Shown: piece by piece, positions 1 through 64,000 of the stretch | Layout: each line of letters begins with the position of its first letter | Numbering within the stretch: position 1 is the stretch's first letter | DNA from: Pseudomonadota bacterium | GTDB lineage: Bacteria > Pseudomonadota > Gammaproteobacteria > Steroidobacterales > Steroidobacteraceae | Direction: 5' to 3' | DNA length: 64,000 nucleotides | Assembly (NCBI GenBank): GCA_025355245.1 | Contig: JANXZZ010000058.1 | Location: forward strand, 1 to 64,000 | The notes under the pieces: generated by a model | Database searches by the model: none | Told to the model about the DNA's origin: nothing | Seen by the model: the letters and a program-made list of their open reading frames with translations, nothing else | Made by a program: the position numbers and the translations under genes

Positions 1-492
1 CTTGACGCCTGCGCGATCGAGCGTGGTTCCGCTCATCGTGTTGATCAGCGTCACCTGGCCGTCGACCAGCTGCGCCATGTCCTTGTCGCCGGTCGAGATG
101 ACCACCTGCATTCCGGCCTCAGCACCGCGACGCGCCAGCGTGCCGATGACATCGTCCGCCTCGACGCCGGTGACTCTGAGGAGCGGCAGCCCGAGCGCCT
201 CGACGGCCTCGAGCAGCGGCGCGATCTGCGAGCGCAACTCGTCCGGCATCGGGGGCCGGTGGGCCTTGTAGGCCTCGAAGAGATCGTCCCGGAACGTGCG
301 TCCCGGCGCGTCGAACACGACCGCGATGTGCGACGGTCTGGTCTCCTTCAGCGACTTCTGCAGCATGTTGATGACGCCGAGCACTGCGCCGGTCGGCTCG
401 CCCTTGGAATTGCTGAAGGGCGGCAGGGCGTGGAAAGCCCTATAAAGATAGGAGGAGCCGTCGACCAGGTAGAGGCGCGCAGCGTCGGCCAT
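1..492 (-). CDS. polA: DNA polymerase I, N-terminal part (cut by window edge)
   Basis: This gene encodes the 5'-3' exonuclease (flap endonuclease) domain at the start of DNA polymerase I, which removes RNA primers and fills gaps in repair. I read it from the reverse strand because the ORF track does not list it. The 164 visible codons start at ATG 492 with [20 protein letters not shown], the usual PolA opening. They continue with [19 protein letters not shown] and [12 protein letters not shown], which carry the acidic metal ligands of the FEN fold, and then [11 protein letters not shown]. The rest of the exonuclease and the polymerase domain lie beyond base 1. The start sits 2 bases after the lptM stop, so the two genes are probably co-transcribed. 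Identity is very sure. Confidence 0.95.
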
Positions 493-493
493 G

Positions 494-766
494 TCAGGCG
501 CGCGGCGGGGGCGCTGAAGCCTCGCTGGCGTCCTTGGGCTTGGTGGCAGCGGCCGCCGGCGTCACCGCGGCCGCGCCGCCGAGGGCGTCGGCGGATGCCG
601 GCGTCGTCGGTGCCGCCGCAGGCACGGTGGCAGCGGGCGGTGTTGCCGGCGCCGGCACGCTGACACGCGTCTTCGCATGGGCGTTCGGCAGCACCAGTGG
701 CCCCTTCTGGCCGCAGCCCGCCGTCAGCGCGAGCGCGACGAGACAGATTCGGATGAGTGCGCGCAC
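494..766 (-). CDS. lptM: LptM-family (YifL-like) small outer-membrane lipoprotein
   Basis: LptM-type lipoproteins help the LPS translocon LptD/LptE mature in the outer membrane. I chose GTG 766 (90 aa) because GAGGGA lies 6-7 bases upstream. The ORF-track start at 811 only adds a non-signal extension. The protein opens with a short signal peptide ending in the lipobox LTAGC. Directly after the Cys comes GQKGPLVLP, the family hallmark (CGxKGPLYLP). The rest is a low-complexity Ala/Pro/Thr-rich tail, longer than in E. coli. The gene is often found next to dapF/lysA; here it directly precedes polA. The family call rests on the lipobox plus the GPLxLP motif, and the tail has no predicted function. 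Confidence 0.85.
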
Positions 767-813
767 GCGATTCCCTCGAGTCCCGCCGCCGAGTATAGCG
801 GCGCCCGGCACCC

Positions 814-1239
814 TCAGCGTTTGGTCAAGACGGCGAGCGTCAGCGTCGACAGGCAGATGAGATGGGCCGCGGTATCACGGATCTCGATCTGCCAGACGTG
901 GCTGCGACCGCCGATGTGCACCGGCCGTGCGGTACCCGTCACGAGGCCCTCGCGGACGCTGCGGATATGGTTCGCCGTGATGGCCTGCCCCACGCACATG
1001 AACTTCGCGCCGTCGACGCACAGGTGTCCGCCCATGCTGCCAAGCGTCTCGGCGAGCGCGACCGAGGCCCCGCCGTGCAGGATGCCGAACGGCTGGTGGG
1101 TACGGCCGTCGACCGGCATCGTGGCGCTCAGCCAGTCATCGCCGAAGGCGGTGAATTCGATGCCAATCTGGCTCGCGAGCGTGTCACGGTGCACCTTCGT
1201 CAGCAGGGCGAGATCGATCGGCTGGAACCAGATGCTCAT
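814..1239 (-). CDS. Hotdog-fold acyl-CoA thioesterase (YdiI/MenI type)
   Basis: This is a single-domain hotdog thioesterase of about 141 aa, the usual size for YdiI/MenI/EntH. It is expected to hydrolyse acyl- or aroyl-CoA thioesters in the cytoplasm. The central stretch ATMPVDGRTHQPFGILHGGA followed by SVALAETLGSM matches the YdiI signature, including the catalytic Glu in LAETLGS. HVWQIEI and the final strand STLTLAVL are also conserved. I start at ATG 1239 (MSIWFQPID); an in-frame start at 1257 adds six residues, and neither has a clear ribosome site. No menaquinone or enterobactin genes are nearby, so the substrate is open; YdiI-type enzymes are promiscuous. It ends 48 bases before lptM and is divergent from the gene at 1368. 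Confidence 0.85.
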   Translation of the reverse strand: MSIWFQPIDLALLTKVHRDTLASQIGIEFTAFGDDWLSATMPVDGRTHQPFGILHGGASVALAETLGSMGGHLCVDGAKFMCVGQAITANHIRSVREGLVTGTARPVHIGGRSHVWQIEIRDTAAHLICLSTLTLAVLTKR

Positions 1240-1367
1240 GGGTAAGCCGCGCGGCAAGGCGAGGAAATTCGCCGCTCATTGTAACGCGGCAGGCGACCGA
1301 ACTTCCCGGCCTGCCCCGCGGATGGCAGAGTAAGGGCTCGACTACCGCTGACTCTGCCGGTGACCCG

Positions 1368-4300
1368 ATGCAAGCCGCCCCGAAGCTGGAGGACAAATAC
1401 AGTCGCGCGACGGGGCGCGTGTTCCTGAGCGGCACGCAGGCGCTGGTGCGCCTGCCGCTCATGCAGCGCGAGCGCGACCGGGCCGCCGGGTTCAACACGG
1501 CGGGCTACATCAGCGGCTATCGCGGCTCGCCGCTCGGCGGTTATGACCTGCAGCTGCAGGCGGCTGCGGCGCGCCTCGAGGCCGCGGACATCAAGTTCGT
1601 GCCCGGCGTGAACGAGGACCTGGCGGCAACCGCCATCTGGGGTACCCAGCAGGTGCCGCTGCTGGCGGGCGCCAGGGTCGATGGAGTATTTGCGATCTGG
1701 TACGGCAAGGGCCCCGGGGTCGACCGGTCCGGGGACCCGATCAAGCACGCGAACCGCATGGGCACCTCGCCGCGCGGCGGCGTCCTCGTCGCCTTCGGCG
1801 ATGACCATCCGGGTAAGAGCTCCACCATCGCTCACCAGAGCGAGCAGGCGCTTGCCGCCAACGGCGTGCCGGTGCTGTATCCCGCGAGCGTGCAGGAGTA
1901 TCTCGATCTCGGCCTGCACGGATTCGCGCTCTCGCGCTCGGCCGGCGTCTGGGTGGGCATCAAGTGCGTCAACGAGACCGTCGAGGCGACGGCAACCGTG
2001 GACGTGAGTCCCGAGCGAATCGAGATCCGCGCGCCCGGCGGCGTCGTGATGCCGCCCGGTGGCGTGAACGCCCGCCTCGCCTTCGATCCGATGGGCGACG
2101 AGGTCCGGCTGGCGCGATTCAAGCTGCCGCTCGCGCAGGCCTACGTGCGCGCCAACGGGCTCGATCGCGTCACGCACGGCGCGCCCGGCGCCGCCGGCGG
2201 CCTTGGAATCGTCGCGCCCGGCAAATCGTGGCTCGACGTGGTCGCGGCGCTCGCGGCGCTCGGGCTCGACGCCGCCCGACTGGCGGCCGTCGGCGTCGCC
2301 GTCTACAAGCCCGCGCTCATCTGGCCGCTCGAGCCGCACGGCCTGACGGAATTCGCGCGCGGCAAGGCCGAGCTGCTGATCGTCGAGGAAAAGGCGGCGT
2401 TCATCGAGACGCAAGCCGCGCACGTGCTCTTCAACCTGCCGGACCGCGAGCGGCCGCAGATTACCGGCAAGCACGACACCGCGGGCCATGCGCTGATCGC
2501 GGCGGACGTGGTGCTCGAGCCGCTCGAGATCGCGCGCGTGGTCGGCGCCCGGCTGCGTGCGCTCGGCCGCGTGGACGCGGCGCTCGAGACGAGCATCGCC
2601 GCGCTCGAGCAGCGGCTCGCAACGGCGGCGGCGCGCCGCACGCCGGGCGACGGCCGCACGCCGTATTTCTGTTCCGGCTGCCCGCACAACACCTCGACGA
2701 AGGTTCCGGAAGGCAGCATCGCTCTCGCCGGCATCGGCTGCCACACGATGGCCCTGTACATGGATCGCAGCACGCTGCCGCCGACGCAGATGGGCGGCGA
2801 GGGCATGACGTGGGCCGGCATCGCGCCGTTCACGGCCCAGCCGCATGCCTTCCAGAACCTTGGCGACGGCACTTACTTCCATTCCGGGTTGATGGCCGTT
2901 CGCGCTGCGGTCGCGGCGGGCGTGAGCCTGACGTACAAGATCCTCTACAACGACGCGGTGGCCATGACCGGCGGCCAGGCGGTCGAGGGGCACCTGTCGG
3001 TCGCGGAAATCACCCATCAGTTGCGCGCGGAGCGCGTCGTGCGCATCGCGGTCGTCAGCGACGACACCGAAAAGTACGGCGCATCCCCGGGGTTCGCTTC
3101 CGGTGTCACCGTGCACGACCGCCTCGACCTCGACGCGGTGCAGCGCGAGCTACGTACAGTCGCAGGGGTTTCAGCGCTCATCTACGACCAGGTATGCGCC
3201 GCGGAGAAGCGCCGCCGCCGCAAGCGCGGGCGCATGGCCGATCCGAGCCGGCGCGTGGTGATCAATCCGCTCGTCTGCGAAGGCTGTGGCGACTGTTCCA
3301 CCGCCGCAAACTGCGTATCGATCCAGCCGCTCGAGACGGAATTTGGGCGCAAGCGCGCGATTGACCAGTCGAGCTGCAACAAGGATTACTCGTGTGTAAA
3401 CGGCTTTTGTCCATCGTTCGTGACCGTTGAAGGCGCGGGACTGCGCAAGCCCGCCGCGCGCGGGCTCGATGCCGCGCGCGTCGCGGCGCTGCCGCCGCCC
3501 GCGCGCGCTGCATCCGTCGGGTGCACAAGCCTGCTGGTGACGGGAATCGGCGGGACCGGCGTCGTCACGATCGGGGCGGTGCTCGGTATGGCGGCGCACC
3601 TCGAGGGCAAGGCGGCGAGCGTGTTCGACATGACCGGGCTCGCGCAGAAGGGCGGAGCGGTGCTGTCACACGTCAAGATCGCCGACCGTCCCGAGCAGAT
3701 CGCGGCACCACGGGTCGGTCTTGGCGAGGCGGACGTGGTGCTCGGCTGCGATCTCATCGTCACCGCGGGCGTCGACGCGCTGCGAACGATGGCGAACGCA
3801 CGCACGCGCGTCGTCATTAACACGCACGTGGTGCCGACTGCGGTATTCCAACTGCGGCCCGACGTCGACTTCCACGCGCCGGAGATGCTCGCCGAGATCG
3901 ACGCGATCGTCGGCGCGGCGAACAGCGCGCGCATCGACGCCACCGGCGCCGCCCTCGGCCTCAGCGGCGATACGCTGGGCGCGAACATGTTCATCGTCGG
4001 CTACGCGCTGCAGCGCGGCTGGCTGCCGCTCGGCCTCGAGTCGATCGAGCAGGCGATCGGGCTGAACGGCGCAGCGGTTGAGTTCAATTGCCGCGCACTC
4101 GCGTTCGGCAGGCTCGCGGCGGCGGATCCGGCGTTGCTGCCGGCCTCGCTCGGCGCCGACGCCGCGGCGACGCCTGAGCCGGCGGGCGTCGCGGACCTGG
4201 TGGCGACGCGCGAGCGCTTTCTCAGTGCCTACCAGGACCGCGCCTACGCGGCCCGCTACGCGACGCTGGTCGCCAAGGCGGGCGCGGCGGAGGAGCGTGC

Positions 4301-4850
4301 GACCCCGGGCCGGACGGAATTCGCGGCAGCGGTCGCGCGCTACTACTTCAAGCTGCTCGCGTACAAGGACGAGTACGAGGTGGCGCGGCTGCACGCCGAT
4401 ACGGCTTTCGGGGCACAGCTCGCTGGCATGTTCGAGGGGCCCTACCGGATCAAATTTCACCTGGCGCCGCCCGGTCTCGCTCGCTTCGGCGGCGATCCCG
4501 CGCGCAAGCACGAATTTGGCGCGTGGATGCTGCCGGTGTTCCGGCTGCTCGCGCGGCTCAAGTTTCTGCGCGGAACGGCCTTCGATCCCTTCGGGCGGGC
4601 GGAGGAGCGCAAGCTCGAGCGACGCCTGATCGCGGAGTACGAGGAACTCGTTCTGGAGTTGTCGGCGGGCCTGACGCACGAGCGCCACGCCCTCGCCGTC
4701 GAACTGGCGTCGCTACCCGAGCAGATCCGCGGCTTCGGGCATGTGAAGGCGCGACATCTCGCGGCGGTCGTGAAGAAACAGGGATTCCTCCTGGCGCATT
4801 GGCGCGCGGTAGGGCCGACGCCGGCACCGACGCTCGAGCACGCCGCGTAG
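1368..4850 (+). CDS. Fused indolepyruvate ferredoxin oxidoreductase family protein
   Basis: This 1160-aa cytoplasmic 2-oxoacid:ferredoxin oxidoreductase joins the IorA and IorB functions in one chain. Known relatives oxidatively decarboxylate aryl pyruvates from aromatic amino acid breakdown to acyl-CoA. Order seen: an N-terminal pyrimidine-binding domain (GFNTAGYISGYRGSPLGGYD, about 42-61); a TPP domain with CSGCPHNTS and GIGCHTMALYMDR (about 435-470); Cys clusters VCEGCGDCS and CNKDYSCVNGFC (about 640-690) for Fe-S centres; an IorB-like domain starting GIGGTGVVTIGAVLG (about 725) with LAQKGGAVLSHV; and a C-terminal helical tail of the DUF6537 type. The length is typical of fused proteobacterial forms. 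It stands alone, so the ferredoxin partner and CoA ligase are elsewhere. The exact substrate is not shown by sequence. Confidence 0.92.
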   Translation: MQAAPKLEDKYSRATGRVFLSGTQALVRLPLMQRERDRAAGFNTAGYISGYRGSPLGGYDLQLQAAAARLEAADIKFVPGVNEDLAATAIWGTQQVPLLAGARVDGVFAIWYGKGPGVDRSGDPIKHANRMGTSPRGGVLVAFGDDHPGKSSTIAHQSEQALAANGVPVLYPASVQEYLDLGLHGFALSRSAGVWVGIKCVNETVEATATVDVSPERIEIRAPGGVVMPPGGVNARLAFDPMGDEVRLARFKLPLAQAYVRANGLDRVTHGAPGAAGGLGIVAPGKSWLDVVAALAALGLDAARLAAVGVAVYKPALIWPLEPHGLTEFARGKAELLIVEEKAAFIETQAAHVLFNLPDRERPQITGKHDTAGHALIAADVVLEPLEIARVVGARLRALGRVDAALETSIAALEQRLATAAARRTPGDGRTPYFCSGCPHNTSTKVPEGSIALAGIGCHTMALYMDRSTLPPTQMGGEGMTWAGIAPFTAQPHAFQNLGDGTYFHSGLMAVRAAVAAGVSLTYKILYNDAVAMTGGQAVEGHLSVAEITHQLRAERVVRIAVVSDDTEKYGASPGFASGVTVHDRLDLDAVQRELRTVAGVSALIYDQVCAAEKRRRRKRGRMADPSRRVVINPLVCEGCGDCSTAANCVSIQPLETEFGRKRAIDQSSCNKDYSCVNGFCPSFVTVEGAGLRKPAARGLDAARVAALPPPARAASVGCTSLLVTGIGGTGVVTIGAVLGMAAHLEGKAASVFDMTGLAQKGGAVLSHVKIADRPEQIAAPRVGLGEADVVLGCDLIVTAGVDALRTMANARTRVVINTHVVPTAVFQLRPDVDFHAPEMLAEIDAIVGAANSARIDATGAALGLSGDTLGANMFIVGYALQRGWLPLGLESIEQAIGLNGAAVEFNCRALAFGRLAAADPALLPASLGADAAATPEPAGVADLVATRERFLSAYQDRAYAARYATLVAKAGAAEERATPGRTEFAAAVARYYFKLLAYKDEYEVARLHADTAFGAQLAGMFEGPYRIKFHLAPPGLARFGGDPARKHEFGAWMLPVFRLLARLKFLRGTAFDPFGRAEERKLERRLIAEYEELVLELSAGLTHERHALAVELASLPEQIRGFGHVKARHLAAVVKKQGFLLAHWRAVGPTPAPTLEHAA

Positions 4851-5012
4851 CGAGCCGGCGCGTAGAATCCGTCAGGCTGTCGAAAGAGTGCAGCGTGGAA
4901 CGGACGGCCGCAACGGCTGTCCACTGGGGCGCGGGCACGCGAGGCGTCGGCAGTGCCGGCGTCGATTCTGGAGGAGGTTCCGGGGATTGTGCGCAACCAG
5001 GAGGCTCCGGTC

Positions 5013-6461
5013 ATGAAGCTTGGCACGCGCATCGCATTGCAGCGCCTGGCCGGCGTCGTGGTGGCGGGACTCCTGCTGAGCGGCTCGTCGCAGTGCAGCT
5101 TCGGCGGCCACGACTTCGGTCCCGGAAGCAGCACGACCACCGCGCAGATGACCATCGCGCCGATCAGCGCCTTTGGCAGCGTGTTCGCCGCCGCGACCGA
5201 GTTCGCGGACGGCGGTGCGACGATCACGCTCGACGGCGCGCCGGTCGGCGAGTCGCTGCTGCGGCCCGGGCAGGTGGCGACCGTGGTCGGCAGCGTCACG
5301 TCCGCGAGCTCCGGCACGGTCACCGCAACGGCAACGTCCGTGACCGTCACCGACAAGCTGGTCGGGCCGGTGTCCGCGATTGATCCCGCGACGGGCAGTT
5401 TCACCGTGCTCGGCCAGACGGTCTACGTGACCGGTGATACCAGCGTCGGTCCCGGATTTGCGATCGCGGACGTTGCAGGGTTTCCGGTCGGCAGCGTGTT
5501 CGTCATCGACGGCTATCGGACGAGTTCGGGCCTCATCGCCACGCGCATCGACGCGCCGCGGTCGGGCCAGACGTTCCAGGTCGCCGGCCGCGTGTCGGGT
5601 CTTGACGGCTTCGTGCATAGCTTTTCCATCAACGGCACGACCATCGACTACGGCAACGCGAGCGGCGGCCTGCCGACGCTGGTGACCAACGGCAGTTACG
5701 TCGTCGCGAGCGGCGGCGTCGTGACCAACGCGACGACGCTGCAACCGACGCTCATCGACACGGCGACCGAAGCAGCGGGTGGCGGCAGCGGCGACAACGG
5801 CGTCGTGCACGGCGCCGTGACCCGCTTCGCGTCGAGCGCTGATTTTGACGTCGCCGGGCAGGCCGTCGCGACGACGACGCGCACCGCCTTCACGCACGGC
5901 GCGCTGAGCGATATCGCCGCCGATCGCGAACTCGAGGCAAGCGGGACCTACAGCTCCGCCGGTGTGTTGACCGCGACGACGATCGACGTGACGCCGGCGG
6001 CAACCTTCCGGGTGGTCGGGCCCGTGCAGTCGCTGAGCCAGAGTGCCGCGACACTCGGGATCGCCGGGCTCACGCTCACAACCGATGTGCGGACCCGCTG
6101 GGACGACCAGAGCCTCGACGTCAAGGCATTTGGCCTTGGCAGTCTCGCGCTCGGCGACTGGGTCGAGGTCCGCGGCCTGCCCGGCACCGGCATGGCGGCC
6201 AGTGCGCGCATCGTCGAGCGCCGCGCGCAGCCGTCACCCGCATTCGTGGAGCTGCAGGACGTGCCGACGGCGCTGTCGTCGCCGGATTTCACGCTGACGG
6301 GGATCTCGATCGATGCGCGCACGGCGTCCTTCACGGACGCCGCGGGGCGGGCCCTTTCGCAATCGAGCTTCTTCGCGCAGGCGGCGGGCCACGTCGTGCG
6401 GGTGCGTGGCGCGTTCATTGGCAGCACGCTGACCGCGGCGACTGTCGCGTTGCGGCCCTAG
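5013..6461 (+). CDS. DUF5666-repeat exported protein
   Basis: This is a secreted or envelope protein of about 482 aa built from DUF5666-type beta repeats; function unknown. I start at ATG 5013, not the ORF-track 4953, because AGGAGG lies 8 bases upstream and the protein then begins MKLGTRIALQRLAGVVVAGL, a clear signal peptide. SSQC follows, but this is not a good lipobox. The mature part is rich in Thr, Val, Ala and Gly. Short recurring units resemble GPVSAIDPATGSFTVLGQTV, TFQVAGRVSGLDG and FRVVGPVQSL, each followed by a TxxD or W-V-E-V-R-G strand, which suggests four or five OB-like repeats. There are no catalytic motifs. It stands alone between the oxidoreductase and a small nuclease-like gene. 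Confidence 0.8.
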   Translation: MKLGTRIALQRLAGVVVAGLLLSGSSQCSFGGHDFGPGSSTTTAQMTIAPISAFGSVFAAATEFADGGATITLDGAPVGESLLRPGQVATVVGSVTSASSGTVTATATSVTVTDKLVGPVSAIDPATGSFTVLGQTVYVTGDTSVGPGFAIADVAGFPVGSVFVIDGYRTSSGLIATRIDAPRSGQTFQVAGRVSGLDGFVHSFSINGTTIDYGNASGGLPTLVTNGSYVVASGGVVTNATTLQPTLIDTATEAAGGGSGDNGVVHGAVTRFASSADFDVAGQAVATTTRTAFTHGALSDIAADRELEASGTYSSAGVLTATTIDVTPAATFRVVGPVQSLSQSAATLGIAGLTLTTDVRTRWDDQSLDVKAFGLGSLALGDWVEVRGLPGTGMAASARIVERRAQPSPAFVELQDVPTALSSPDFTLTGISIDARTASFTDAAGRALSQSSFFAQAAGHVVRVRGAFIGSTLTAATVALRP

Positions 6462-6488
6462 GCCGCGGCGGCGGCGTACGGGACCAGC

Positions 6489-7061
6489 TTGGGTCGCAAG
6501 CACCGCCTCGCCGGGCCCACCCGTCCGCATCGCGCCGCGCCCAAAGCGAAGCTGCGCGCGCTCCTCGACCGCGCCCTCGAGGCCGGCGACGGCGCGGGAG
6601 GTGCGGAGTGCATCCACGAGCTCTGGCTGCGCGGCGAGATGACCGTGATGATCGAGCAGGCCCTCGAGCAGCTGTGGCGGCGCGCCGCGGATTCGATCCC
6701 CGACTGGCTGCCGATGCGGCACGTCGAATGGTTGCCGCTCGCCTACGAGGTCGCGGCGCGCTGTCGTACCGAGTCGCCCGGCCGCTCGAACATATACCTG
6801 GTGCTGCTCGACTACGCCGACAGTGCGCGGGGTCCCTATGGCGTGTACGTTGGCATGACGGACTACACGCCGGCGGAGCGCTTCGACCAGCACAAGGCGG
6901 GAATTCGAGCCTCCGGCAGCGTATTGAAGCGCGGACTTGAAGTGCTGACCGGGCCGGTCGCGCACCTGCAGCGCATCGGCCGAAGTGAGGCGACGCGTAT
7001 TGAATCGGAGCTAGCCGAGGCGCTTGGGGCGGCCGGCTTGCTGGTCCAGGGCGGCCATTGA
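6489..7061 (+). CDS. GIY-YIG-like protein, unknown function
   Basis: This 190-aa protein has a C-terminal half that looks like a GIY-YIG nuclease fold. NIYLVLLDYA (first strand) and YGVYVGMTD (second strand, the YIG position) come before TPAERFDQHKAG, which matches the conserved Arg/His segment. SEATRIESELAEAL could supply the metal-binding Glu. The N-terminal 90 residues (RALLDRALEAGD, WLPMRHVEWLPLAYEVA) match nothing I know. The listed start is TTG 6489 without a clear ribosome site; ATG 6639 is the first in-frame Met and would remove 50 residues. No restriction or mobile-element genes are nearby. The nuclease reading rests on pattern only, and catalytic activity is not shown. Confidence 0.55.
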   Translation: MGRKHRLAGPTRPHRAAPKAKLRALLDRALEAGDGAGGAECIHELWLRGEMTVMIEQALEQLWRRAADSIPDWLPMRHVEWLPLAYEVAARCRTESPGRSNIYLVLLDYADSARGPYGVYVGMTDYTPAERFDQHKAGIRASGSVLKRGLEVLTGPVAHLQRIGRSEATRIESELAEALGAAGLLVQGGH

Positions 7062-7133
7062 CGGTTGCGCGTGGGACGAGGGCTGGCACCGCCGAACGGC
7101 GTCCCGCGCGCTACTCAAATCAAGGAGTCGGAA

Positions 7134-7418
7134 GTGAAGCATCGGATTCCGCCACCCGGCGATGCGCTCATCGATGAGACCTACGGTCTCGAGCCCGTGT
7201 TCGACCCCGCCGCCGCGGCGAATGGCGCGGAACTCGGTGAATTTGTGGTCGTCGAGTGTCCGTATTGCGCGGAATCCTACGAGACCGCGATCGACCTGAC
7301 GGCCGGTTCCGCGACGGTCATCGAGGATTGCCAGGTGTGCTGCCAGCCAATCGAACTCCAGACGGAAATTGGGGACGACGGCACCATCGAGTCGCTCACG
7401 ATCCGCCGGCTCGATTGA
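7134..7418 (+). CDS. CPXCG-motif cysteine-rich protein
   Basis: This small zinc-ribbon-like protein has 94 aa. I start at GTG 7134 because AAGGAG sits 6 bases upstream; the ORF-track start at 7065 adds an unlikely extension. The core is VECPYCAESYETAIDL, then about 13 residues, then EDCQVCCQPIELQTE. These are two CxxC pairs that should bind one metal, as in the proteobacterial CPXCG family. In this copy the Gly of the name motif is Ala (CPYCA). The acidic C-terminus is typical. Function is unknown; these proteins are usually encoded alone near housekeeping genes. The stop overlaps the spurious longer reading frame of the next gene but not its likely start. Confidence 0.8.
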   Translation: MKHRIPPPGDALIDETYGLEPVFDPAAAANGAELGEFVVVECPYCAESYETAIDLTAGSATVIEDCQVCCQPIELQTEIGDDGTIESLTIRRLD

Positions 7419-7488
7419 CTCCCGCGCGGCGCGTCGCTGTCGGTCCGGGCTGGCAACGACGGCCATTCGCGACGAGAATGGCGAACAC

Positions 7489-8403
7489 ATGAACCTCCGG
7501 CGCGGACTAGCGGCATATCTCGTGGTGGCCAGCGTGGCGGCAGCGGCGATGCCGACGTGTGTGCGCGCCGACGCCGCGGCGGCGGATGCCGAATGGCGTG
7601 CCGAGAGACTCGCATCGCTGACGAGCGAGACCGGCTGGCTCACGCTGGTTGGGCTTTACTGGCTGCGGGATGGCGCGAACACGATCGGCCGGGCGCGCCG
7701 CAACACGATTTCGCTCGACTACCCGCAACTCGGACCGCACGCGGGGACGTTCACCCTTGCCGGCTCGTCGCTGCGATTCGACGCGGCGCGGGGCAGCTGC
7801 TTTCGCGTCGGCGGGGCACCGGCGTCCGCGGAGGTCAAGCCCGACAGCGCCGGCGAGCCGACGCTGCTGACCTGCGGCTCCTTGCAGCTCTTCGTCATCG
7901 AGCGCGGCGGAAAGTTCGGCGTTCGGATCCGAGACACGGCCAGCCGCGCACGTCGCGAATTTCGCGGCGTCGACTACTATCCGTTCGATCCCGGCTGGAT
8001 CGCCGACGCGCGCTTCGAGGCTTACGAGCCTCACCACCGCGTACCGATCGTGAATGTTCTCGGCATGGATATCGACATGGAATCGCCGGGCGCGATCATC
8101 TTCGCGCGCGACGGTCAGGAGTGGCGGCTCGACACGCTGCTCGAGGCACCGGACGCCGACACATTGTTCGTCATGTTCGCGGATAGCACGTCCGGGAAGG
8201 AGACCTATGGCGCGGGCCGCTTTCTCTCCATTCCGCTACCGGCCGCCGGGCGCGTCGCCGTCGACTTCAATAGGTCTTACAGTCCGCCGTGCGCGTTCAC
8301 GCCCTTCGCGACCTGCCCGCTGCCGCCACCGCAGAACCGGTTGGCACTGCGAGTTTCAGCGGGGGAGCTTCGGTACGTGGCGCCCGGGCGCCAGCTCGAC
8401 TAG
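7489..8403 (+). CDS. DUF1684 exported protein
   Basis: This 304-aa protein belongs to DUF1684, a beta-rich family of unknown function. I start at ATG 7489 (MNLRRGLAAYLVVASVAAAA), which gives a signal peptide ending near VRADA, so the protein is probably periplasmic. Family marks are WLTLVGLYWLRDGANTIGRA near the N-terminus, the Tyr/Asp-rich middle FRGVDYYPFDPGWIADARFE, and the C-terminal signature VDFNRSYSPPCAFT followed by CPLPPPQNRL, which is almost invariant in the family. The ORF-track start at 7369 lies inside the previous gene. It is convergent with the DUF1501 gene and their stop codons overlap by 4 bases. Confidence 0.85.
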   Translation: MNLRRGLAAYLVVASVAAAAMPTCVRADAAAADAEWRAERLASLTSETGWLTLVGLYWLRDGANTIGRARRNTISLDYPQLGPHAGTFTLAGSSLRFDAARGSCFRVGGAPASAEVKPDSAGEPTLLTCGSLQLFVIERGGKFGVRIRDTASRARREFRGVDYYPFDPGWIADARFEAYEPHHRVPIVNVLGMDIDMESPGAIIFARDGQEWRLDTLLEAPDADTLFVMFADSTSGKETYGAGRFLSIPLPAAGRVAVDFNRSYSPPCAFTPFATCPLPPPQNRLALRVSAGELRYVAPGRQLD

Positions 8404-9665
8404 GCCGTGAAGAGTCGCAGCGGCGCACTCGCCGCGTAGCCGGGAAACACGCCACGCGTCGTACCGGGATGCCATTCCTCGAGGGCGGCGCCGAGTACGG
8501 CGCGGTAGTCCGTGGTGACGGCGAGATCCACGCCTTCCTCAAGCTGCTCCGAAGCGAGGCCCGGCCACTTTCCGTAGACGCGCCCGCCGGCAACTCGACC
8601 GCCGATGAGAGCCATCACGCCTGCCCTTCCGTGATCCGTCCCCTGGCTACGATTCGAGCGGAGCCGGCGGCCGAACTCCGTGAGCACCACCACCGTGAGC
8701 CGATCGTGGTCGAGCGCCAGATCGTCGTAAAATGCACCCAGTCCGCGTGACAGACGATCGACCAGCGATTTAAAACGACCCGGCTGGTTTTCGTGCGTGT
8801 CCCAACCACCCAGGTCAACCGTCGCCGCGGTCACGCCGACGTCCATCTTCACAAGCTGCGCCAGCGTGCGCAGCGGGCGGCCGAAATCTCCGGCGGCATC
8901 GTAGCTCACACCGCTCGCAGGCGCGTAGGGCAACGGCTTCTTGGCCGCATCGCGAGGCAAGCGCTGGTCGATCTCCCGCATCGCTGCAAGCGCTTCCCGG
9001 CCGACACGCTCAACCTCGCCGCGCTCGTCGGCATAGAGCTGGTTCAGCGCGGCGGCGACGTCGGTCCCTCCCGGAACGGCAAAGGAGCCGCCGAGATCGG
9101 GGATCGCGACGACGGTCGACGACCCGAGCCACGCGCCGCTCGGAGAATTCGACACGGCAAGGGCGGAAATGAGTCCTTGCGGCCGAGCCGACGCAACCGC
9201 GCGCGTCAGCCAGCCGTCGGGCACGCGAGCCAGGGCGCCAACGCTCGCGACGCCGTGCTCGATGAGATCGGTTGCGACAAAATGACTGCGCGTCGCGTCC
9301 GTCAGCCCGACCGCGTGCACGAATGCGAGCGCGCCGGCGTCGTAGAGCTCCGCCAACGCGCCAGCCATCGGGTGGAGGCGAAAATCGATGTCCGGGCTCG
9401 GCGCATCCTTGAGCGCGTGTCCCGCATCGGCGCCGTCGGCTTGCACACGCAGCTCGGTCGCGCGCGCGGCGATGAAATCGGGATCCGTTGCCGGCGATAC
9501 CAGGTTGAGGCCGTCGCAGGCGCCGCGCAGGTGAATGTTGACGAGCACTCGGCGCGGCGTCTCGGGTCCTGCGAATGCGAGGCCGCGCAGGCCCGAGGCC
9601 GCAACGGCGCTCGCGAGCGCGAGCTTGCCGCCGCATGACAGAAAACTTCGACGGGAAAGCGGCAC
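8400..9665 (-). CDS. DUF1501 Tat-exported protein (sulfatase-like fold)
   Basis: This 421-aa member of the DUF1501 family is usually encoded beside a DUF1800 protein, as here. The start is GTG 9665 with GAGGAGG upstream at good spacing. The N-terminus PLSRRSFLSCGGKLALASAV is a twin-arginine signal, so the folded protein is exported. Typical segments follow: RRVLVNIHLRGACDGLN, DFRLHPMAGALAELYDAGAL, the WDTHENQ box (SQTTVDLGGWDTHENQP-like region), VVLTEFGRRLRSNRSQGTDHGRAG and GRVYGKWPG. DUF1501 proteins have an alkaline-phosphatase/sulfatase-like fold with metal-binding Asp/His, but no enzyme activity is established. The gap to the upstream DUF1800 gene is 13 bases, so they form one operon. Confidence 0.88.
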   Translation of the reverse strand: MPLSRRSFLSCGGKLALASAVAASGLRGLAFAGPETPRRVLVNIHLRGACDGLNLVSPATDPDFIAARATELRVQADGADAGHALKDAPSPDIDFRLHPMAGALAELYDAGALAFVHAVGLTDATRSHFVATDLIEHGVASVGALARVPDGWLTRAVASARPQGLISALAVSNSPSGAWLGSSTVVAIPDLGGSFAVPGGTDVAAALNQLYADERGEVERVGREALAAMREIDQRLPRDAAKKPLPYAPASGVSYDAAGDFGRPLRTLAQLVKMDVGVTAATVDLGGWDTHENQPGRFKSLVDRLSRGLGAFYDDLALDHDRLTVVVLTEFGRRLRSNRSQGTDHGRAGVMALIGGRVAGGRVYGKWPGLASEQLEEGVDLAVTTDYRAVLGAALEEWHPGTTRGVFPGYAASAPLRLFTA

Positions 9666-9678
9666 GACGTTTACCTCC

Positions 9679-11265
9679 TCAAACGACCTGGAATGCGGGT
9701 GTCATCCCCGCGAGCGCGGCGAGTCGTGTCCAACGCCGCGATCCGTCAGGTCCCTCGATCGGCCGATCCGCCGCGCCGCCGACCCCGGCGACGAGAGCGT
9801 CCACCGAGGCCGCGGGTGCATCTCCGGTCAGCTGCCTGAGCCAGAAGCTGGCCGCATCGCGCGTGCTGCGGCCTGCGAGGCCCATAGCGTCGGGGCCAGG
9901 CAATTCGCCACCGTGCCAGCTGTTCTCAGCCAGCGCGAGAATCATCGACCACCGATGTCGCAGCCCCTGCGTAGTCACGAAGGTACCGGTCGTGTCAGGA
10001 AGGCCAGTCGGCGTCGGCCAGCCAAAGAGGCGCTGGCCGCTGGCCGCCAGCTCGTTCGCGAGCGGTTCTGTCGGCGTCAGATCAAGCGCGCTCGCGCGTG
10101 CGAACGCCGCAACCAGCGCGATCGGCCGCCGCGTCTTCGAGCCGACGCCGGCCGCGAATTCATTTGACATGAGAATTACGCGCACGACACGCGCTATCTG
10201 ATCGGGCGCATCGACAGCGTGCAGCCACTCGCGGCTGGTTCGCGCAATCAGGTCTCTCGAGGCGCTCTCTCCGACGAATCGGTGGCAGAGCTTGCTCGCC
10301 AGGAAATCGGCGGTGGCGGGGTGCCGGGCGAGCAGGTCGAGAGTCCGCCGGCCGTCGGCCATCGGCGGCTGAAAAGCGTCGAAGTCGCGGGCCAGGACGC
10401 GCTTCTGATAGCCGTCGTGCCACGATTCAACGTAGGCGAACTCGCCGCTCGCGGGGAGCTTGCGACCGCCGTCGATGCCCGCCCCGTCCGCGACGGTCCA
10501 GCCGGTGAAGGCGCGAGCGGCTTCGTACACGTCCTGGTCGATGTACCCGCGCGGTTCGCCCGTCGTCGCTCCGGGGACTTCCCGCCACCGGTCGTAGCGA
10601 TCGTTGAGATACGCGGCGCGACCCAGCGTGTGCAGCTCAAAGAGCTCGCGCGCATAGTTTTCGTTCGCGGCTCCGGCGCGCGAGCTCTTATTGGAAAGGT
10701 AGTACTGCATCGCGGTGCTTGTCGCAACGGCTTCCAGGAAATCACGGAAATTGCCAAGCACGTGAGGTCGGATGACGGCGCGGTCGTAGATCGGTAGCGC
10801 GACCGCGATCTGATCCGAGGAGTAGGCGTCGACGTTGAAGTGATCGTGCCAGAAGCCCGCGAGCACCTCGCGAAGCTGCCAGCGACTGTGCACCGCGCGG
10901 ATTAGCGTCGCCGCGACCACCTCGTCGCGCGGCCGACGGCGTTCCGCGCCGTCCATGGGCAATTTGCGATCCGTCAGACGCCACAAGGACGCTATGGGCG
11001 CGTCGAGGCACACGAGCGCACGTTGCTCATCGAGTGCGGCGTGGCCCTCACCCGCGGCATAGCGAATCGCGAGGCGAAATCGGGCGAGGCGGGCGGCGCA
11101 CGGCAGGTCGTCCTTGTCGTCGGGCGCCAGCTGCTCCTCGATCCAGTCGCGAAACCCCCGGGCGGCGACCGCCTCGACGTCGGCCGGACGCGCCCCGAAG
11201 CCGGCGCGCCCCAGCGACGAGCGCACGATCAAGCGCTCCTTGTTCGCCTCTGAGCCGCTGTGCAC
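9679..11265 (-). CDS. DUF1800 protein
   Basis: This 528-aa DUF1800 protein is the partner of the DUF1501 gene that follows it 13 bases later. The start is GTG 11265 (HSGSEANKERLI) with GGAGAA about 9 bases upstream. Family marks are LLGRAGFGARPADVEAVAARG-like opening text (here SSLGRAGFGARPADVEAV), WQLREVLAGFWHDHFNV, ATSTAMQYYLSNKSSRAGAANENYARELFELHTLG and YEAARAFTGWTV. These helices often carry a conserved N-E-N-x-A-R-E-L-x-E-L segment. I see no signal peptide, although relatives are thought to act with the exported partner. Function is unknown; a role in polymer breakdown or secretion is a common guess without proof. Confidence 0.88.
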   Translation of the reverse strand: MHSGSEANKERLIVRSSLGRAGFGARPADVEAVAARGFRDWIEEQLAPDDKDDLPCAARLARFRLAIRYAAGEGHAALDEQRALVCLDAPIASLWRLTDRKLPMDGAERRRPRDEVVAATLIRAVHSRWQLREVLAGFWHDHFNVDAYSSDQIAVALPIYDRAVIRPHVLGNFRDFLEAVATSTAMQYYLSNKSSRAGAANENYARELFELHTLGRAAYLNDRYDRWREVPGATTGEPRGYIDQDVYEAARAFTGWTVADGAGIDGGRKLPASGEFAYVESWHDGYQKRVLARDFDAFQPPMADGRRTLDLLARHPATADFLASKLCHRFVGESASRDLIARTSREWLHAVDAPDQIARVVRVILMSNEFAAGVGSKTRRPIALVAAFARASALDLTPTEPLANELAASGQRLFGWPTPTGLPDTTGTFVTTQGLRHRWSMILALAENSWHGGELPGPDAMGLAGRSTRDAASFWLRQLTGDAPAASVDALVAGVGGAADRPIEGPDGSRRWTRLAALAGMTPAFQVV

Positions 11266-11408
11266 GTCGCGATTCTCCGACCGGCGAGAGTTCGAATGCC
11301 GACGATACGTCTTGGTTCGCGCCTATTGATTGCGGACGGATTAAGATGCAGCGCTTGCGCTAACATTTCGACCAGCGGCCGCCGACGCGGCCCTCGAAGG
11401 GGATAACG

Positions 11409-12824
11409 ATGGCTCTCCGTGCTCGACGCGCGCTGCGGCGCGGGACGCTTGCCGTGCTCTGGGCGTTTTTCGGAGCAGTGCTTTCCGCCCAGGCGTCCTC
11501 GCCATGGGATGACCCGTACCCCTCGACCTACCGCGCGCCGACCGCGGCGCCGGTGCTGATCCGCGGGGCGACCGTTCTGACCGGCACCGGCGCCCGGCTG
11601 GAGTCCACGGACGTTTTGATCGCCGAGGGCAAAATTGTCGCGGTCGGCCAGAATCTCGATACGCTCGCGGGCGCGCGCGTCGTCGACGGCCACGACCGTT
11701 GGCTCACGCCCGGCCTCATCGACGTGCACTCCCACCTCGGCGTGTATCCGAGCCCGGCGATTTCCGGCAACAGCGACGGCAACGAGGCGACCGCTCCCGT
11801 CACCGCGAACGTGTGGGCGGAGCACTCCGTCTGGCCGGTGGATCCCGGGTTCACCACGGCGCTCGCGGGCGGCATCACGACCCTCGAGATCCTGCCCGGC
11901 TCCGCCAACCTCATCGGCGGCCGGTCGGTGGTGTTGAAGAATGTCCAGGCCGTCACCTACCAGAGCATGAAGTTTCCGGCCGCGCCGCAGGGACTCAAGA
12001 TGGCGTGCGGCGAGAATCCGAAGCGTGTCTACGGCAGCAAGAACACCGCGCCATCGACCCGCATGGGCAACGTCGCCGGCTACCGCGCGGCCTGGATCGA
12101 GGCCGAGGAGTACCTGCGCGACTGGAACAGCTACGACGCCAAGATCAAGGCGGGTGGCAAAGCGGCGGAAGAGGCGAAGCCGCCGAAGCGCGACCTCAAG
12201 CTCGACACCCTGGCGCGCGCGCTCAAGGGCGAGATCCCGATCCAGATGCATTGCTACCGCGCTGACGAGATGGCGATCATGCTCGACATGTCGCGCGAGT
12301 TCGGCTTTCACATCGCGGCGTTTCATCACGCGGTCGAGGCCTACAAGATCGCCAACCTGCTGGCCGAAAAAGGAGTCTGCGCGGCGATGTGGGCCGACTG
12401 GTGGGGCTTCAAGATGGAAAGCAACGACGGTATCGAGGAGAACATTGCACTCGTCGACGCGGCAGCGGGCGGTTGCGCGATCGTGCACTCCGATTCTGAG
12501 GAGGGCGTCCAGCGACTCAACCAGGAGGCGGCCAAGGCGATGACACGCGGGCGTGCCGCCGGTCTCGACATCGCGCCGGAACGGGCGATTCGCTGGCTCA
12601 CCGCGAATCCCGCGCGCGCGCTCGGCATCCTCGATCGCACCGGTACGGTCGAGGTCGGCAAGATGGCCGACGTGGTGCTGTGGAATCGCGATCCGTTCAG
12701 CGTGTACGCGCTGGCCGACGAGGTCTACATCGACGGCGTACTGCAGTACGACCGCGCGCATCCACCTGCCGTGCCACGCTCCGACTTCATGCTCGGCCAA
12801 CCCGCGACGGTAGGTGCACCGTGA
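11409..12824 (+). CDS. Exported metal-dependent amidohydrolase
   Basis: This 471-aa amidohydrolase-superfamily enzyme has an N-terminal signal peptide (RRALRRGTLAVLWAFFGAVLSAQA), so it probably acts in the periplasm. AGGGGA precedes ATG 11409. The composite beta domain (APVLIRGATVLTGTG, DVLIAEGKIVAVG) leads into GLIDVHSHLGV, whose HxH binds metal. Later His residues in IQMHCYRADEM and FHIAAFHHAVEAY and the Asp in IVHSDSEEG fit the other ligands. The C-terminus NPARALGILDRTGTVEVGKMADVVLWNRDPF is the standard ending. The substrate is unknown; exported relatives act on imides or cyclic peptides. Its stop overlaps the GTG of the next amidohydrolase by 4 bases, so the two are translated together. 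Confidence 0.88.
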   Translation: MALRARRALRRGTLAVLWAFFGAVLSAQASSPWDDPYPSTYRAPTAAPVLIRGATVLTGTGARLESTDVLIAEGKIVAVGQNLDTLAGARVVDGHDRWLTPGLIDVHSHLGVYPSPAISGNSDGNEATAPVTANVWAEHSVWPVDPGFTTALAGGITTLEILPGSANLIGGRSVVLKNVQAVTYQSMKFPAAPQGLKMACGENPKRVYGSKNTAPSTRMGNVAGYRAAWIEAEEYLRDWNSYDAKIKAGGKAAEEAKPPKRDLKLDTLARALKGEIPIQMHCYRADEMAIMLDMSREFGFHIAAFHHAVEAYKIANLLAEKGVCAAMWADWWGFKMESNDGIEENIALVDAAAGGCAIVHSDSEEGVQRLNQEAAKAMTRGRAAGLDIAPERAIRWLTANPARALGILDRTGTVEVGKMADVVLWNRDPFSVYALADEVYIDGVLQYDRAHPPAVPRSDFMLGQPATVGAP

Positions 12825-14116
12825 GCGCCGCAGGCATTCTCGCGTCCCGGACGGCGCGCGCGCTCGCCGGCGCCGCACTGAGTCTCGTCGCGTGGGCCGC
12901 GACCGCCGCTCCGGCCGTGCTTCTGCGCGACGGCGTGATTCATACCGAGAGCACGCGCGGGACGCTGACCCACGCGAGCGTCCTGATCGTCGGCGGCAAG
13001 GTCACCGCGATCGGTCCCGATCTCGTACCGCCGGCTGGCGCGGCCGTCGTCGACTTGCACGGCCGGCCGGTCACCCCCGCACTCTTTGGCGGCGTCGGCC
13101 TGCTCGGCGTCGAGGAGGTGACCGAGGAAGGGACGACGATTGATGGCGTGCTCAAGCTCGGGCAGATGCGGCCCGAATTCGACGCATCGCTCGCCTTCAA
13201 TCCCGACTCGATCCCGGTCAGCGTCAGCCGCGCCGACGGCATCGGCTTTGCGCTCCTGGCTCCGGGTGCGGAAGCCGGGCGGCGCGGCGCTCCGAGCAGT
13301 TCGGTGGTGCCGGGCCTCGCGAGCGTCGCGCGGCTGGACGGGCGGGCGCCGCGCCCGCCGGTTGCGCTCAGCTTCGTTCTTGGGGCGGAGGCGGGCTCGC
13401 TCGCCGGCGACAGCCGCGCGGCGGCGTACATGCTGCTCTCGCAGGCCCTCGAGGAGGCGCGTAACGGTGCCGCGGCCAGCACCACGGATACGCACCTGCT
13501 GACGCCGGCCGGCCGGCGCGTACTCAAGAGCTTCATCACCGAGCAGAAGCCGATCCTCGTGGCCGCGGACCGGGCGGCCGATATCCGCACGGCGGTCGAG
13601 TTCGCGCAGCGCGAGAAGCTCAAGATCATCATCGAGGGCGGTGCCGAGGCATGGCGGGTCGCGGCGCTACTCAGGCACGCCGACGTTGCCGTCGTGCTCG
13701 ACCCGTTCGATGATCTGCCGGAGTCCTTCGACAGCATCGGCGCCACGCTTGAGAACGCGGCGCGACTGCACGCCGCGGGGGTCACGATCGCCTTCAGCCT
13801 GCGCGATTCGGACCCGCACAATATCCGCAAGATCCGGCAGGCCGCCGGTATCGCCGTCGCGCACGGCCTCGCGTGGGATGCGGCCCTGAGCGCAATCACC
13901 AGCACGCCCGCGCGGCTCTTCCGCGCGTCCTCCGAGTTCGGCAGCATCGAGGTCGGCAAGCCTGCGAACCTGGTCGTCTGGAGCGACGACCCGTTTGAGG
14001 TCACGAGTCTCGCCGAGGCCGCGTGGCTCGATGGCGCGCGCGCGAGCCTGCGCTCTCGTCAGACCGAACTGCGCGACCGCTACCTGCCCAAGGTAAAGGC
14101 CGGCACGGCGCGCTGA
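12821..14116 (+). CDS. Amidohydrolase-like protein without the HxH metal motif
   Basis: This 431-aa paralogue follows the previous gene with a GTGA overlap at 12821. The ORF-track start at 12680 lies inside the upstream gene. A signal peptide (LAGAALSLVAWAATAAPA) directs it outside the cytoplasm. The beta-sandwich parts are conserved (VLLRDGVIHTES, ASVLIVGGKVTAIGPD), and so is the ending ITSTPARLFRASSEFGSIEVGKPANLVVWSDDPF. However, where the first gene has LIDVHSHLG this one reads ALFGGVGLLG, so both His ligands are missing. The middle (KPILVAADRAADIRTAVEF, IIEGGAEAWRVAALL) also lacks clear His ligands. It could be a non-catalytic partner of the first enzyme or use a different site. Fusion-free tandem pairs of this kind suggest a heteromer. 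Confidence 0.8.
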   Translation: MSAAGILASRTARALAGAALSLVAWAATAAPAVLLRDGVIHTESTRGTLTHASVLIVGGKVTAIGPDLVPPAGAAVVDLHGRPVTPALFGGVGLLGVEEVTEEGTTIDGVLKLGQMRPEFDASLAFNPDSIPVSVSRADGIGFALLAPGAEAGRRGAPSSSVVPGLASVARLDGRAPRPPVALSFVLGAEAGSLAGDSRAAAYMLLSQALEEARNGAAASTTDTHLLTPAGRRVLKSFITEQKPILVAADRAADIRTAVEFAQREKLKIIIEGGAEAWRVAALLRHADVAVVLDPFDDLPESFDSIGATLENAARLHAAGVTIAFSLRDSDPHNIRKIRQAAGIAVAHGLAWDAALSAITSTPARLFRASSEFGSIEVGKPANLVVWSDDPFEVTSLAEAAWLDGARASLRSRQTELRDRYLPKVKAGTAR

Positions 14117-14132
14117 GATCCGCGGGCGCGCC

Positions 14133-15536
14133 TCAGTGCGCGCCCGCCAGGTCGTGCATGAGCAGGTACCAGTAGGGCAGGGTCTTGTAGAAGGCATCGA
14201 CCGACACGCGCTCGTTGAGCCCGTGCGCGAAGTCATCCGAGCCCTTCATGAATAGCCCGGAAGCGCCGTAGGTCGGGATGCCACCGCGTCGGAATACGGA
14301 GCCGTCGGTCGCGTAGGCCGCCATCGTTCCCGAAACCGTTGCGCCCGGGTAGGTCGCGTTGACCGCGTGCGTGACCGCCTTCATCACGTCCGCGCGCATG
14401 GGCGAGGCGTCTGAGACGAGCGGCTCGTGCGCCAGCGCGATCTCGACCTTGGCGCCGGCGAGCTGCTGCAGCGTGCCCTTGACGTCCATTGCGGTCGTGC
14501 CCGGAAAAATCCGGCAGTTCACCGTCGCCGTTGCGGACTGCGGCAACGCGTTCTCGGCGTGGCCTCCCTGCAGCATCGTCGCAATGCATGTCGTGCGCAC
14601 TAGGCCGACGAATTCGGGGTCCTTGGAAATCTCCTCGGCGGCGGTGGCATCACCTGGACTGGCCGCGAACTTCGTAAGTGCCGCGCCGAGCGCCCCCGGC
14701 CGAACGCCGCCCGCGGCCTTGAAATCCTGCAGCGTCCAGTCGTTCCACTTCACGGGGAACTGATAGCCGCGAATCGCCTCGAGCGCATCGGCGAGCTCGT
14801 AGATCGCATTGTCCTTGCGCGGCCGCGAGCTGTGGCCGCCGGGGTTGCGCACGGTGAGCACGTAAGTCGCAGAGCTCTTCTCGGCGCCCTGCACCACGTA
14901 CGAGAGCGCGCGACCGTCGCTCTCCGCCAGCGTGCCGCCACCGCCGTCGCCGTTTAGGGCGAACTCGGCGTCCACCAGGTCGCGGTGGTGCTCGACGAGG
15001 TCGATGGCGGTGTACTGCTCGGTTTCCTCATCGCCGCTGAAGGCGATGATGAGGTCGCGCGTCGGCGCGAACTTCTCGGCCTTGAGCCTGAGGAAGGTCG
15101 CGGTCAGCGAGGCGACCTCGCTCTTGATGTCGGACGCGCCGCGACCGAAAAAGTAGCCGTTCTCCTCGACCAGGGTGAACGGATCGCGCTTCCAGTCCTC
15201 GCGTTTGGCGGTCACGACGTCCATGTGCGCGAGGAAAGCGACGGGTTTGCCGCCCTTGCCGCTGCCGCGGTAGCGCACGACCAGCGAAGCGCTTTCGCCG
15301 AGCGGCAGGACGTGCACGTCCGCCGCCGGGAAGCCGCCGTCGCGGAAACGGCCGGCGAGGTACTCGGCCGCCTTCGGCACCTGCCCCTTGCCGATCGAGG
15401 TCTCGATGCTGACAAGCTTCGCAAAGATCTCCCGCGCGTCGCGCCTTTCGGCTTCGGGCGCCGTCGCTGGCGCGGCCGCATGCGCCGCCGGCAGTGACAC
15501 GAGAACACCCAGCACCAGCGAACCGATCTTCAGCAT
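14133..15536 (-). CDS. Exported M20-family zinc peptidase
   Basis: This 467-aa M20 metallopeptidase starts at ATG 15536 and carries a signal peptide (MLKIGSLVLGVLVSLPAAHA), so it acts in the periplasm or outside. The two-zinc site is complete: FLAHMDVVTA (His, Asp), FGRGASDIKSEVA (bridging Asp), FSGDEETEQYTA (catalytic Glu and ligand Glu), LNGDGGGG (Asp), and KGSDDFAHGLNERV (last His). The dimerisation domain has NPGGHSSRP. Such enzymes cleave dipeptides or the acyl group from N-acyl amino acids. It is not part of the arginine operon, and its signal peptide argues against a role as ArgE. It is convergent with the amidohydrolase pair, leaving 16 bases between the stops. Confidence 0.9.
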   Translation of the reverse strand: MLKIGSLVLGVLVSLPAAHAAAPATAPEAERRDAREIFAKLVSIETSIGKGQVPKAAEYLAGRFRDGGFPAADVHVLPLGESASLVVRYRGSGKGGKPVAFLAHMDVVTAKREDWKRDPFTLVEENGYFFGRGASDIKSEVASLTATFLRLKAEKFAPTRDLIIAFSGDEETEQYTAIDLVEHHRDLVDAEFALNGDGGGGTLAESDGRALSYVVQGAEKSSATYVLTVRNPGGHSSRPRKDNAIYELADALEAIRGYQFPVKWNDWTLQDFKAAGGVRPGALGAALTKFAASPGDATAAEEISKDPEFVGLVRTTCIATMLQGGHAENALPQSATATVNCRIFPGTTAMDVKGTLQQLAGAKVEIALAHEPLVSDASPMRADVMKAVTHAVNATYPGATVSGTMAAYATDGSVFRRGGIPTYGASGLFMKGSDDFAHGLNERVSVDAFYKTLPYWYLLMHDLAGAH

Positions 15537-15667
15537 GAGTCGAGGCTCCGATCAGGGCGCCCGGCGGCGGGCAGGGCGCGACACTATAGTCCTGTTGAAA
15601 CACCCGTCGCGAGGTGGAACCATAGTCGCCCGCGGCCTGCCCGCGCATCCGACCGAGACCCGCCCGC

Positions 15668-17053
15668 ATGCCGGAACCGACCGCCGCGCTCCTCGAGGTC
15701 CTGGGCAATGCCCTCGGTCCCGATGGCGTCGTCGTCGGCACCGACATCGGCGAGCGTCATCGTGCGGATGCGACCGGACTCAACGCCTGTGCACCGCAGG
15801 CGCTGCTGCGGCCGCGCACCACTGCGGAGGTGGCGACGATCCTCAGGCACTGCTACGCGGCCTCGCAACCCGTGGTCGTGCAGGGCGGCCTGACGGGGCT
15901 CTGCGGTGGCGCGACGCCGCGCTTCGGGGAATTTGCGCTGTCGCTCGAGCGACTGACCGGCATCGAATCGATCGATCGCGATGGCAGCACGATGACGGTA
16001 CGAGCGGGCACGCCGCTCGGCGCCATCCACGAGGAAGTCGCACGCCATGGCCTGCAGTTCGCGCTCGACCTCGGCGCGCGTGGGTCGTGCAGCATCGGCG
16101 GCAACATCGCGACCAACGCGGGCGGTAACCGCGTCATCCGCTACGGCATGACGCGCGAGCTCGTGCTCGGCATCGAGGTCGTGCTCGCCGACGGCACGGT
16201 GCTCACCGCAATGAACGCGATGATGAAGAACAACGCCGGCTACGACCTGAAGCATCTGTTCGTTGGTACCGAGGGCACGCTCGGCGTGGTGACGCGCGCG
16301 GTACTGCGCCTGCACGCGGCGCCGCGCGACCGGCTCACAGCGCTGGTCGCGGTGCCGAGCTTCGAGGCGCTGGTCGCGGTGCTACGCGAGGCGCGCTCCG
16401 CGCTCGGTGGCCAGCTCGGCTCCTTCGAGGCGATGTGGTCCGCCTACTACGAGTTTGCCGTCGAGCGGGTGCTGACCGGGCCGCGTCCGTTCGCCGCGCG
16501 CCACCCCTTCTACGCGTTGATCGAGCTCGAGGCGCTGCAGCCGGAGGTGGACGGCGAGAAGCTCGAGGCGCTGCTCGGCCGCCTGCTGGAGGACGGACTT
16601 GCGGCGAACGCGATCATCGCGCGCTCGCTTGCCGACAGCGCGCGCCTGTGGCGGATCCGCGAATCGGCGGGCGAACTGCTTGCGCACCTGCGTCCGGTTT
16701 CGGCTTACGACATCTCGTTGCCGATCGATGCGATGCGCGACTACCTGCGCGACATCGAGAAACGCGCGGCACCGCTCCTCGGCGCGTGGCCGCTGTTCGT
16801 GTTCGGGCATCTCGGCGACGGCAACCTGCACATCGTCGCGGCGGTGGCGAAGCCGGCGGATACCGCTGCCCTCGATGCGATCGTCTACGGCGCCCTGGAC
16901 GGTTTCGGGTCGGTGTCGGCGGAGCACGGAATCGGCGTTCTCAAGCGCGGCTACCTCGGCAAGTCGCGCACACCAGTGGAGCTCGAAATCATGAAGCGCC
17001 TGAAGACCACCCTCGACCCGCGTAACATCCTGAATCCCGGACGCGTGCTGTGA
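15668..17053 (+). CDS. FAD-linked D-2-hydroxyacid dehydrogenase (D-lactate / D-2-hydroxyglutarate type)
   Basis: This 461-aa cytoplasmic flavoprotein is of the GlcD/D2HGDH family. The N-terminal PCMH FAD domain shows VVVQGGLTGLCGGATP and LGARGSCSIGGNIATNAGGN followed by the glycine-rich FVGTEGTLGVVT. The C-terminal FAD-oxidase_C domain has FGHLGDGNLHIV, the metal-binding box that positions the 2-hydroxyacid, and SAEHGIGVLKRGYL. The length fits the family. These enzymes oxidise D-lactate, D-2-hydroxyglutarate or glycolate and pass electrons to a carrier; which substrate is used cannot be read here. Its stop overlaps the GTG of the RDD gene by 4 bases, starting a chain of coupled genes. Confidence 0.9.
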   Translation: MPEPTAALLEVLGNALGPDGVVVGTDIGERHRADATGLNACAPQALLRPRTTAEVATILRHCYAASQPVVVQGGLTGLCGGATPRFGEFALSLERLTGIESIDRDGSTMTVRAGTPLGAIHEEVARHGLQFALDLGARGSCSIGGNIATNAGGNRVIRYGMTRELVLGIEVVLADGTVLTAMNAMMKNNAGYDLKHLFVGTEGTLGVVTRAVLRLHAAPRDRLTALVAVPSFEALVAVLREARSALGGQLGSFEAMWSAYYEFAVERVLTGPRPFAARHPFYALIELEALQPEVDGEKLEALLGRLLEDGLAANAIIARSLADSARLWRIRESAGELLAHLRPVSAYDISLPIDAMRDYLRDIEKRAAPLLGAWPLFVFGHLGDGNLHIVAAVAKPADTAALDAIVYGALDGFGSVSAEHGIGVLKRGYLGKSRTPVELEIMKRLKTTLDPRNILNPGRVL

Positions 17054-17583
17054 ACGCGCCACCGGTTGCAGAGGGCGAACTCGAGTACGTGGGTTTCTGG
17101 GTGCGCGTGGCCGCTTCGCTGATCGACACGCTCTGGGTCACGCCGATCGTGCTGCTGCTCGGATTCATGTTCACCACTGCCGACACGTCGCTCACGGATC
17201 AGCTGCTGCGCGATCCGGCCAGCGTCTCGGTGGCGGCGCTCAGCGCCGAGCTCGTGCCGAGCGCAAGTGACTTCATCCTGCAGTACCTGGTGCCCGCCGC
17301 GTTGATCGTGGTGTTCTGGTTGATGCGAAACGCGACGCCCGGAAAAATGGTGTTTCACGCCCGCATCGTCGACGCCGCGACGGGCGCCGCGCCCACGAGC
17401 CGCCAGCTGGTCATCCGCTACATCGGGTACTACGTGTCGTTGCTGGGCCTCGGCCTCGGCTTCGTGTGGGTCGGAATCGACCCGCGCAAGCAGGGCTGGC
17501 ACGACAAGCTCGCGGGTACGGTCGTCGTGAGGCCGAAGATACGCCCGACTGCGACGGTCAGCTTTCCTGCCCGCAAGCCGTGA
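17050..17583 (+). CDS. RDD family inner-membrane protein
   Basis: This 177-aa protein of the RDD family starts at GTG 17050 inside the previous stop. It has the expected three hydrophobic segments: FWVRVAASLIDTLWVTPIVLLLG (with R and D at the RDD positions, near 16-38), FILQYLVPAALIVVFWLM (about 77-95) and YIGYYVSLLGLGLGFVWVGI (about 123-142). NATPGKMVFHARIVDA is the conserved loop and GWHDKLAGTVVV the conserved ending. RDD proteins are small membrane proteins of mostly unknown role, some linked to ion transport. Its stop overlaps the ATG of the next gene (TGATG). Confidence 0.88.
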   Translation: MNAPPVAEGELEYVGFWVRVAASLIDTLWVTPIVLLLGFMFTTADTSLTDQLLRDPASVSVAALSAELVPSASDFILQYLVPAALIVVFWLMRNATPGKMVFHARIVDAATGAAPTSRQLVIRYIGYYVSLLGLGLGFVWVGIDPRKQGWHDKLAGTVVVRPKIRPTATVSFPARKP

Positions 17584-18221
17584 TGCAGCTCTACACGTTC
17601 TGGCGCAGCTCGGCGGCGTTTCGCGTGCGAATTGCCCTCAACCTCAAGGGCATTCGTTTCGAGAGCATTTCCAAGACGCTCGGCAAGGCTGCGCACCGCT
17701 CGGCCGAGTACCTGGCGCTCAACCCGCAGGGACTCATCCCCACGCTCGTCGACGAGGGCAGCGTGCTGTCGCAGTCGCTGGCGATCATCGAGTACCTCGA
17801 CGAGACGCACCCGGCCCCGCCGTTCCTGCCGGCCGATGCGCTCGGACGCGCGACGGTCCGCTCGATGGCCCAGGCAATCGCCTGCGATATCCACCCGCTC
17901 AACAATCTTCGCGTGCTCAACTACTTGAAGGGCCCGCTCGCGCACGACGAGGCGACCGTCACGGCCTGGTACCGCCACTGGATCGCCGCGGGCTTCACCG
18001 GCCTCGAGGAGCTGGCGCGACGCCACTCGCGCGACGGGCGCTTCCTCTACGCCGGCGAGCTCTCCATGGCGGATATCTACCTCGTCCCGCAGGTCTACAA
18101 TGCCCGTCGCTTCGAGTGCGACCTCTCGCCCTTTCCAACGCTGGTCGCGATCAGCGCGGCACTCGAGGCGCGGCCTGCTTTTGAAGCGGCGCGGCCGGAA
18201 GCGCAGCCCGACGCCACCTGA
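17583..18221 (+). CDS. maiA: Maleylacetoacetate isomerase / zeta-class glutathione S-transferase
   Basis: This 212-aa zeta GST starts at ATG 17583, which overlaps the RDD stop. The ORF-track start at 17466 lies in the RDD gene. The N-terminal thioredoxin-like domain has [20 protein letters not shown], the zeta-class glutathione site; the third position of SSC is Ala, as in many bacterial members. [22 protein letters not shown] follows, then a helical domain with [19 protein letters not shown] and the late [14 protein letters not shown]. It isomerises maleylacetoacetate to fumarylacetoacetate in tyrosine breakdown, but no hmgA or fahA is nearby. A broader glutathione-transferase role beside the formaldehyde genes is possible. 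Confidence 0.87.
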
Positions 18222-18255
18222 ACCCGCCGCCAACCGACTGACGAGGATCGAAGCG

Positions 18256-19365
<1,110 letters not shown>

Positions 19366-19387
19366 CTAAAGCAGGGAGGGGGCTCTC

Positions 19388-19966
19388 ATGACTACCGTTT
19401 CGATTCATCCGTCGGTCGACAAGGGCGTCGCGCCGGGATCGGCGACGTTTGCCGGCGGCACGCTGACCTGCCACTGCGCGAAGGAGCCCGTGACTGTGAC
19501 GATCAAGGGCAACGTGGCGCACAACCACGCCTGCGGCTGCACGAAGTGCTGGAAACCCAAGGGCGCCGCGTTCTCGGTCGTCGCGGTCGTCGGCAAGGAC
19601 AACCTCAGCGTCACCGCGAACGGACACAAGCTCAAGGTCGTGGATGCGGCAGCTGCGATCCAGCGACACGCCTGCAGCGGCTGCGGCGTGCACCTGTACG
19701 GGCGCATCGAGAACAAGGCGCATACCTTCCACGGCCTCGACTTCGTGCACGTCGAGTTGTCGAAGGACCGCGGCTGGGCGGCGCCGGAATTCGCGGCCTT
19801 CGTCTCCTCGATCATCGAGGCGGGGGCGGCGAAGCCGGGCGACATGGCGGCGGTCCGCGCTCGGCTGCGCGAGCTCAAGCTCGAACCCTACGACTGCCTG
19901 TCGCCGGTGCTGATGGATGCGATCGCGACGCACACGGCCAAAGCGAAGGGCGTGCTCGCGGTTTGA
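19388..19966 (+). CDS. gfa: S-(hydroxymethyl)glutathione synthase (glutathione-dependent formaldehyde-activating enzyme)
   Basis: This 192-aa enzyme speeds the joining of formaldehyde and glutathione to S-hydroxymethylglutathione. A strong ribosome site (GGGAGG) precedes ATG 19388. The zinc-binding Cys residues expected in the family are all present: [22 protein letters not shown] and [16 protein letters not shown]. The remainder ([33 protein letters not shown]) matches the Gfa C-terminal region, and the length is normal. It lies 22 bases after frmA. Its stop overlaps the probable TTG start of fghA. Confidence 0.94.
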
Positions 19967-20844
19967 GCACCTCCACGGCCGCCTCGGGTGTCCCGGTGCC
20001 GGCAGCCGCGCCGACGGCGTCTGCGCACTCCGCGTTCGGCGGGGTCGTGAGCTATCACGTTCACGACTCCGTCGAGAACCGCTCGCCCATGCGATTCTCG
20101 GTCTTCGCCCCGCCGCAGGCGCAGGCAGGCCCCGTGCCGGTTCTCTACTACCTCGCGGGCCTCACGTGCACGGAAGAGACCTTCATGATCAAGGCGGGCG
20201 CCCAGCGGCTCGCCGCGGAGCTCGGCATCCTGCTGGTCGCCCCCGACACGAGTCCGCGCACCGCCCGCTTGCCGGGCGATGACGAGAGCTGGGACTTCGG
20301 GCTCGGCGCCGGCTTCTACGTCGATGCGACCGAGGCGCCGTGGTCCCGGCACTACCGCATGTACAGCTACGTCACGAGCGAGCTGCCGGCGCTGGTCGCG
20401 AGGCAGTTCGCGGTGAGGGCGGACGCGCAGGGCATCTTCGGCCACTCGATGGGCGGCCACGGGGCGCTCGTCGCCGCGCTCAGGAACCCCGGCCAGTACC
20501 GTTCCGTGTCCGCGTTCGCGCCGATCGCGGCGCCGATGCAGTGTCCGTGGGGCGAGAAGGCGTTCTCGCGCTACCTGGGCGGCGCTCGTGCCGACTGGGC
20601 CGCCTACGATGCGACTGCGCTGGTCGCGAAGGCCGCGCCGCGCGATTCGATCCTCATCGACCAGGGTACGGCCGACAAGTTTCTGGACGAGCAGCTGAAA
20701 CCGGCGCTGCTCGTCGAGGCTGCGCGACGCTCGGGACAGGCGCTCGAGCTGCGCATGCAGCCGGGCTACGACCACGGCTACTACTTCATCAGTACCTTCA
20801 TCGACGACCACCTGCGTTTTCACGCCGAGCGGCTGGTTCGTTGA
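19963..20844 (+). CDS. fghA: S-formylglutathione hydrolase
   Basis: This alpha/beta hydrolase of about 293 aa splits S-formylglutathione into formate and glutathione, completing formaldehyde oxidation. The triad is visible: Ser in [14 protein letters not shown], Asp in [14 protein letters not shown], His in [13 protein letters not shown]. Also typical are [17 protein letters not shown] and VAPDTSPR. The ORF-track start at 19546 lies within gfa. The likely start is TTG 19963, which overlaps the gfa stop as TTGA; GTG 19996 is an alternative that would remove 11 residues. The gene before ends and the gene after begins with the same TTGA overlap, so translation is probably coupled through the cluster. 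Confidence 0.93.
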
Positions 20845-21974
20845 GCGGAGTCCTGGTACTCGGCGGCTACGGCTCTTTCGGCGGGCGCGTGTGCGAGCTG
20901 CTCGCCCGCAGCCCCGAACTCACCGTGTTCGTGGCCGGTCGTCGCGCTGCCAAGGCGGCGCAGGCGGTCAGGCGCATCGGCGGCAGCTCACTTCGGCCGG
21001 TGGCGCTCGACCGCGATGCGCCGGACAGCATCGCGGCCTTCCTGAAGGCCGAGCGCCCGAAGGTGGTCATCGATGCGATCGGGCCGTACCAGGGTCGCGA
21101 CTACCGCTTGCCCGAGCTAATCCTCCAGCACGGTGCGCATTCGCTCGATCTCGCGGACGATCGCGCCTATGTCGCGGGCATCGCGAACCTGAACTCGCGC
21201 GCCGAAGCGCGCGGCGTGCTGGTCGTGAGCGGCGCCTCGACGGTCCCGGCGCTTTCCTGCGCGGTGGTCGACCGCCTGCTCGAGGACCTCGACTCGCTCG
21301 AGTCGGTCGACATCGGTCTCTCGCCGGGCCACCGCGCCCCACGGGGCCCGGCGACGATTCGCTCGGTGCTCTCGTACTGCGGCAAACCCATTCCCGCCGT
21401 CGCGCGCGCGCACCTAGCGACGCGCCGCGGCTGGGGCAACCTCACGCGACATCGGTATCCACCGCCCGTCGGTGGCCGCTGGCTGTCGAACGTCGACATC
21501 CCGGATGCGGCGCTGCTGCCGCTGCGTTACCCGGGCGTCGAGACCTTGCAGCTGCGCGCGGGCCTCGAGCTCTCGGTCCTGCACCTGGGCCTGTCGTTAA
21601 TGTCCGTGCTCGTGGCCCGGGGACTCATCTCGAGCCTCGTCCCTGCAAGTGGCATCGCGCGCTTCCTGTCGCGGCTGCTCGATCCGTTCGGGTCGGATGC
21701 GGGCGCGATGCACGTGACGGTCGATGGCAACCGCGGCGGCGTGCGCTACCGGCGCCACTGGGCGATCGTCGCCGAGGAGAACCACGGCCCATACATCCCG
21801 GCGACGGCCTCGAGCATCCTCGCGAAACGCCTGTGCGGCGTCGCGGGCTACGCCCCGCTGGCAGCGCGCGGCGCGCGTGCCTGTGTGGGTCTGGTGAGCC
21901 TCGAGGAGTTCATGCTGGAGTTGAGCGGCTTCAGGATTCGAACGGTCATGTACGACGAGACGCGGACCGTCTAG
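20841..21974 (+). CDS. Saccharopine-dehydrogenase-like Rossmann protein
   Basis: This protein of about 377 aa has an N-terminal NAD(P)-binding domain starting VLVLGGYGSFGGRVCELLA, then VFVAGRRAAKA and PKVVIDAIGPYQGRDY, as in saccharopine dehydrogenase-like reductases. The body contains HSLDLADDRAYVAGI and GASTVPALSCAVVDRLL. The start is probably TTG 20841, overlapping the fghA stop as TTGA; no better start lies before the Rossmann motif. In many genomes a protein like this is fused to DUF4166. Here DUF4166 is a separate, convergent gene 22 bases downstream. True lysine metabolism is unlikely; the substrate is unknown. Confidence 0.8.
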   Translation: MSGVLVLGGYGSFGGRVCELLARSPELTVFVAGRRAAKAAQAVRRIGGSSLRPVALDRDAPDSIAAFLKAERPKVVIDAIGPYQGRDYRLPELILQHGAHSLDLADDRAYVAGIANLNSRAEARGVLVVSGASTVPALSCAVVDRLLEDLDSLESVDIGLSPGHRAPRGPATIRSVLSYCGKPIPAVARAHLATRRGWGNLTRHRYPPPVGGRWLSNVDIPDAALLPLRYPGVETLQLRAGLELSVLHLGLSLMSVLVARGLISSLVPASGIARFLSRLLDPFGSDAGAMHVTVDGNRGGVRYRRHWAIVAEENHGPYIPATASSILAKRLCGVAGYAPLAARGARACVGLVSLEEFMLELSGFRIRTVMYDETRTV

Positions 21975-21996
21975 AGCGCCCGGCGGCGCCGCGACC

Positions 21997-22692
21997 TCAT
22001 GCCTCGGTGACTGCGGGGGCGGCCGGCGCGAGACGCTCCTCGAAGAACGCCGTCTGGCGAACCACGACGCCAAACCACGGGTGGATCACGCGCAGGCTGA
22101 AGCTGAAGCGCCCGCCGCGCTCTTCCCGGTGCTCGACCTCGATGGCACCCGGTGTCAGCCACGACGGCAGCGGGATCGAGAGGCGGCCGAGGCGCAGGAA
22201 AAAGCCGGCGCTGCGAAACACGAGCGCGCGCCGCTCGACCGAGAGGCGCAGGCGCATGCCGATGCCGCCGCCGACGCATTCCTCGAGTCCGGTCGGGCCC
22301 GAGAAACACTTGGTCGAGTGGATGACCTGCGGCGTGCGCCCCGGGCGGCAGTAGATCCGGGTCCACCGCTGGCGCCGCGCCGAATCGCCGCTTACGACCA
22401 CGCAGGCGGCGACCCGCCGGCCGGCCGACAGCGGCAGGGGCGCGCCGACGAGGCGCGCGAGCTGCCCGAGTACCCGTCCCGCCGGCGTGAGCTCGGTCGA
22501 GACGACCTCGCCCGCGTAGACGGCGGTGTGCGTGCCGTCGACGTGCCGGCTGAACCGCCGGCGCACCGGCGCGGGCAGCCGTGCCCAGTCTGCGGGCGGC
22601 AGCAGGTACTCGAATAAACCGAGCGTCGCCGGCGCCGCTTCGCCGGGCGCAGCAGCAGCAAAGGCGCGTCGGACTCTGCGCACCTTGGTCAC
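21997..22692 (-). CDS. DUF4166 protein
   Basis: This 231-aa protein contains the DUF4166 domain, of unknown function. Recognisable parts are LGLFEYLLPPADWARLPAPVRRRF at the N-terminus, RVAACVVVSGDSARRQRWTRIYCR, and the end SLRVIHPWFGVVVRQTAFFEE. The start is GTG 22692 with the leading tail TKVRRVRRAFA; a shorter start cannot be excluded. It begins one base after the stop of the GbsR-type regulator gene, so the regulator probably controls it. DUF4166 often forms the C-terminus of saccharopine-dehydrogenase-like proteins, and such a protein ends just beyond it on the other strand. The two products may act together. Confidence 0.75.
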   Translation of the reverse strand: MTKVRRVRRAFAAAAPGEAAPATLGLFEYLLPPADWARLPAPVRRRFSRHVDGTHTAVYAGEVVSTELTPAGRVLGQLARLVGAPLPLSAGRRVAACVVVSGDSARRQRWTRIYCRPGRTPQVIHSTKCFSGPTGLEECVGGGIGMRLRLSVERRALVFRSAGFFLRLGRLSIPLPSWLTPGAIEVEHREERGGRFSFSLRVIHPWFGVVVRQTAFFEERLAPAAPAVTEA

Positions 22693-22693
22693 G

Positions 22694-23281
22694 CTACGCG
22701 GTGGCGCGTCCGCGCGCCGGCGTCGACTTGCGGGGCAGGAAGCGGGCGATGCCGGCGCCGAGCTTGAGGAGCGCGGTGATCTGGCTCCGCGGCAGTGCGA
22801 GCACGTCGTCGTGCCAGCGGCCGAGCCGCTCCACGAATTCGAGCATGCCGGTGAGCCGCGCCTGCACGACCGGGCTCATTGCCGGATCAGCCTCGGCAGC
22901 CGCGACGCAACTGCGCAGCGCGCTGGCCGCGGGATCGAGCTCGCGCGCTTTCCGGCCCGCGGCGATGCGCTGCACGATGACCCAGAGGTCCGTCTCCGCG
23001 GAATAGAAGTCGCGTCGCTCGCCGAGCACCGAGGCGCGATGGATCAGCTGCCAGCCGAGGAGTTCGCGCAGCGACGTCGAGACGTTCGAGCGTGCCATCT
23101 CAAGGCGCGCGGCGATGTCCTCGGCGGTCAGTGGCCGCTCCGCGAGGTAGAGGAGGGCGTGCACCTGGGCGACGGACCGGTTCACGCCCCAGCGTTCGCC
23201 CATCTCGCCCCAGCTGAGGACGAACTGGTGGGTCGCGCCGGCGATCGGGGTCATCGAGGTAATTTCTGTTATTTCTGTCAT
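22694..23281 (-). CDS. GbsR/MarR-type transcriptional regulator
   Basis: This 195-aa winged-helix regulator is of the GbsR branch of the MarR superfamily. I start at ATG 23281 (MTEITEITSMTPIAG); the ORF-track start at 23407 runs through the operator region. The opening HQFVLSWGEMGERWGVNRSVAQVHALLYL is the family signature. LTAEDIAARLEMARSNVSTSLRELLGWQLI forms the DNA-reading helix-turn-helix, and GERRDFYSAETDLWVIVQRIAAGRK the wing and linker. The C-terminal half is helical and may hold the ligand or dimer site. The start codon sits inside a strong palindrome, so self-repression is likely. The next gene (DUF4166) follows after one base. Despite the family name, no choline or betaine genes are near. 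Confidence 0.87.
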   Translation of the reverse strand: MTEITEITSMTPIAGATHQFVLSWGEMGERWGVNRSVAQVHALLYLAERPLTAEDIAARLEMARSNVSTSLRELLGWQLIHRASVLGERRDFYSAETDLWVIVQRIAAGRKARELDPAASALRSCVAAAEADPAMSPVVQARLTGMLEFVERLGRWHDDVLALPRSQITALLKLGAGIARFLPRKSTPARGRATA

Positions 23282-23304
23282 GACAGAATTATCTGAAATA
23301 ACAG
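23262..23304. promoter_or_regulatory. Nested operator-like palindromes over the GbsR-type start codon
   Basis: This AT-rich block stands out in GC-rich surroundings. The 16-base palindrome TTCTGTCATGACAGAA (23273-23288) is centred on the regulator's start codon. A second inverted repeat, CTGTTATTTC (23266-23275) and GAAATAACAG (23295-23304), surrounds it, and ATTTCTGT occurs twice 9 bases apart (23262, 23271). These could be two overlapping binding sites for the regulator itself. The repeats are read directly from sequence; binding is inferred. Confidence 0.7.
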
Positions 23305-23451
23305 GTCTGGAAGTCAAGGCCGCCTTCATATAAGGCCGCCGTCGGCCGGCGCCATGAATACCGCGCCAGGGCGGCTGCCCGTCGTCGGGCGTGGCAAGAT
23401 TGGCCACGTCGCCCGGCGCCCGCGCGCCCCGATCCGTGCACGAGGTGTCCC

Positions 23452-23736
23452 ATGTCCGTGACCGCAGTGGTTCTGATCAAGGCGAAGACCCAGGAGATCA
23501 ACAAGCTCGCGCAGTCGCTCGCCGAGCTCGAAGGCGTCACGGAGGTCTACTCGGTGGCCGGTCGCTACGACCTGGTGGCCATCGTGCAGGCGGCGCGCAA
23601 CGAGGAGATCGCCGACATCATCAGCCAGCGCATGCACCAGGTTCCAGGGATCGTCGACTCGGAGACGCTGATCTCGTTCCGCGTCTACCGTAACTCCGAC
23701 GTCGAGGCGGGATTCTCGCTCGGCCTCGCCGAGTGA
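23452..23736 (+). CDS. Stand-alone Lrp/AsnC ligand-binding (RAM) domain protein
   Basis: This 94-aa protein is only the effector-binding RAM domain of the Lrp/AsnC family, with no DNA-binding helix-turn-helix. GAGGTG precedes ATG 23452. The whole chain fits the alpha-beta sandwich: TAVVLIKAKTQEINKLAQSLAEL, GVTEVYSVAGRYDLVAIVQA, EEIADIISQRMHQVPGIVDSETLI and SFRVYRNSDVE. Such short proteins (SraA type) can form large rings and bind amino acids, and may modulate full-length Lrp regulators. It lies next to the end of the arginine operon but on the opposite strand, so a link to amino acid sensing is possible but not shown. Confidence 0.88.
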   Translation: MSVTAVVLIKAKTQEINKLAQSLAELEGVTEVYSVAGRYDLVAIVQAARNEEIADIISQRMHQVPGIVDSETLISFRVYRNSDVEAGFSLGLAE

Positions 23737-23745
23737 GCTGCGCCG

Positions 23746-24933
23746 CTACTTCTTGGTGAGCGTCGCGGCGACGCGCCGGTAGGCCTCGCGAAATGGAATC
23801 CCCTCGCTGACGACGAGCGCGTTGGCGCGCTCGGCCGCGTGGATGGCGGGGTCGAGGCGAATGTTCTCCGGCCGGAAGCGCACCCCGTCGAGCGCCGGCG
23901 GCAGGATATCGAGCGTCTCGGCCGCGAGGTCAATGCCACGGAACAGCGGCGCCTTCAGTAGCTGCAGGTCCCGGTGGTAGCCGCTCGGCAGCTTCGCAAC
24001 GATGCCGAGCGCTTCCGCGAGCGTCGCGTGCGCGCTCGCGGTGCGGCCGCGAATCAGCTCGAAGACGTCGGGATTGCGCTTCTGCGGCATGATCGAGGAG
24101 CCGGTCGTGAACGCCTCCGGAAGTTCGACGAACGCGAATTCCTGCGTATAGAAGAGCAGCAGGTCGGATGCGAGGCGCCCCAGGTCGGTCATCAGCAGCG
24201 CGATCTCGAACAGCAGCGTCGCCTCGGCCTTGCCGCGCGACAGCTGCACGGCCGTGACCGGCTCGTGGCTCATGGCAAAACCTAGCCGGCGCGTCGTCTC
24301 GGCGCGCTCGAGCGGAACGCCGGGCGTGCCGTAGCCGGCCGCCGAGCCGAGCGGGTTCTTGTCGATCCTGCGCCGCGCGAGCCCGAGTCCCTCGGCGTCG
24401 TCGCGGATCTCCGCCGCGAAGCCTCCCGCCCAGAGCGTGACGCTGCTCGGCATGGCCTGTTGCATGTGTGTGTAGCCGGGCAGGGCGACAGCTGCGTGGC
24501 GTGCGCCGAGTGCATCGAGTGCGTTCGCAACGCTGGCCGCGCCGGCTGCGAGCGCCTCGACCGCATCGCGCAGGTACAGGCGCAGCGCCGCGAGCACCTG
24601 GTCGTTGCGCGAACGGCCGAGATGAATGCGGCCGCCCGCGGCACCGACGGCGGCCGTGAGGCGCCCCTCGAGGGCCGTCTGCCCGTCCTCGTCGGCGAGC
24701 GCGACGTGCCACTCGCCGCGCGCGTGCGCGGCACCGATCGCGGCGAGCGCTGCCGCCAGCGCGGCGAGATCCGTCGCCGACAGCAGTCCCGCGGCATGCA
24801 AGCCCTCGGCGTGCGCGATCGAGGCACGCACGTCGTAGCCGACCAGCCGGTTGTCGAGCGCGTGGTCTTCGCCCGCCGTGTAGGCGAGCACGCGCGCATC
24901 GAGCGGTGCGCCCTTGTCCCAGAGCCGCGTCAC
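23746..24933 (-). CDS. argH: Argininosuccinate lyase (short form)
   Basis: ArgH splits argininosuccinate into arginine and fumarate, the last step of arginine synthesis. The start is GTG 24933, overlapping the argB stop as GTGA; the ORF-track start at 25236 lies in argB. Typical pieces are TRLWDKGAPLDARVLAYTAG, GRIHLGRSRNDQV, GYTHMQQAMPSSV, DKNPLGSAAGYGT and the catalytic loop GSSIMPQKRNPDVFELIRG. At 395 aa it is about 60 residues shorter than E. coli ArgH. It stops at FREAYRRVAATLTKK, where other ArgH proteins carry an extra C-terminal helical region. The active-site residues are all before this point, so it should work. It is the last gene of the operon. Confidence 0.93.
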   Translation of the reverse strand: MTRLWDKGAPLDARVLAYTAGEDHALDNRLVGYDVRASIAHAEGLHAAGLLSATDLAALAAALAAIGAAHARGEWHVALADEDGQTALEGRLTAAVGAAGGRIHLGRSRNDQVLAALRLYLRDAVEALAAGAASVANALDALGARHAAVALPGYTHMQQAMPSSVTLWAGGFAAEIRDDAEGLGLARRRIDKNPLGSAAGYGTPGVPLERAETTRRLGFAMSHEPVTAVQLSRGKAEATLLFEIALLMTDLGRLASDLLLFYTQEFAFVELPEAFTTGSSIMPQKRNPDVFELIRGRTASAHATLAEALGIVAKLPSGYHRDLQLLKAPLFRGIDLAAETLDILPPALDGVRFRPENIRLDPAIHAAERANALVVSEGIPFREAYRRVAATLTKK

Positions 24934-25868
24934 GACGCTGCACCGCCCGGCTGCTGCTCGGCCGCGGACAGCGCCTTGACGTCGGCGACGATGAGCGTGC
25001 CGAGGCCCTCGTTCGTGAATACCTCCGCAAGCAGCGCATCGGTCGACTTGAACGAGATCACGTGCACGCGGTGCACGCCGCCGCGAATCGCCGCCTCGAT
25101 CGCATTGGCCTTCGGCATCATGCCGTCGGCGAAGCTGCCGCCCGCCTCGAGGCGTTTGAGGCCGTTGAGATCGGTATAGGAGACGAGTGTCGAGGGATCC
25201 TCGAGGTGCTCGAAGATCCCGGCCGAACCTGTGCACAGGAGCAGCTTCTCGGCGCCGAGCGCGGCGCCGATCCGCGCCGCGACGGTATCGGCGTTGATGT
25301 TGAGCACGGTACCCTGCGCATCGCAGCTCAGGGGGCTCACCACCGGCATGTAGCCCGCATTCAAGAGCTGGTTCAGCACGTCAGGATCAATGCCTTCGAT
25401 GTCGCCAACCTGCCCGTAGTCGACCTGGCTGCCGTCCTGCGCGCGCACGGGCGGGCGGCGGTGCGCACGGACGAGGCCGCCGTCGACCCCGGAAATCCCG
25501 ACCGCCTTGATGCCGAGCTCGCGGCAGATGCCAAGCAGGCGCGTGTTGAGGAGCCCGTTCAGCACCATGACCGTCACCTCGACCGTCCTGGGGTCGGTCA
25601 CGCGCCGGCCGTCGACCATCTTGGGCTCCATGCCGAGGGAGCGCTGCATCTCATCAAGCTGCGGACCGCCGCCGTGGACGAGCACGACGCGGATGCCCAC
25701 CTGGTGAAGGATTGCGACCTGTTCCATCAGCGAGCGGGTCGCCTCGGGGCTGCCGAACAGCGCACCACCGACTTTCACGATGAAGACCTTGCCCTTGTAC
25801 ATGCGGATGTACGGCGCGGCGTTGCGCATGGCGCGAATCGCTACGGCTTGTTCGGGGCGGTAGCTCAT
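24930..25868 (-). CDS. argB: N-acyl-L-glutamate kinase (ArgB type)
   Basis: This 312-aa amino acid kinase phosphorylates the gamma-carboxyl of N-acetylglutamate, or of N-succinylglutamate in the pathway proposed here. ATG 25868. Seen: KVFIVKVGGALFGSPE (phosphate-binding Lys and Gly-Gly), VVLVHGGGPQLDEMQ, MVDGRRVTDPRTVEVTVMVL (arginine/substrate helix), VGISGVDGGLV, LNINADTVAARIGAALGAEKLLLCTG and GGVHRVHVIS. The C-terminus ends without a GNAT domain, so unlike the Xanthomonas ArgA-ArgB fusion it cannot itself make acylglutamate. No argA or argJ lies in the window. It sits 63 bases after argF' and overlaps argH. Confidence 0.93.
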   Translation of the reverse strand: MSYRPEQAVAIRAMRNAAPYIRMYKGKVFIVKVGGALFGSPEATRSLMEQVAILHQVGIRVVLVHGGGPQLDEMQRSLGMEPKMVDGRRVTDPRTVEVTVMVLNGLLNTRLLGICRELGIKAVGISGVDGGLVRAHRRPPVRAQDGSQVDYGQVGDIEGIDPDVLNQLLNAGYMPVVSPLSCDAQGTVLNINADTVAARIGAALGAEKLLLCTGSAGIFEHLEDPSTLVSYTDLNGLKRLEAGGSFADGMMPKANAIEAAIRGGVHRVHVISFKSTDALLAEVFTNEGLGTLIVADVKALSAAEQQPGGAAS

Positions 25869-25931
25869 GGAATGCCTCTTAAGGTTCGCAGTATCGGAAT
25901 GACGGATCGATTGGCCGGCGATGCGGGCGGG

Positions 25932-26939
25932 TCAGGCGAGCAGGCGGTGCAGAACGGCGATCTGTACGAGCAGCCGGTTGTGCGCCTCGCGCAACACCAC
26001 GCTCCTCGCGCCGTCGAGGACCTCGTCGGCGACCGCGACGTTGCGCCGCACCGGAAGGCAGTGCATCAGCCGGCAGCCGGGCGCCGCGCGCCCGAACCAG
26101 GACTCGCGCACCTGCCAGTCGGCGAGCGCGACCCGTTGCTCGGCGTCGCTGCTGGCATCGCCGTAGTGGCTGGTCGAGCCCCACTCCTTGGCATACACGA
26201 CGTGGGCGCCGGCCAGCGCCTCTGCGCGATCAGCGGTCTCCGTGACCGAACCGCCGGATGCCGCCGCGGCCTGGCGCGCGCGTTCCATCACGACTGGCGG
26301 CAGCGCGTAGCCCTCGGGCCTCAGTACCACCACCTCGTGCCCGCGCAGCGCCGCCATGTGCACCGCCGCGGCGGGAACGGCGAGCGGCAGCGCGCGCGGA
26401 TGGTTCACCCAGGAGAGCACGAACTTCGCGCGCTCGGGCACTCCGATGTCCTCGAGCGTCTTCCAGTCGGCGAGTGCCTGGCAGGGATGGTTGATAGCGG
26501 ATTCCAGGTTGATGAGCGGCTTGTCGATCAGCGCCGCCATGGCCTTGAAGTTCCCGTCGGCCAGGTCCGCCGCCAGGTCCTTGCCGTCCGCGAAGGCACG
26601 GATGCCGAGCGCGTCGCAGTAGGACGCGAGCACCGGCAGGCCCTCGCGGATGTGTTCGGCCGCGACACCGTCCATCGCGACTCCCATCCGCGTCTCGAGC
26701 GCCCACGTCCCCTGCCCGGGCGTGATGACGAACGAGGTTCCGCCGAGGCGGGCCATGCCGGCCTGGAACGAGGCGAGCGTGCGCAGCGAGGGGTTCAGGA
26801 ACACGAGGCCAAGGATGCGACCGGCGAGTGCGCGGGGCTCGGGGCTCTTTTCGAGCCGGCGGGCGAGCGCCAGCAGTTCGAGCACGCCGTCGCGGCCGAC
26901 GTCGGCGAGGTCGAGGAAGCGAGCGAGGCGCGCGCTCAC
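25932..26939 (-). CDS. argF': N-acylornithine carbamoyltransferase (ArgF' family, succinyl-type residues)
   Basis: This 335-aa protein belongs to the transcarbamylases that use N-acylated ornithine, not the classic ArgF. It starts at GTG 26939, overlapping the argD stop. The carbamoyl-phosphate loop is NPSLRT (49-54), and HCLPVRRN near residue 300 binds the amino acid. GQGTWALETRMGVAMDG, WVNHPRALPLAVP, RPEGYALPP and VVYAKEWG resemble the Bacteroides N-succinylornithine enzyme more than Xanthomonas N-acetylornithine transcarbamylase. At the site that decides specificity (Glu92 in Xanthomonas, Pro90 in Bacteroides, from memory) this protein has Ala94 in VAAEH. The carboxylated Lys of the acetyl enzyme (RRNVK) is Ala here (RRNVA). 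I infer an N-succinyl-L-ornithine substrate. Confidence 0.87.
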   Translation of the reverse strand: MSARLARFLDLADVGRDGVLELLALARRLEKSPEPRALAGRILGLVFLNPSLRTLASFQAGMARLGGTSFVITPGQGTWALETRMGVAMDGVAAEHIREGLPVLASYCDALGIRAFADGKDLAADLADGNFKAMAALIDKPLINLESAINHPCQALADWKTLEDIGVPERAKFVLSWVNHPRALPLAVPAAAVHMAALRGHEVVVLRPEGYALPPVVMERARQAAAASGGSVTETADRAEALAGAHVVYAKEWGSTSHYGDASSDAEQRVALADWQVRESWFGRAAPGCRLMHCLPVRRNVAVADEVLDGARSVVLREAHNRLLVQIAVLHRLLA

Positions 26940-28108
26940 GAGCCGAGTCCGGCGAGCGTGTCGGCAAGCTGCGCGACGTGTTCCGCGGCGAGCGTGAACG
27001 GCGGCAGCAGGCGCACGATGTTGGGATCGGCGGCGGTGCCGGCGAAGATGCCCCGCGCGAGCAGTTCCTTCTGCACCTCCCTGGCGGGCCGTGAGGTGCG
27101 AAGTCCGAGCAGCAGCCCGGCGCCCTGGATCCCGGTCACCGGTCCCGTGATGCAGGTCGCCCGGATCAGCGCCGACATCCGTTCGACGTTCGCGAGCAGG
27201 CCCTCGCTCTCAATGATGTCGATGACCGTCTCGACGACGGCGCAGGCGAGCGGGCCGCCTCCGAACGTCGTGCCCAGGTCCTCAATCCTGAGGCGCGAGG
27301 CGACCGCGGGCGAGAGCAGCATCGCCGACACGGGGAATCCCGCACCGAGCGCCTTCGCCGTGGTCAGGATGTCGGGCGTGACGCGCGCGCGGTTGGCTGC
27401 GAAGGGGAATCCGGTGCGTCCGACTCCGCACTGCACCTCATCAAAGATGAGGAGCGAGCCGAGTTCGCTGCAGCGCCGCCGCAGTGCGGCTAGCACCTCG
27501 GTCGGCACCTCGTACGCGCCGGCGAGGCCCTGCACAGGCTCGACGATCACGCAGGCGGTTTCCTCGCTGACCGCCGCCGCCGCGGCGACGGGGTCGCTGC
27601 GCGATGCGAAACTCACGTCGAAGGGCGCCCGCGGAAAGCCGTACCACTTCTCGCGTGCACCAAAGGTCACGGCCCCGGCCGCGGCCGTCCGCCCGTGCCA
27701 GCCGTGCTCGAGCGCGACCGCCTCGCGCCGCCCGGTCAGCTTGAACGCGAGCCTGAGCGCATTCTCGTTGGCCTCGGCGCCCGAGTTCACGAAGAAGACG
27801 CTGTCGAGGCCGAGTCCCGCGAAACGCACCAGGCGTGCCGCGGCGCGCTCGCGCACCGCCATCGGAATCGCGTTCGTCTGGAACAGTACCTCGCGCGCCT
27901 GCTTCTCGAGCGCCGCGACCCAGCGCGGATGGCCGTAGCCGAGCGCGGCGACCGCGTGGCCGCCGTAGTAGTCGAGCACGCGCCGGCCATCCCGGGTCTC
28001 GAGCCACACGCCGTCCGCGCGCACCACCTCGAAGGGGTACTGCGCGAACACCCGCGCGAGATGGTCGGTGGCGGGGGCGATAGGCGTCTGGATGCTCGCT
28101 GAAGACAT
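26936..28108 (-). CDS. argD: N-acylornithine aminotransferase
   Basis: This 390-aa class III PLP aminotransferase converts N-acylglutamate semialdehyde to N-acylornithine. I start at ATG 28108 (MSSASIQTPIAPATDH). Seen: VRADGVWLETRDGRRVLDYYG, FFVNSGAEANENALRLAFK, the PLP-pocket GWHGRTAAAGAVT, LIFDEVQCGVGRTG and the Schiff-base Lys in DILTTAKALGAGFPVSAM. The usual STFGGNPLACA reads TTFGGGPLACA, a mild change near the active site. Length is normal. It follows argC by 32 bases and overlaps argF' by 4. ArgD enzymes accept both acetyl and succinyl substrates, so it would suit either version of the pathway. Confidence 0.94.
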   Translation of the reverse strand: MSSASIQTPIAPATDHLARVFAQYPFEVVRADGVWLETRDGRRVLDYYGGHAVAALGYGHPRWVAALEKQAREVLFQTNAIPMAVRERAAARLVRFAGLGLDSVFFVNSGAEANENALRLAFKLTGRREAVALEHGWHGRTAAAGAVTFGAREKWYGFPRAPFDVSFASRSDPVAAAAAVSEETACVIVEPVQGLAGAYEVPTEVLAALRRRCSELGSLLIFDEVQCGVGRTGFPFAANRARVTPDILTTAKALGAGFPVSAMLLSPAVASRLRIEDLGTTFGGGPLACAVVETVIDIIESEGLLANVERMSALIRATCITGPVTGIQGAGLLLGLRTSRPAREVQKELLARGIFAGTAADPNIVRLLPPFTLAAEHVAQLADTLAGLGS

Positions 28109-28140
28109 GCGCTTGCTCGTTTCGGGAGGCCCGGCGGCCG

Positions 28141-29208
28141 TCAGGTCCAGCCGGGCGCGGGTGCGAGGAGACCGGTCGTCTCGGGCCAGCCGAACATCCG
28201 GTTCGCCCACTGCACCGCCCCGCCGGCCGCGCCCTTGGTGAGGTTGTCGAGCACGCTCATGACCGCCACCGTGCGGCCGTTCGTGCTAACGGCGAGCTCG
28301 GCGAAGTTGCTGGTGAGGACGTCCTTGAGCCGCGGCGCGCTCTCGAGCACGCGCACGAACGGCTGCCCTGCGTAGAAGTCCCGCAGCGCTGCGGTGAAGT
28401 CAGCGGCGCTGATCGACTTGAGCAGCCGCGCCTGCGTGGTCGCGTGGATGCCGCGTGCAAACGGACCGGAGTGCGGCACGAAGTTGAGATCGGCGGTTCG
28501 ACCCGTGATCGCGCGGGCGACGCCGACGACTTCCGGCGCATGGCGGTGGGCGAGGGCGCCGTACGAATAGAGATCGCTGTGCCGCCTCGGGTGGTGGGTG
28601 CCGTCCGTCGGCGCGCGGCCGGAGCCGGTGCTGCCGGTGACGGCCGAGACGAAGAACTCGGGTTCGACGAGACTCAGCTGCAGGAGCGGCACGATCGCGA
28701 GCAGCATCGCGGTCGAGAAGCAGCCGGGGTGCGCGACGTGCGGGGTCGCGAGGGTCGCGAGGTGCTCGGGCACGGCGCAGCTGAACTCGGCGACTCGCGC
28801 CGGCGCGCCGTGGGCGTGACCATAGACCGTCTGGTAGGCGAGTGGATCGGCGAAGCGGTAGTCGGCGGAGATGTCGACGACGCGCGGGCGCGTGCCCGCG
28901 GCGGCCGCGGCGGCGAGCAGGCGGTCAATGAGAGCGGCCGAGACGCCGTGCGGGCCGGCAGCGAGGACGGCGCTCACCGGCAGTGAGGCGATGCGGCGTT
29001 CCGCGTCCGCGAGGCTGCCGAACACCGCCTCGGGATATGCGGTCGCGAGGTGTGGGAACGCCGCGCCGATGCGCTCGCCGGGCTTCGAATCGGAGATCGC
29101 CGCGGCGAGCTCGAGATGGGGATGCAGCGCGATCAGGCGCAGCAGTTCCCCGGCGACGTAGCCGCTGCCGCCGATGACGAGCGTCGGAATGCGCTCCACG
29201 CCGATCAC
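28141..29208 (-). CDS. argC: N-acetyl-gamma-glutamyl-phosphate reductase (acylglutamyl-phosphate reductase)
   Basis: This 355-aa enzyme reduces N-acylglutamyl phosphate to the semialdehyde with NADPH. It starts at GTG 29208, overlapping the stop of the P-loop gene (GTGA); GTG 29199 is a close alternative. The ORF-track start at 29763 is a shadow. Seen: LVIGGSGYVAGELLRLIALHP (nucleotide binding), VVDISADYRFAD, the catalytic Cys in VAHPGCFSTAMLL, GSTGSGRAPTDGTHHPRR and FVPHSGPFARGIHAT. Two NAGSA-dehydrogenase domains of normal size. It is the fourth gene of the arginine operon. Confidence 0.95.
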   Translation of the reverse strand: MIGVERIPTLVIGGSGYVAGELLRLIALHPHLELAAAISDSKPGERIGAAFPHLATAYPEAVFGSLADAERRIASLPVSAVLAAGPHGVSAALIDRLLAAAAAAGTRPRVVDISADYRFADPLAYQTVYGHAHGAPARVAEFSCAVPEHLATLATPHVAHPGCFSTAMLLAIVPLLQLSLVEPEFFVSAVTGSTGSGRAPTDGTHHPRRHSDLYSYGALAHRHAPEVVGVARAITGRTADLNFVPHSGPFARGIHATTQARLLKSISAADFTAALRDFYAGQPFVRVLESAPRLKDVLTSNFAELAVSTNGRTVAVMSVLDNLTKGAAGGAVQWANRMFGWPETTGLLAPAPGWT

Positions 29209-30284
29209 TCCGTGGTCGGCTTGATCGGGAATCGCTCGGCGAGGCCCGCCGCAACGATGACGCGGTCGCCGAGCGCCGCGCCGCTCGTGATCGCGTTGAA
29301 CGCGGACACGCCCATCTGGTCGGCGATGATGTCGACGCCGACCTGGTTGTCGGTGGCGGGTCCGGTAACCACCGCAGGCTCGATGCCGAACTTCTCGCGC
29401 AGGATCTTGACGCCGCCCCAGGCGGCGACGGGGTCGTTCGCCGAGAGCACGAGCGCGGTGATGGCGCTGCGAATGTCGTGGGACGCGAGGATCGCCTCGA
29501 CGCCGTAGGTGCCGAGCAGGCCATCGCCGAGCTCGAAAACGATGACGTCCGGCGCGCCCTGCGACATCTCGCTCAGCATGGTGCGCGTCAGCGCCGGACC
29601 CACCCGCGCCGTCGTCGTGCCGACCCCGAAGTCGGTGAAGATCATGCTCTTGCGGGCGCCGGCATCTTCCATCGCGAGCACGTCGCGCCTGAGCGAGACG
29701 CCGGTTGCCTTGAAGGCGTGGACCGCGATGCCGCGGTGGCGCATGCGCGCGATAATCGCGCACGCGGCAGCGGTCTTGCCGGCCTCCATGCAGGTGCCGG
29801 CGAGCGCGACGACCGGCACGTCACGTGTCTCGAGCTTGGCGGCCTGGTCGAGCGGCTTGTAGCCGATGCGCGCCGGGACGCCGATGCGCTCGCCGAGGAA
29901 CGGGAACTGCAGGACCACGCCGAGCACGCGACAATCGAAGGGGCGGCCCTTGTCCACATTCACCGAGTCGCAGATCCCGAGGACGCCGCCGATGTTGAGC
30001 ATCTGGATCACGTCGCCCGGCTTCACCGCTTCGGGCACGTGGCCGGAATAGCCGAACAGCGCCTTGCGATGGCCGAGCGCGCCGACGACGATGTCGCCCT
30101 TCGCGACTTTGGCCATGCGTCCGCTCGTGAGCTCGAGCGTGTTGTAGGTGCTCTTGTTGGTAAGCACTTCGACAACGAGGATTACGCCCTCCTCGCAGGG
30201 AATGTCCTCGGAAATGCGCAGTTCGTGGCCGAGGCCACGTGCCTGCGTAATGGAGGCGACCTTGTCGACGACGACGGATTTCAC
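29205..30284 (-). CDS. Unknown P-loop protein in the arginine operon (BioD/DUF1611-like NTPase domain)
   Basis: This 359-aa protein sits between argG and argC with 4-base overlaps on both sides, so it is made together with the arginine enzymes. It starts at GTG 30284 (KSVVVDKVASITQARGLGH); the ORF-track extension to 30539 is a shadow of argG. Residues 1-150 are beta-rich (KGDIVVGALGHRKALFGYSG, GVLGICDSVNVDKGRPFDCR) and unknown to me. Then VVALAGTCMEAGKTAAACAI gives a P-loop in the register of dethiobiotin synthetase (GTDTEVGKT) and of DUF1611 proteins such as the D-glutamate N-acetyltransferase DgcN (GTDCSVGKK). AFKATGVSLRR and VIVFELGDGLLGTYGVEAI fit the same fold. No argA or argJ is present, so a role in N-acylglutamate formation is conceivable but unproven. 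Confidence 0.7.
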   Translation of the reverse strand: MKSVVVDKVASITQARGLGHELRISEDIPCEEGVILVVEVLTNKSTYNTLELTSGRMAKVAKGDIVVGALGHRKALFGYSGHVPEAVKPGDVIQMLNIGGVLGICDSVNVDKGRPFDCRVLGVVLQFPFLGERIGVPARIGYKPLDQAAKLETRDVPVVALAGTCMEAGKTAAACAIIARMRHRGIAVHAFKATGVSLRRDVLAMEDAGARKSMIFTDFGVGTTTARVGPALTRTMLSEMSQGAPDVIVFELGDGLLGTYGVEAILASHDIRSAITALVLSANDPVAAWGGVKILREKFGIEPAVVTGPATDNQVGVDIIADQMGVSAFNAITSGAALGDRVIVAAGLAERFPIKPTTE

Positions 30285-31516
30285 GACTGGCTGTCCTTGG
30301 CCTCGGCGCCGGCACGGGTATAGAACATGCCCGTCAACGCGAGCATCTTGGAGTAACCGAGCGCATCCGCCGGCGTCCACTCGCCGGCCGCTTCGCCGTA
30401 TACGCCGCGCGAAGCCGCCATCAGTGACCAGCGCGAGGTGACCCCCTCGACGAATGCGCCGCCGGTGCGGAACAGAAGCGCCACCTCGCCGCTGACCCGC
30501 TCCTGGGAGGAGCGCAGCAGCGCCTCGATGTCCCGGCACACGGGATCGAGGTGGTGGCCCTCGTGCACGAGGTCGCCGTAGGGAGCGGCGACGAGTTCCT
30601 TTATGCGTGCCTGCCGGCCGGTAAGCACGAGCTTTTCGAGCTCGCGATGCGCCGTCAGCAGCACCTCCGCCGCCGGCGCCTCAAATGCGACGCGGCCCTT
30701 CGTGCCGATGACCGTGTCGCCGAGATGAATGCCGCGGCCGATGCCGAAGGGCGCGGCCAGGCGCTCGAGCGCCTCGATGAGCGCTGGTGGCTCGAGTGCC
30801 GTGCCGTCGAGCGCGACCGGCACGCCCTTCGCGAAGGCGAGCGTGTGACGCTCGGCAGCGCGAAGCGCAAGGAAGGCATCGCGCGTCAGCACCCAGGCCG
30901 CGTCCGGAATGCTGCCGGCCGAGGTGAGCGTCTCCTTGCCGCCGATCGTGACTCCCCACAGGCCGCGGTTGACCGAATAGGCGGCACCGAACGGCGGCAC
31001 GGGCAGCCTGCGTTCCTCGAGGAACTTGAGCTGCTCGGAGCGCTTGAAGGCGTGGTCGCGCACCGGCGCGAGGATCTCGAGGCCGGGCGCGAGCGTGCGC
31101 AGCGCGACCTCGAAGCGGACCTGGTCGTTGCCGGCAGCCGTGCAGCCGTGCGCCACCGACGGCGCGCCGAGCTTCTGCGCCATCTCGGCGATCATCTGTG
31201 CCTGCAGGACCCGTTCCGCACCGACGCAGAACGGGTACATCTGCCCGCGGCGCGCATTGGCCATCAACAGGTACTTGAGTACCCGCTCGAAGTACTCCGC
31301 CTTGGCGGGCACGAGGTAGTGGGCATCGGCACCGAGTTCGCGCGCGCGCGCCGCGAGCGTCCGCGCCGCCTGCTCATCGATGCCGCCGGTATCGACGGTG
31401 ACGCTGATGACCGGGCGCCCATAGGTCTCCTTCAGCCACGGCACGCAGAACGACGTGTCGAGACCGCCGGAAAAAGCTAGGAGGATGGGCCGGTCGCCCG
31501 TCGGGATCGTGGTCAT
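30281..31516 (-). CDS. argG: Argininosuccinate synthase (Bacteroidetes-like type)
   Basis: This 411-aa enzyme joins citrulline and aspartate with ATP to argininosuccinate. ATG 31516 follows AAGGG. The PP-loop LLAFSGGLDTSFCVPWLKET opens the chain. Also seen are VDTGGIDEQAARTLAARARE, APSVAHGCTAAGNDQVRFEV, YSVNRGLWGVTIGGKETL and a C-terminal multimer region. The pattern (SGGLDTSFCV, VTVDTGG, YSVNRGLWG) recalls the ArgG of Bacteroidetes more than the typical proteobacterial SGGLDTS-xx-L-W-L form. That fits the ArgF' type in the same operon and may mark transfer of the whole set. It follows argR by 9 bases. Confidence 0.94.
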   Translation of the reverse strand: MTTIPTGDRPILLAFSGGLDTSFCVPWLKETYGRPVISVTVDTGGIDEQAARTLAARARELGADAHYLVPAKAEYFERVLKYLLMANARRGQMYPFCVGAERVLQAQMIAEMAQKLGAPSVAHGCTAAGNDQVRFEVALRTLAPGLEILAPVRDHAFKRSEQLKFLEERRLPVPPFGAAYSVNRGLWGVTIGGKETLTSAGSIPDAAWVLTRDAFLALRAAERHTLAFAKGVPVALDGTALEPPALIEALERLAAPFGIGRGIHLGDTVIGTKGRVAFEAPAAEVLLTAHRELEKLVLTGRQARIKELVAAPYGDLVHEGHHLDPVCRDIEALLRSSQERVSGEVALLFRTGGAFVEGVTSRWSLMAASRGVYGEAAGEWTPADALGYSKMLALTGMFYTRAGAEAKDSQS

Positions 31517-31525
31517 GGGCGCCCT

Positions 31526-32002
31526 TCAGCGACTTTCGAGGGAACGGAAGCGGTCGAGAACGGTGTGCTGGGCACGCGCGGTGGCGGTCGCGATGAAGAT
31601 CGTATCGTCCCCCGACAACGTGCCGACCACCTCGGGCCACCGCGCGCGGTCGATGGCGAGCGCGACGCTCGGCGCCGAACCCACGGGCGTGCGCACGACC
31701 GTGAGGTTGGGCCCTGCCGGTGTCACCGCGCGGACGAACGCGGCGACGACCGAGAGATCCGCCACCGGCGCGCCCGCGTCCTCGGCGAGCACGTAGCGAT
31801 CCCCGACCTTGGCGACGCCGAGGTCGCGGAGGTCGCGGCTGACGCTCGACTGCGTGACCGGGTAGCCCTCGCGCTTGAGGAGCCGCACCAGCTCCGCCTG
31901 CCGGCCGATCTCGCCGCCACGGATGATCCGCTTGAGCGCATCGCGCCGGTCGAGGCCGACGCGCGTCGCGGCCGAGCCGTGATGGTGGTGATCGTATTGC
32001 AT
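31526..32002 (-). CDS. argR: Arginine repressor
   Basis: ArgR is the arginine-responsive regulator and here the first gene of the operon it should control. I start at ATG 32002 (158 aa, close to E. coli's 156); the ORF-track start at 32179 runs into the promoter. The N-terminus has a short His run (QYDHHHHGS). The winged helix-turn-helix is [48 protein letters not shown], with SSVSRDL the DNA-reading helix. The C-terminal oligomer domain includes [39 protein letters not shown], where GDDTIF holds the Asp pair that binds arginine. The predicted promoter puts transcription start only about 6 bases before ATG, so the mRNA is nearly leaderless. Confidence 0.93.
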
Positions 32003-32034
32003 AAAGGTGCGGACATTGTGCATAAATATGCATA
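31996..32034 (-). promoter_or_regulatory. Tandem ARG boxes of the arginine operon
   Basis: The inverted repeat TGCATAAATATGCA (32019-32032) fits the ArgR operator pattern TnTGAATwwwwATTCAnA with the same 4-base AT core. A second, weaker copy, TGCATAAAGGTGCG, lies at 31998-32011. The centres are 21 bp apart, exactly the spacing of paired ARG boxes bound by an ArgR hexamer in E. coli (18-bp boxes with 3-bp gap). The first box falls between the -35 and -10 elements and the second covers the argR start codon. Self-repression and arginine control of all eight genes follow by inference. Confidence 0.78.
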
Positions 32035-32043
32035 GACGGTCAA
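32015..32043 (-). promoter_or_regulatory. Predicted sigma-70 promoter of the arginine operon
   Basis: On the minus strand, TTGACC (32043-32038) and CACAAT (32020-32015) are separated by 17 bases and match the -35 and -10 consensus at 5 and 4 of 6 positions. Transcription would start near 32008, about 6 bases before the argR ATG. The stronger ARG box lies in the spacer, so ArgR binding should block RNA polymerase. Confidence 0.65.
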
Positions 32044-32081
32044 GCCCCATCGTCTGCGCCCGGCACGGCCGGTCGCGGCCA

Positions 32082-32849
32082 TCAGCGCCAGGGAGCCTCA
32101 AGCGCGAAGCGCCGCGACCCGGTAGGGCTGCCGTCGGCGGCGTAGCTGCGCTCGAGGACCGCGCCGGCGCCGTCGGCATCGAGGACGAGCGCCGTGCTCG
32201 AGCGCGTTCCGTAGTCGGCGCCCACGATGAACGCCGACGACAGGCGCCGTTCGAGTTCGAGGCCGACGCCGGTATCGGGCAACTCCGCGTCCGCGGCCCG
32301 CGTGCGGTCGGCGATCACCCCGAGCAGCTGTTCGGGCGCGAGCGCCGGCGCGGCGACGAGGGCGCCGAGCCTGGCGCGGCTCTGCACCAGCTTCGGCCAG
32401 GGCGTGTCGAGGGTCGCGTTGCTGAGGCCGTAGATTCCGGGGAGCAGCAGGCGCGGCGGCGCGGAGTCGCGATTGCAGTAGTAGCCGAGTGAATGTTCAT
32501 CGCCGAGCAGGAGGCTGAATCCCGCGTAGCGCGCGGCTTCCGGGACGAGCGCGCCAAGAAAGGCGGCGGGCGAAAGCTCGCCCGCGAGAAAGCGCGGAAT
32601 CAACGTGCCACGCGAGGGCGCCGCCGCCGGCCCCTCGCCACCCCGGAAGTTGGTGATCACGCCGAAGCGGCGGCGCCCATCAAGTGCGAGCCAGGTGCCG
32701 CCGGCGGTCAGGTCGCGGCCGGCGAGCAGCGGCGGCGCACCCGCCCACTCCATCGGCGCGGTCGGCCGCTGGTGAAATTCATCGCGGTTACCGACGAGCG
32801 CAAGCCGTCGTGCGGGTGACTGGTGCCAGGAGAAGACGAGGAGGCACAC
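32082..32849 (-). CDS. NRDE (TANGO2-like) family protein
   Basis: This 255-aa protein is of the NRDE family, related to animal TANGO2. The start is GTG 32849, giving Met-Cys2 at the N-terminus; Cys2 may act as an N-terminal nucleophile. The name motif is at residues 21-24 in [15 protein letters not shown]. Next come [42 protein letters not shown] and [16 protein letters not shown], all family-typical. [14 protein letters not shown] near the end matches the family's conserved GTRSTT-like box. Function is unclear; heme handling and acyl-CoA metabolism have been proposed for TANGO2. It ends about 80 bases before argR starts, so the argR promoter lies between. Confidence 0.88.
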
Positions 32850-32858
32850 GGCAGGCGG

Positions 32859-33641
32859 TCAACCCGAACCGGCGTCGCGGATGACATCGAAGCCCGTCTT
32901 CGCGATCAGCAGTGCCACGACGCATGCGAACACGATGCGCACGAACCGCGCACCACCGCGCAACGCCAGTCGGGCGCCGAGCTGTGCGCCGCCGACGTTC
33001 GCCACCGCCATGGCGAGGCCGAGGGTCCAGAGCACCTGGCCGTGCCAGGCGAACCAGGCGAGTGCCGTCGCGTTGGTGGCGACGTTGACGACGCGCGCAG
33101 CGGCGGCGGCGTGCACGAAGTCGAAGCCGTAATGGCGAATGAACAGCACCATCAGGAAGCTGCCCGCGCCCGGCCCGAAGAAGCCATCGTAGAAGCCGAT
33201 CACCGCGACCAGCAGCGTACCCACCACGAGGCGGCTGCGATCGAGCGCGTGCGGTGCGTGGATCGCGCCCAGGTCCTTGCGCATGAGGGTATAGACGAGC
33301 ACCACGGCCAGCATGAGCGGCACGAGCGGCCGGAACAACGCAGGTGACACCCACGTCACGGTCGCGGCGCCGGCGAGCGAGGCGACGAACGCCGCGGCGA
33401 TCGCAGGCGCCAGCATTGCCCAGGGCAGGCGCACCGCGCGGGCGTAGCGTGCCGCGGCACTCGCGGTGCCGAACAGGCCCGCGAGCTTGCTGGTCGCGAG
33501 CGCGGTCGCGGGGCGCGCATCCGGCAGCGCCGAAAAGAGCACCGGCACCTGGATGAGGCCGCCGCCGCCGACCATCGCATCGACGCCACCGGCGAGAAAT
33601 GCGGCGATCAGCAGGCCCGCGAACAGCGCTGGAGCGACCAC
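32859..33641 (-). CDS. TSUP-family (TauE/SafE) membrane transporter
   Basis: This 260-aa inner-membrane protein is of the TSUP family, which exports or imports small sulfur or organic anions such as sulfite or sulfoacetate. The start is GTG 33641 (VAPALFAGLLIAAFLAGGVDAM). It has about eight hydrophobic segments in two inverted halves, each opening with a family motif: AGGVDAMVGGGGLIQVPVLF in the first and GFYDGFFGPGAGSFLMVLFI in the second. TALATSKLAGLFGTASAA and AARVVNVATNATALAWF are the matching second helices. The substrate cannot be told. It ends 9 bases before NRDE and follows nudC by 3 bases, so the three genes form an operon. Confidence 0.9.
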   Translation of the reverse strand: MVAPALFAGLLIAAFLAGGVDAMVGGGGLIQVPVLFSALPDARPATALATSKLAGLFGTASAAARYARAVRLPWAMLAPAIAAAFVASLAGAATVTWVSPALFRPLVPLMLAVVLVYTLMRKDLGAIHAPHALDRSRLVVGTLLVAVIGFYDGFFGPGAGSFLMVLFIRHYGFDFVHAAAAARVVNVATNATALAWFAWHGQVLWTLGLAMAVANVGGAQLGARLALRGGARFVRIVFACVVALLIAKTGFDVIRDAGSG

Positions 33642-33644
33642 CCG

Positions 33645-34592
33645 CTAGCGCGCAAGCGACCAGAGCGCGGCGCCCGGCTCGTCGCTGAGGCGCCGACCGG
33701 TCTGCCGCTCGTACCAGTCCGCGATCAGGCGATAGGAGATCGATTGTGGCGGCGGTAGCGCGGGCGTGCCCGCGGCCATCTCGGCACAGCTGAACCAGCG
33801 CGCGTCCTCGAGCTCCCCGTCGGGGCAGGCAATCGTCGTGTTACGCGCGCGCGCGACAAAGCCGATCATGACGGAGGACGGAAATGGCCACGGTTGCGAG
33901 GAGTGATAGTCGATGTCGCCGACCTCGACGCTCGTTTCCTCGCGCACCTCGCGGACGACCGCGTCCTCGAAGCTCTCGCCAGGCTCGACGAAGCCGGCAA
34001 TCGTCGAGTAGCGGCCGGGCGGCCACGCTGCCTGTCGGCCAAGCAGCGCGCGCTCGCCGTCGTGGACCAGCACGATGATCGCGGGGTCGATGCGCGGAAA
34101 GAACTCCGCCGCGCAGCCACTCACCGTGCAGCGCATGACGTGGCCCGCGTCGACCGCGACCGTCGGCGCACCACATACACCGCAGAAGCGATGGCGCTGG
34201 CGCCACCAGATCAGCGCGCGCGCGTAGGCGAGAAGTCCCGCCTCGTCCGCCGGCAGGAGACCGCCCGTGAGGCGAAGGTCGACGAATTCGCCGTCGAGCG
34301 CAGGATCCGGCGCACCGTCCGCTGCGACTTCGAGCGCGAATGTCGCCGCCCCGCGGAACTGTCCGAGCAGGATCGCTTGCCCAGGCTGGAAGGGAGGGCA
34401 TGCGGCGCGCGGCAGCAGCACCGCGAGCGGCGCCGGTTCGAGCCGGACCAGGCTCTGCGAGCGCCAGACGGGAACGAAGCGGGTCGAGGGCGTGAGCAGA
34501 GCGGCGGCGACCCACGCGGGATCCTTCCGCAAGCCGCTGGTGCGGTCGACGTAGGGGCCTGCGAAGACGTTGGAAACGGGGTGGGCTGGCAT
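33645..34592 (-). CDS. nudC: NAD(+) diphosphatase / NAD-RNA decapping hydrolase
   Basis: This 315-aa Nudix enzyme splits NAD(H) into NMN(H) and AMP and can remove NAD caps from RNA. ATG 34592. The N-terminal domain is followed by a four-Cys zinc ribbon (FCGVCGAPT and MRCTVSGCAAEFFPRIDPA). The Nudix box reads GFVEPGESFEDAVVREVREETSVEV. SQPWPFPSSVMIGF, 10 residues on, is the SQPWPFPxS array that distinguishes NudC from other Nudix proteins. Length fits, slightly over E. coli's 257 because of a longer N-terminal domain. It is the first gene of a nudC-TSUP-NRDE operon. Confidence 0.95.
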   Translation of the reverse strand: MPAHPVSNVFAGPYVDRTSGLRKDPAWVAAALLTPSTRFVPVWRSQSLVRLEPAPLAVLLPRAACPPFQPGQAILLGQFRGAATFALEVAADGAPDPALDGEFVDLRLTGGLLPADEAGLLAYARALIWWRQRHRFCGVCGAPTVAVDAGHVMRCTVSGCAAEFFPRIDPAIIVLVHDGERALLGRQAAWPPGRYSTIAGFVEPGESFEDAVVREVREETSVEVGDIDYHSSQPWPFPSSVMIGFVARARNTTIACPDGELEDARWFSCAEMAAGTPALPPPQSISYRLIADWYERQTGRRLSDEPGAALWSLAR

Positions 34593-34639
34593 GGCGCGCG
34601 CGGTCGCCCGCGCGCACTCATTCTACCTGCCCGCCCGGG

Positions 34640-35254
34640 TCAGGCGCCCGCCTGCTCGAAACGCACCTGCGCCCGCGGCTCGCTGCCGGCGACCACGGCG
34701 GATTGCGCGCGCGCATCGCTCTCGCACCACGTGCAGAGGGCGTGCGTGGTCCGAAGCGCATCGATGACCATGAACGCCTGGCAGGCCGGGCAGCGGCCGG
34801 CGCGCAGCTCCGCGCGCCGCTGCAGCAGGTTGAGCAGGTGCGAAGCGTGCTCGAAGGAAATCCGCTGCGAGCGGTAGAACGCCGTGTAGGTTTCGTAGGT
34901 ACGGCAGAAGAGTTCTCCCCAGCGCAGCGCCGCGAGCGTGCCACCCGGCTCGGCATCGCTGCTCGCCTCCTCGAGGAGCCCGAGGATCGCGAACAACCCG
35001 GCGAGCGCGGAGGATTGCCGCCGCGTCTCGGGATTGCGCAGGAAGAACGCGGTCTGGGTCGGCGACTTGCCGCGGTGACGCTTGATCCCCGAGCCGTGGC
35101 TCGCGACGTAGCTTCGAAAAAGCTTGCGGATGCGGTCGTCGCTGAGGCCCGTCCACGTCCGGATGGTGCACGTGCGGGCCTCGTGATGGATCATCCGCAT
35201 CGCGAGATCGAAGCGCTGCCGGTCCCTGGTGTACCGATCGTCAGTAATGCGCAT
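34640..35254 (-). CDS. FlhC-like transcriptional regulator
   Basis: This 204-aa protein looks like FlhC, the DNA-contacting half of the FlhD4C2 flagellar master activator. I start at ATG 35254, with GGGAG 9 bases upstream; GTG 35257 is adjacent. Helical N-terminal text (RFDLAMRMIHHEARTCTI, LSDDRIRKLFRSY) parallels IQLAMELITLGARLQML and LSRGRLIKLYKEL of E. coli FlhC. The zinc site is RCPACQ and ALCTWCE, two CxxC pairs 15 residues apart (16 in FlhC). The middle insert FFLRNPETRRQSSALAGLF is typical of FlhC. No flagellar genes are in the window. It is divergent from a gene that I read as an FlhD-like duplication. Confidence 0.75.
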   Translation of the reverse strand: MRITDDRYTRDRQRFDLAMRMIHHEARTCTIRTWTGLSDDRIRKLFRSYVASHGSGIKRHRGKSPTQTAFFLRNPETRRQSSALAGLFAILGLLEEASSDAEPGGTLAALRWGELFCRTYETYTAFYRSQRISFEHASHLLNLLQRRAELRAGRCPACQAFMVIDALRTTHALCTWCESDARAQSAVVAGSEPRAQVRFEQAGA

Positions 35255-35279
35255 CACAATGATCTCCCGTCATTAATTA

Positions 35280-35318
35280 GTTTCATAAGAAACACATTTT
35301 GGTGAAATTTCACCAAAA
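35280..35318. promoter_or_regulatory. Two operator-like palindromes between the divergent FlhC-like and FlhD-like genes
   Basis: The AT-rich intergenic region holds GTTTC-ATAA-GAAAC (35280-35293) and, 3 bases further, a perfect 22-base palindrome with no spacer (35297-35318), whose left half is TTTTGGTGAAA. Both lie where promoters for the two divergent genes must be. They are strong candidates for binding sites of a dimeric regulator, perhaps the encoded pair itself. Palindromy is seen directly; the binding protein is unknown. Confidence 0.7.
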
Positions 35319-35380
35319 ACTGTACTCTCCGGTCTCGCCGGGCGCTACCAGAATATGTAGAGGCAACGGGGAGAAAAGCT

Positions 35381-36049
35381 ATGGCGGGATCTTCGAGAAG
35401 TGTTCACGACGCCCCCGAGGGCGCCTATGCCGCGCGCGCGGTCATCGACGCAAGTTCACTGAGCTCGATTCAGGAGGCGAACCTCGCATTCCTCGCGCTC
35501 CTCGGCAGTCGCGGGCGCCCCGCCGGGAGTCCGCCTGCACTTGGCCTCGGCGCCGAGATCCTCGACGAGCTCGGCCGGCTCGATGCGCGCGCCCGCTCTG
35601 CGCTTGCCGACTGTCCGTACACGCTGTTCGACCTGCGATTCGCGGACGGCGCGTTCTGGAAGACCGCGGCCTGCCCCGCCGCGCCCGTTCCAGCAGCCGA
35701 ATCACCGCTGCTGACCGGCTTCACGCGCACCGCCGTGTTCCTGGCCTGGCACCTCGCGCAGAGCAACGAACTCGCTGCGTCGCTCGTGCTCGGGATGAGC
35801 GGCCAGGTGCAGCGCCTGTGGCGGGGGATGCCGGTCTCCGCGCTCGAGGCGGTAGCGCTCGCCGCCGCGCCCCACCTCACAGCACGCTGGGGCAGGCATC
35901 CGACGTTCTGGGCGAAGCTCATGGACACGGCGGGTCCGGGCGCGCTCGATCGCGGCGAGGCGGTCCGGTTGCTAGGGCTGCAGCTCATAGCGGCGGACGG
36001 GGCATGGCCGCCCGCGGTGCCGACCGGGCAGGGCCGGCGCCCCGCCTGA
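35381..36049 (+). CDS. Tandem FlhD-like domain protein (predicted), partner of the FlhC-like gene
   Basis: This 222-aa protein has no obvious family by name. GGGGAG precedes ATG 35381. It appears to contain two copies of one domain: residues about 27-95 (SSIQEANLAFLALLGSRG, LGLGAEILDELGRL, ALADCPYTLFDLRFADGAFW) and about 112-182 (FTRTAVFLAWHLAQSNELAA, LVLGMSGQVQRLWRGMP, VALAAAPHLTARWGRHPTFW). Both copies run FLA...LG-[LM]...LGRL/WRGM...ALA..P.L...xFW. Each resembles E. coli FlhD (INLSYLLLAQRLIVQ, FRLGINEEMANTLGAL, KLAETNQLVCHFRFDD). FlhD forms dimers inside FlhD4C2, so this would be a fused dimer. The link with the divergent FlhC-like gene supports the idea. The call is inference from eye alignment only. 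Confidence 0.5.
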   Translation: MAGSSRSVHDAPEGAYAARAVIDASSLSSIQEANLAFLALLGSRGRPAGSPPALGLGAEILDELGRLDARARSALADCPYTLFDLRFADGAFWKTAACPAAPVPAAESPLLTGFTRTAVFLAWHLAQSNELAASLVLGMSGQVQRLWRGMPVSALEAVALAAAPHLTARWGRHPTFWAKLMDTAGPGALDRGEAVRLLGLQLIAADGAWPPAVPTGQGRRPA

Positions 36050-36139
36050 GAGGCGAGGTTGCCGCGCGCCGCGCGGGGTCTTACGCTTCGCGCTCGCTGC
36101 CGCTGGCCGGCAGCCCCCCCGCTGAAGAAGCCCCCGCTC

Positions 36140-37099
36140 ATGCAAGCACTGTCGATTTCCAAGCTCACCAAGACCTACCGCAACGGCATCCAGGCGCTCA
36201 AGGGCATCGACCTCGATGTCGAGCAGGGAGATTTCTTCGCGCTCCTGGGTCCCAACGGCGCCGGCAAGACGACCACGATCGGCATCATCACCTCGCTCGT
36301 GAACAAGACGAGCGGCACGGTCAGCGTCTTCGGGCACGACATCGACCGCGAGATCGCGGTTGCGAAATCCTGCATCGGGGTCGTCCCGCAAGAGATCAAC
36401 TTCAACCAGTTCGAGTCGGTCGAGACGATCCTGCTCAACCAGGCTGGGTTCTACGGCATTCCGCGACCGCTCGCGCGGCAGCGCACCGAACGCTACCTCA
36501 AGCAGCTGCAGCTCTGGGACCGGCGGCGCTCGGTCGCGCGCTCCCTTTCGGGCGGCATGAAGCGCCGGCTCATGATCGCGCGCTCCCTGGTCCACGAGCC
36601 GCGGCTCCTGATCCTCGACGAGCCGACCGCGGGCGTCGACATCGAGATCCGCCGCTCGATGTGGGAGTTCCTGCGCGAGACCAACGAGCGCGGCGTCACG
36701 ATCATCCTGACGACGCATTACCTGGAAGAGGCGGAGCACCTGTGCCGCAATGTCGCGATCATCGACAAGGGCGTCATCATCGAGAATGACAAAATCAGCA
36801 ACGTGCTGCGCAAGCTCCAGTCGGAAACCTTCGTGCTCTACCTGCGCGAAGCCCTCAAAGTCGCGCCGCAACTGCCGGGATTCGGCGTGACACTGGTCGA
36901 TGACCACACGCTCGAGGTCGAGGCCTCGAAGGACCGCAACCTTAACGACATCTTCGTGCGCCTCGCCGCACAGGGCATCGACGTCGTGTCGATGCGCAAC
37001 AAGGTCAATCGCCTCGAAGAGCTGTTCATGCGCCTGGTGCGCGGCGCGAACACGCCTGCGGAATCCGCTCCCGCCGAGCGGACCGGGAGCGCCCCATGA
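36140..37099 (+). CDS. yadG: ABC exporter ATP-binding protein (YadG type)
   Basis: This 319-aa ABC ATPase pairs with the permease that follows. I start at ATG 36140 (MQALSISKLTKTYRNGIQAL); the ORF-track start at 36059 has no support. Walker A is LLGPNGAGKTTTIGI, the Q-loop lies in GVVPQEINFNQFESV, the signature is RSLSGGMKRRLMIARSL, Walker B is LLILDEPTAGVDIEIR and the H-loop is ILTTHYLEEAEHL. After the ATPase core comes a C-terminal domain of about 75 residues, as in drug- and polysaccharide-type ABC-2 exporters. It matches E. coli YadG in order and neighbour. The substrate is unknown. Its stop overlaps the permease ATG by 4 bases. Confidence 0.92.
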   Translation: MQALSISKLTKTYRNGIQALKGIDLDVEQGDFFALLGPNGAGKTTTIGIITSLVNKTSGTVSVFGHDIDREIAVAKSCIGVVPQEINFNQFESVETILLNQAGFYGIPRPLARQRTERYLKQLQLWDRRRSVARSLSGGMKRRLMIARSLVHEPRLLILDEPTAGVDIEIRRSMWEFLRETNERGVTIILTTHYLEEAEHLCRNVAIIDKGVIIENDKISNVLRKLQSETFVLYLREALKVAPQLPGFGVTLVDDHTLEVEASKDRNLNDIFVRLAAQGIDVVSMRNKVNRLEELFMRLVRGANTPAESAPAERTGSAP

Positions 37100-37890
37100 A
37101 CGCCGTCGTCGCCCCGTCCCGCGCGCGCACCGACTGGGTCGGGTTCCAGACCATCGTGCTGCGCGAGTTCAGCCGCATCATCCGTATCTGGGGACAGACG
37201 CTCGTGCCGCCGGGCGTCACCGCGACTCTCTACTTCATCATCTTTGGCAGCCTGATCGGCTCGAGGATCGGCTCGATGGGCGGGTACGGCTACATGCAGT
37301 ACATCGCACCCGGCCAGATCATCATGTCGGTGATCACGAACTCCTACGGCAACGTGGTCTCGAGCTTTTTCGGCGCGCGCTTCGGCAAGCACGTCGAGGA
37401 GCTGCTGGTGTCGCCGCTGCCGAACTGGCTGATCGTGCTCGGCTATATCTCCGGTGGCGTGTTGCGCGGGCTCCTGGTCGGCGCAGTGGTCACGATGGTC
37501 GCACTCTTTTTCACCCACCTGCAGGTCGCGCATCCCTTCGTGGTGGTTGCGGCGGTGCTGCTGACCTCGGTCGTATTTGCGCTCGGCGGATTCATCAACG
37601 CGATCTTTGCCAAGAACTTCGACCACATTTCCTGGTTCCCGACATTCATCCTGAACCCGCTGACCTATCTCGGCGGCGTCTTCTACACGATCGCGCTGCT
37701 GCCCGACTGGGCGCGCGCGATCTCGCAGGTGAACCCGATTCTTTATATGGTGAACAGCTTCCGCTACGGTTTCCTCGGCGTCTCCGACGTCGACTTGAGG
37801 CTCGCCTTCGCGATCATGGTCGGCTTCGCCGTGGCGCTCTTCGGCCTGGCGGTCGGCCTCATGTACAAGGGCGTCGGGATCCGCGAATAG
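37096..37890 (+). CDS. yadH: ABC-2 type exporter permease (YadH type)
   Basis: This 264-aa inner-membrane permease starts at ATG 37096, overlapping the ATPase stop. It has six hydrophobic segments and the ABC-2 pattern: FSRIIRIWGQTLVPPGVTATLYFIIFG, then GYMQYIAPGQIIMSVITNSYGN, GARFGKHVEELLVSPLPNWLIVLGYISGG, and the conserved FILNPLTYLGGVFYTIALLP followed by NPILYMVNSFRYGFLGVSDV. That order and wording match E. coli YadH closely. With YadG it forms a two-gene exporter of unknown cargo. Confidence 0.92.
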   Translation: MNAVVAPSRARTDWVGFQTIVLREFSRIIRIWGQTLVPPGVTATLYFIIFGSLIGSRIGSMGGYGYMQYIAPGQIIMSVITNSYGNVVSSFFGARFGKHVEELLVSPLPNWLIVLGYISGGVLRGLLVGAVVTMVALFFTHLQVAHPFVVVAAVLLTSVVFALGGFINAIFAKNFDHISWFPTFILNPLTYLGGVFYTIALLPDWARAISQVNPILYMVNSFRYGFLGVSDVDLRLAFAIMVGFAVALFGLAVGLMYKGVGIRE

Positions 37891-37913
37891 GCGTCGACCG
37901 GGAGGCGAGTTCC

Positions 37914-38606
37914 ATGTGCGGCCGATTCGCATTCCATTCACCCCACGAGACGACGGCGCAACTTTTTGCGCTGTCGGACGGATCGCCCGATCTGCCGGCG
38001 CGCTGGAACATCGCGCCCGGCACCGACATCCCGGTGGTGCGGATCGCGGCGGGTGGCGCGCGCGAGCTAGTGAGCCTGCGCTGGGGACTCGTGCCCTCGT
38101 GGGCCAAGGACCGCTCGATCGGGCAGCGCCTCATGAATGCCCGCGCCGAGACGCTGACCGAGAAGCCCGCGTTTCGCGTCGCGTTCAAGCGGCGGCGCTG
38201 CCTCGTGCCTGCCGACGGCTACTACGAGTGGCGTGTGGTCACGGGGGGCAAGCAGCCTTATTTCGTGCACGCCGCCTCCGGGCGTCCGTTCGCGATGGCC
38301 GGCCTGTGGGAGCACTGGGTGGATCCCGAAACTGGCGCGGCGCTTGAATCCTGCGTCATCGTCACACGCGAGGCGGCCGGCATCGTGCGCGAGATCCACG
38401 GACGCATGCCCGTGATCGTTCCCGCCGACGCCTTCGCCGCGTGGCTGAACCCGGCCGAGGACGGCGCGGCCATGCTCGCGACCCTGCTCGCGAACGAGCA
38501 GGGCGCCGGGCTCGAGGCGTACGCCGTCAGCCGGCGGGTGAACAGCCCTCGCAACGAAGGCGCCGTGCTTACCGAACCCGCCGCCGGAACCGGCAGCGCC
38601 GGCTAG
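37914..38606 (+). CDS. SRAP-domain protein (HMCES/YedK type)
   Basis: This 230-aa SRAP protein caps abasic sites in single-stranded DNA by forming a covalent thiazolidine link. I start at ATG 37914, with GGAGG upstream. It begins MCGRFAFHS, where Cys2 becomes the reactive N-terminal residue after Met removal. Other active-site parts are WNIAPGTDIPV, RWGLVPSWAKD, NARAETLTEKPAFR (Asn), RRCLVPADGYYEWR (Glu) and REIHGRMPVIV (His). VSRRVNSPRNEGA closes the family pattern. The ORF-track start at 36900 lies inside the ABC genes. It stands in the same direction as yadGH, 23 bases on. Confidence 0.94.
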   Translation: MCGRFAFHSPHETTAQLFALSDGSPDLPARWNIAPGTDIPVVRIAAGGARELVSLRWGLVPSWAKDRSIGQRLMNARAETLTEKPAFRVAFKRRRCLVPADGYYEWRVVTGGKQPYFVHAASGRPFAMAGLWEHWVDPETGAALESCVIVTREAAGIVREIHGRMPVIVPADAFAAWLNPAEDGAAMLATLLANEQGAGLEAYAVSRRVNSPRNEGAVLTEPAAGTGSAG

Positions 38607-38763
38607 GCACGCGCCAAGCGGCGCGCGCGCCCGGTGCGATGCGACTTATGGCGCACTTGTGGCTCCGCGCCGACAGTATCGGCACGCGCAAACCGGGAGG
38701 CGGTTCGCGGCCGCCGCCGCGCAAAAGGTCTAGAAAGCAGCAACATCTGCCAAAGGATCGCGC

Positions 38764-39657
38764 ATGACCCGGAGCCTGCACCTCGTCGACGTCTTCACCG
38801 ATCGCCCCTGCGCGGGCAACCAGCTCGCGGTCGTCACCGGCGCCAAAGGGCTGAATGCCCCGGCAATGCAGGCTTTCGCGCGCGAGATGAATTTCGCCGA
38901 GACCACGTTCGTGATGAGCGACCGGCCCGTCGGCGGCGGCTGGCCGGTGCGGATCTTCACGCCCAAGCACGAGGTGCCCTTCGCCGGCCACCCGACGCTC
39001 GGCACGGCGCATGTGATCCGCCACGCACTCCTGGGCGGGCGCGTCGATCGCGTCACACTGTCGCTCGAGGCGGGTCTCACCCCCGTGTTCGTCGAGCGCG
39101 CGACCAAGCACGAGCTCTACTGGATGCGCCAGCGCTTCCCGACCTTCGGCAAGCGCCTGCCGAGGAAGCTGGTCGCACCCGCGCTCGGCCTCTCGCCCGC
39201 CGACCTCGACAGCCATCCGATCGAGGAAGTGTCGACCGGCCTTGCGTTCCTCGTGGTGCCGGTGCGCACGCGCCGGGCGCTCGAACGTATCCGCGTCGAT
39301 CGCGAGGCGCTCCTCAAGCTCGTCGACGGGCTCGACGCCAAGGCGGTCATTGCCTTCGCGCCCGGCGCGCGCGGCGCCGGCCACCAGCTGACTGCGCGCG
39401 TGTTCGTGGATTACTATGGCGTCCCCGAGGATGCTGCGACCGGCAGTGGCAACGGCTGCCTCGCCTCCTGGCTCGTGCAGCATCGCTACCTCGACGACGA
39501 TGCGATCGACGTGCGCGTTGAGCAGGGCGTCAGCATCGGGCGGCCCTCGACGCTGCACCTGCGCGCGATGCGCACGTCCCGCGGCATCGAGGTGCGCGTC
39601 GGGGGCGGCGTCGTCGACGTCGCCCGAGGCACGCTGCTCGCGGCGCGACTAGCCTAA
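38764..39657 (+). CDS. PhzF-family isomerase/epimerase-like protein
   Basis: This 297-aa protein is of the PhzF family (diaminopimelate-epimerase fold, two similar domains). ATG 38764. Seen: LHLVDVFTDRPCAGNQLAVV, AREMNFAETTFVM (with the catalytic Glu of PhzF), RIFTPKHEVPFAGHPTLGTAHVI and, in the second half, RVFVDYYGVPEDAATGSGNGCLASWLV. The ending VSIGRPSTLHLRAM and VRVGGGVVDVARGTL is also typical. No phenazine genes are near; most PhzF-like proteins in proteobacteria have unknown substrates. Confidence 0.9.
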   Translation: MTRSLHLVDVFTDRPCAGNQLAVVTGAKGLNAPAMQAFAREMNFAETTFVMSDRPVGGGWPVRIFTPKHEVPFAGHPTLGTAHVIRHALLGGRVDRVTLSLEAGLTPVFVERATKHELYWMRQRFPTFGKRLPRKLVAPALGLSPADLDSHPIEEVSTGLAFLVVPVRTRRALERIRVDREALLKLVDGLDAKAVIAFAPGARGAGHQLTARVFVDYYGVPEDAATGSGNGCLASWLVQHRYLDDDAIDVRVEQGVSIGRPSTLHLRAMRTSRGIEVRVGGGVVDVARGTLLAARLA

Positions 39658-39773
39658 TCGGAGCGCGCAGTCAATCGGCGAGCGTCGCATCGCGATCTAC
39701 TGCTTAGCCTTAGCCGCTGCGCTACACTCGCCGCCTCCCCGTTCCATCTCCGGATCGCGAGGTGCTCGTGCGA

Positions 39774-41150
39774 ATGAAGCGTGCGCTCATCGTGGACGAC
39801 TCGAAGTCCGCACGCGTCGTCCTGTCGCGCGTTCTCGAGAAGCTCGAGCTCGCCGTCGACACGACCGACTCCGCGGAGAGCGCGCTCCACTACCTGCGTG
39901 AGAACCGTCCCGACGTGATCTTCATGGATCACGTGATGTCGGGCATGGACGGTTTGCAGGCGGTGCAGGCCATCAAGAGCGATCCGAGCACGGCGTCCAT
40001 CCCGATCATGATGTACACCTCCCAGGACGGCGAGGTGTACGCGGGCGAAGCGCGCGCGCTCGGCGCGGCCGGCGTGCTACCGAAACTCATGGCGCCTTCC
40101 GATATCTCGCGGGTCCTCGACCAGCTCGAGATCCTGCGCGAGCCACGCGAGGCGCGCCTCGTCGGCTTCGAGCAGGTGCACTTGCCAGCGGTTGGCTCCG
40201 AGCACGCGCTGCCGCCGGCCGCGAGCCCGGCGCCCGAGCCCATCGCTGTGTCTGCGGCCGCGGCCAGCCTCACGCCCGCGGAGCTGCGCGAGGCGCTCGC
40301 GCCGCTGCTGCGCGAGCAGGGCACGGATCTGCGCCGCTTCGTGGTCGCGGCGCTCGAGAGCTTCAGCGGCCGCGTGGTGACGGAGGTGACGGCGCAGGTC
40401 GAGTCGGCGTCGCTGCGCGCGGCGCACGCTGCCGTCGCGGCGATTCCTCCGCTGCCGCCGGTCGCGCCGCCACCCCCTCTGGAAGCCGTTGTCGAACGCC
40501 GGCCTTCCGCGTGGATCGCGCTTGCGATCGGTGCGCTCCTGGTCGCGAGCGCGTGCGCTGCCTATGCCTGGCAGCAGCACGGCGCGCTCGCCAGCGCGCA
40601 GAACCGGGGCGATGCACAGGCGCGCGAGCTCGCCGCGGTACGCCACGATCTCGATGCTGCGCGTGCCGCGACGCTTGCGGCCGCCAACGCCGGCGAGCGC
40701 GTGCTCGTGCCCTACGGCGAAGTCGCACTGTCCGGCGATCGCCTCGCGACACTCGCGAAGCTGCTCGCCGATCTCGAGGAACGCGGCACGGCGGCGACCG
40801 TGACCGTGACCACGGCGGCGGGCGAGTACTGCCTGACCGGAAATCCCGCGGAGGGCTACGCGACCGCGCCCGGTGAAATGCCCGCCAATCGCTGCGACGT
40901 CGTCGGCAACCCCTTCGAGGAATCGATGCGCCCGGAGCAGCGCGAGCCCCAGGCCGCGACCGCCCTCGCGGCGAGCGCGATGGCGCGGCCGCAGGGCGCG
41001 CTCGAGGTCAAGTTCGTGCACGCGGCGCGCCAGCAGAACCCGGCCGGCTACCCGGTAGCCGCGGACGTGAGCGCCGCGCAGTGGAATGCCGCGGCGGCCA
41101 ACCACAACTACGTCGAATTCACGGTCGAAACCCGACACCCGAACCCATGA
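39774..41150 (+). CDS. Receiver-domain protein with a single membrane helix
   Basis: This is an unusual response-regulator-like protein of about 458 aa. I start at ATG 39774 (MKRALIVDDSKSARVVL), with GAGG upstream; GTG 39762 is possible. Residues 1-125 are a REC domain: acidic pocket Asp8/Asp9, phospho-acceptor Asp52 in VIFMDHVMSGMDG, Thr in MMYTSQDG and Lys in GVLPKLMAP. A Pro/Ala-rich linker leads to one hydrophobic helix (AWIALAIGALLVASACAAYAW, about 244-266). Then follow a short helical stretch and a C-terminal domain beginning LVPYGEVALSGDRLATLAKLLADLEERG, faintly OmpA-like. There is no DNA-binding or enzymatic output domain. Its stop overlaps the next gene (ATGA). I know no described family with this layout. 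Confidence 0.75.
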   Translation: MKRALIVDDSKSARVVLSRVLEKLELAVDTTDSAESALHYLRENRPDVIFMDHVMSGMDGLQAVQAIKSDPSTASIPIMMYTSQDGEVYAGEARALGAAGVLPKLMAPSDISRVLDQLEILREPREARLVGFEQVHLPAVGSEHALPPAASPAPEPIAVSAAAASLTPAELREALAPLLREQGTDLRRFVVAALESFSGRVVTEVTAQVESASLRAAHAAVAAIPPLPPVAPPPPLEAVVERRPSAWIALAIGALLVASACAAYAWQQHGALASAQNRGDAQARELAAVRHDLDAARAATLAAANAGERVLVPYGEVALSGDRLATLAKLLADLEERGTAATVTVTTAAGEYCLTGNPAEGYATAPGEMPANRCDVVGNPFEESMRPEQREPQAATALAASAMARPQGALEVKFVHAARQQNPAGYPVAADVSAAQWNAAAANHNYVEFTVETRHPNP

Positions 41151-42196
41151 GCTGGATGCTGTACGGGGCCAACGGCTACTCGGGCGAACTGATCGCCCGG
41201 GCCGCGGTCGCCGCAGGCTTGCAACCTATCCTCGCCGGCCGTTCACGCGAACCGCTCGAGGCGCTCGCCCGCGAGCTCGGCCTCGAGGCGCGCGTGCTCG
41301 CGCTCGACTCAGCGGCCGCGCTCGCTACCGGGCTCAAGGGCATCGCGCTGGTCCTGAACTGCGCGGGCCCGTTCTCCGCGACCGCGCGGCCGATGATCAC
41401 GGGCTGCCTCGCCGCCCGCGCCCATTACCTCGACATCACCGGCGAGGTCGCGGTGTTCGAGCTCGCCGCCTCGCTCGATGCGGCCGCGCGCACGGCGGGC
41501 GTAGTGCTCTGCCCCGGAGTCGGCTTCGACGTCGTGCCCACCGACTGCGTCGCGCTTGCGCTCGCCGAGGCGCTGCCGGGCGCGAGCCACCTTGCGCTTG
41601 GCTTCGACAACGCCTCGCCCGTGAGCCGTGGCACTGCGCGCACTATGGTAGAGGGTCTCGGCCAGGGCGGCGCGGTACGCCGCGATGGCGCGATCGTGCG
41701 CGTGCCGCTCGGCTACCGCGACCGGCGCATCGATTTCGGCGCGGGCGAGAAGCTCGCGATGACGATTCCGTGGGGCGACGTCAGCACCGCATTCCGCACC
41801 ACCGGCATCGCCAACATCGAGGTGTACATCCCGATCTCGCCGCGGCGCCTCGCGCGCCTGCGGCAGCTCAACTACCTGCGCTGGGCGTTGCGGCTCGGCG
41901 TCGTCCAGAGCCTGATGAAATCGCGCGTCGACGCGGGCATTCCCGGCCCCGACGCGCAGCTTCGCGAGCGCACGCCGACGCACATCTGGGGCGAGGCGCG
42001 CCGCGCGGACGGGAGCGTGCGCACCGCCCGCATCGTGACCGCGAACGGCTACACCGTCACCGTGCACGCCTCCCTCGCCATGGTCGCGCGGCTGCTCGCG
42101 GGCGGAATCGCCGCTGGCTCGGTCACGCCCGCGCGCGTCCTCGGCGCGCGCTTCGTCGAGACCCTGCCTGGCAGCGGACGCCTGTCCATCGGCTGA
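41147..42196 (+). CDS. Saccharopine-dehydrogenase-like reductase
   Basis: This 349-aa protein starts at ATG 41147, overlapping the previous stop; the ORF-track start at 41081 is upstream shadow. The N-terminal Rossmann domain begins MSWMLYGANGYSGELIARAA, followed by PILAGRSREPLEALA and LVLNCAGPFSATARPMI. HYLDITGEVAVFE and VVLCPGVGFDVVPTDCVALAL are typical of the trans-acting enoyl reductase / saccharopine reductase-like group. Substrate unknown; relatives reduce polyketide or lipid intermediates or are uncharacterised. It is followed after 7 bases by a YheT hydrolase. Confidence 0.85.
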   Translation: MSWMLYGANGYSGELIARAAVAAGLQPILAGRSREPLEALARELGLEARVLALDSAAALATGLKGIALVLNCAGPFSATARPMITGCLAARAHYLDITGEVAVFELAASLDAAARTAGVVLCPGVGFDVVPTDCVALALAEALPGASHLALGFDNASPVSRGTARTMVEGLGQGGAVRRDGAIVRVPLGYRDRRIDFGAGEKLAMTIPWGDVSTAFRTTGIANIEVYIPISPRRLARLRQLNYLRWALRLGVVQSLMKSRVDAGIPGPDAQLRERTPTHIWGEARRADGSVRTARIVTANGYTVTVHASLAMVARLLAGGIAAGSVTPARVLGARFVETLPGSGRLSIG

Positions 42197-42203
42197 AGCG
42201 CGC

Positions 42204-43196
42204 ATGGACTCTGCAGGCTTCGCACCTCCGTTCTGGCTCAGCAACCCGCACCTGCAATCGATGCTGCCAAGCTCGACGCTGCGCCGCTCGTTTGTCGCGC
42301 GCGCCGCCGCCCCGCTGCTGGCCGCAAGTCGCGATGTCATCGTCGAATGCGGCGACGGCGTGCGCCTTGCGGGCCACTACAGCGCGCTGCCGCAGGCGAC
42401 TCGCGACCTGGTGCTGCTCGTGCACGGCTGGGAAGGCAGTGCCGAGTCGCAGTACTTGCTGTCCGCCGCGCAATACCTGTACGCGCGCGGCTTCGAGGTA
42501 TTCAGGCTCAACCTGCGCGATCACGGCGCGAGCCATCACCTGAACCCCGAACTCTTCCATTCGTGCCGCATTGCGGAAGTGGTCGGCGCGGTGCGTTCGG
42601 TGCAGGGGCTGTTCCCCGATCGCGTGCTGTCGCTGGTCGGCTACTCGCTCGGCGGCAACTTCGCGCTCAGGGTCGCGGTGCGCGCGCCGGCCGCCGGCGT
42701 CGACCTCGGGCAGGTCGTTGCGATCTGTCCGGTGATCGATCCCGCACGCACGCTCGAGAGCCTCGAGAACGGACTGTGGCTCTACCGGAACTACTTCGTG
42801 CTCAAGTGGCGCCGGTCGCTGCGCAAGAAACGCCAGGCGTGGCCGGACCTCTACGATCTCGACGACCTGCTCGACAGCCGCGACCTCACCGGTCTCACCG
42901 AGACGCTGGTGCTCAAGTACACGGGCTTTGCGGACCTGATGAGCTACCTGAACGGCTACTCGATCACGGGCGATGCGCTCAACGGCCTCGCGGTGCCGTG
43001 CCGCATCATCACCTCGCTCGACGACCCGATCATCCCGGCCGCGGACCTTGAGCGCCTTGCGTCCTCGGCGCGGCTTGAGATCACCCTGACCCGGCAGGGC
43101 GGCCACTGTGGCTTCCTCGAGAACCTGAACCGCGAGAGCTGGGCCGATCGCCAGGTACACGCGACCCTGGTCGAAGCGCGCGCCCGGCGCGCCTAA
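42204..43196 (+). CDS. yheT: YheT-family alpha/beta hydrolase
   Basis: This 330-aa hydrolase is of the YheT/ABHD1-3 family. ATG 42204. FAPPFWLSNPHLQSMLPSS is the family's N-terminal signature. Next come LVLLVHGWEGSAESQYL, FRLNLRDHGASHHLNPELFHS, nucleophile Ser in SLVGYSLGGNFALR, the acid in IITSLDDPIIPAADL and the His in TRQGGHCGFLENL. YFVLKWRRSLRKKRQAWP and LTGLTETLVLKYTGF are also conserved. Bacterial members are thought to act on lipids or esters; the substrate is unknown. Confidence 0.93.
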   Translation: MDSAGFAPPFWLSNPHLQSMLPSSTLRRSFVARAAAPLLAASRDVIVECGDGVRLAGHYSALPQATRDLVLLVHGWEGSAESQYLLSAAQYLYARGFEVFRLNLRDHGASHHLNPELFHSCRIAEVVGAVRSVQGLFPDRVLSLVGYSLGGNFALRVAVRAPAAGVDLGQVVAICPVIDPARTLESLENGLWLYRNYFVLKWRRSLRKKRQAWPDLYDLDDLLDSRDLTGLTETLVLKYTGFADLMSYLNGYSITGDALNGLAVPCRIITSLDDPIIPAADLERLASSARLEITLTRQGGHCGFLENLNRESWADRQVHATLVEARARRA

Positions 43197-43285
43197 CGAG
43201 TCTGGCGGCACTGCGCTCGGTGGAGTTGCATCCGCTGTTTGCTGCGCCGATCATGCGAATCCCGCCGTCATCCCGAGAGAACACC

Positions 43286-44068
43286 GTGACCACCCGACTC
43301 GAGATCCTGTCGAAGGCCGTGCGCGCTGCAGGCGCCGCGCTCCTGCTGGTGTTCGCGGCGGTCGTGCCCACGGCGCACGCCGCGGTCTCGCCGTACGCGG
43401 AGGCGCTGGCAGTGCCCGGCCGCAGCGACAAGGACAAGGAGCGGGACGCGCGCGACAAGCCCGCCGACGTGCTCGCCTTCGCCGGCTTCAAGTCCGGGAT
43501 GCGCATCGCGGATGTCTTCGGCGGTGGCGGCTACTACAGCGGGATCCTCGCCCACGTCGTCGGGCCCAAGGGCAAGGTGCTGCTCGTCAACGACCCGGCC
43601 TACGCGCAGTTCGCGGCCGCCGATCTCGCGGTGCGGTTCAAAGACGGGCGGCTCGCAGAAGTCGAGCAGCGCGTCGTGCCGAACGAAAAGCTCGGCTTCA
43701 ACAAGGGCGAACTCGACGCCGCGCTGTTCGTGATGTCGTATCACGACCTCTATTTCGAGGACAAGGCCGGATTCCCGCGCATCGATGCCGGCCAGTTTCT
43801 CGACCAGATTCACGACGCGATCAAGCCGGGCGGAGCGCTGCTAATTGTCGACCACTCGGCGGTGGCCGCTAGCGGCAACGCGCCGGCGCAGACGCTGCAC
43901 CGCATCGACGAGAAGTGGGCGACCGCGGACCTGGCCAAGCACGGCTTCAAGCTAATCAAGACCTTCGACGGCCTGCGCAATCCCGCGGATGATCGCTCGA
44001 AGCCCGTGTTCGATGCGGCGATCCGCGGCAAGACGGATCGCTTCGTGCACCTGTACCGGCGCGTCTAG
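43286..44068 (+). CDS. Class I methyltransferase-like protein with a signal peptide
   Basis: I start at GTG 43286 (260 aa), because GAGAG lies upstream and the protein then opens TTRLEILSKAVRAAGAALLLVFAAVVPTAHA, a convincing signal peptide. The ORF-track start at 43220 adds 22 residues before it. The mature part has the SAM-binding motif I MRIADVFGGGGYYSGILAHVVGPKGKV, then LLVNDPAYAQF, LDAALFVMSYHDLYF and IHDAIKPGGALLIVDHSA, typical of class I methyltransferases. An exported SAM-dependent enzyme is odd, since SAM is cytoplasmic, yet similar proteins occur in related bacteria. It may bind another ligand. Its stop overlaps the convergent bactofilin stop. Confidence 0.82.
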   Translation: MTTRLEILSKAVRAAGAALLLVFAAVVPTAHAAVSPYAEALAVPGRSDKDKERDARDKPADVLAFAGFKSGMRIADVFGGGGYYSGILAHVVGPKGKVLLVNDPAYAQFAAADLAVRFKDGRLAEVEQRVVPNEKLGFNKGELDAALFVMSYHDLYFEDKAGFPRIDAGQFLDQIHDAIKPGGALLIVDHSAVAASGNAPAQTLHRIDEKWATADLAKHGFKLIKTFDGLRNPADDRSKPVFDAAIRGKTDRFVHLYRRV

Positions 44069-44484
44069 GAGTCGGTGCGCGCGGCGCGCTTCTCCTCGAA
44101 GCGCACGACCGGTTGGCTGCCCGTCACGGTGATCTCGCCATCGACGACGGCGCCGTCGGCGATTGCAATCACCTGCGCCCGCACGCGACCGTGGATGACC
44201 GCGGTCTTGCCGATTTCGAGCTTGGCGTCGACGGTTACATCGCCGGTGATGCGTCCGGCTACGACGGCCGAGCGTGCCGAAACGTTGCCGTGCCAGTGGC
44301 CGTCGCGGGAAATCGACAGCGCGCCGTTGATCGCGCCGTCGCCGACCACGGTACCGCCGAGCGCCATGGGCCCGCTGACCTGAAGCTGCCCCTCGAACAC
44401 GCTGCCCGCGCCGACCAGCGTCGGTGTCCCGGAAACCTGGTCGAACAGCCGCCGGCGCGGCCGATCGGAAGTAGCATCGGACAC
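44065..44484 (-). CDS. Bactofilin (polymer-forming cytoskeletal protein)
   Basis: This 139-aa bactofilin starts at GTG 44484, with AGGAGG about 4 bases upstream. Bactofilins form nucleotide-free filaments near the membrane that help shape cells or place enzymes. The core is a right-handed beta helix with short repeating units: LVGAGSVFEGQLQVSGPM, LGGTVVGDGAINGALSIS, HWHGNVSARSAVVAGRITGDVTVDAKLEI and AVIHGRVRAQVIAIADGAVVDGEI. Disordered tails (RPRRRLFDQVSG, VRFEEKRAARTDS) flank it, as is usual. No peptidase or cell-wall partner is adjacent. Confidence 0.92.
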   Translation of the reverse strand: MSDATSDRPRRRLFDQVSGTPTLVGAGSVFEGQLQVSGPMALGGTVVGDGAINGALSISRDGHWHGNVSARSAVVAGRITGDVTVDAKLEIGKTAVIHGRVRAQVIAIADGAVVDGEITVTGSQPVVRFEEKRAARTDS

Positions 44485-44678
44485 GGGACCTCCTGTGACG
44501 GCTCGCTCCCAAGGCGCTGGCGCCGCCCTCGGAGCGTCAACACTATACTAAGCACCGCGCCGTCGCCGTCTCGCGAAGCTTCAGTATTCAGACGGCCGTC
44601 ACACGCACGAGCATTGCATCGCATGATTGCACGCGCCCACGCCGAGCCAGCGCGACGAGTGCCGCGGGCCGGGCTCCG

Positions 44679-45617
44679 GTGAGTGTGTCCCTGCTGTTGC
44701 TCGCGCTCGCGCCCTTCGCGGCCGCGATCCTGCTCGGGATGAGACGACCGCCGGCCGGTCGCTACCTCGCCTTTGCCGCGGCGCTGCTGCTCGCGATGGC
44801 GCTCGGACTCGCGCTCGCGATTCTCGGCTTCGCGCTGCGCGGGGTAGGCACGGCTCTGGTGCTGCCGTGGGTCCCCGCGCTCGGCCTCGACGGGAACCTG
44901 CACGGAGACGTCGACGGTGCCGCGTTCGCCCTCGCCATTCTCGTCTTCGGCCTGCGCGCGGCGTGGCTGCTGCGTCGGGCGCCCGCCGTGGCGGGGCGCC
45001 CGTCGCCGCTCGCGCTCGCGCTGATCCTGGTTGGCGTCGCTCAATTGGCAGTACTCGCGGACAACCTGCTGGTCGCGATCGCGGTCTCCGAACTCGCCGC
45101 AGTGCTCGGCTATTGCCTCGAGCGCGGTGCGGCGCCCGCGGGCGGCGCCGGTCGGTGCCTCGCACTCGGCGCCTTGAGCGCCGGCACGCTGTTCCTGCTC
45201 GCCGGGGCGCTCCTGGTCGGTGACAGCACTGGTACCTACCGCTCGGGTGCGATCGTCGTCGCGACGGCGACGCTCGGCGCGCAGCCGCTCTACCCGGCCG
45301 CGGTGGGCCTCCTGCTTGCGGGCGCCTGGACGCGTTCGGCGGCGTGGCCGTGGGGACTGTCGTTGCGGCGGTCACGCGCGAATGCATTCGGCGTCGGCAA
45401 CGCCGCGGGCACGGTGCTGCTGCTGACGGGCCTTTGCCTCGCGATCCGGCTCCTGCCCGCCCTCGTCGGCGCCGTGCCCGGCATCGCGGTCGCCGCAGGC
45501 TTCCTCGCGATCCCGCTGCTGCTGGGTTCGATCGCGCGCCTGCTCGGCGGCTCCGTGCCGCCGGGTCGCCCGGCGCTCGCGACCGCGCCCGAGGCCGGTG
45601 CCGGGAGCGAGACGTGA
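44679..45617 (+). CDS. Truncated Mrp/Nuo-like antiporter membrane subunit
   Basis: This 312-aa protein has about eight membrane helices and starts at GTG 44679. The text VLPWVPALGLDGNLHGDVDGAAFALAILV and LAVLADNLLVAIAVSELAAVLGYCL resembles the N-terminal half of MrpA/NuoL (WIPSLG, DNLMVLYVFWELTSISSFLLI) and keeps the Glu that is essential in those pumps. It is far shorter than MrpA and the usual second half, with its Lys residues, is not recognisable. Overlapping it by 4 bases is a second, MrpD/NuoN-like gene. No MrpB, C, E, F or G genes follow. Function is unknown; relation to the family is inferred from hydrophobic pattern and these motifs. Confidence 0.6.
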   Translation: MSVSLLLLALAPFAAAILLGMRRPPAGRYLAFAAALLLAMALGLALAILGFALRGVGTALVLPWVPALGLDGNLHGDVDGAAFALAILVFGLRAAWLLRRAPAVAGRPSPLALALILVGVAQLAVLADNLLVAIAVSELAAVLGYCLERGAAPAGGAGRCLALGALSAGTLFLLAGALLVGDSTGTYRSGAIVVATATLGAQPLYPAAVGLLLAGAWTRSAAWPWGLSLRRSRANAFGVGNAAGTVLLLTGLCLAIRLLPALVGAVPGIAVAAGFLAIPLLLGSIARLLGGSVPPGRPALATAPEAGAGSET

Positions 45618-47056
45618 CGGCGCTCCCAGCGCTGGCGCTCGTGCTGCCGCTTGCGAGTGCGCTCCTGCTGCTGGGCATCGAGCGCGGCCGGCCGCGGCTC
45701 GCGCGTGCCTTGAACGGCACCTCGATGGTGCTTGCGCTCGCGCTCGCGATCGCGGCGCTGCGTGCGGCGAGCGGTGGCGGCGCGCTCGCGATGGCGCTCG
45801 GACCCACCGGCCTCGTCCTCGTGCTCGACCGGCTGTCAGCGTGGATGCTCGTCGCGGCATCGAGTACGGCGCTCATCGTCTTTGCGCACACGGCACGCGC
45901 GCCTGCCCGCGGCGCGAGCCGAGCCCATTCGCTCGTGCAACTGCAGCTGTTCGCGCTCGACGGCGTGTTCCTGGTCGGCGACCTCGCGAGCCTGTTCATG
46001 CTCCTTCAGGTGGTCGTGTTCGCATCGACGAGCGCGCTCGCGCGCGGCACGGGCACGACGGACGCGGCCGCCAGTCGGCGCGCCTTCCTTGTCAACGGCG
46101 GCAGCGCGGTCGCCTTCGCTATCGCCATCGGCTGCATTTTCGTGGCGCTCGGCACGCTCGACCTTGCGGGACTGTCGGTCGCGGCGCCTGCGGTGCCGGC
46201 GGCCGAGGCCGGGCTGCTCGGCAGCGCATCCTTCGTGCTGCTCGGTGTGCTCGCGCTCGGCGCAATCGTGACGCCGCTGCTGTTGTGGCTGCCCGGTAGC
46301 GGCGCTGCGCCGCCCGCGTTTGCGGTCGGCCTCGGCGCGCTGCTCGCCGAGAGCTGCATCTACCTGATCCTGCGTCTCTACACGCTTGTTTTCCCGTGCT
46401 TCGTCGCCGGGCCCTGCGGGCCGTCCGGCCTGGCATTGCCGCTCGGCCTCACTGCGGTGACCGCGGGTGCGCTCGCGGCGCTCACGGCGCGCGAAGCGCG
46501 GACGCTGCCTGCGCAGCTCCTGGTCGCGTCGGTGGGAGTGCTCCTGATCGCGGTCGGAAGTTTTCGGGAGGCAGGGCTCGCGGCCGCGATCTTCCTGCTC
46601 TGGCACACGGCACTGGCTGCGACCGCGTTGTTCCTCGCCGCCGACCTGTTGAGGCGGGCGTCGCCCGGCCGCGGGCGCGGGGTGGCGGTCGTCGGGTACT
46701 TTGCGTCACTCGCGGCGCTCCTCTGCCTGCCGCCGCTGGCGGGATTCCCGGGGCTCATCGCGGTGCTGCAAGCCTCGACACCCGATGCGCTCGCGGTCTG
46801 GACGCTGGTCTGCGCCTCGCTGCTGGTGGCCGGGATCGCGGTGTTTCGGCACGAGAGCCCCATTCCGGCGGGTGGCGCGGCATCGATGCGCGTGCCGCGG
46901 CTGGCGCTCGCGGGCAGCGGCATTGCGCTCGGCGCGCTGCTCGCCCTCGGGCTTGCGGCGGCTCCGGTATTCGATCTCGCGCACTTGACCGCGCGCCAGC
47001 TGCTCGACCGCGCGGCGTACGTCGCCGCGGTACGTGCAGCCCGCGAGACCCGGTGA
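45614..47056 (+). CDS. MrpD/NuoN-like membrane protein with altered charged residues
   Basis: This 480-aa protein of about 13-14 helices starts at GTG 45614 within the previous stop; the ORF-track start at 45344 is shadow. It resembles the proton_antipo_M family (MrpD, NuoN, HyfB). LVLVLDRLSAWMLVAASSTALIVF and LFMLLQVVVFASTSAL align with the region where MrpD has the key Glu (LFVxFEVxLISSY); here it is Gln. LGAIVTPLLLWLPGSGAAPPAFAVGLGALLAESCIYLILRLYTL aligns with KAxIFPxHxWLP-xAxxxxP-xxVSALLSGVLxKVGIYxLxR. Both conserved Lys are missing (Gly and Glu). It may therefore not pump protons in the usual way. Confidence 0.6.
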   Translation: MTALPALALVLPLASALLLLGIERGRPRLARALNGTSMVLALALAIAALRAASGGGALAMALGPTGLVLVLDRLSAWMLVAASSTALIVFAHTARAPARGASRAHSLVQLQLFALDGVFLVGDLASLFMLLQVVVFASTSALARGTGTTDAAASRRAFLVNGGSAVAFAIAIGCIFVALGTLDLAGLSVAAPAVPAAEAGLLGSASFVLLGVLALGAIVTPLLLWLPGSGAAPPAFAVGLGALLAESCIYLILRLYTLVFPCFVAGPCGPSGLALPLGLTAVTAGALAALTAREARTLPAQLLVASVGVLLIAVGSFREAGLAAAIFLLWHTALAATALFLAADLLRRASPGRGRGVAVVGYFASLAALLCLPPLAGFPGLIAVLQASTPDALAVWTLVCASLLVAGIAVFRHESPIPAGGAASMRVPRLALAGSGIALGALLALGLAAAPVFDLAHLTARQLLDRAAYVAAVRAARETR

Positions 47057-47259
47057 AGGGGCCCACTCGCGGGCCGCGCAGACGGGAGTGGGCAGATCTC
47101 GCGCACCAAGGCACTATCGCAGTGCCCCGCCGCGATCGGCGATGACGCGGCGGCCGTTATTGAACCTCGGTGCGCCGTGACGGGCACCGCGACCGGAGGA
47201 CCGCAGATGCGCCTGCGTATTGCGTCGATGCCGGCGGGAATTCGCCGCGAGGTGCGCCG

Positions 47260-48021
47260 GTGCGTCGCGTAGTCGTGTGCGCGGTTCTCGTGCTGGCGGG
47301 CTGCGGCTCCGACCGCGACTATGCTGCGGCGGAGCGCGCCAATACCGTGGTTGCCTTCGATGACTACCTGCGGCTGCACCCCGACAGTGCGCACGCCTCG
47401 GAGGCACGCGCGCACCTGGCGACGCTGGTGGAGGCACGCGAATGGGAGCGTGCGCACAGCGCCGACACGGCCGATGCCTACCAGCAGTACCTGCGCGGCT
47501 ACCCCTCCGGTGCTCACGCGCACGATGCACTGATCGCGATCTCCGACTTCAACATGGCCGCGGTCCCGAACACCGAGGCATCGGGCGCCGCGTCCGCACC
47601 GTCGCTCGCGCCGGGCGGTCCGCCGGCGACGCCCGCCGTGAAAGGACCGATCGCGCGCACACCGGTTCCGGTGGCGCGCGTGAATTCGTCGCCGGCAGCC
47701 AAGCCCGCGCCCGTCGCGGCTGCCGCGCCGTCGCCAGCACGCGCGCCGACCGTGGCAGCGCCAGGAACCCGCATCCAGCTCGGCGCGTTCGCGTCGGAAT
47801 CCGCCGCGACGGCGGCATGGCAGCGGCTCGCGCATCGCTACGCCGAGCTCGCAGGACGCACGCCGCTGGTTGCGAGCGCCACGCTCGCGGACGGGCGACA
47901 CGTGCACCGTCTCCAGGTCGGCGGCTTCAGCGCCCAGTCGGCCGCGGCGATGTGCGCCGCGCTGGCTGCGAGTCACGACGCCTGTCTTATTGTGCCGGCC
48001 GCGGCCGCCACGACGAACTGA
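47260..48021 (+). CDS. SPOR-domain lipoprotein
   Basis: This is a 253-aa predicted outer-membrane lipoprotein. I start at GTG 47260 with GAGGTG 6 bases upstream; the ORF-track start at 47170 is unlikely. The signal ends in VLVLAGC. Residues about 25-100 contain two similar helical units, AFDDYLRLHPDSAHASEARAHLATL and AYQQYLRGYPSGAHAHDALIAI, like tetratricopeptide repeats. A Pro/Ala-rich linker follows. The C-terminal 75 residues form a SPOR domain (TRIQLGAFASESAATAAWQRLAHRY, HVHRLQVGGFSAQSAAAMCAALA), which binds denuded peptidoglycan at division sites. One GAACTGAC motif of the downstream regulatory region overlaps its stop codon. Confidence 0.85.
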   Translation: MRRVVVCAVLVLAGCGSDRDYAAAERANTVVAFDDYLRLHPDSAHASEARAHLATLVEAREWERAHSADTADAYQQYLRGYPSGAHAHDALIAISDFNMAAVPNTEASGAASAPSLAPGGPPATPAVKGPIARTPVPVARVNSSPAAKPAPVAAAAPSPARAPTVAAPGTRIQLGAFASESAATAAWQRLAHRYAELAGRTPLVASATLADGRHVHRLQVGGFSAQSAAAMCAALAASHDACLIVPAAAATTN

Positions 48022-48071
48022 CCCCGCGCGGCGGGGCAAAGTCGTCAGTTCCTGACGCGCCACGTCAGTTC
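48015..48071. promoter_or_regulatory. Enhancer-like sites upstream of a sigma-54 promoter
   Basis: GTCAGTTC occurs three times in 57 bases: as its complement GAACTGAC at 48015-48022, and forward at 48044-48051 and 48064-48071. The middle copy is part of the perfect inverted repeat CGTCAG-TTC-CTGACG (48043-48057). The two forward copies are exactly 20 bp apart, two helical turns. They lie about 60-120 bp before the -24 element, the normal place for a sigma-54 activator to bind. The repeats are seen directly; the activator is unknown. Confidence 0.65.
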
Positions 48072-48132
48072 TCCGGCGCCAGCGGCGGACCGGAGTGTTC
48101 GTAACCAGTTGTTTTATATATATTTACAAGGT

Positions 48133-48147
48133 TGGCACGGGCCTTGC
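48133..48147 (+). promoter_or_regulatory. Sigma-54 (-24/-12) promoter
   Basis: TGGCACGGGCCTTGC has the full TGGCAC (-24) and TTGC (-12) elements with the exact 5-base spacing of RpoN promoters. An AT-rich stretch (TTTTATATATATTTACAA) lies just upstream. Transcription should start near 48159. The first terminator lies only about 75 bases on, so the main product is a short RNA, not the efflux operon mRNA. Confidence 0.85.
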
Positions 48148-48158
48148 TTTATCTTCAG

Positions 48159-48233
48159 TGCAAGTCTCATCTCCCCCTGTGGTTTGAATCTTGGCGCCGT
48201 CGAGCTTCCCCCAGCTCCCGGCGCCTTTTTTTT
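48159..48233 (+). ncRNA. Predicted sigma-54-dependent small RNA, about 75 nt, with two UCCCCC motifs
   Basis: No reading frame with a ribosome site is present between the sigma-54 promoter and the terminator, so I predict a small RNA. Its 5' part is single-stranded and contains UCCCCC (48172-48177). The 3' part folds into the terminator hairpin, whose loop is exactly UCCCCC again (48207-48212). C-rich motifs exposed in this way, as in Xanthomonas sX13, pair with G-rich ribosome sites of target mRNAs. Start position (plus or minus a few bases) and function are inferred; the motifs are seen directly. Confidence 0.65.
48193..48233 (+). terminator. Strong intrinsic terminator with UCCCCC loop
   Basis: GGCGCCG (48193-48199) pairs with CGGCGCC (48219-48225), and inside it GAGCT pairs with AGCTC around the 6-base loop TCCCCC. 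Eight Ts follow directly (48226-48233). This is the clearest Rho-independent terminator in the window. Confidence 0.93.
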
Positions 48234-48362
48234 CGCCGGCGCGCAAGTCCGGGGCGCCAACGGTTCGTCGCTCGAGACCTGCCATTCACCGCGTGTCATC
48301 AGAATCTGCACCGTGAACGGGTAGACTCGCGCAACTCTTTGTTGCACCTAGAAGTAGCCACC

Positions 48363-49595
48363 GTGAACGATGACGCCACGTCGCGCCCGGATTCGGGCGA
48401 CGCGCCACACTCCACTCACTCCTTCGGCGGCGATTCCTACCCGGCAGCCGCGACCGCTGGGATCGAGACGCCGTTCTGGCGGCGCACGCAGGTCATCGGC
48501 ATCGCCGTGGTCGGGGTCCTCGCCGTGGTCATCGCCCTCGTCATCGTCATGCACGTGCGCGCGGCCAACCTCGCCAATGCGGTGGACCCGAACGACGCGA
48601 TTCCGCTCGTGACCGCGCGCGCGCCCGGTCGCTCGACGATCGCGTCGCTGGTCACGTTCACCGGCGGCATCGTTGCCCGCTACGACCAGCCGATCGGCGT
48701 CGAGGGCGACGGCGGTCGGGTCTCGGAAGTGCTGGTCGAGAGCGGTGACCGCGTCAGCCGCGGCCAGGTGCTGGCGCGCCTCGACACGGCAGTCGTATCG
48801 GCGCAGGTGGCGAACCTGCGCGCGTCCGTCGAACAGATGCGCGCGGAGGCCGTGCTCGCCGAGGCCGACTACCGGCGCGCCGCGGCGGTTGCCGACTCGG
48901 TCGGCGCGCTGTCGAAGGAGGAAGTGGACAAGCGCCACTCCGTGGTCGCGACCTCCGCGGCCCGCGTGAAGTCGGCTGATGCGCAGCTCGCCGAAGCCGA
49001 GGCGCGCCAGGGGCGCACCTCGATCCGCGCACCGGCCGACGGCATCGTGCTGACGCGTACGGCGGAAGTCGGCCAGACCGCGATGCCGGGCGGCGCGGCG
49101 CTGTTCCGGCTCGCGCGCGGCGGTGAAGTCGAGATGCGCGCGCAGGTGGCGGAGCGCGACCTGCCGCGGCTCAAGCTCGGGCAGGACGCCGACGTGTACC
49201 TGACCGGCATCGCGACGCCGTTCCAGGGCAAGGTCCGGCTGGTGAGCGCCGTCATCGACCCGCAGACCCGCCTGGGCGAAATGCGCATCGCGCTCGAGCA
49301 GCGACCGGACCTGAGGCCCGGTGCCTTCGCGCGCGGCGAAGTGAAGGTGGGATCGGAGGTGCTGCCGATCGTTCCACAGACCGCCGTGCTGTCGGACGGC
49401 CCGACCAATTTCGTCTACGTCGTCGGCACCGACGGCCACGTGACTCGCCGCGCCGTCAAGGTCAGCGGCACGCAGCCGCAGGGAATCGTGATCGGCGAGG
49501 GCATCGACGGCACGGAACGGATCGTCTCCTCGGCCGGCGCCTTCCTGCATGACGGAGAGCTCGTCCGCCTCGCGGAGGCGAAGGGTTCGCCGTGA
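48363..49595 (+). CDS. RND efflux periplasmic adaptor (membrane fusion protein)
   Basis: This adaptor of about 410 aa links an RND pump to an outer-membrane channel. The likely start is GTG 48363; the ORF-track start at 48132 lies in the small-RNA region. A polar N-terminal tail of about 43 residues is followed by an inner-membrane anchor (VIGIAVVGVLAVVIALVIVM, 44-63). Then come the barrel-sandwich strand RYDQPIGVEGDGGRVSEVLVESGDRVSRGQVLARLD, a helical hairpin (AQVANLRASVEQMRAEAVLAEADYRRA) and the second lipoyl half TSIRAPADGIVLTRTAEVGQTAM. LVSAVIDPQTRLGEMRIAL is also family-typical. It overlaps the pump gene (GTGA). No outer-membrane channel gene follows. Confidence 0.92.
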   Translation: MNDDATSRPDSGDAPHSTHSFGGDSYPAAATAGIETPFWRRTQVIGIAVVGVLAVVIALVIVMHVRAANLANAVDPNDAIPLVTARAPGRSTIASLVTFTGGIVARYDQPIGVEGDGGRVSEVLVESGDRVSRGQVLARLDTAVVSAQVANLRASVEQMRAEAVLAEADYRRAAAVADSVGALSKEEVDKRHSVVATSAARVKSADAQLAEAEARQGRTSIRAPADGIVLTRTAEVGQTAMPGGAALFRLARGGEVEMRAQVAERDLPRLKLGQDADVYLTGIATPFQGKVRLVSAVIDPQTRLGEMRIALEQRPDLRPGAFARGEVKVGSEVLPIVPQTAVLSDGPTNFVYVVGTDGHVTRRAVKVSGTQPQGIVIGEGIDGTERIVSSAGAFLHDGELVRLAEAKGSP

Positions 49596-52500
49596 GAAAT
49601 ATCTCCTCGTGGGCGATCAAACACCCGGTGACGCCGCTGGTGCTGTTCGCGGTGCTGACTTTCGTCGGAATCGTCGCCTTCAAGCTCTTGCCGGTGAACC
49701 TGAACCCCGACGTGACCTACCCGGCCGTGACGGTGTTCGTGTCGCAGCCAGGCGCCGCCCCGGCCGAGCTCGAGACGCAGGTCATGCAAAAAGTCGAGGG
49801 CGCGGTCGCCTCGGTCGCCGGGGTCCGCAGCGTCACCTCGTTCGCCTCCGAGGGCACCGCATTCACCTCGATCGAATTCCAGATCGGCACGCCGATCGAC
49901 CGGGCGATGAACGACGTGCGCGATGCGATCTCGCGGGTCCGCTCGCAGCTGCCCGAAGGCATCCAGGAACCGATCGTCCAGCACCAGGACATCGACGGTG
50001 GTGCGTTCGTCTACTACGCCGCCAGCAGCAACGCGATGAGCTCGCAGGAGCTGAGCTGGTTCGTCGACAACGCCGTCACCAAGCGGCTGTTGCCGCTGCC
50101 GGGCATCGCCCAGGTCAACCGCTCCGGCGGCGACAGTCGCGAGATCCGCATCGAGCTCGATCCAGCGCGCATGCAGGCGCTTGGCATCACCGCCGTCGAC
50201 GTGAACCAGCAGCTGCGCACGCTCAACGTCGATTCGCCGGGCGGTCGCGCCCAGCTCGCCGGCGGCGAGCAGTCGATCCGGGTGCTCGGCGGCGCGCGCA
50301 CTGCCGAACAGCTCGGCAACACGCGCATCCAGCTGAGCGGTGGACGCTTTGCGCGGCTCGATGACATCGCCACCGTCAAGGACGGAGTCGAGGAGGTCCG
50401 CTCGATCGGCAGGCTCAATGGCCGGCCGGCAACCACCTTCGGCGTGTCGCGCTCGCGCGGCTCCTCGGACGTCGCCGCGCTCGCCAACGTCGAGGCCGAG
50501 CTCAAGAAGATCATCGTCGAGAACCCGAGCGTGACGGTCAAGCAGGTGTTCTCGACGGTCGGCGCGACCAAGCTGCAGTACAACTCGGCGATCGACGCGC
50601 TGCTCGAGGGCTCGGTGCTCGCGGTGCTCGTGGTGTGGGTATTCCTGCGCGACTGGCGCGCGACGGCGATCTCGGCGCTCGCGATCCCGCTGTCCGCGAT
50701 CCCGACGTTTGCGTTCATGGCGTGGATGGACTTCACGCTCAACAGCATCAGCTTGCTGGCACTGTCGCTGGTTGCCGGCGTGCTCGTCGACGATGCGATC
50801 GTCGAGATCGAGAACATCGTGCGCCACATGCGCATGGGCAAGACTCCGTACCAGGCGGCGCTCGAAGCGGCCGATGAGATCGGGCTCGCCGTGGTCGCGA
50901 CCTCCGGGACCATCATCGCGGTGTTCCTGCCAGTCAGTTTCATGGGCGGCTTCACCGGCCAGTACTTCAAGCAGTTCGGGTTGACCGTGGCCGCGGCCGT
51001 GTTCCTGTCGCTCTTGGTCGCGCGACTGATCACGCCGGTGATCGCCGCGTTCACGCTCAAGCCCGCGGGCTTCAAGGCGCACCTCGAGGGGCCGCTGATG
51101 ACCCGCTACCTCGCCCTGTTGCGGGCGAGCGTGACCCATCGCTGGCGGACGATCGGCGTCGGCGTCCTTTTCTTCGCGCTGTCCATTGTCGGCCTCGCGC
51201 TCATCCCGAAGGACTTCATTCCCGCCGGCGACTTCGGCACCAGCCAGATCTCGATCGAGCTGCCGCCCGGCGTGCGCATCGAGGACACCGCAGGGGTCTC
51301 CGACAACGTGACTGCGCTGGTCCGCAAGTCGCCCGATGTCGCCGACGTCGTCGAGTCCATCGGCAACGGCGACGACGGCTCGGTTCGCGAGGCGCAGATC
51401 TTCGTGTCGCTGAAGCCGCGCGAGCAGCGCAAGCTCAGCCAGAAGCAGTGGGAAGACGCGATGGCGCCGCAGCTGCGGGCGATTCCCGACGCTCGCGTGT
51501 CGATCGCTTCGCAGAGCGGCGGCGGCGGCGACGCGCCGATCTCGCTCTATTTCACGGGCGATGACCTCGAGCAGATCGAGTCGGCCGCGCGGGCCGCGGT
51601 CGTGCAGATGCGGGACGTCAAGGGCATCCGTGATCCGCGCATCGCGGGCGACCTGCCGCGTCCCGAGCTCCTGATCAAGCCGCGCTTCGATCTCGCCGCG
51701 CAGCTCGGCGTGACGGTGCAGGCCATCAGCCAGACGATCCGGATCGCGACGATCGGCGACATTCCACAGAACGCGGCCAAGTTCTCGCTCGCCGACCGGC
51801 AGGTGCCGATCCGTGTCAGCCTGCTCGAGTCCTCGCGCCAGGACATGTCGACGCTCGAGAACCTGCCGGTGCCGACCGCCGCGGGCGGCGCGGTGCCGCT
51901 CAAGGCCGTTGCCGACATCAGCTTCGGCGAGGGACCGGCGACGATACGCCGCTACAACCAGACGCGCCGCGTCAAGGTGCTGGCCGACCTGCAGCCGGCT
52001 GCGGCGCTCGGTGACGTGAGCGAGCTCGTCAAGGCCCTGCCCGCGATCAAGCACCTGCCGCAGGGCGTGCACCTCGTCGAGCGCGGCAGCGTCGAGTTCA
52101 TGACGGAGATGATGCGCAACTTCACGCTTGCGATCCTCGCGGGCGTGCTGATGGTGTTCGCGGTGCTGGTGCTGCTGTTCGCGCGCATCTTCCAGCCGCT
52201 GACGATCCTGTCGGCGCTGCCGCTGTCGCTCGGCGGCGCGATCCTCGCGCTGATGATCTGCGGCATGCCGTTCTCGTTCCCGGTGGTGATCGGCATCCTG
52301 ATGCTGATGGGCATCGTCGCCAAGAACTCGATCCTGCTGGTCGATTTCGCGATCGAGGAGATGCGCGCGGGCAAGGACCGGATGACCGCGCTCATGGAGG
52401 CCGGGCACAAGCGTGCGCAGCCCATCGTGATGACCAGCATCGCGATGATCGCCGGCATGTTGCCGATCGCGATCGGCCTCGGCAATTCGAACTCCTTCCG

Positions 52501-52735
52501 CACGCCCATGGCGGTATCGGTGATCGGCGGCATCATCACCTCGACCTTCCTGACCCTCGTGATCGTTCCCGCGGTGTTCAGCGTCGTCGACGACATCGAG
52601 AAGTGGCTGGCACCCAAGTTCAAGGGTCTCGTTACGCACGAGTACCACGTGCTCGCGCACCACCTGCCCCGCCCGCCGGGCGAGGCGCCGGCCGGCGGAC
52701 TCGCCGGCGGTCGCGCCCAGGACAGCAGTCCCTGA
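49592..52735 (+). CDS. RND-family efflux pump (AcrB/HAE-type inner-membrane transporter)
   Basis: This 1047-aa proton-driven pump starts at GTG 49592 overlapping the adaptor. It has the normal 12-helix duplicated layout. The first helix starts MRNISSWAIKHPVTPLVLFAVL, and the first big periplasmic part includes VNLNPDVTYPAVTVFVSQPGAAPAELE. Helix 4 carries LLALSLVAGVLVDDAIVEIENIVRHM with the Asp pair needed for proton transfer, and SFMGGFTGQYFKQFGLTVAAAV follows. Late motifs are VVIGILMLMGIVAKNSILLVDFAIE (with the essential Lys) and AGMLPIAIGLGNSNSFRTPMAVSVIGG. Drug versus metabolite export cannot be told from sequence. A GC-rich hairpin follows the gene. Confidence 0.94.
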   Translation: MRNISSWAIKHPVTPLVLFAVLTFVGIVAFKLLPVNLNPDVTYPAVTVFVSQPGAAPAELETQVMQKVEGAVASVAGVRSVTSFASEGTAFTSIEFQIGTPIDRAMNDVRDAISRVRSQLPEGIQEPIVQHQDIDGGAFVYYAASSNAMSSQELSWFVDNAVTKRLLPLPGIAQVNRSGGDSREIRIELDPARMQALGITAVDVNQQLRTLNVDSPGGRAQLAGGEQSIRVLGGARTAEQLGNTRIQLSGGRFARLDDIATVKDGVEEVRSIGRLNGRPATTFGVSRSRGSSDVAALANVEAELKKIIVENPSVTVKQVFSTVGATKLQYNSAIDALLEGSVLAVLVVWVFLRDWRATAISALAIPLSAIPTFAFMAWMDFTLNSISLLALSLVAGVLVDDAIVEIENIVRHMRMGKTPYQAALEAADEIGLAVVATSGTIIAVFLPVSFMGGFTGQYFKQFGLTVAAAVFLSLLVARLITPVIAAFTLKPAGFKAHLEGPLMTRYLALLRASVTHRWRTIGVGVLFFALSIVGLALIPKDFIPAGDFGTSQISIELPPGVRIEDTAGVSDNVTALVRKSPDVADVVESIGNGDDGSVREAQIFVSLKPREQRKLSQKQWEDAMAPQLRAIPDARVSIASQSGGGGDAPISLYFTGDDLEQIESAARAAVVQMRDVKGIRDPRIAGDLPRPELLIKPRFDLAAQLGVTVQAISQTIRIATIGDIPQNAAKFSLADRQVPIRVSLLESSRQDMSTLENLPVPTAAGGAVPLKAVADISFGEGPATIRRYNQTRRVKVLADLQPAAALGDVSELVKALPAIKHLPQGVHLVERGSVEFMTEMMRNFTLAILAGVLMVFAVLVLLFARIFQPLTILSALPLSLGGAILALMICGMPFSFPVVIGILMLMGIVAKNSILLVDFAIEEMRAGKDRMTALMEAGHKRAQPIVMTSIAMIAGMLPIAIGLGNSNSFRTPMAVSVIGGIITSTFLTLVIVPAVFSVVDDIEKWLAPKFKGLVTHEYHVLAHHLPRPPGEAPAGGLAGGRAQDSSP

Positions 52736-52743
52736 CACGAACT

Positions 52744-52768
52744 CCGGCCGGCCCGTCGGGCCGGCCGG
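52744..52768 (+). terminator. GC-rich hairpin after the RND operon (possible terminator)
   Basis: CCGGCCGGCCC and GGGCCGGCCGG form a perfect 11-bp stem with a 3-base loop just after the pump stop codon. No T run follows, so it may aid Rho-dependent termination or protect the 3' end of the mRNA. Confidence 0.45.
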
Positions 52769-52845
52769 GACTTCGCCCCCGCCAGGCCCCCGCGGGGCGG
52801 GCCGCAACCCCTTCTGTCCCGTCGCGCGGCTCGATCGACATTAGT

Positions 52846-52881
52846 ATGCTGCGTTGCATCATACATAGTGCACTGCAGCAT
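52846..52881. promoter_or_regulatory. Inverted repeats just upstream of the gltB promoter
   Basis: ATGCTGC (52846-52852) and GCAGCAT (52875-52881) form an inverted repeat that ends at the -35 element. Inside it, TGCA occurs twice around an AT-rich core (TCATACATAG). This is a plausible activator or repressor site for the glutamate synthase operon; the protein is unknown. Confidence 0.45.
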
Positions 52882-52909
52882 TGACCGGTCCCCAGGCTGC
52901 CGGCATAGT
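52881..52909 (+). promoter_or_regulatory. Predicted sigma-70 promoter of gltBD
   Basis: TTGACC (52881-52886) and CATAGT (52904-52909) are 17 bases apart and match the consensus at 5 and 4 of 6 positions. Transcription would start near 52916, giving a leader of about 40 bases before the gltB ATG. Confidence 0.55.
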
Positions 52910-52954
52910 CGATGCGCACGGCAGACGCTCCTCGACGGGCGCGAAGGATCGGGG

Positions 52955-58917
<5,963 letters not shown>

Positions 58918-58961
58918 GGTGTGAGGCTGCGGCGCGCCACCACGCACGCGGGAGAATCGGG

Positions 58962-59984
58962 ATGACAACCATGAACCGGCGGATCGTGCTCACCTCGCGC
59001 CCGACGGGTGCCGCGAGCGAGGACAACTTCCGGCTCGAATCCGTCCCGGTTCCGGAGCCCGCAGACGGGCAGGTGTTGGTGCGCCACCACTACCTGTCAC
59101 TCGATCCCTACATGCGCGGGCGCATGAGCGACCGCAAGTCCTATGCCGTCCCGCAGCCGCTCGGCGAGGTCATGATCGGCGGCACGGCGGGCGAGGTGAT
59201 CGCGAGCCGCCACGCCGGCTTCGCGGTGGGCGACAAGGTCGTCAGCATGGGCGGCTGGCAGGAATACTCCGTCGCCGATGGCGCGGCCGGCGCGCTCGCG
59301 CCCCGCAAGGTCGACGTGAGCCGGATCGCGCTCTCGGCCTATCTCGGCATCGTTGGCATGCCGGGCGTCACTGCCTGGTACGGCCTCAACAGCATCTGCG
59401 AACCGAAGTCCGGCGAGACGCTCACGGTCAGCGCGGCGACGGGGGCCGTCGGCAGTGTGGTCGGCCAGCTCGCCAAGGCCAAGGGCTGCCGCGTCGTCGG
59501 CATCGCCGGTGGCAAGGAAAAATGCGACTTCGCGGTCAAGGAGCTCGGCTTCGATGCCTGTGTCGACTACAAGGCGGCCCCCGATGCGCGCGCGCTGGGC
59601 GCGCTCCTCGCCGCCGCGACGCCGAGCGGGATCGACTGCTATTTCGAGAATGTCGGCGGGGCCGTGCTCGATGCGGTGCTGGCGCGCATGAATGCCTTCG
59701 GTCGCATCGCGGTGTGTGGAATGATCTCGGGCTACGACGGCGAACCGTTGCCGCTCGCCTATCCCGCGCTGATCCTGACCTCGCGTTTGAAGGTGCAGGG
59801 CTTCATCGTCTCGGAGCACCCGAAGGTCTGGCCGCAGGCGCTCGCGGAACTCGGTGCCGGCGTCGCGACCAAGACGCTCAAGTATCGAGAGAGCGTGGCG
59901 GAGGGTATCGCGAGCGCACCGCAGGCTTTCCTCGGACTGCTGAAGGGCCGCAACGTCGGCAAGCAGCTCGTCAAGCTGGCGTGA
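58962..59984 (+). CDS. NADP-dependent medium-chain reductase (CurA/leukotriene-B4 reductase type)
   Basis: This 340-aa zinc-free medium-chain dehydrogenase/reductase reduces the double bond of alpha,beta-unsaturated carbonyls with NADPH. GGGAGA precedes ATG 58962. Seen: RIVLTSRPTGAASEDNFRLE, VRHHYLSLDPYMRGRMSD, MIGGTAGEVIAS, YLGIVGMPGVTAWYGL, the nucleotide site VSAATGAVGSVVGQLAKAKGCRVVGIAGG, CYFENVGGAVLDAVLARMNAFGRIAVCGMIS and KVQGFIVSEH. All match the CurA/YncB group. It follows gltD by 44 bases but is probably unrelated to glutamate synthesis. Confidence 0.92.
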   Translation: MTTMNRRIVLTSRPTGAASEDNFRLESVPVPEPADGQVLVRHHYLSLDPYMRGRMSDRKSYAVPQPLGEVMIGGTAGEVIASRHAGFAVGDKVVSMGGWQEYSVADGAAGALAPRKVDVSRIALSAYLGIVGMPGVTAWYGLNSICEPKSGETLTVSAATGAVGSVVGQLAKAKGCRVVGIAGGKEKCDFAVKELGFDACVDYKAAPDARALGALLAAATPSGIDCYFENVGGAVLDAVLARMNAFGRIAVCGMISGYDGEPLPLAYPALILTSRLKVQGFIVSEHPKVWPQALAELGAGVATKTLKYRESVAEGIASAPQAFLGLLKGRNVGKQLVKLA

Positions 59985-60161
59985 TTTGCGGAGCTTTCCC
60001 GAGGCGTTCCGCGTCAGCTTTTCTCCTTCGAAACCAGAGTGTTGCGTACGGCCACCGCGTTCGCACGGTGTGCCGGTCGACGGCCCCCTCCGGGCGCTGG
60101 TAGGCTGTCTGACTGAAGACCTTCGGCGCGTGGCGCCGTTCGACACGGAGCATTTCTCACC

Positions 60162-61472
60162 ATGACCACGAATGCGGATCTGCAGAAGTTGCGCGAATCG
60201 GCCGTGCCCCGCGGCGTGTCGAACCTGCTGCCGGTCTTCACCGCGCGCGCCGAGAACGCGGAACTCTGGGACGTCGAAGGCAAGCGCTACATTGATTTCG
60301 CCGCGGGCATCGCCGTGCTGAACACCGGACATCTTCACCCCATGGTGAAGGCGGCGGTTGCCAAGCAGCTCGAGAACTTCTCGCATACCTGCTTCCAGGT
60401 GACCCAGTACGAAGGCTACGTGCGCCTCGCGGATCGCCTGAATCGCCTCGCGCCGGGCCCGACGCCGAAGAAGACGATCCTGCTGTCGACCGGCGCCGAA
60501 GCGGTCGAGAACGCGGTCAAGATTGCGCGTGCTCATACCAAACGTTCGGCCGTCATCGCCTTCTCGGGTGCCTTCCACGGTCGCACGATGTACACGATGG
60601 GGCTGACCGGCAAGGTCGCTCCGTACAAGACCGGCTTCGGCCCGATGCCGGGCGAGATCTTCCACCTACCGTTCCCGGCGGAATACCTCGGTGTGCCGCA
60701 GTCGGAGTCGCTGCACGCGCTCGAGACGCTGTTCAAGTCCGACGTCGATCCCTCGCGCGTCGCCGCGATCATCATCGAGCCGGTCCAGGGCGAGGGCGGG
60801 TTCTACGCCGCGCCGGTCGAGTTCCTGCGCGAGCTGCGGCGCATTTGCACCGAGCACGGCATCGTGCTGATAGCGGATGAAGTGCAAACCGGCTTTGCAC
60901 GCACCGGCAAGATGTTCGCGATCGAGCATGCGGGTGTGGAACCGGACCTGATGACGATCGCCAAGAGCCTCGCCGGTGGCTTCCCACTGTCGGGAGTAAT
61001 CGGCAAGGCGGAGATCATGGATGCGCCGGGCCCCGGTGGACTCGGGGGGACTTACGCCGGCTCGCCGATAAGCTGCGCCGCGGCGCTGGCGGTGCTCGAC
61101 GTGATCGAGAAAGAGGGACTGTGCGCGCGTTCCACGGCCATTGGCGCGCTGTTGAAGCAGCGCCTGAACGGCCTGCGCTCCAAGCACGGCCTCACCTGCG
61201 TCGGCGACGTCCGCGGCTTGGGCGCGATGGTTGCGCTCGAGCTCGTGAAGAATGACGACGCCAAGCAGCCGGACGCGGATCTCACCAAAGCGTTGGTGCA
61301 GCGCGCGGCGGCGAACGGACTCCTGATCCTGTCGTGCGGCACGCGTGCCAACGTGATTCGTTTCCTCGCGCCGCTGACCGCGAGCGATGCGATCCTCCTC
61401 GAGGGGCTCGACATCCTCGAGCGTTCGCTGCTCGATGTCGCGGGCACCGGACGCGAAGCCAAGCGGGCCTGA
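60162..61472 (+). CDS. gabT: 4-aminobutyrate-type aminotransferase (class III PLP)
   Basis: This 436-aa PLP aminotransferase most resembles GabT, which converts 4-aminobutyrate and 2-oxoglutarate to succinate semialdehyde and glutamate. ATG 60162. Seen: VEGKRYIDFAAGIAVLNTGHLHPMV, FQVTQYEGYVRLADRLNRLAPG (GabT-like), LLSTGAEAVENAVKIARAHT, AFSGAFHGRTMYTMGLTGK, IIEPVQGEGGFY, LIADEVQTGFARTGKMFA, the PLP Lys in LMTIAKSLAGGFPLSGVIG and GGTYAGSPISCAAALAVL. There is no gabD beside it; 5-aminovalerate or beta-alanine are other possible substrates. A gap of about 177 bases before it holds no clear promoter. Confidence 0.88.
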   Translation: MTTNADLQKLRESAVPRGVSNLLPVFTARAENAELWDVEGKRYIDFAAGIAVLNTGHLHPMVKAAVAKQLENFSHTCFQVTQYEGYVRLADRLNRLAPGPTPKKTILLSTGAEAVENAVKIARAHTKRSAVIAFSGAFHGRTMYTMGLTGKVAPYKTGFGPMPGEIFHLPFPAEYLGVPQSESLHALETLFKSDVDPSRVAAIIIEPVQGEGGFYAAPVEFLRELRRICTEHGIVLIADEVQTGFARTGKMFAIEHAGVEPDLMTIAKSLAGGFPLSGVIGKAEIMDAPGPGGLGGTYAGSPISCAAALAVLDVIEKEGLCARSTAIGALLKQRLNGLRSKHGLTCVGDVRGLGAMVALELVKNDDAKQPDADLTKALVQRAAANGLLILSCGTRANVIRFLAPLTASDAILLEGLDILERSLLDVAGTGREAKRA

Positions 61473-61510
61473 GCACCGGGTGCGGTGGCCGCGGGCCACG
61501 GCGCTCCCTG

Positions 61511-62128
61511 TCAGTCGCCGGGTACGGGGCCGCACCAGCCCGGTAGATAGCTCGCGTCCTCGCTCTTGGCGAGGCGCAGCGCCTGCTCGAGCGCCTGCGT
61601 GAAGCTGTCGATCACCCGCGGCCGGTTCACGCGGCGCCTGAGGAAATCCGCCCACAGGAACTCGCTGAACGGCGTCGTGTCCTTGGCGAACCCGCCGGCG
61701 CGGCGCAGCTCGCCAGCGAGACTGCGGAACGGATCATCGACCAGGCCGGACACCCGCCGCGGCAGTGCGGCGTAAGGCCGACGCTTGCCCTTCGAGTCGT
61801 AGGGGTGCATCCACCCCCGGTTGTCGAGGTAGGTCCAGAACGCTTCCTTGTCGAGCTTGCTCAGGTCCGCGAGCACCGTAATCGCGACCTTCTCGACGCC
61901 CTCTTCGTGCAGCGCGAGCGCGAGGTGGTGATGGTCGATTACGTAGAGGCGCCTCTTCGGGCCCTGGATCACCGGGATCAGGTGGCCGCCGAGGAACGCC
62001 CCTTTCTTGCCGACGTGGCGCCAGTGCTTGCGCTTGGCGCGCACCTCGCGCATGCCGACGGTGATCTGCGTCGGGTACAGCTCTTCGATGGCAACGGTGT
62101 GCAGCAGCAGGTCGCGAACCGGATGCAT
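61511..62128 (-). CDS. ParB-like nuclease-domain protein (ParBc_2 type)
   Basis: This 205-aa protein belongs to a ParB/Srx-like family (ParBc_2), not to chromosome-partitioning ParB. ATG 62128. The core is VAIEELYPTQITVGMREVRAKRKHWR, then LGGHLIPVIQGPKRRLYVIDHHHLALALHEEGVEKVAITVLADLS, where DHHHLA is the family's substrate or nucleotide site. The second half (FWTYLDNRGWMHPYDSKGKRRPYAALPRRVSGLVDDPFRSLAGELRRAGGF) is also conserved, including DDPFRSLAG. FSEFLWADFLRR continues the pattern. Biological role unknown. It lies downstream of the beta-propeller gene, with a hairpin between. Confidence 0.85.
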   Translation of the reverse strand: MHPVRDLLLHTVAIEELYPTQITVGMREVRAKRKHWRHVGKKGAFLGGHLIPVIQGPKRRLYVIDHHHLALALHEEGVEKVAITVLADLSKLDKEAFWTYLDNRGWMHPYDSKGKRRPYAALPRRVSGLVDDPFRSLAGELRRAGGFAKDTTPFSEFLWADFLRRRVNRPRVIDSFTQALEQALRLAKSEDASYLPGWCGPVPGD

Positions 62129-62183
62129 GGCCTCGAGCCCCCTTGCTTGCGCCGGCCGGCAGCCGGTCAGCGAATTTGATCGC

Positions 62184-62203
62184 GCCGGCGCGTGAGCGCC
62201 GGC
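62184..62203. repeat. Perfect GC hairpin between two minus-strand genes
   Basis: GCCGGCGC and GCGCCGGC form an 8-bp stem with loop GTGA. It lies between the end of the beta-propeller gene and the start of the ParBc_2 gene. With no T run it is a weak terminator candidate. Confidence 0.4.
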
Positions 62204-62236
62204 AGGTTTGCGGCGGTATGCCGCTTCAGCGAAACC

Positions 62237-63301
62237 TCAGCGCGGCTCCGCGACCAGGATCGTAAACGTGTCGGGCACCTGCGATGGGCGCGGATGCGGC
62301 TGCTCCGGCGTCGCCGCCGGCGGCGGTCCGAAGTCGGCCGTCGCCAGGTAGATCCGCCGCGTGACGGGATCGAGTGCCATCGTCCGCGCGCCACGCTGCG
62401 TCGCGAGTGTCTGCGCGACCGTGTAATGCGTGCGCGAATCGGCGTGCACCACGGTCAAGCTGCCTTCGCCGTTCGAGCTGAACACGAGTCCGCGTGCGAC
62501 GTCGACCGCCGCGGCGTCGGGGCCCTCGCCGATCGTGACCTTGGCGAGCTGGTGCCCGTCGCCGAGATCGGTCACTGCCATCACGTTGCCGTCGCAGACG
62601 GAGAAGATCCGATGATTGGCCGCATCGAGCGCCATCCCGCTCGGGCTCGCGCAGCCCGGCATCGGCCAGGTCGCGACGATTGCGGTTTTCTTGAGGTCGA
62701 TCGCGACGATCTGGCCCGCCTCGCTTTCGATGTTGACGTACATGCGTCCGGTGCCATCGGTCGCCGCGAACTCCGGCTTGTCGGGCATGGGCAGCGTGGC
62801 GATGACGGCGAGCGTGCCCGCATCCAGCACGGTTGCATTCTTGCTGCGGCCGTTGAAGGTCACGACACGCTTGGTGACCGCGTCGTAGGCGATCGCATCG
62901 GGATTGGTGCCCGGCACCGCGACTTCGCGGACAACCGCGAGAGTGTCGTAGTCGAATTCGGTGACGCTGTTGCTGCGGCCGTTGCTCGTGTAGCCGCGCT
63001 TCAACTCGGGCGCTAGCGCGACGCCATGGACTCCGGCGGTACCGGGAACGACGCCGAGCACCTTGCCGCTCGTCGCATCCAGGACCTCGACACGGTCACC
63101 GCGCGTGACGAAGAGTCGGCCGCGCGCGCCGTCCATCGTCAGATAGTCCCAGCCGCCGACCCCGCCCAATTTCCAGTGCGCAACTACTGCATAGGCCGGC
63201 TCCGCGGCCCGCGCGATCACAGCCGCCGTCATCAGGCAGGCTCCGACGAGGACCCCGGCACCGAGCCTTCCGCAGATCTGTGAATGGTGTGATACGAGCA
63301 C
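62237..63301 (-). CDS. Exported YncE-like beta-propeller protein
   Basis: This 354-aa secreted protein folds as a seven-bladed beta-propeller like YncE/YVTN-repeat proteins. I start at GTG 63301 because AGGAG lies 8 bases upstream; the ORF-track start at 63652 is in the phosphoesterase region. A signal peptide (GRLGAGVLVGACLMTAAVIARAAEP) is present. Repeating units include GWDYLTMDGARGRLFVTRGDRVEVLDATSGKVLGVV, GVALAPELKRGYTSNGRSNSVTEFD, PDAIAYDAVTKRVVTFNGRSKNATVLD and ARTMALDPVTRRIYLATADF. Such proteins bind DNA, metals or partners, or act as quinoprotein-like scaffolds; no catalytic residues are evident. It ends near the next minus-strand gene. Confidence 0.88.
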   Translation of the reverse strand: MLVSHHSQICGRLGAGVLVGACLMTAAVIARAAEPAYAVVAHWKLGGVGGWDYLTMDGARGRLFVTRGDRVEVLDATSGKVLGVVPGTAGVHGVALAPELKRGYTSNGRSNSVTEFDYDTLAVVREVAVPGTNPDAIAYDAVTKRVVTFNGRSKNATVLDAGTLAVIATLPMPDKPEFAATDGTGRMYVNIESEAGQIVAIDLKKTAIVATWPMPGCASPSGMALDAANHRIFSVCDGNVMAVTDLGDGHQLAKVTIGEGPDAAAVDVARGLVFSSNGEGSLTVVHADSRTHYTVAQTLATQRGARTMALDPVTRRIYLATADFGPPPAATPEQPHPRPSQVPDTFTILVAEPR

Positions 63302-63347
63302 TTTGGACTCTCCTATGCTGCCGGCTCGGGCGTTGCCGCGAGTCCGG

Positions 63348-64000
63348 TTATTGAGTGTGAGCAGGCGCTGCCGGGACCTTCGCCGCGCGCCCGGGGCCCG
63401 CCGCAAAGACCGACGCGTAATCATTGACAGCAGCATCGCGCGGGCCGAGCGGCTCGAGGCCGAAGCGATGCTCCAGCGTCGCGACGATCGAGGTCGTGTC
63501 GTGGCTCGTCGTGTCGACGACGAAGGGTGCGCGCAGGCGCGGCGAGATGAGCAGCGCCGGAATGCGCGTACCCGGACCGAACACGTCGTGCGGTCCGCGC
63601 TCGTTCCCCTGGCCAGGCGGTGACACGTGGTCCCACTGCCCGCCGAATTCATCGTAGGTCACGATGATCAGGGTGTCGCGGGCGCAGGTACTTGCGCTGA
63701 TCGCACGCAGCAACTCGACGAGGTGGTTGTTGCCGTGCGCTTCGCTCGCATAGCCCGGGTGCTCGTTCTCTGCGCCGATCGGCTTGATGAAGCTGACGGG
63801 CTTGAGCTCGCAGCTCTTCCGCGAACGATGCGCGAGATCGATGAACTCCGCCTCGTCACGCAGGTGCGCAGCGCGATTGGCCGCGCCGTCCGGGGTGTGC
63901 GGATCGAAGGCCGCGAAATAGTTGAGCGGCTGGTGGTGGAACTGGAAGAGTTGGTTCGGGCAATTGGGGAAGACGGCTCCGCGTGCCGTGTGCGCATCGC
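63348..64000 (-). CDS. Phosphoesterase / phospholipase C-type protein, C-terminal part (cut by window edge)
   Basis: This is the C-terminal 217 codons of a phosphoesterase-family (phospholipase C / acid phosphatase type) enzyme. The N-terminus, with the metal and nucleophile sites, lies beyond 64000. Reading the minus strand inward gives FQFHHQPLNYFAAFDP, FIKPIGAENEHPGYASEAHG, then TLIIVTYDEFGGQWDHVSPP, the metal-binding Asp/His segment. FGPGTRIPALLISPRLR and DTTSHDTTSIVATLEHRFGLEPL are the conserved end. The ORF track shows it only from 63713. Such enzymes are exported and remove phosphate from lipids or other esters. It is on the same strand as the beta-propeller, 46 bases upstream. Confidence 0.85.
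   Translation of the reverse strand, partial: DAHTARGAVFPNCPNQLFQFHHQPLNYFAAFDPHTPDGAANRAAHLRDEAEFIDLAHRSRKSCELKPVSFIKPIGAENEHPGYASEAHGNNHLVELLRAISASTCARDTLIIVTYDEFGGQWDHVSPPGQGNERGPHDVFGPGTRIPALLISPRLRAPFVVDTTSHDTTSIVATLEHRFGLEPLGPRDAAVNDYASVFAAGPGRAAKVPAAPAHTQ

Follow-up and report, generated by a model that had tools for sequence, protein, structure and literature searches.

The locus and its features

Between the genes for a SPOR-domain protein and an HlyD-type membrane fusion protein, the window (the whole 64,000-nt stretch of DNA that was analysed) carries a sigma-54 promoter followed by a predicted small RNA (sRNA) of about 70-75 nt (Table 1). As described in the earlier note, the promoter has a perfect RpoN box, read directly in the sequence, and three upstream copies of GTCAGTTC, two of them 20 bp apart (48044 and 48064) and a reversed one at 48015, along with GTCAGTTCCTGAC at 48044-48056, an inverted repeat whose 5-bp arms match perfectly. 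The RNA does carry UCCCCC twice, the second copy being exactly the loop of the terminator, which reads GGCGCCG-UC-GAGCU-UCCCCC-AGCUC-C-CGGCGCC-U8. The set of activator motifs has to be redrawn: the conserved unit is GTCA-N5-TGAC-N7-GTCA, while the copy at 48015 lies outside it and overlaps the end of the upstream ORF. The putative IHF site is an imperfect match to the consensus YAANNNNTTGATW here and a perfect one in several relatives. The start of the RNA was placed 12 nt past the -12 C, as promoter geometry suggests.

Table 1. Features of the sRNA locus and its neighbours, in window coordinates
Feature	Position	Strand	Remarks
Upstream neighbour, SPOR-domain protein	47170..48021	+	Longest ORF, start uncertain; Pfam SPOR 41.7 bits
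Upstream activator element GTCA-N5-TGAC-N7-GTCA, likely PilR site	48044..48067	+	Present at all 8 genus loci; mirror of pilA element
IHF-like site TAACCAGTTGTTT	48102..48114	+	Seen by eye, between activator element and box
Sigma-54 -24/-12 box TGGCACGGGCCTTGC	48133..48147	+	Conserved at sRNA loci
Predicted sRNA through U-run	48159..48233	+	R1 match 48162-48231, R2 match 48159-48234
First C-rich tract UCCCCC	48172..48177	+	Inside conserved CUCCCCCUGUGGU, in a 5' segment that folds weakly
Intrinsic terminator, loop UCCCCC at 48207-48212	48193..48233	+	Covariation in relatives
Downstream neighbour, HlyD-type membrane fusion protein	48363..49595	+	Same order in G010
RND permease after HlyD-type gene	49592-52735		Same order in G010

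An ORF does run across the RNA (48132-49595); it is the efflux gene extended upstream, and a coding function for the RNA was rejected. The host genome has 12 perfect sigma-54 boxes including this one, and none of the seven others that were read precedes such an RNA; nor was a second copy of the sRNA found in that genome. No Rfam match at the curated cut-offs lies within the window.

Conservation in the genus and across the order

Promoter and hairpin are kept together in relatives, as the earlier note's reading demanded: a DNA search of 98 relatives showed that seven further genomes of the genus have the promoter-to-terminator stretch (76-92% identity), the surrounding DNA being mostly not kept. 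The eight genus loci score 90-105 bits with covariance model R2, whose training set includes all eight. A pattern scan of species genomes found the same layout in soil-type gammaproteobacterial MAGs, including one labelled Steroidobacteraceae, with the sigma-54 box followed by GCGAACAACUUCCCCGUGUUCGC and then by a terminator whose loop is UUCCCCC. In several cases an ORF end that by eye resembles that of the SPOR gene in the window comes before the locus, and in the sister genome G010 the sRNA has the same SPOR and RND neighbours. The host is therefore probably a Steroidobacteraceae-like gammaproteobacterium.

A second covariance model, R1, was trained on 12 RNAs from other genera with the promoter left out, most of the 12 having originally been found through the promoter pattern. 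The covariance search that had been proposed, carried out with R1, returned the window RNA as the sole match in the 4 Mb host genome (33.5 bits, E 1.1e-5); across the order, R1 has matches in 48 of 296 genomes. Thirty order-level loci were cut out and read; five of them belonged to the R1 training set, and three that lie close to the end of a contig were read a second time. A sigma-54 box precedes the RNA in all 30, and TGAC-N7-GTCA is found within 520 nt in 26 of them and in register in 24; in random 525-nt stretches of G010 the box occurs in 0.5%, the element in 0.8% and both in register in 0.01%. Nine weak R1 matches outside the order have neither box nor element and, since they lack the promoter, were taken as chance terminators; one other (L193) has both and is excepted.

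In a sister genus, four loci (L229, L230, L231 and L233) have the RNA and the sigma-54 box, with a longer C run in the first loop, and lack the TGAC-N7-GTCA element, so the activator or its site may have changed there. Longer transcript forms, of about 130-300 nt and with the same two 3' hairpins, are seen at L149, L151-L154 and L136-L138, the last three lying upstream of a peptidase-like gene.

Structure of the RNA

The predicted RNA contains two hairpin domains, and its fold is better than those of all 200 shuffled sequences (z -3.4). In an alignment of 52 sequences, 13 of the 18 base pairs change on both sides and 96% of cells pair, counts that lean towards the model because the alignment was fitted to it; none of 500 shuffles was as good, and sliding the pairing partners abolishes the signal. 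The C-rich tracts are conserved and predicted to be exposed, either in loops or in unpaired stretches. The gene, its structure, its sigma-54 box and the element that it shares with pilA are conserved. Conservation, covariation and the joint occurrence of RNA and promoter give good support to the picture drawn in the earlier note, in which an sRNA gene that looks like sX13 depends on sigma-54 and has a C-rich loop in its terminator.

The activator element and its relation to pilA promoters

A genome-wide pattern for the spacing seen at the sRNA, TGAC-N7-GTCA-N45-75-TGGCA-N6-TTGC, is present in 31 of 98 genomes, against a single match in the control, and most of its matches lead to the sRNA or to a small ORF. 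In the same genomes, the promoters of the type IV pilin gene (pilA) have a sigma-54 box together with TGAC-N7-GTCA-N5-TGAC. The sRNA element is the exact reverse-complement arrangement of this pilA element, with three half-sites at identical spacings; the order is thus mirrored, and the distance to the box is 55-65 bp at the sRNA as against 106-121 bp at pilA. A blind search at the pilA spacing, with the element 95-125 bp ahead of the box, gave matches in 34 of 60 genomes and none in the control, and 27 of the 31 matches that were read are pilin genes. Within the genus, pilA with the element is found in six of the eight genomes that have the RNA and in none of the seven that lack it (p 0.006, a post hoc value that ignores kinship). 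The host genome, an 87% complete MAG, yielded no pilin gene.

The pilA promoter of G010 adjoins genes for a response regulator of the NtrC type and for a kinase that has the transmembrane domain of PilS. No PilR-specific NCBIfam name was returned for the regulator, which is read as PilR because of its PilS partner and its position. The PilR sites of P. aeruginosa have been described with GTCT elements (PMC6058289). One mark of PilR-regulon genes, a sigma-54 -24/-12 box with a pilA-type upstream element, is present at the sRNA. The shared element, the PilS kinase beside pilA in G010 and the sites described for P. aeruginosa all point to PilR, which on this sequence evidence would very probably activate the sRNA as well as pilA. 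The earlier note had envisaged an activator dedicated to the RNA and a role in the control of nitrogen, carbon or the envelope, which is not supported: the upstream element agrees half-site by half-site with that of type IV pilin promoters in the same genomes. Since the element mirrors that of pilA, the RNA would most likely lie in the PilR regulon rather than have a nitrogen or carbon activator of its own.

NtrC-family activators are numerous and have related sites, the sister-genus loci keep the RNA while lacking the element, and the PilR site at the sRNA is itself a prediction; it may therefore be asked whether the sigma-54-dependent RNA answers to some other member of the family (NtrC, a PrsR-type protein or a dedicated one) at a site that merely resembles the pilA element. 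This seems unlikely in view of the three half-sites, equally spaced and in mirror order at the two promoters, of the near-restriction of pilA-spacing matches to pilins, and of the co-occurrence within the genus of the RNA and element-bearing pilA.

Small-protein genes under a like promoter

In five genomes (G068, G081, G093, G031 and G050) a like promoter drives an ORF of 83-97 aa, which is then followed by a terminator with a C-rich loop. Such units would fit a transcript that is mainly a short leader or mRNA remnant, with a terminator that once closed a small-protein gene, and that acts in cis or not at all. That origin is quite improbable for the window RNA, whose sequence and pairing are under strong constraint and whose strong terminator ends it ahead of the next genes; moreover, in G056 the short RNA lies apart from a small-ORF gene.

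The small proteins form a family of 79-97 aa (EVIGLLL ... GCFRKGRPI.DP ... GYEMEQV) without a Pfam match, whose genes have the same sigma-54 promoter and element. Their loci (L132, L133, L134, L147, L148, L131, L157 and L158) have the ORF downstream of the match at about 1500, and at L132-L134, L147 and L148 a C-rich-loop terminator comes after it.

Comparison with sX13 and other known systems

The nearest Rfam RNA is sX13 (RF02232), at 24.8 bits over the full model where the gathering cut-off is 50; none of the 98 relatives reaches E 0.001 with the sX13 model. The sX13 RNA of Xanthomonadaceae and the RNA in the window are both small, with C-rich loops that include the terminator loop, whereas sX13 is about 115 nt long, has three stems and lies beside polA (PMC3771888). 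Its C-rich loops act on G-rich motifs near start codons, repressing mRNAs with G-rich leaders, and in Xanthomonas it lowers several type IV pilus mRNAs (PMC3771888). Membership of the sX13 family was rejected, the window RNA falling below the cut-off and having neither the three stem-loops nor the polA-side locus. That it might be a divergent sX13 which acquired a sigma-54 promoter, an idea favoured by the full-length though weak match, the similar C-rich loops and the effect of sX13 on pilus genes, is highly improbable given half the gathering score, the lack of matches among the relatives, the differences in stems and locus, the absence of a sigma-54 box or activator element at sX13 in three Stenotrophomonas genomes, and a weak alignment that sets the promoter DNA of the window in the first sX13 stem.

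RepG of Helicobacter pylori acts with its terminator loop; it has another promoter and comes from another phylum, and no relation in sequence to the window RNA is claimed. Sigma-54-dependent sRNAs are already known, namely Qrr, GlmY and CrcZ. These (for Qrr, see PMC10162802) are like the window RNA in using sigma-54 polymerase and an enhancer-binding protein, and unlike it in having LuxO, GlrR, CbrB and the like as activators and in being unrelated in RNA sequence and structure. The PilR-controlled pilA promoters have the sigma-54 box and the three half-sites in common with the sRNA promoter, though the known PilR targets in the papers found are protein genes and the product here is an RNA.

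The earlier note knew of no described RNA with this arrangement, and none like it was found in Rfam or in the open-access papers searched. Nor did a literature search for PilR, sigma-54 and sRNA find a PilR-controlled sRNA, which is weak evidence because it covered open-access papers only. Sigma-54 is known to drive sRNAs, and C-rich loops are likewise known in sRNAs; what appears to be new is that the two come together under a pilin control element, in a family found across the order.

Candidate targets

Targets were sought in 2.4 Mb of G010, where GGGGG precedes the start in 5% of the genes read and where, the genome being GC-rich, strong pairing is predicted throughout. With the conserved 5' segment of the RNA, the top pairings equalled those of shuffled-flank controls, which is chance level. 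The pilA mRNA was itself rejected as a target, its leaders carrying no G-run. For petA, encoding the Rieske protein (L384-L397), CCACAGGGG stands directly before the start codon in five of the eight genus genomes with the RNA, and nearly so in two more, and is complementary to CCCCUGUGG, a conserved part of the RNA. The same CCACAGGGG is also found in three of six genus genomes without the RNA, so it may simply be a ribosome site, and petA was rejected as a specific target. With target prediction at chance, no G-run in the pilA leaders and a petA lead that is not specific, the mode of action stays an analogy.

Proposed role of the RNA

The stretch from 48044 to 48233 is probably the gene for a trans-acting sRNA of the PilS-PilR regulon, whose C-rich tracts would most likely lower the translation of other mRNAs. 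PilR would bind GTCA-N5-TGAC-N7-GTCA, IHF would bend the DNA between this element and the promoter box, and sigma-54 polymerase would make the sRNA together with the mRNA of the major pilin, pilA, transcription of the sRNA stopping at its own terminator. Two C-rich tracts would then be exposed, the first in a 5' segment with a loose fold and the second in the loop of the terminator, and would most likely base-pair with ribosome-binding regions rich in G on other mRNAs; that the tracts repress in this way is somewhat favoured by the analogy with sX13. The lowered translation would tie other functions to pilin production.

One possibility, put forward tentatively, is that PilS-PilR, as a sensor of pilin level, has in the order-wide sRNA family a second, built-in output, so that switching pilA would also reset the translation of a set of mRNAs whose leaders are G-rich. 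Pilus status would in this way be coupled to metabolism and to functions of the envelope. If so, PilSR, a two-component system that is widespread and controls pilin, would have its first known sRNA branch. A conserved sRNA under a pilA-type element offers a testable post-transcriptional route from pilus status to many other genes, and an RNA family absent from Rfam is thereby added. Together with sX13, it suggests that sRNAs with C-rich loops have become linked to type IV pili more than once.

Other units of similar layout

Three records from Desulfobulbales/Desulfobacterales (L069, L084 and L107) contain a sigma-54 box, TGGCACAGCCATTGC, followed by an RNA in which the tract UUUCCCCC occurs twice, the second time as the terminator loop. 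This look-alike is conserved among the three, has a different upstream sequence (TTTGTACCG), and is possibly an independent sigma-54-dependent C-rich RNA. Units of similar length that combine a sigma-54 box with a C-rich-loop terminator are also seen in Coriobacteriia MAGs (L057, L085 and L098) and in Bacteriovoracaceae (L117), with no TGAC-N7-GTCA seen at any of the four; those of the Coriobacteriia resemble one another.
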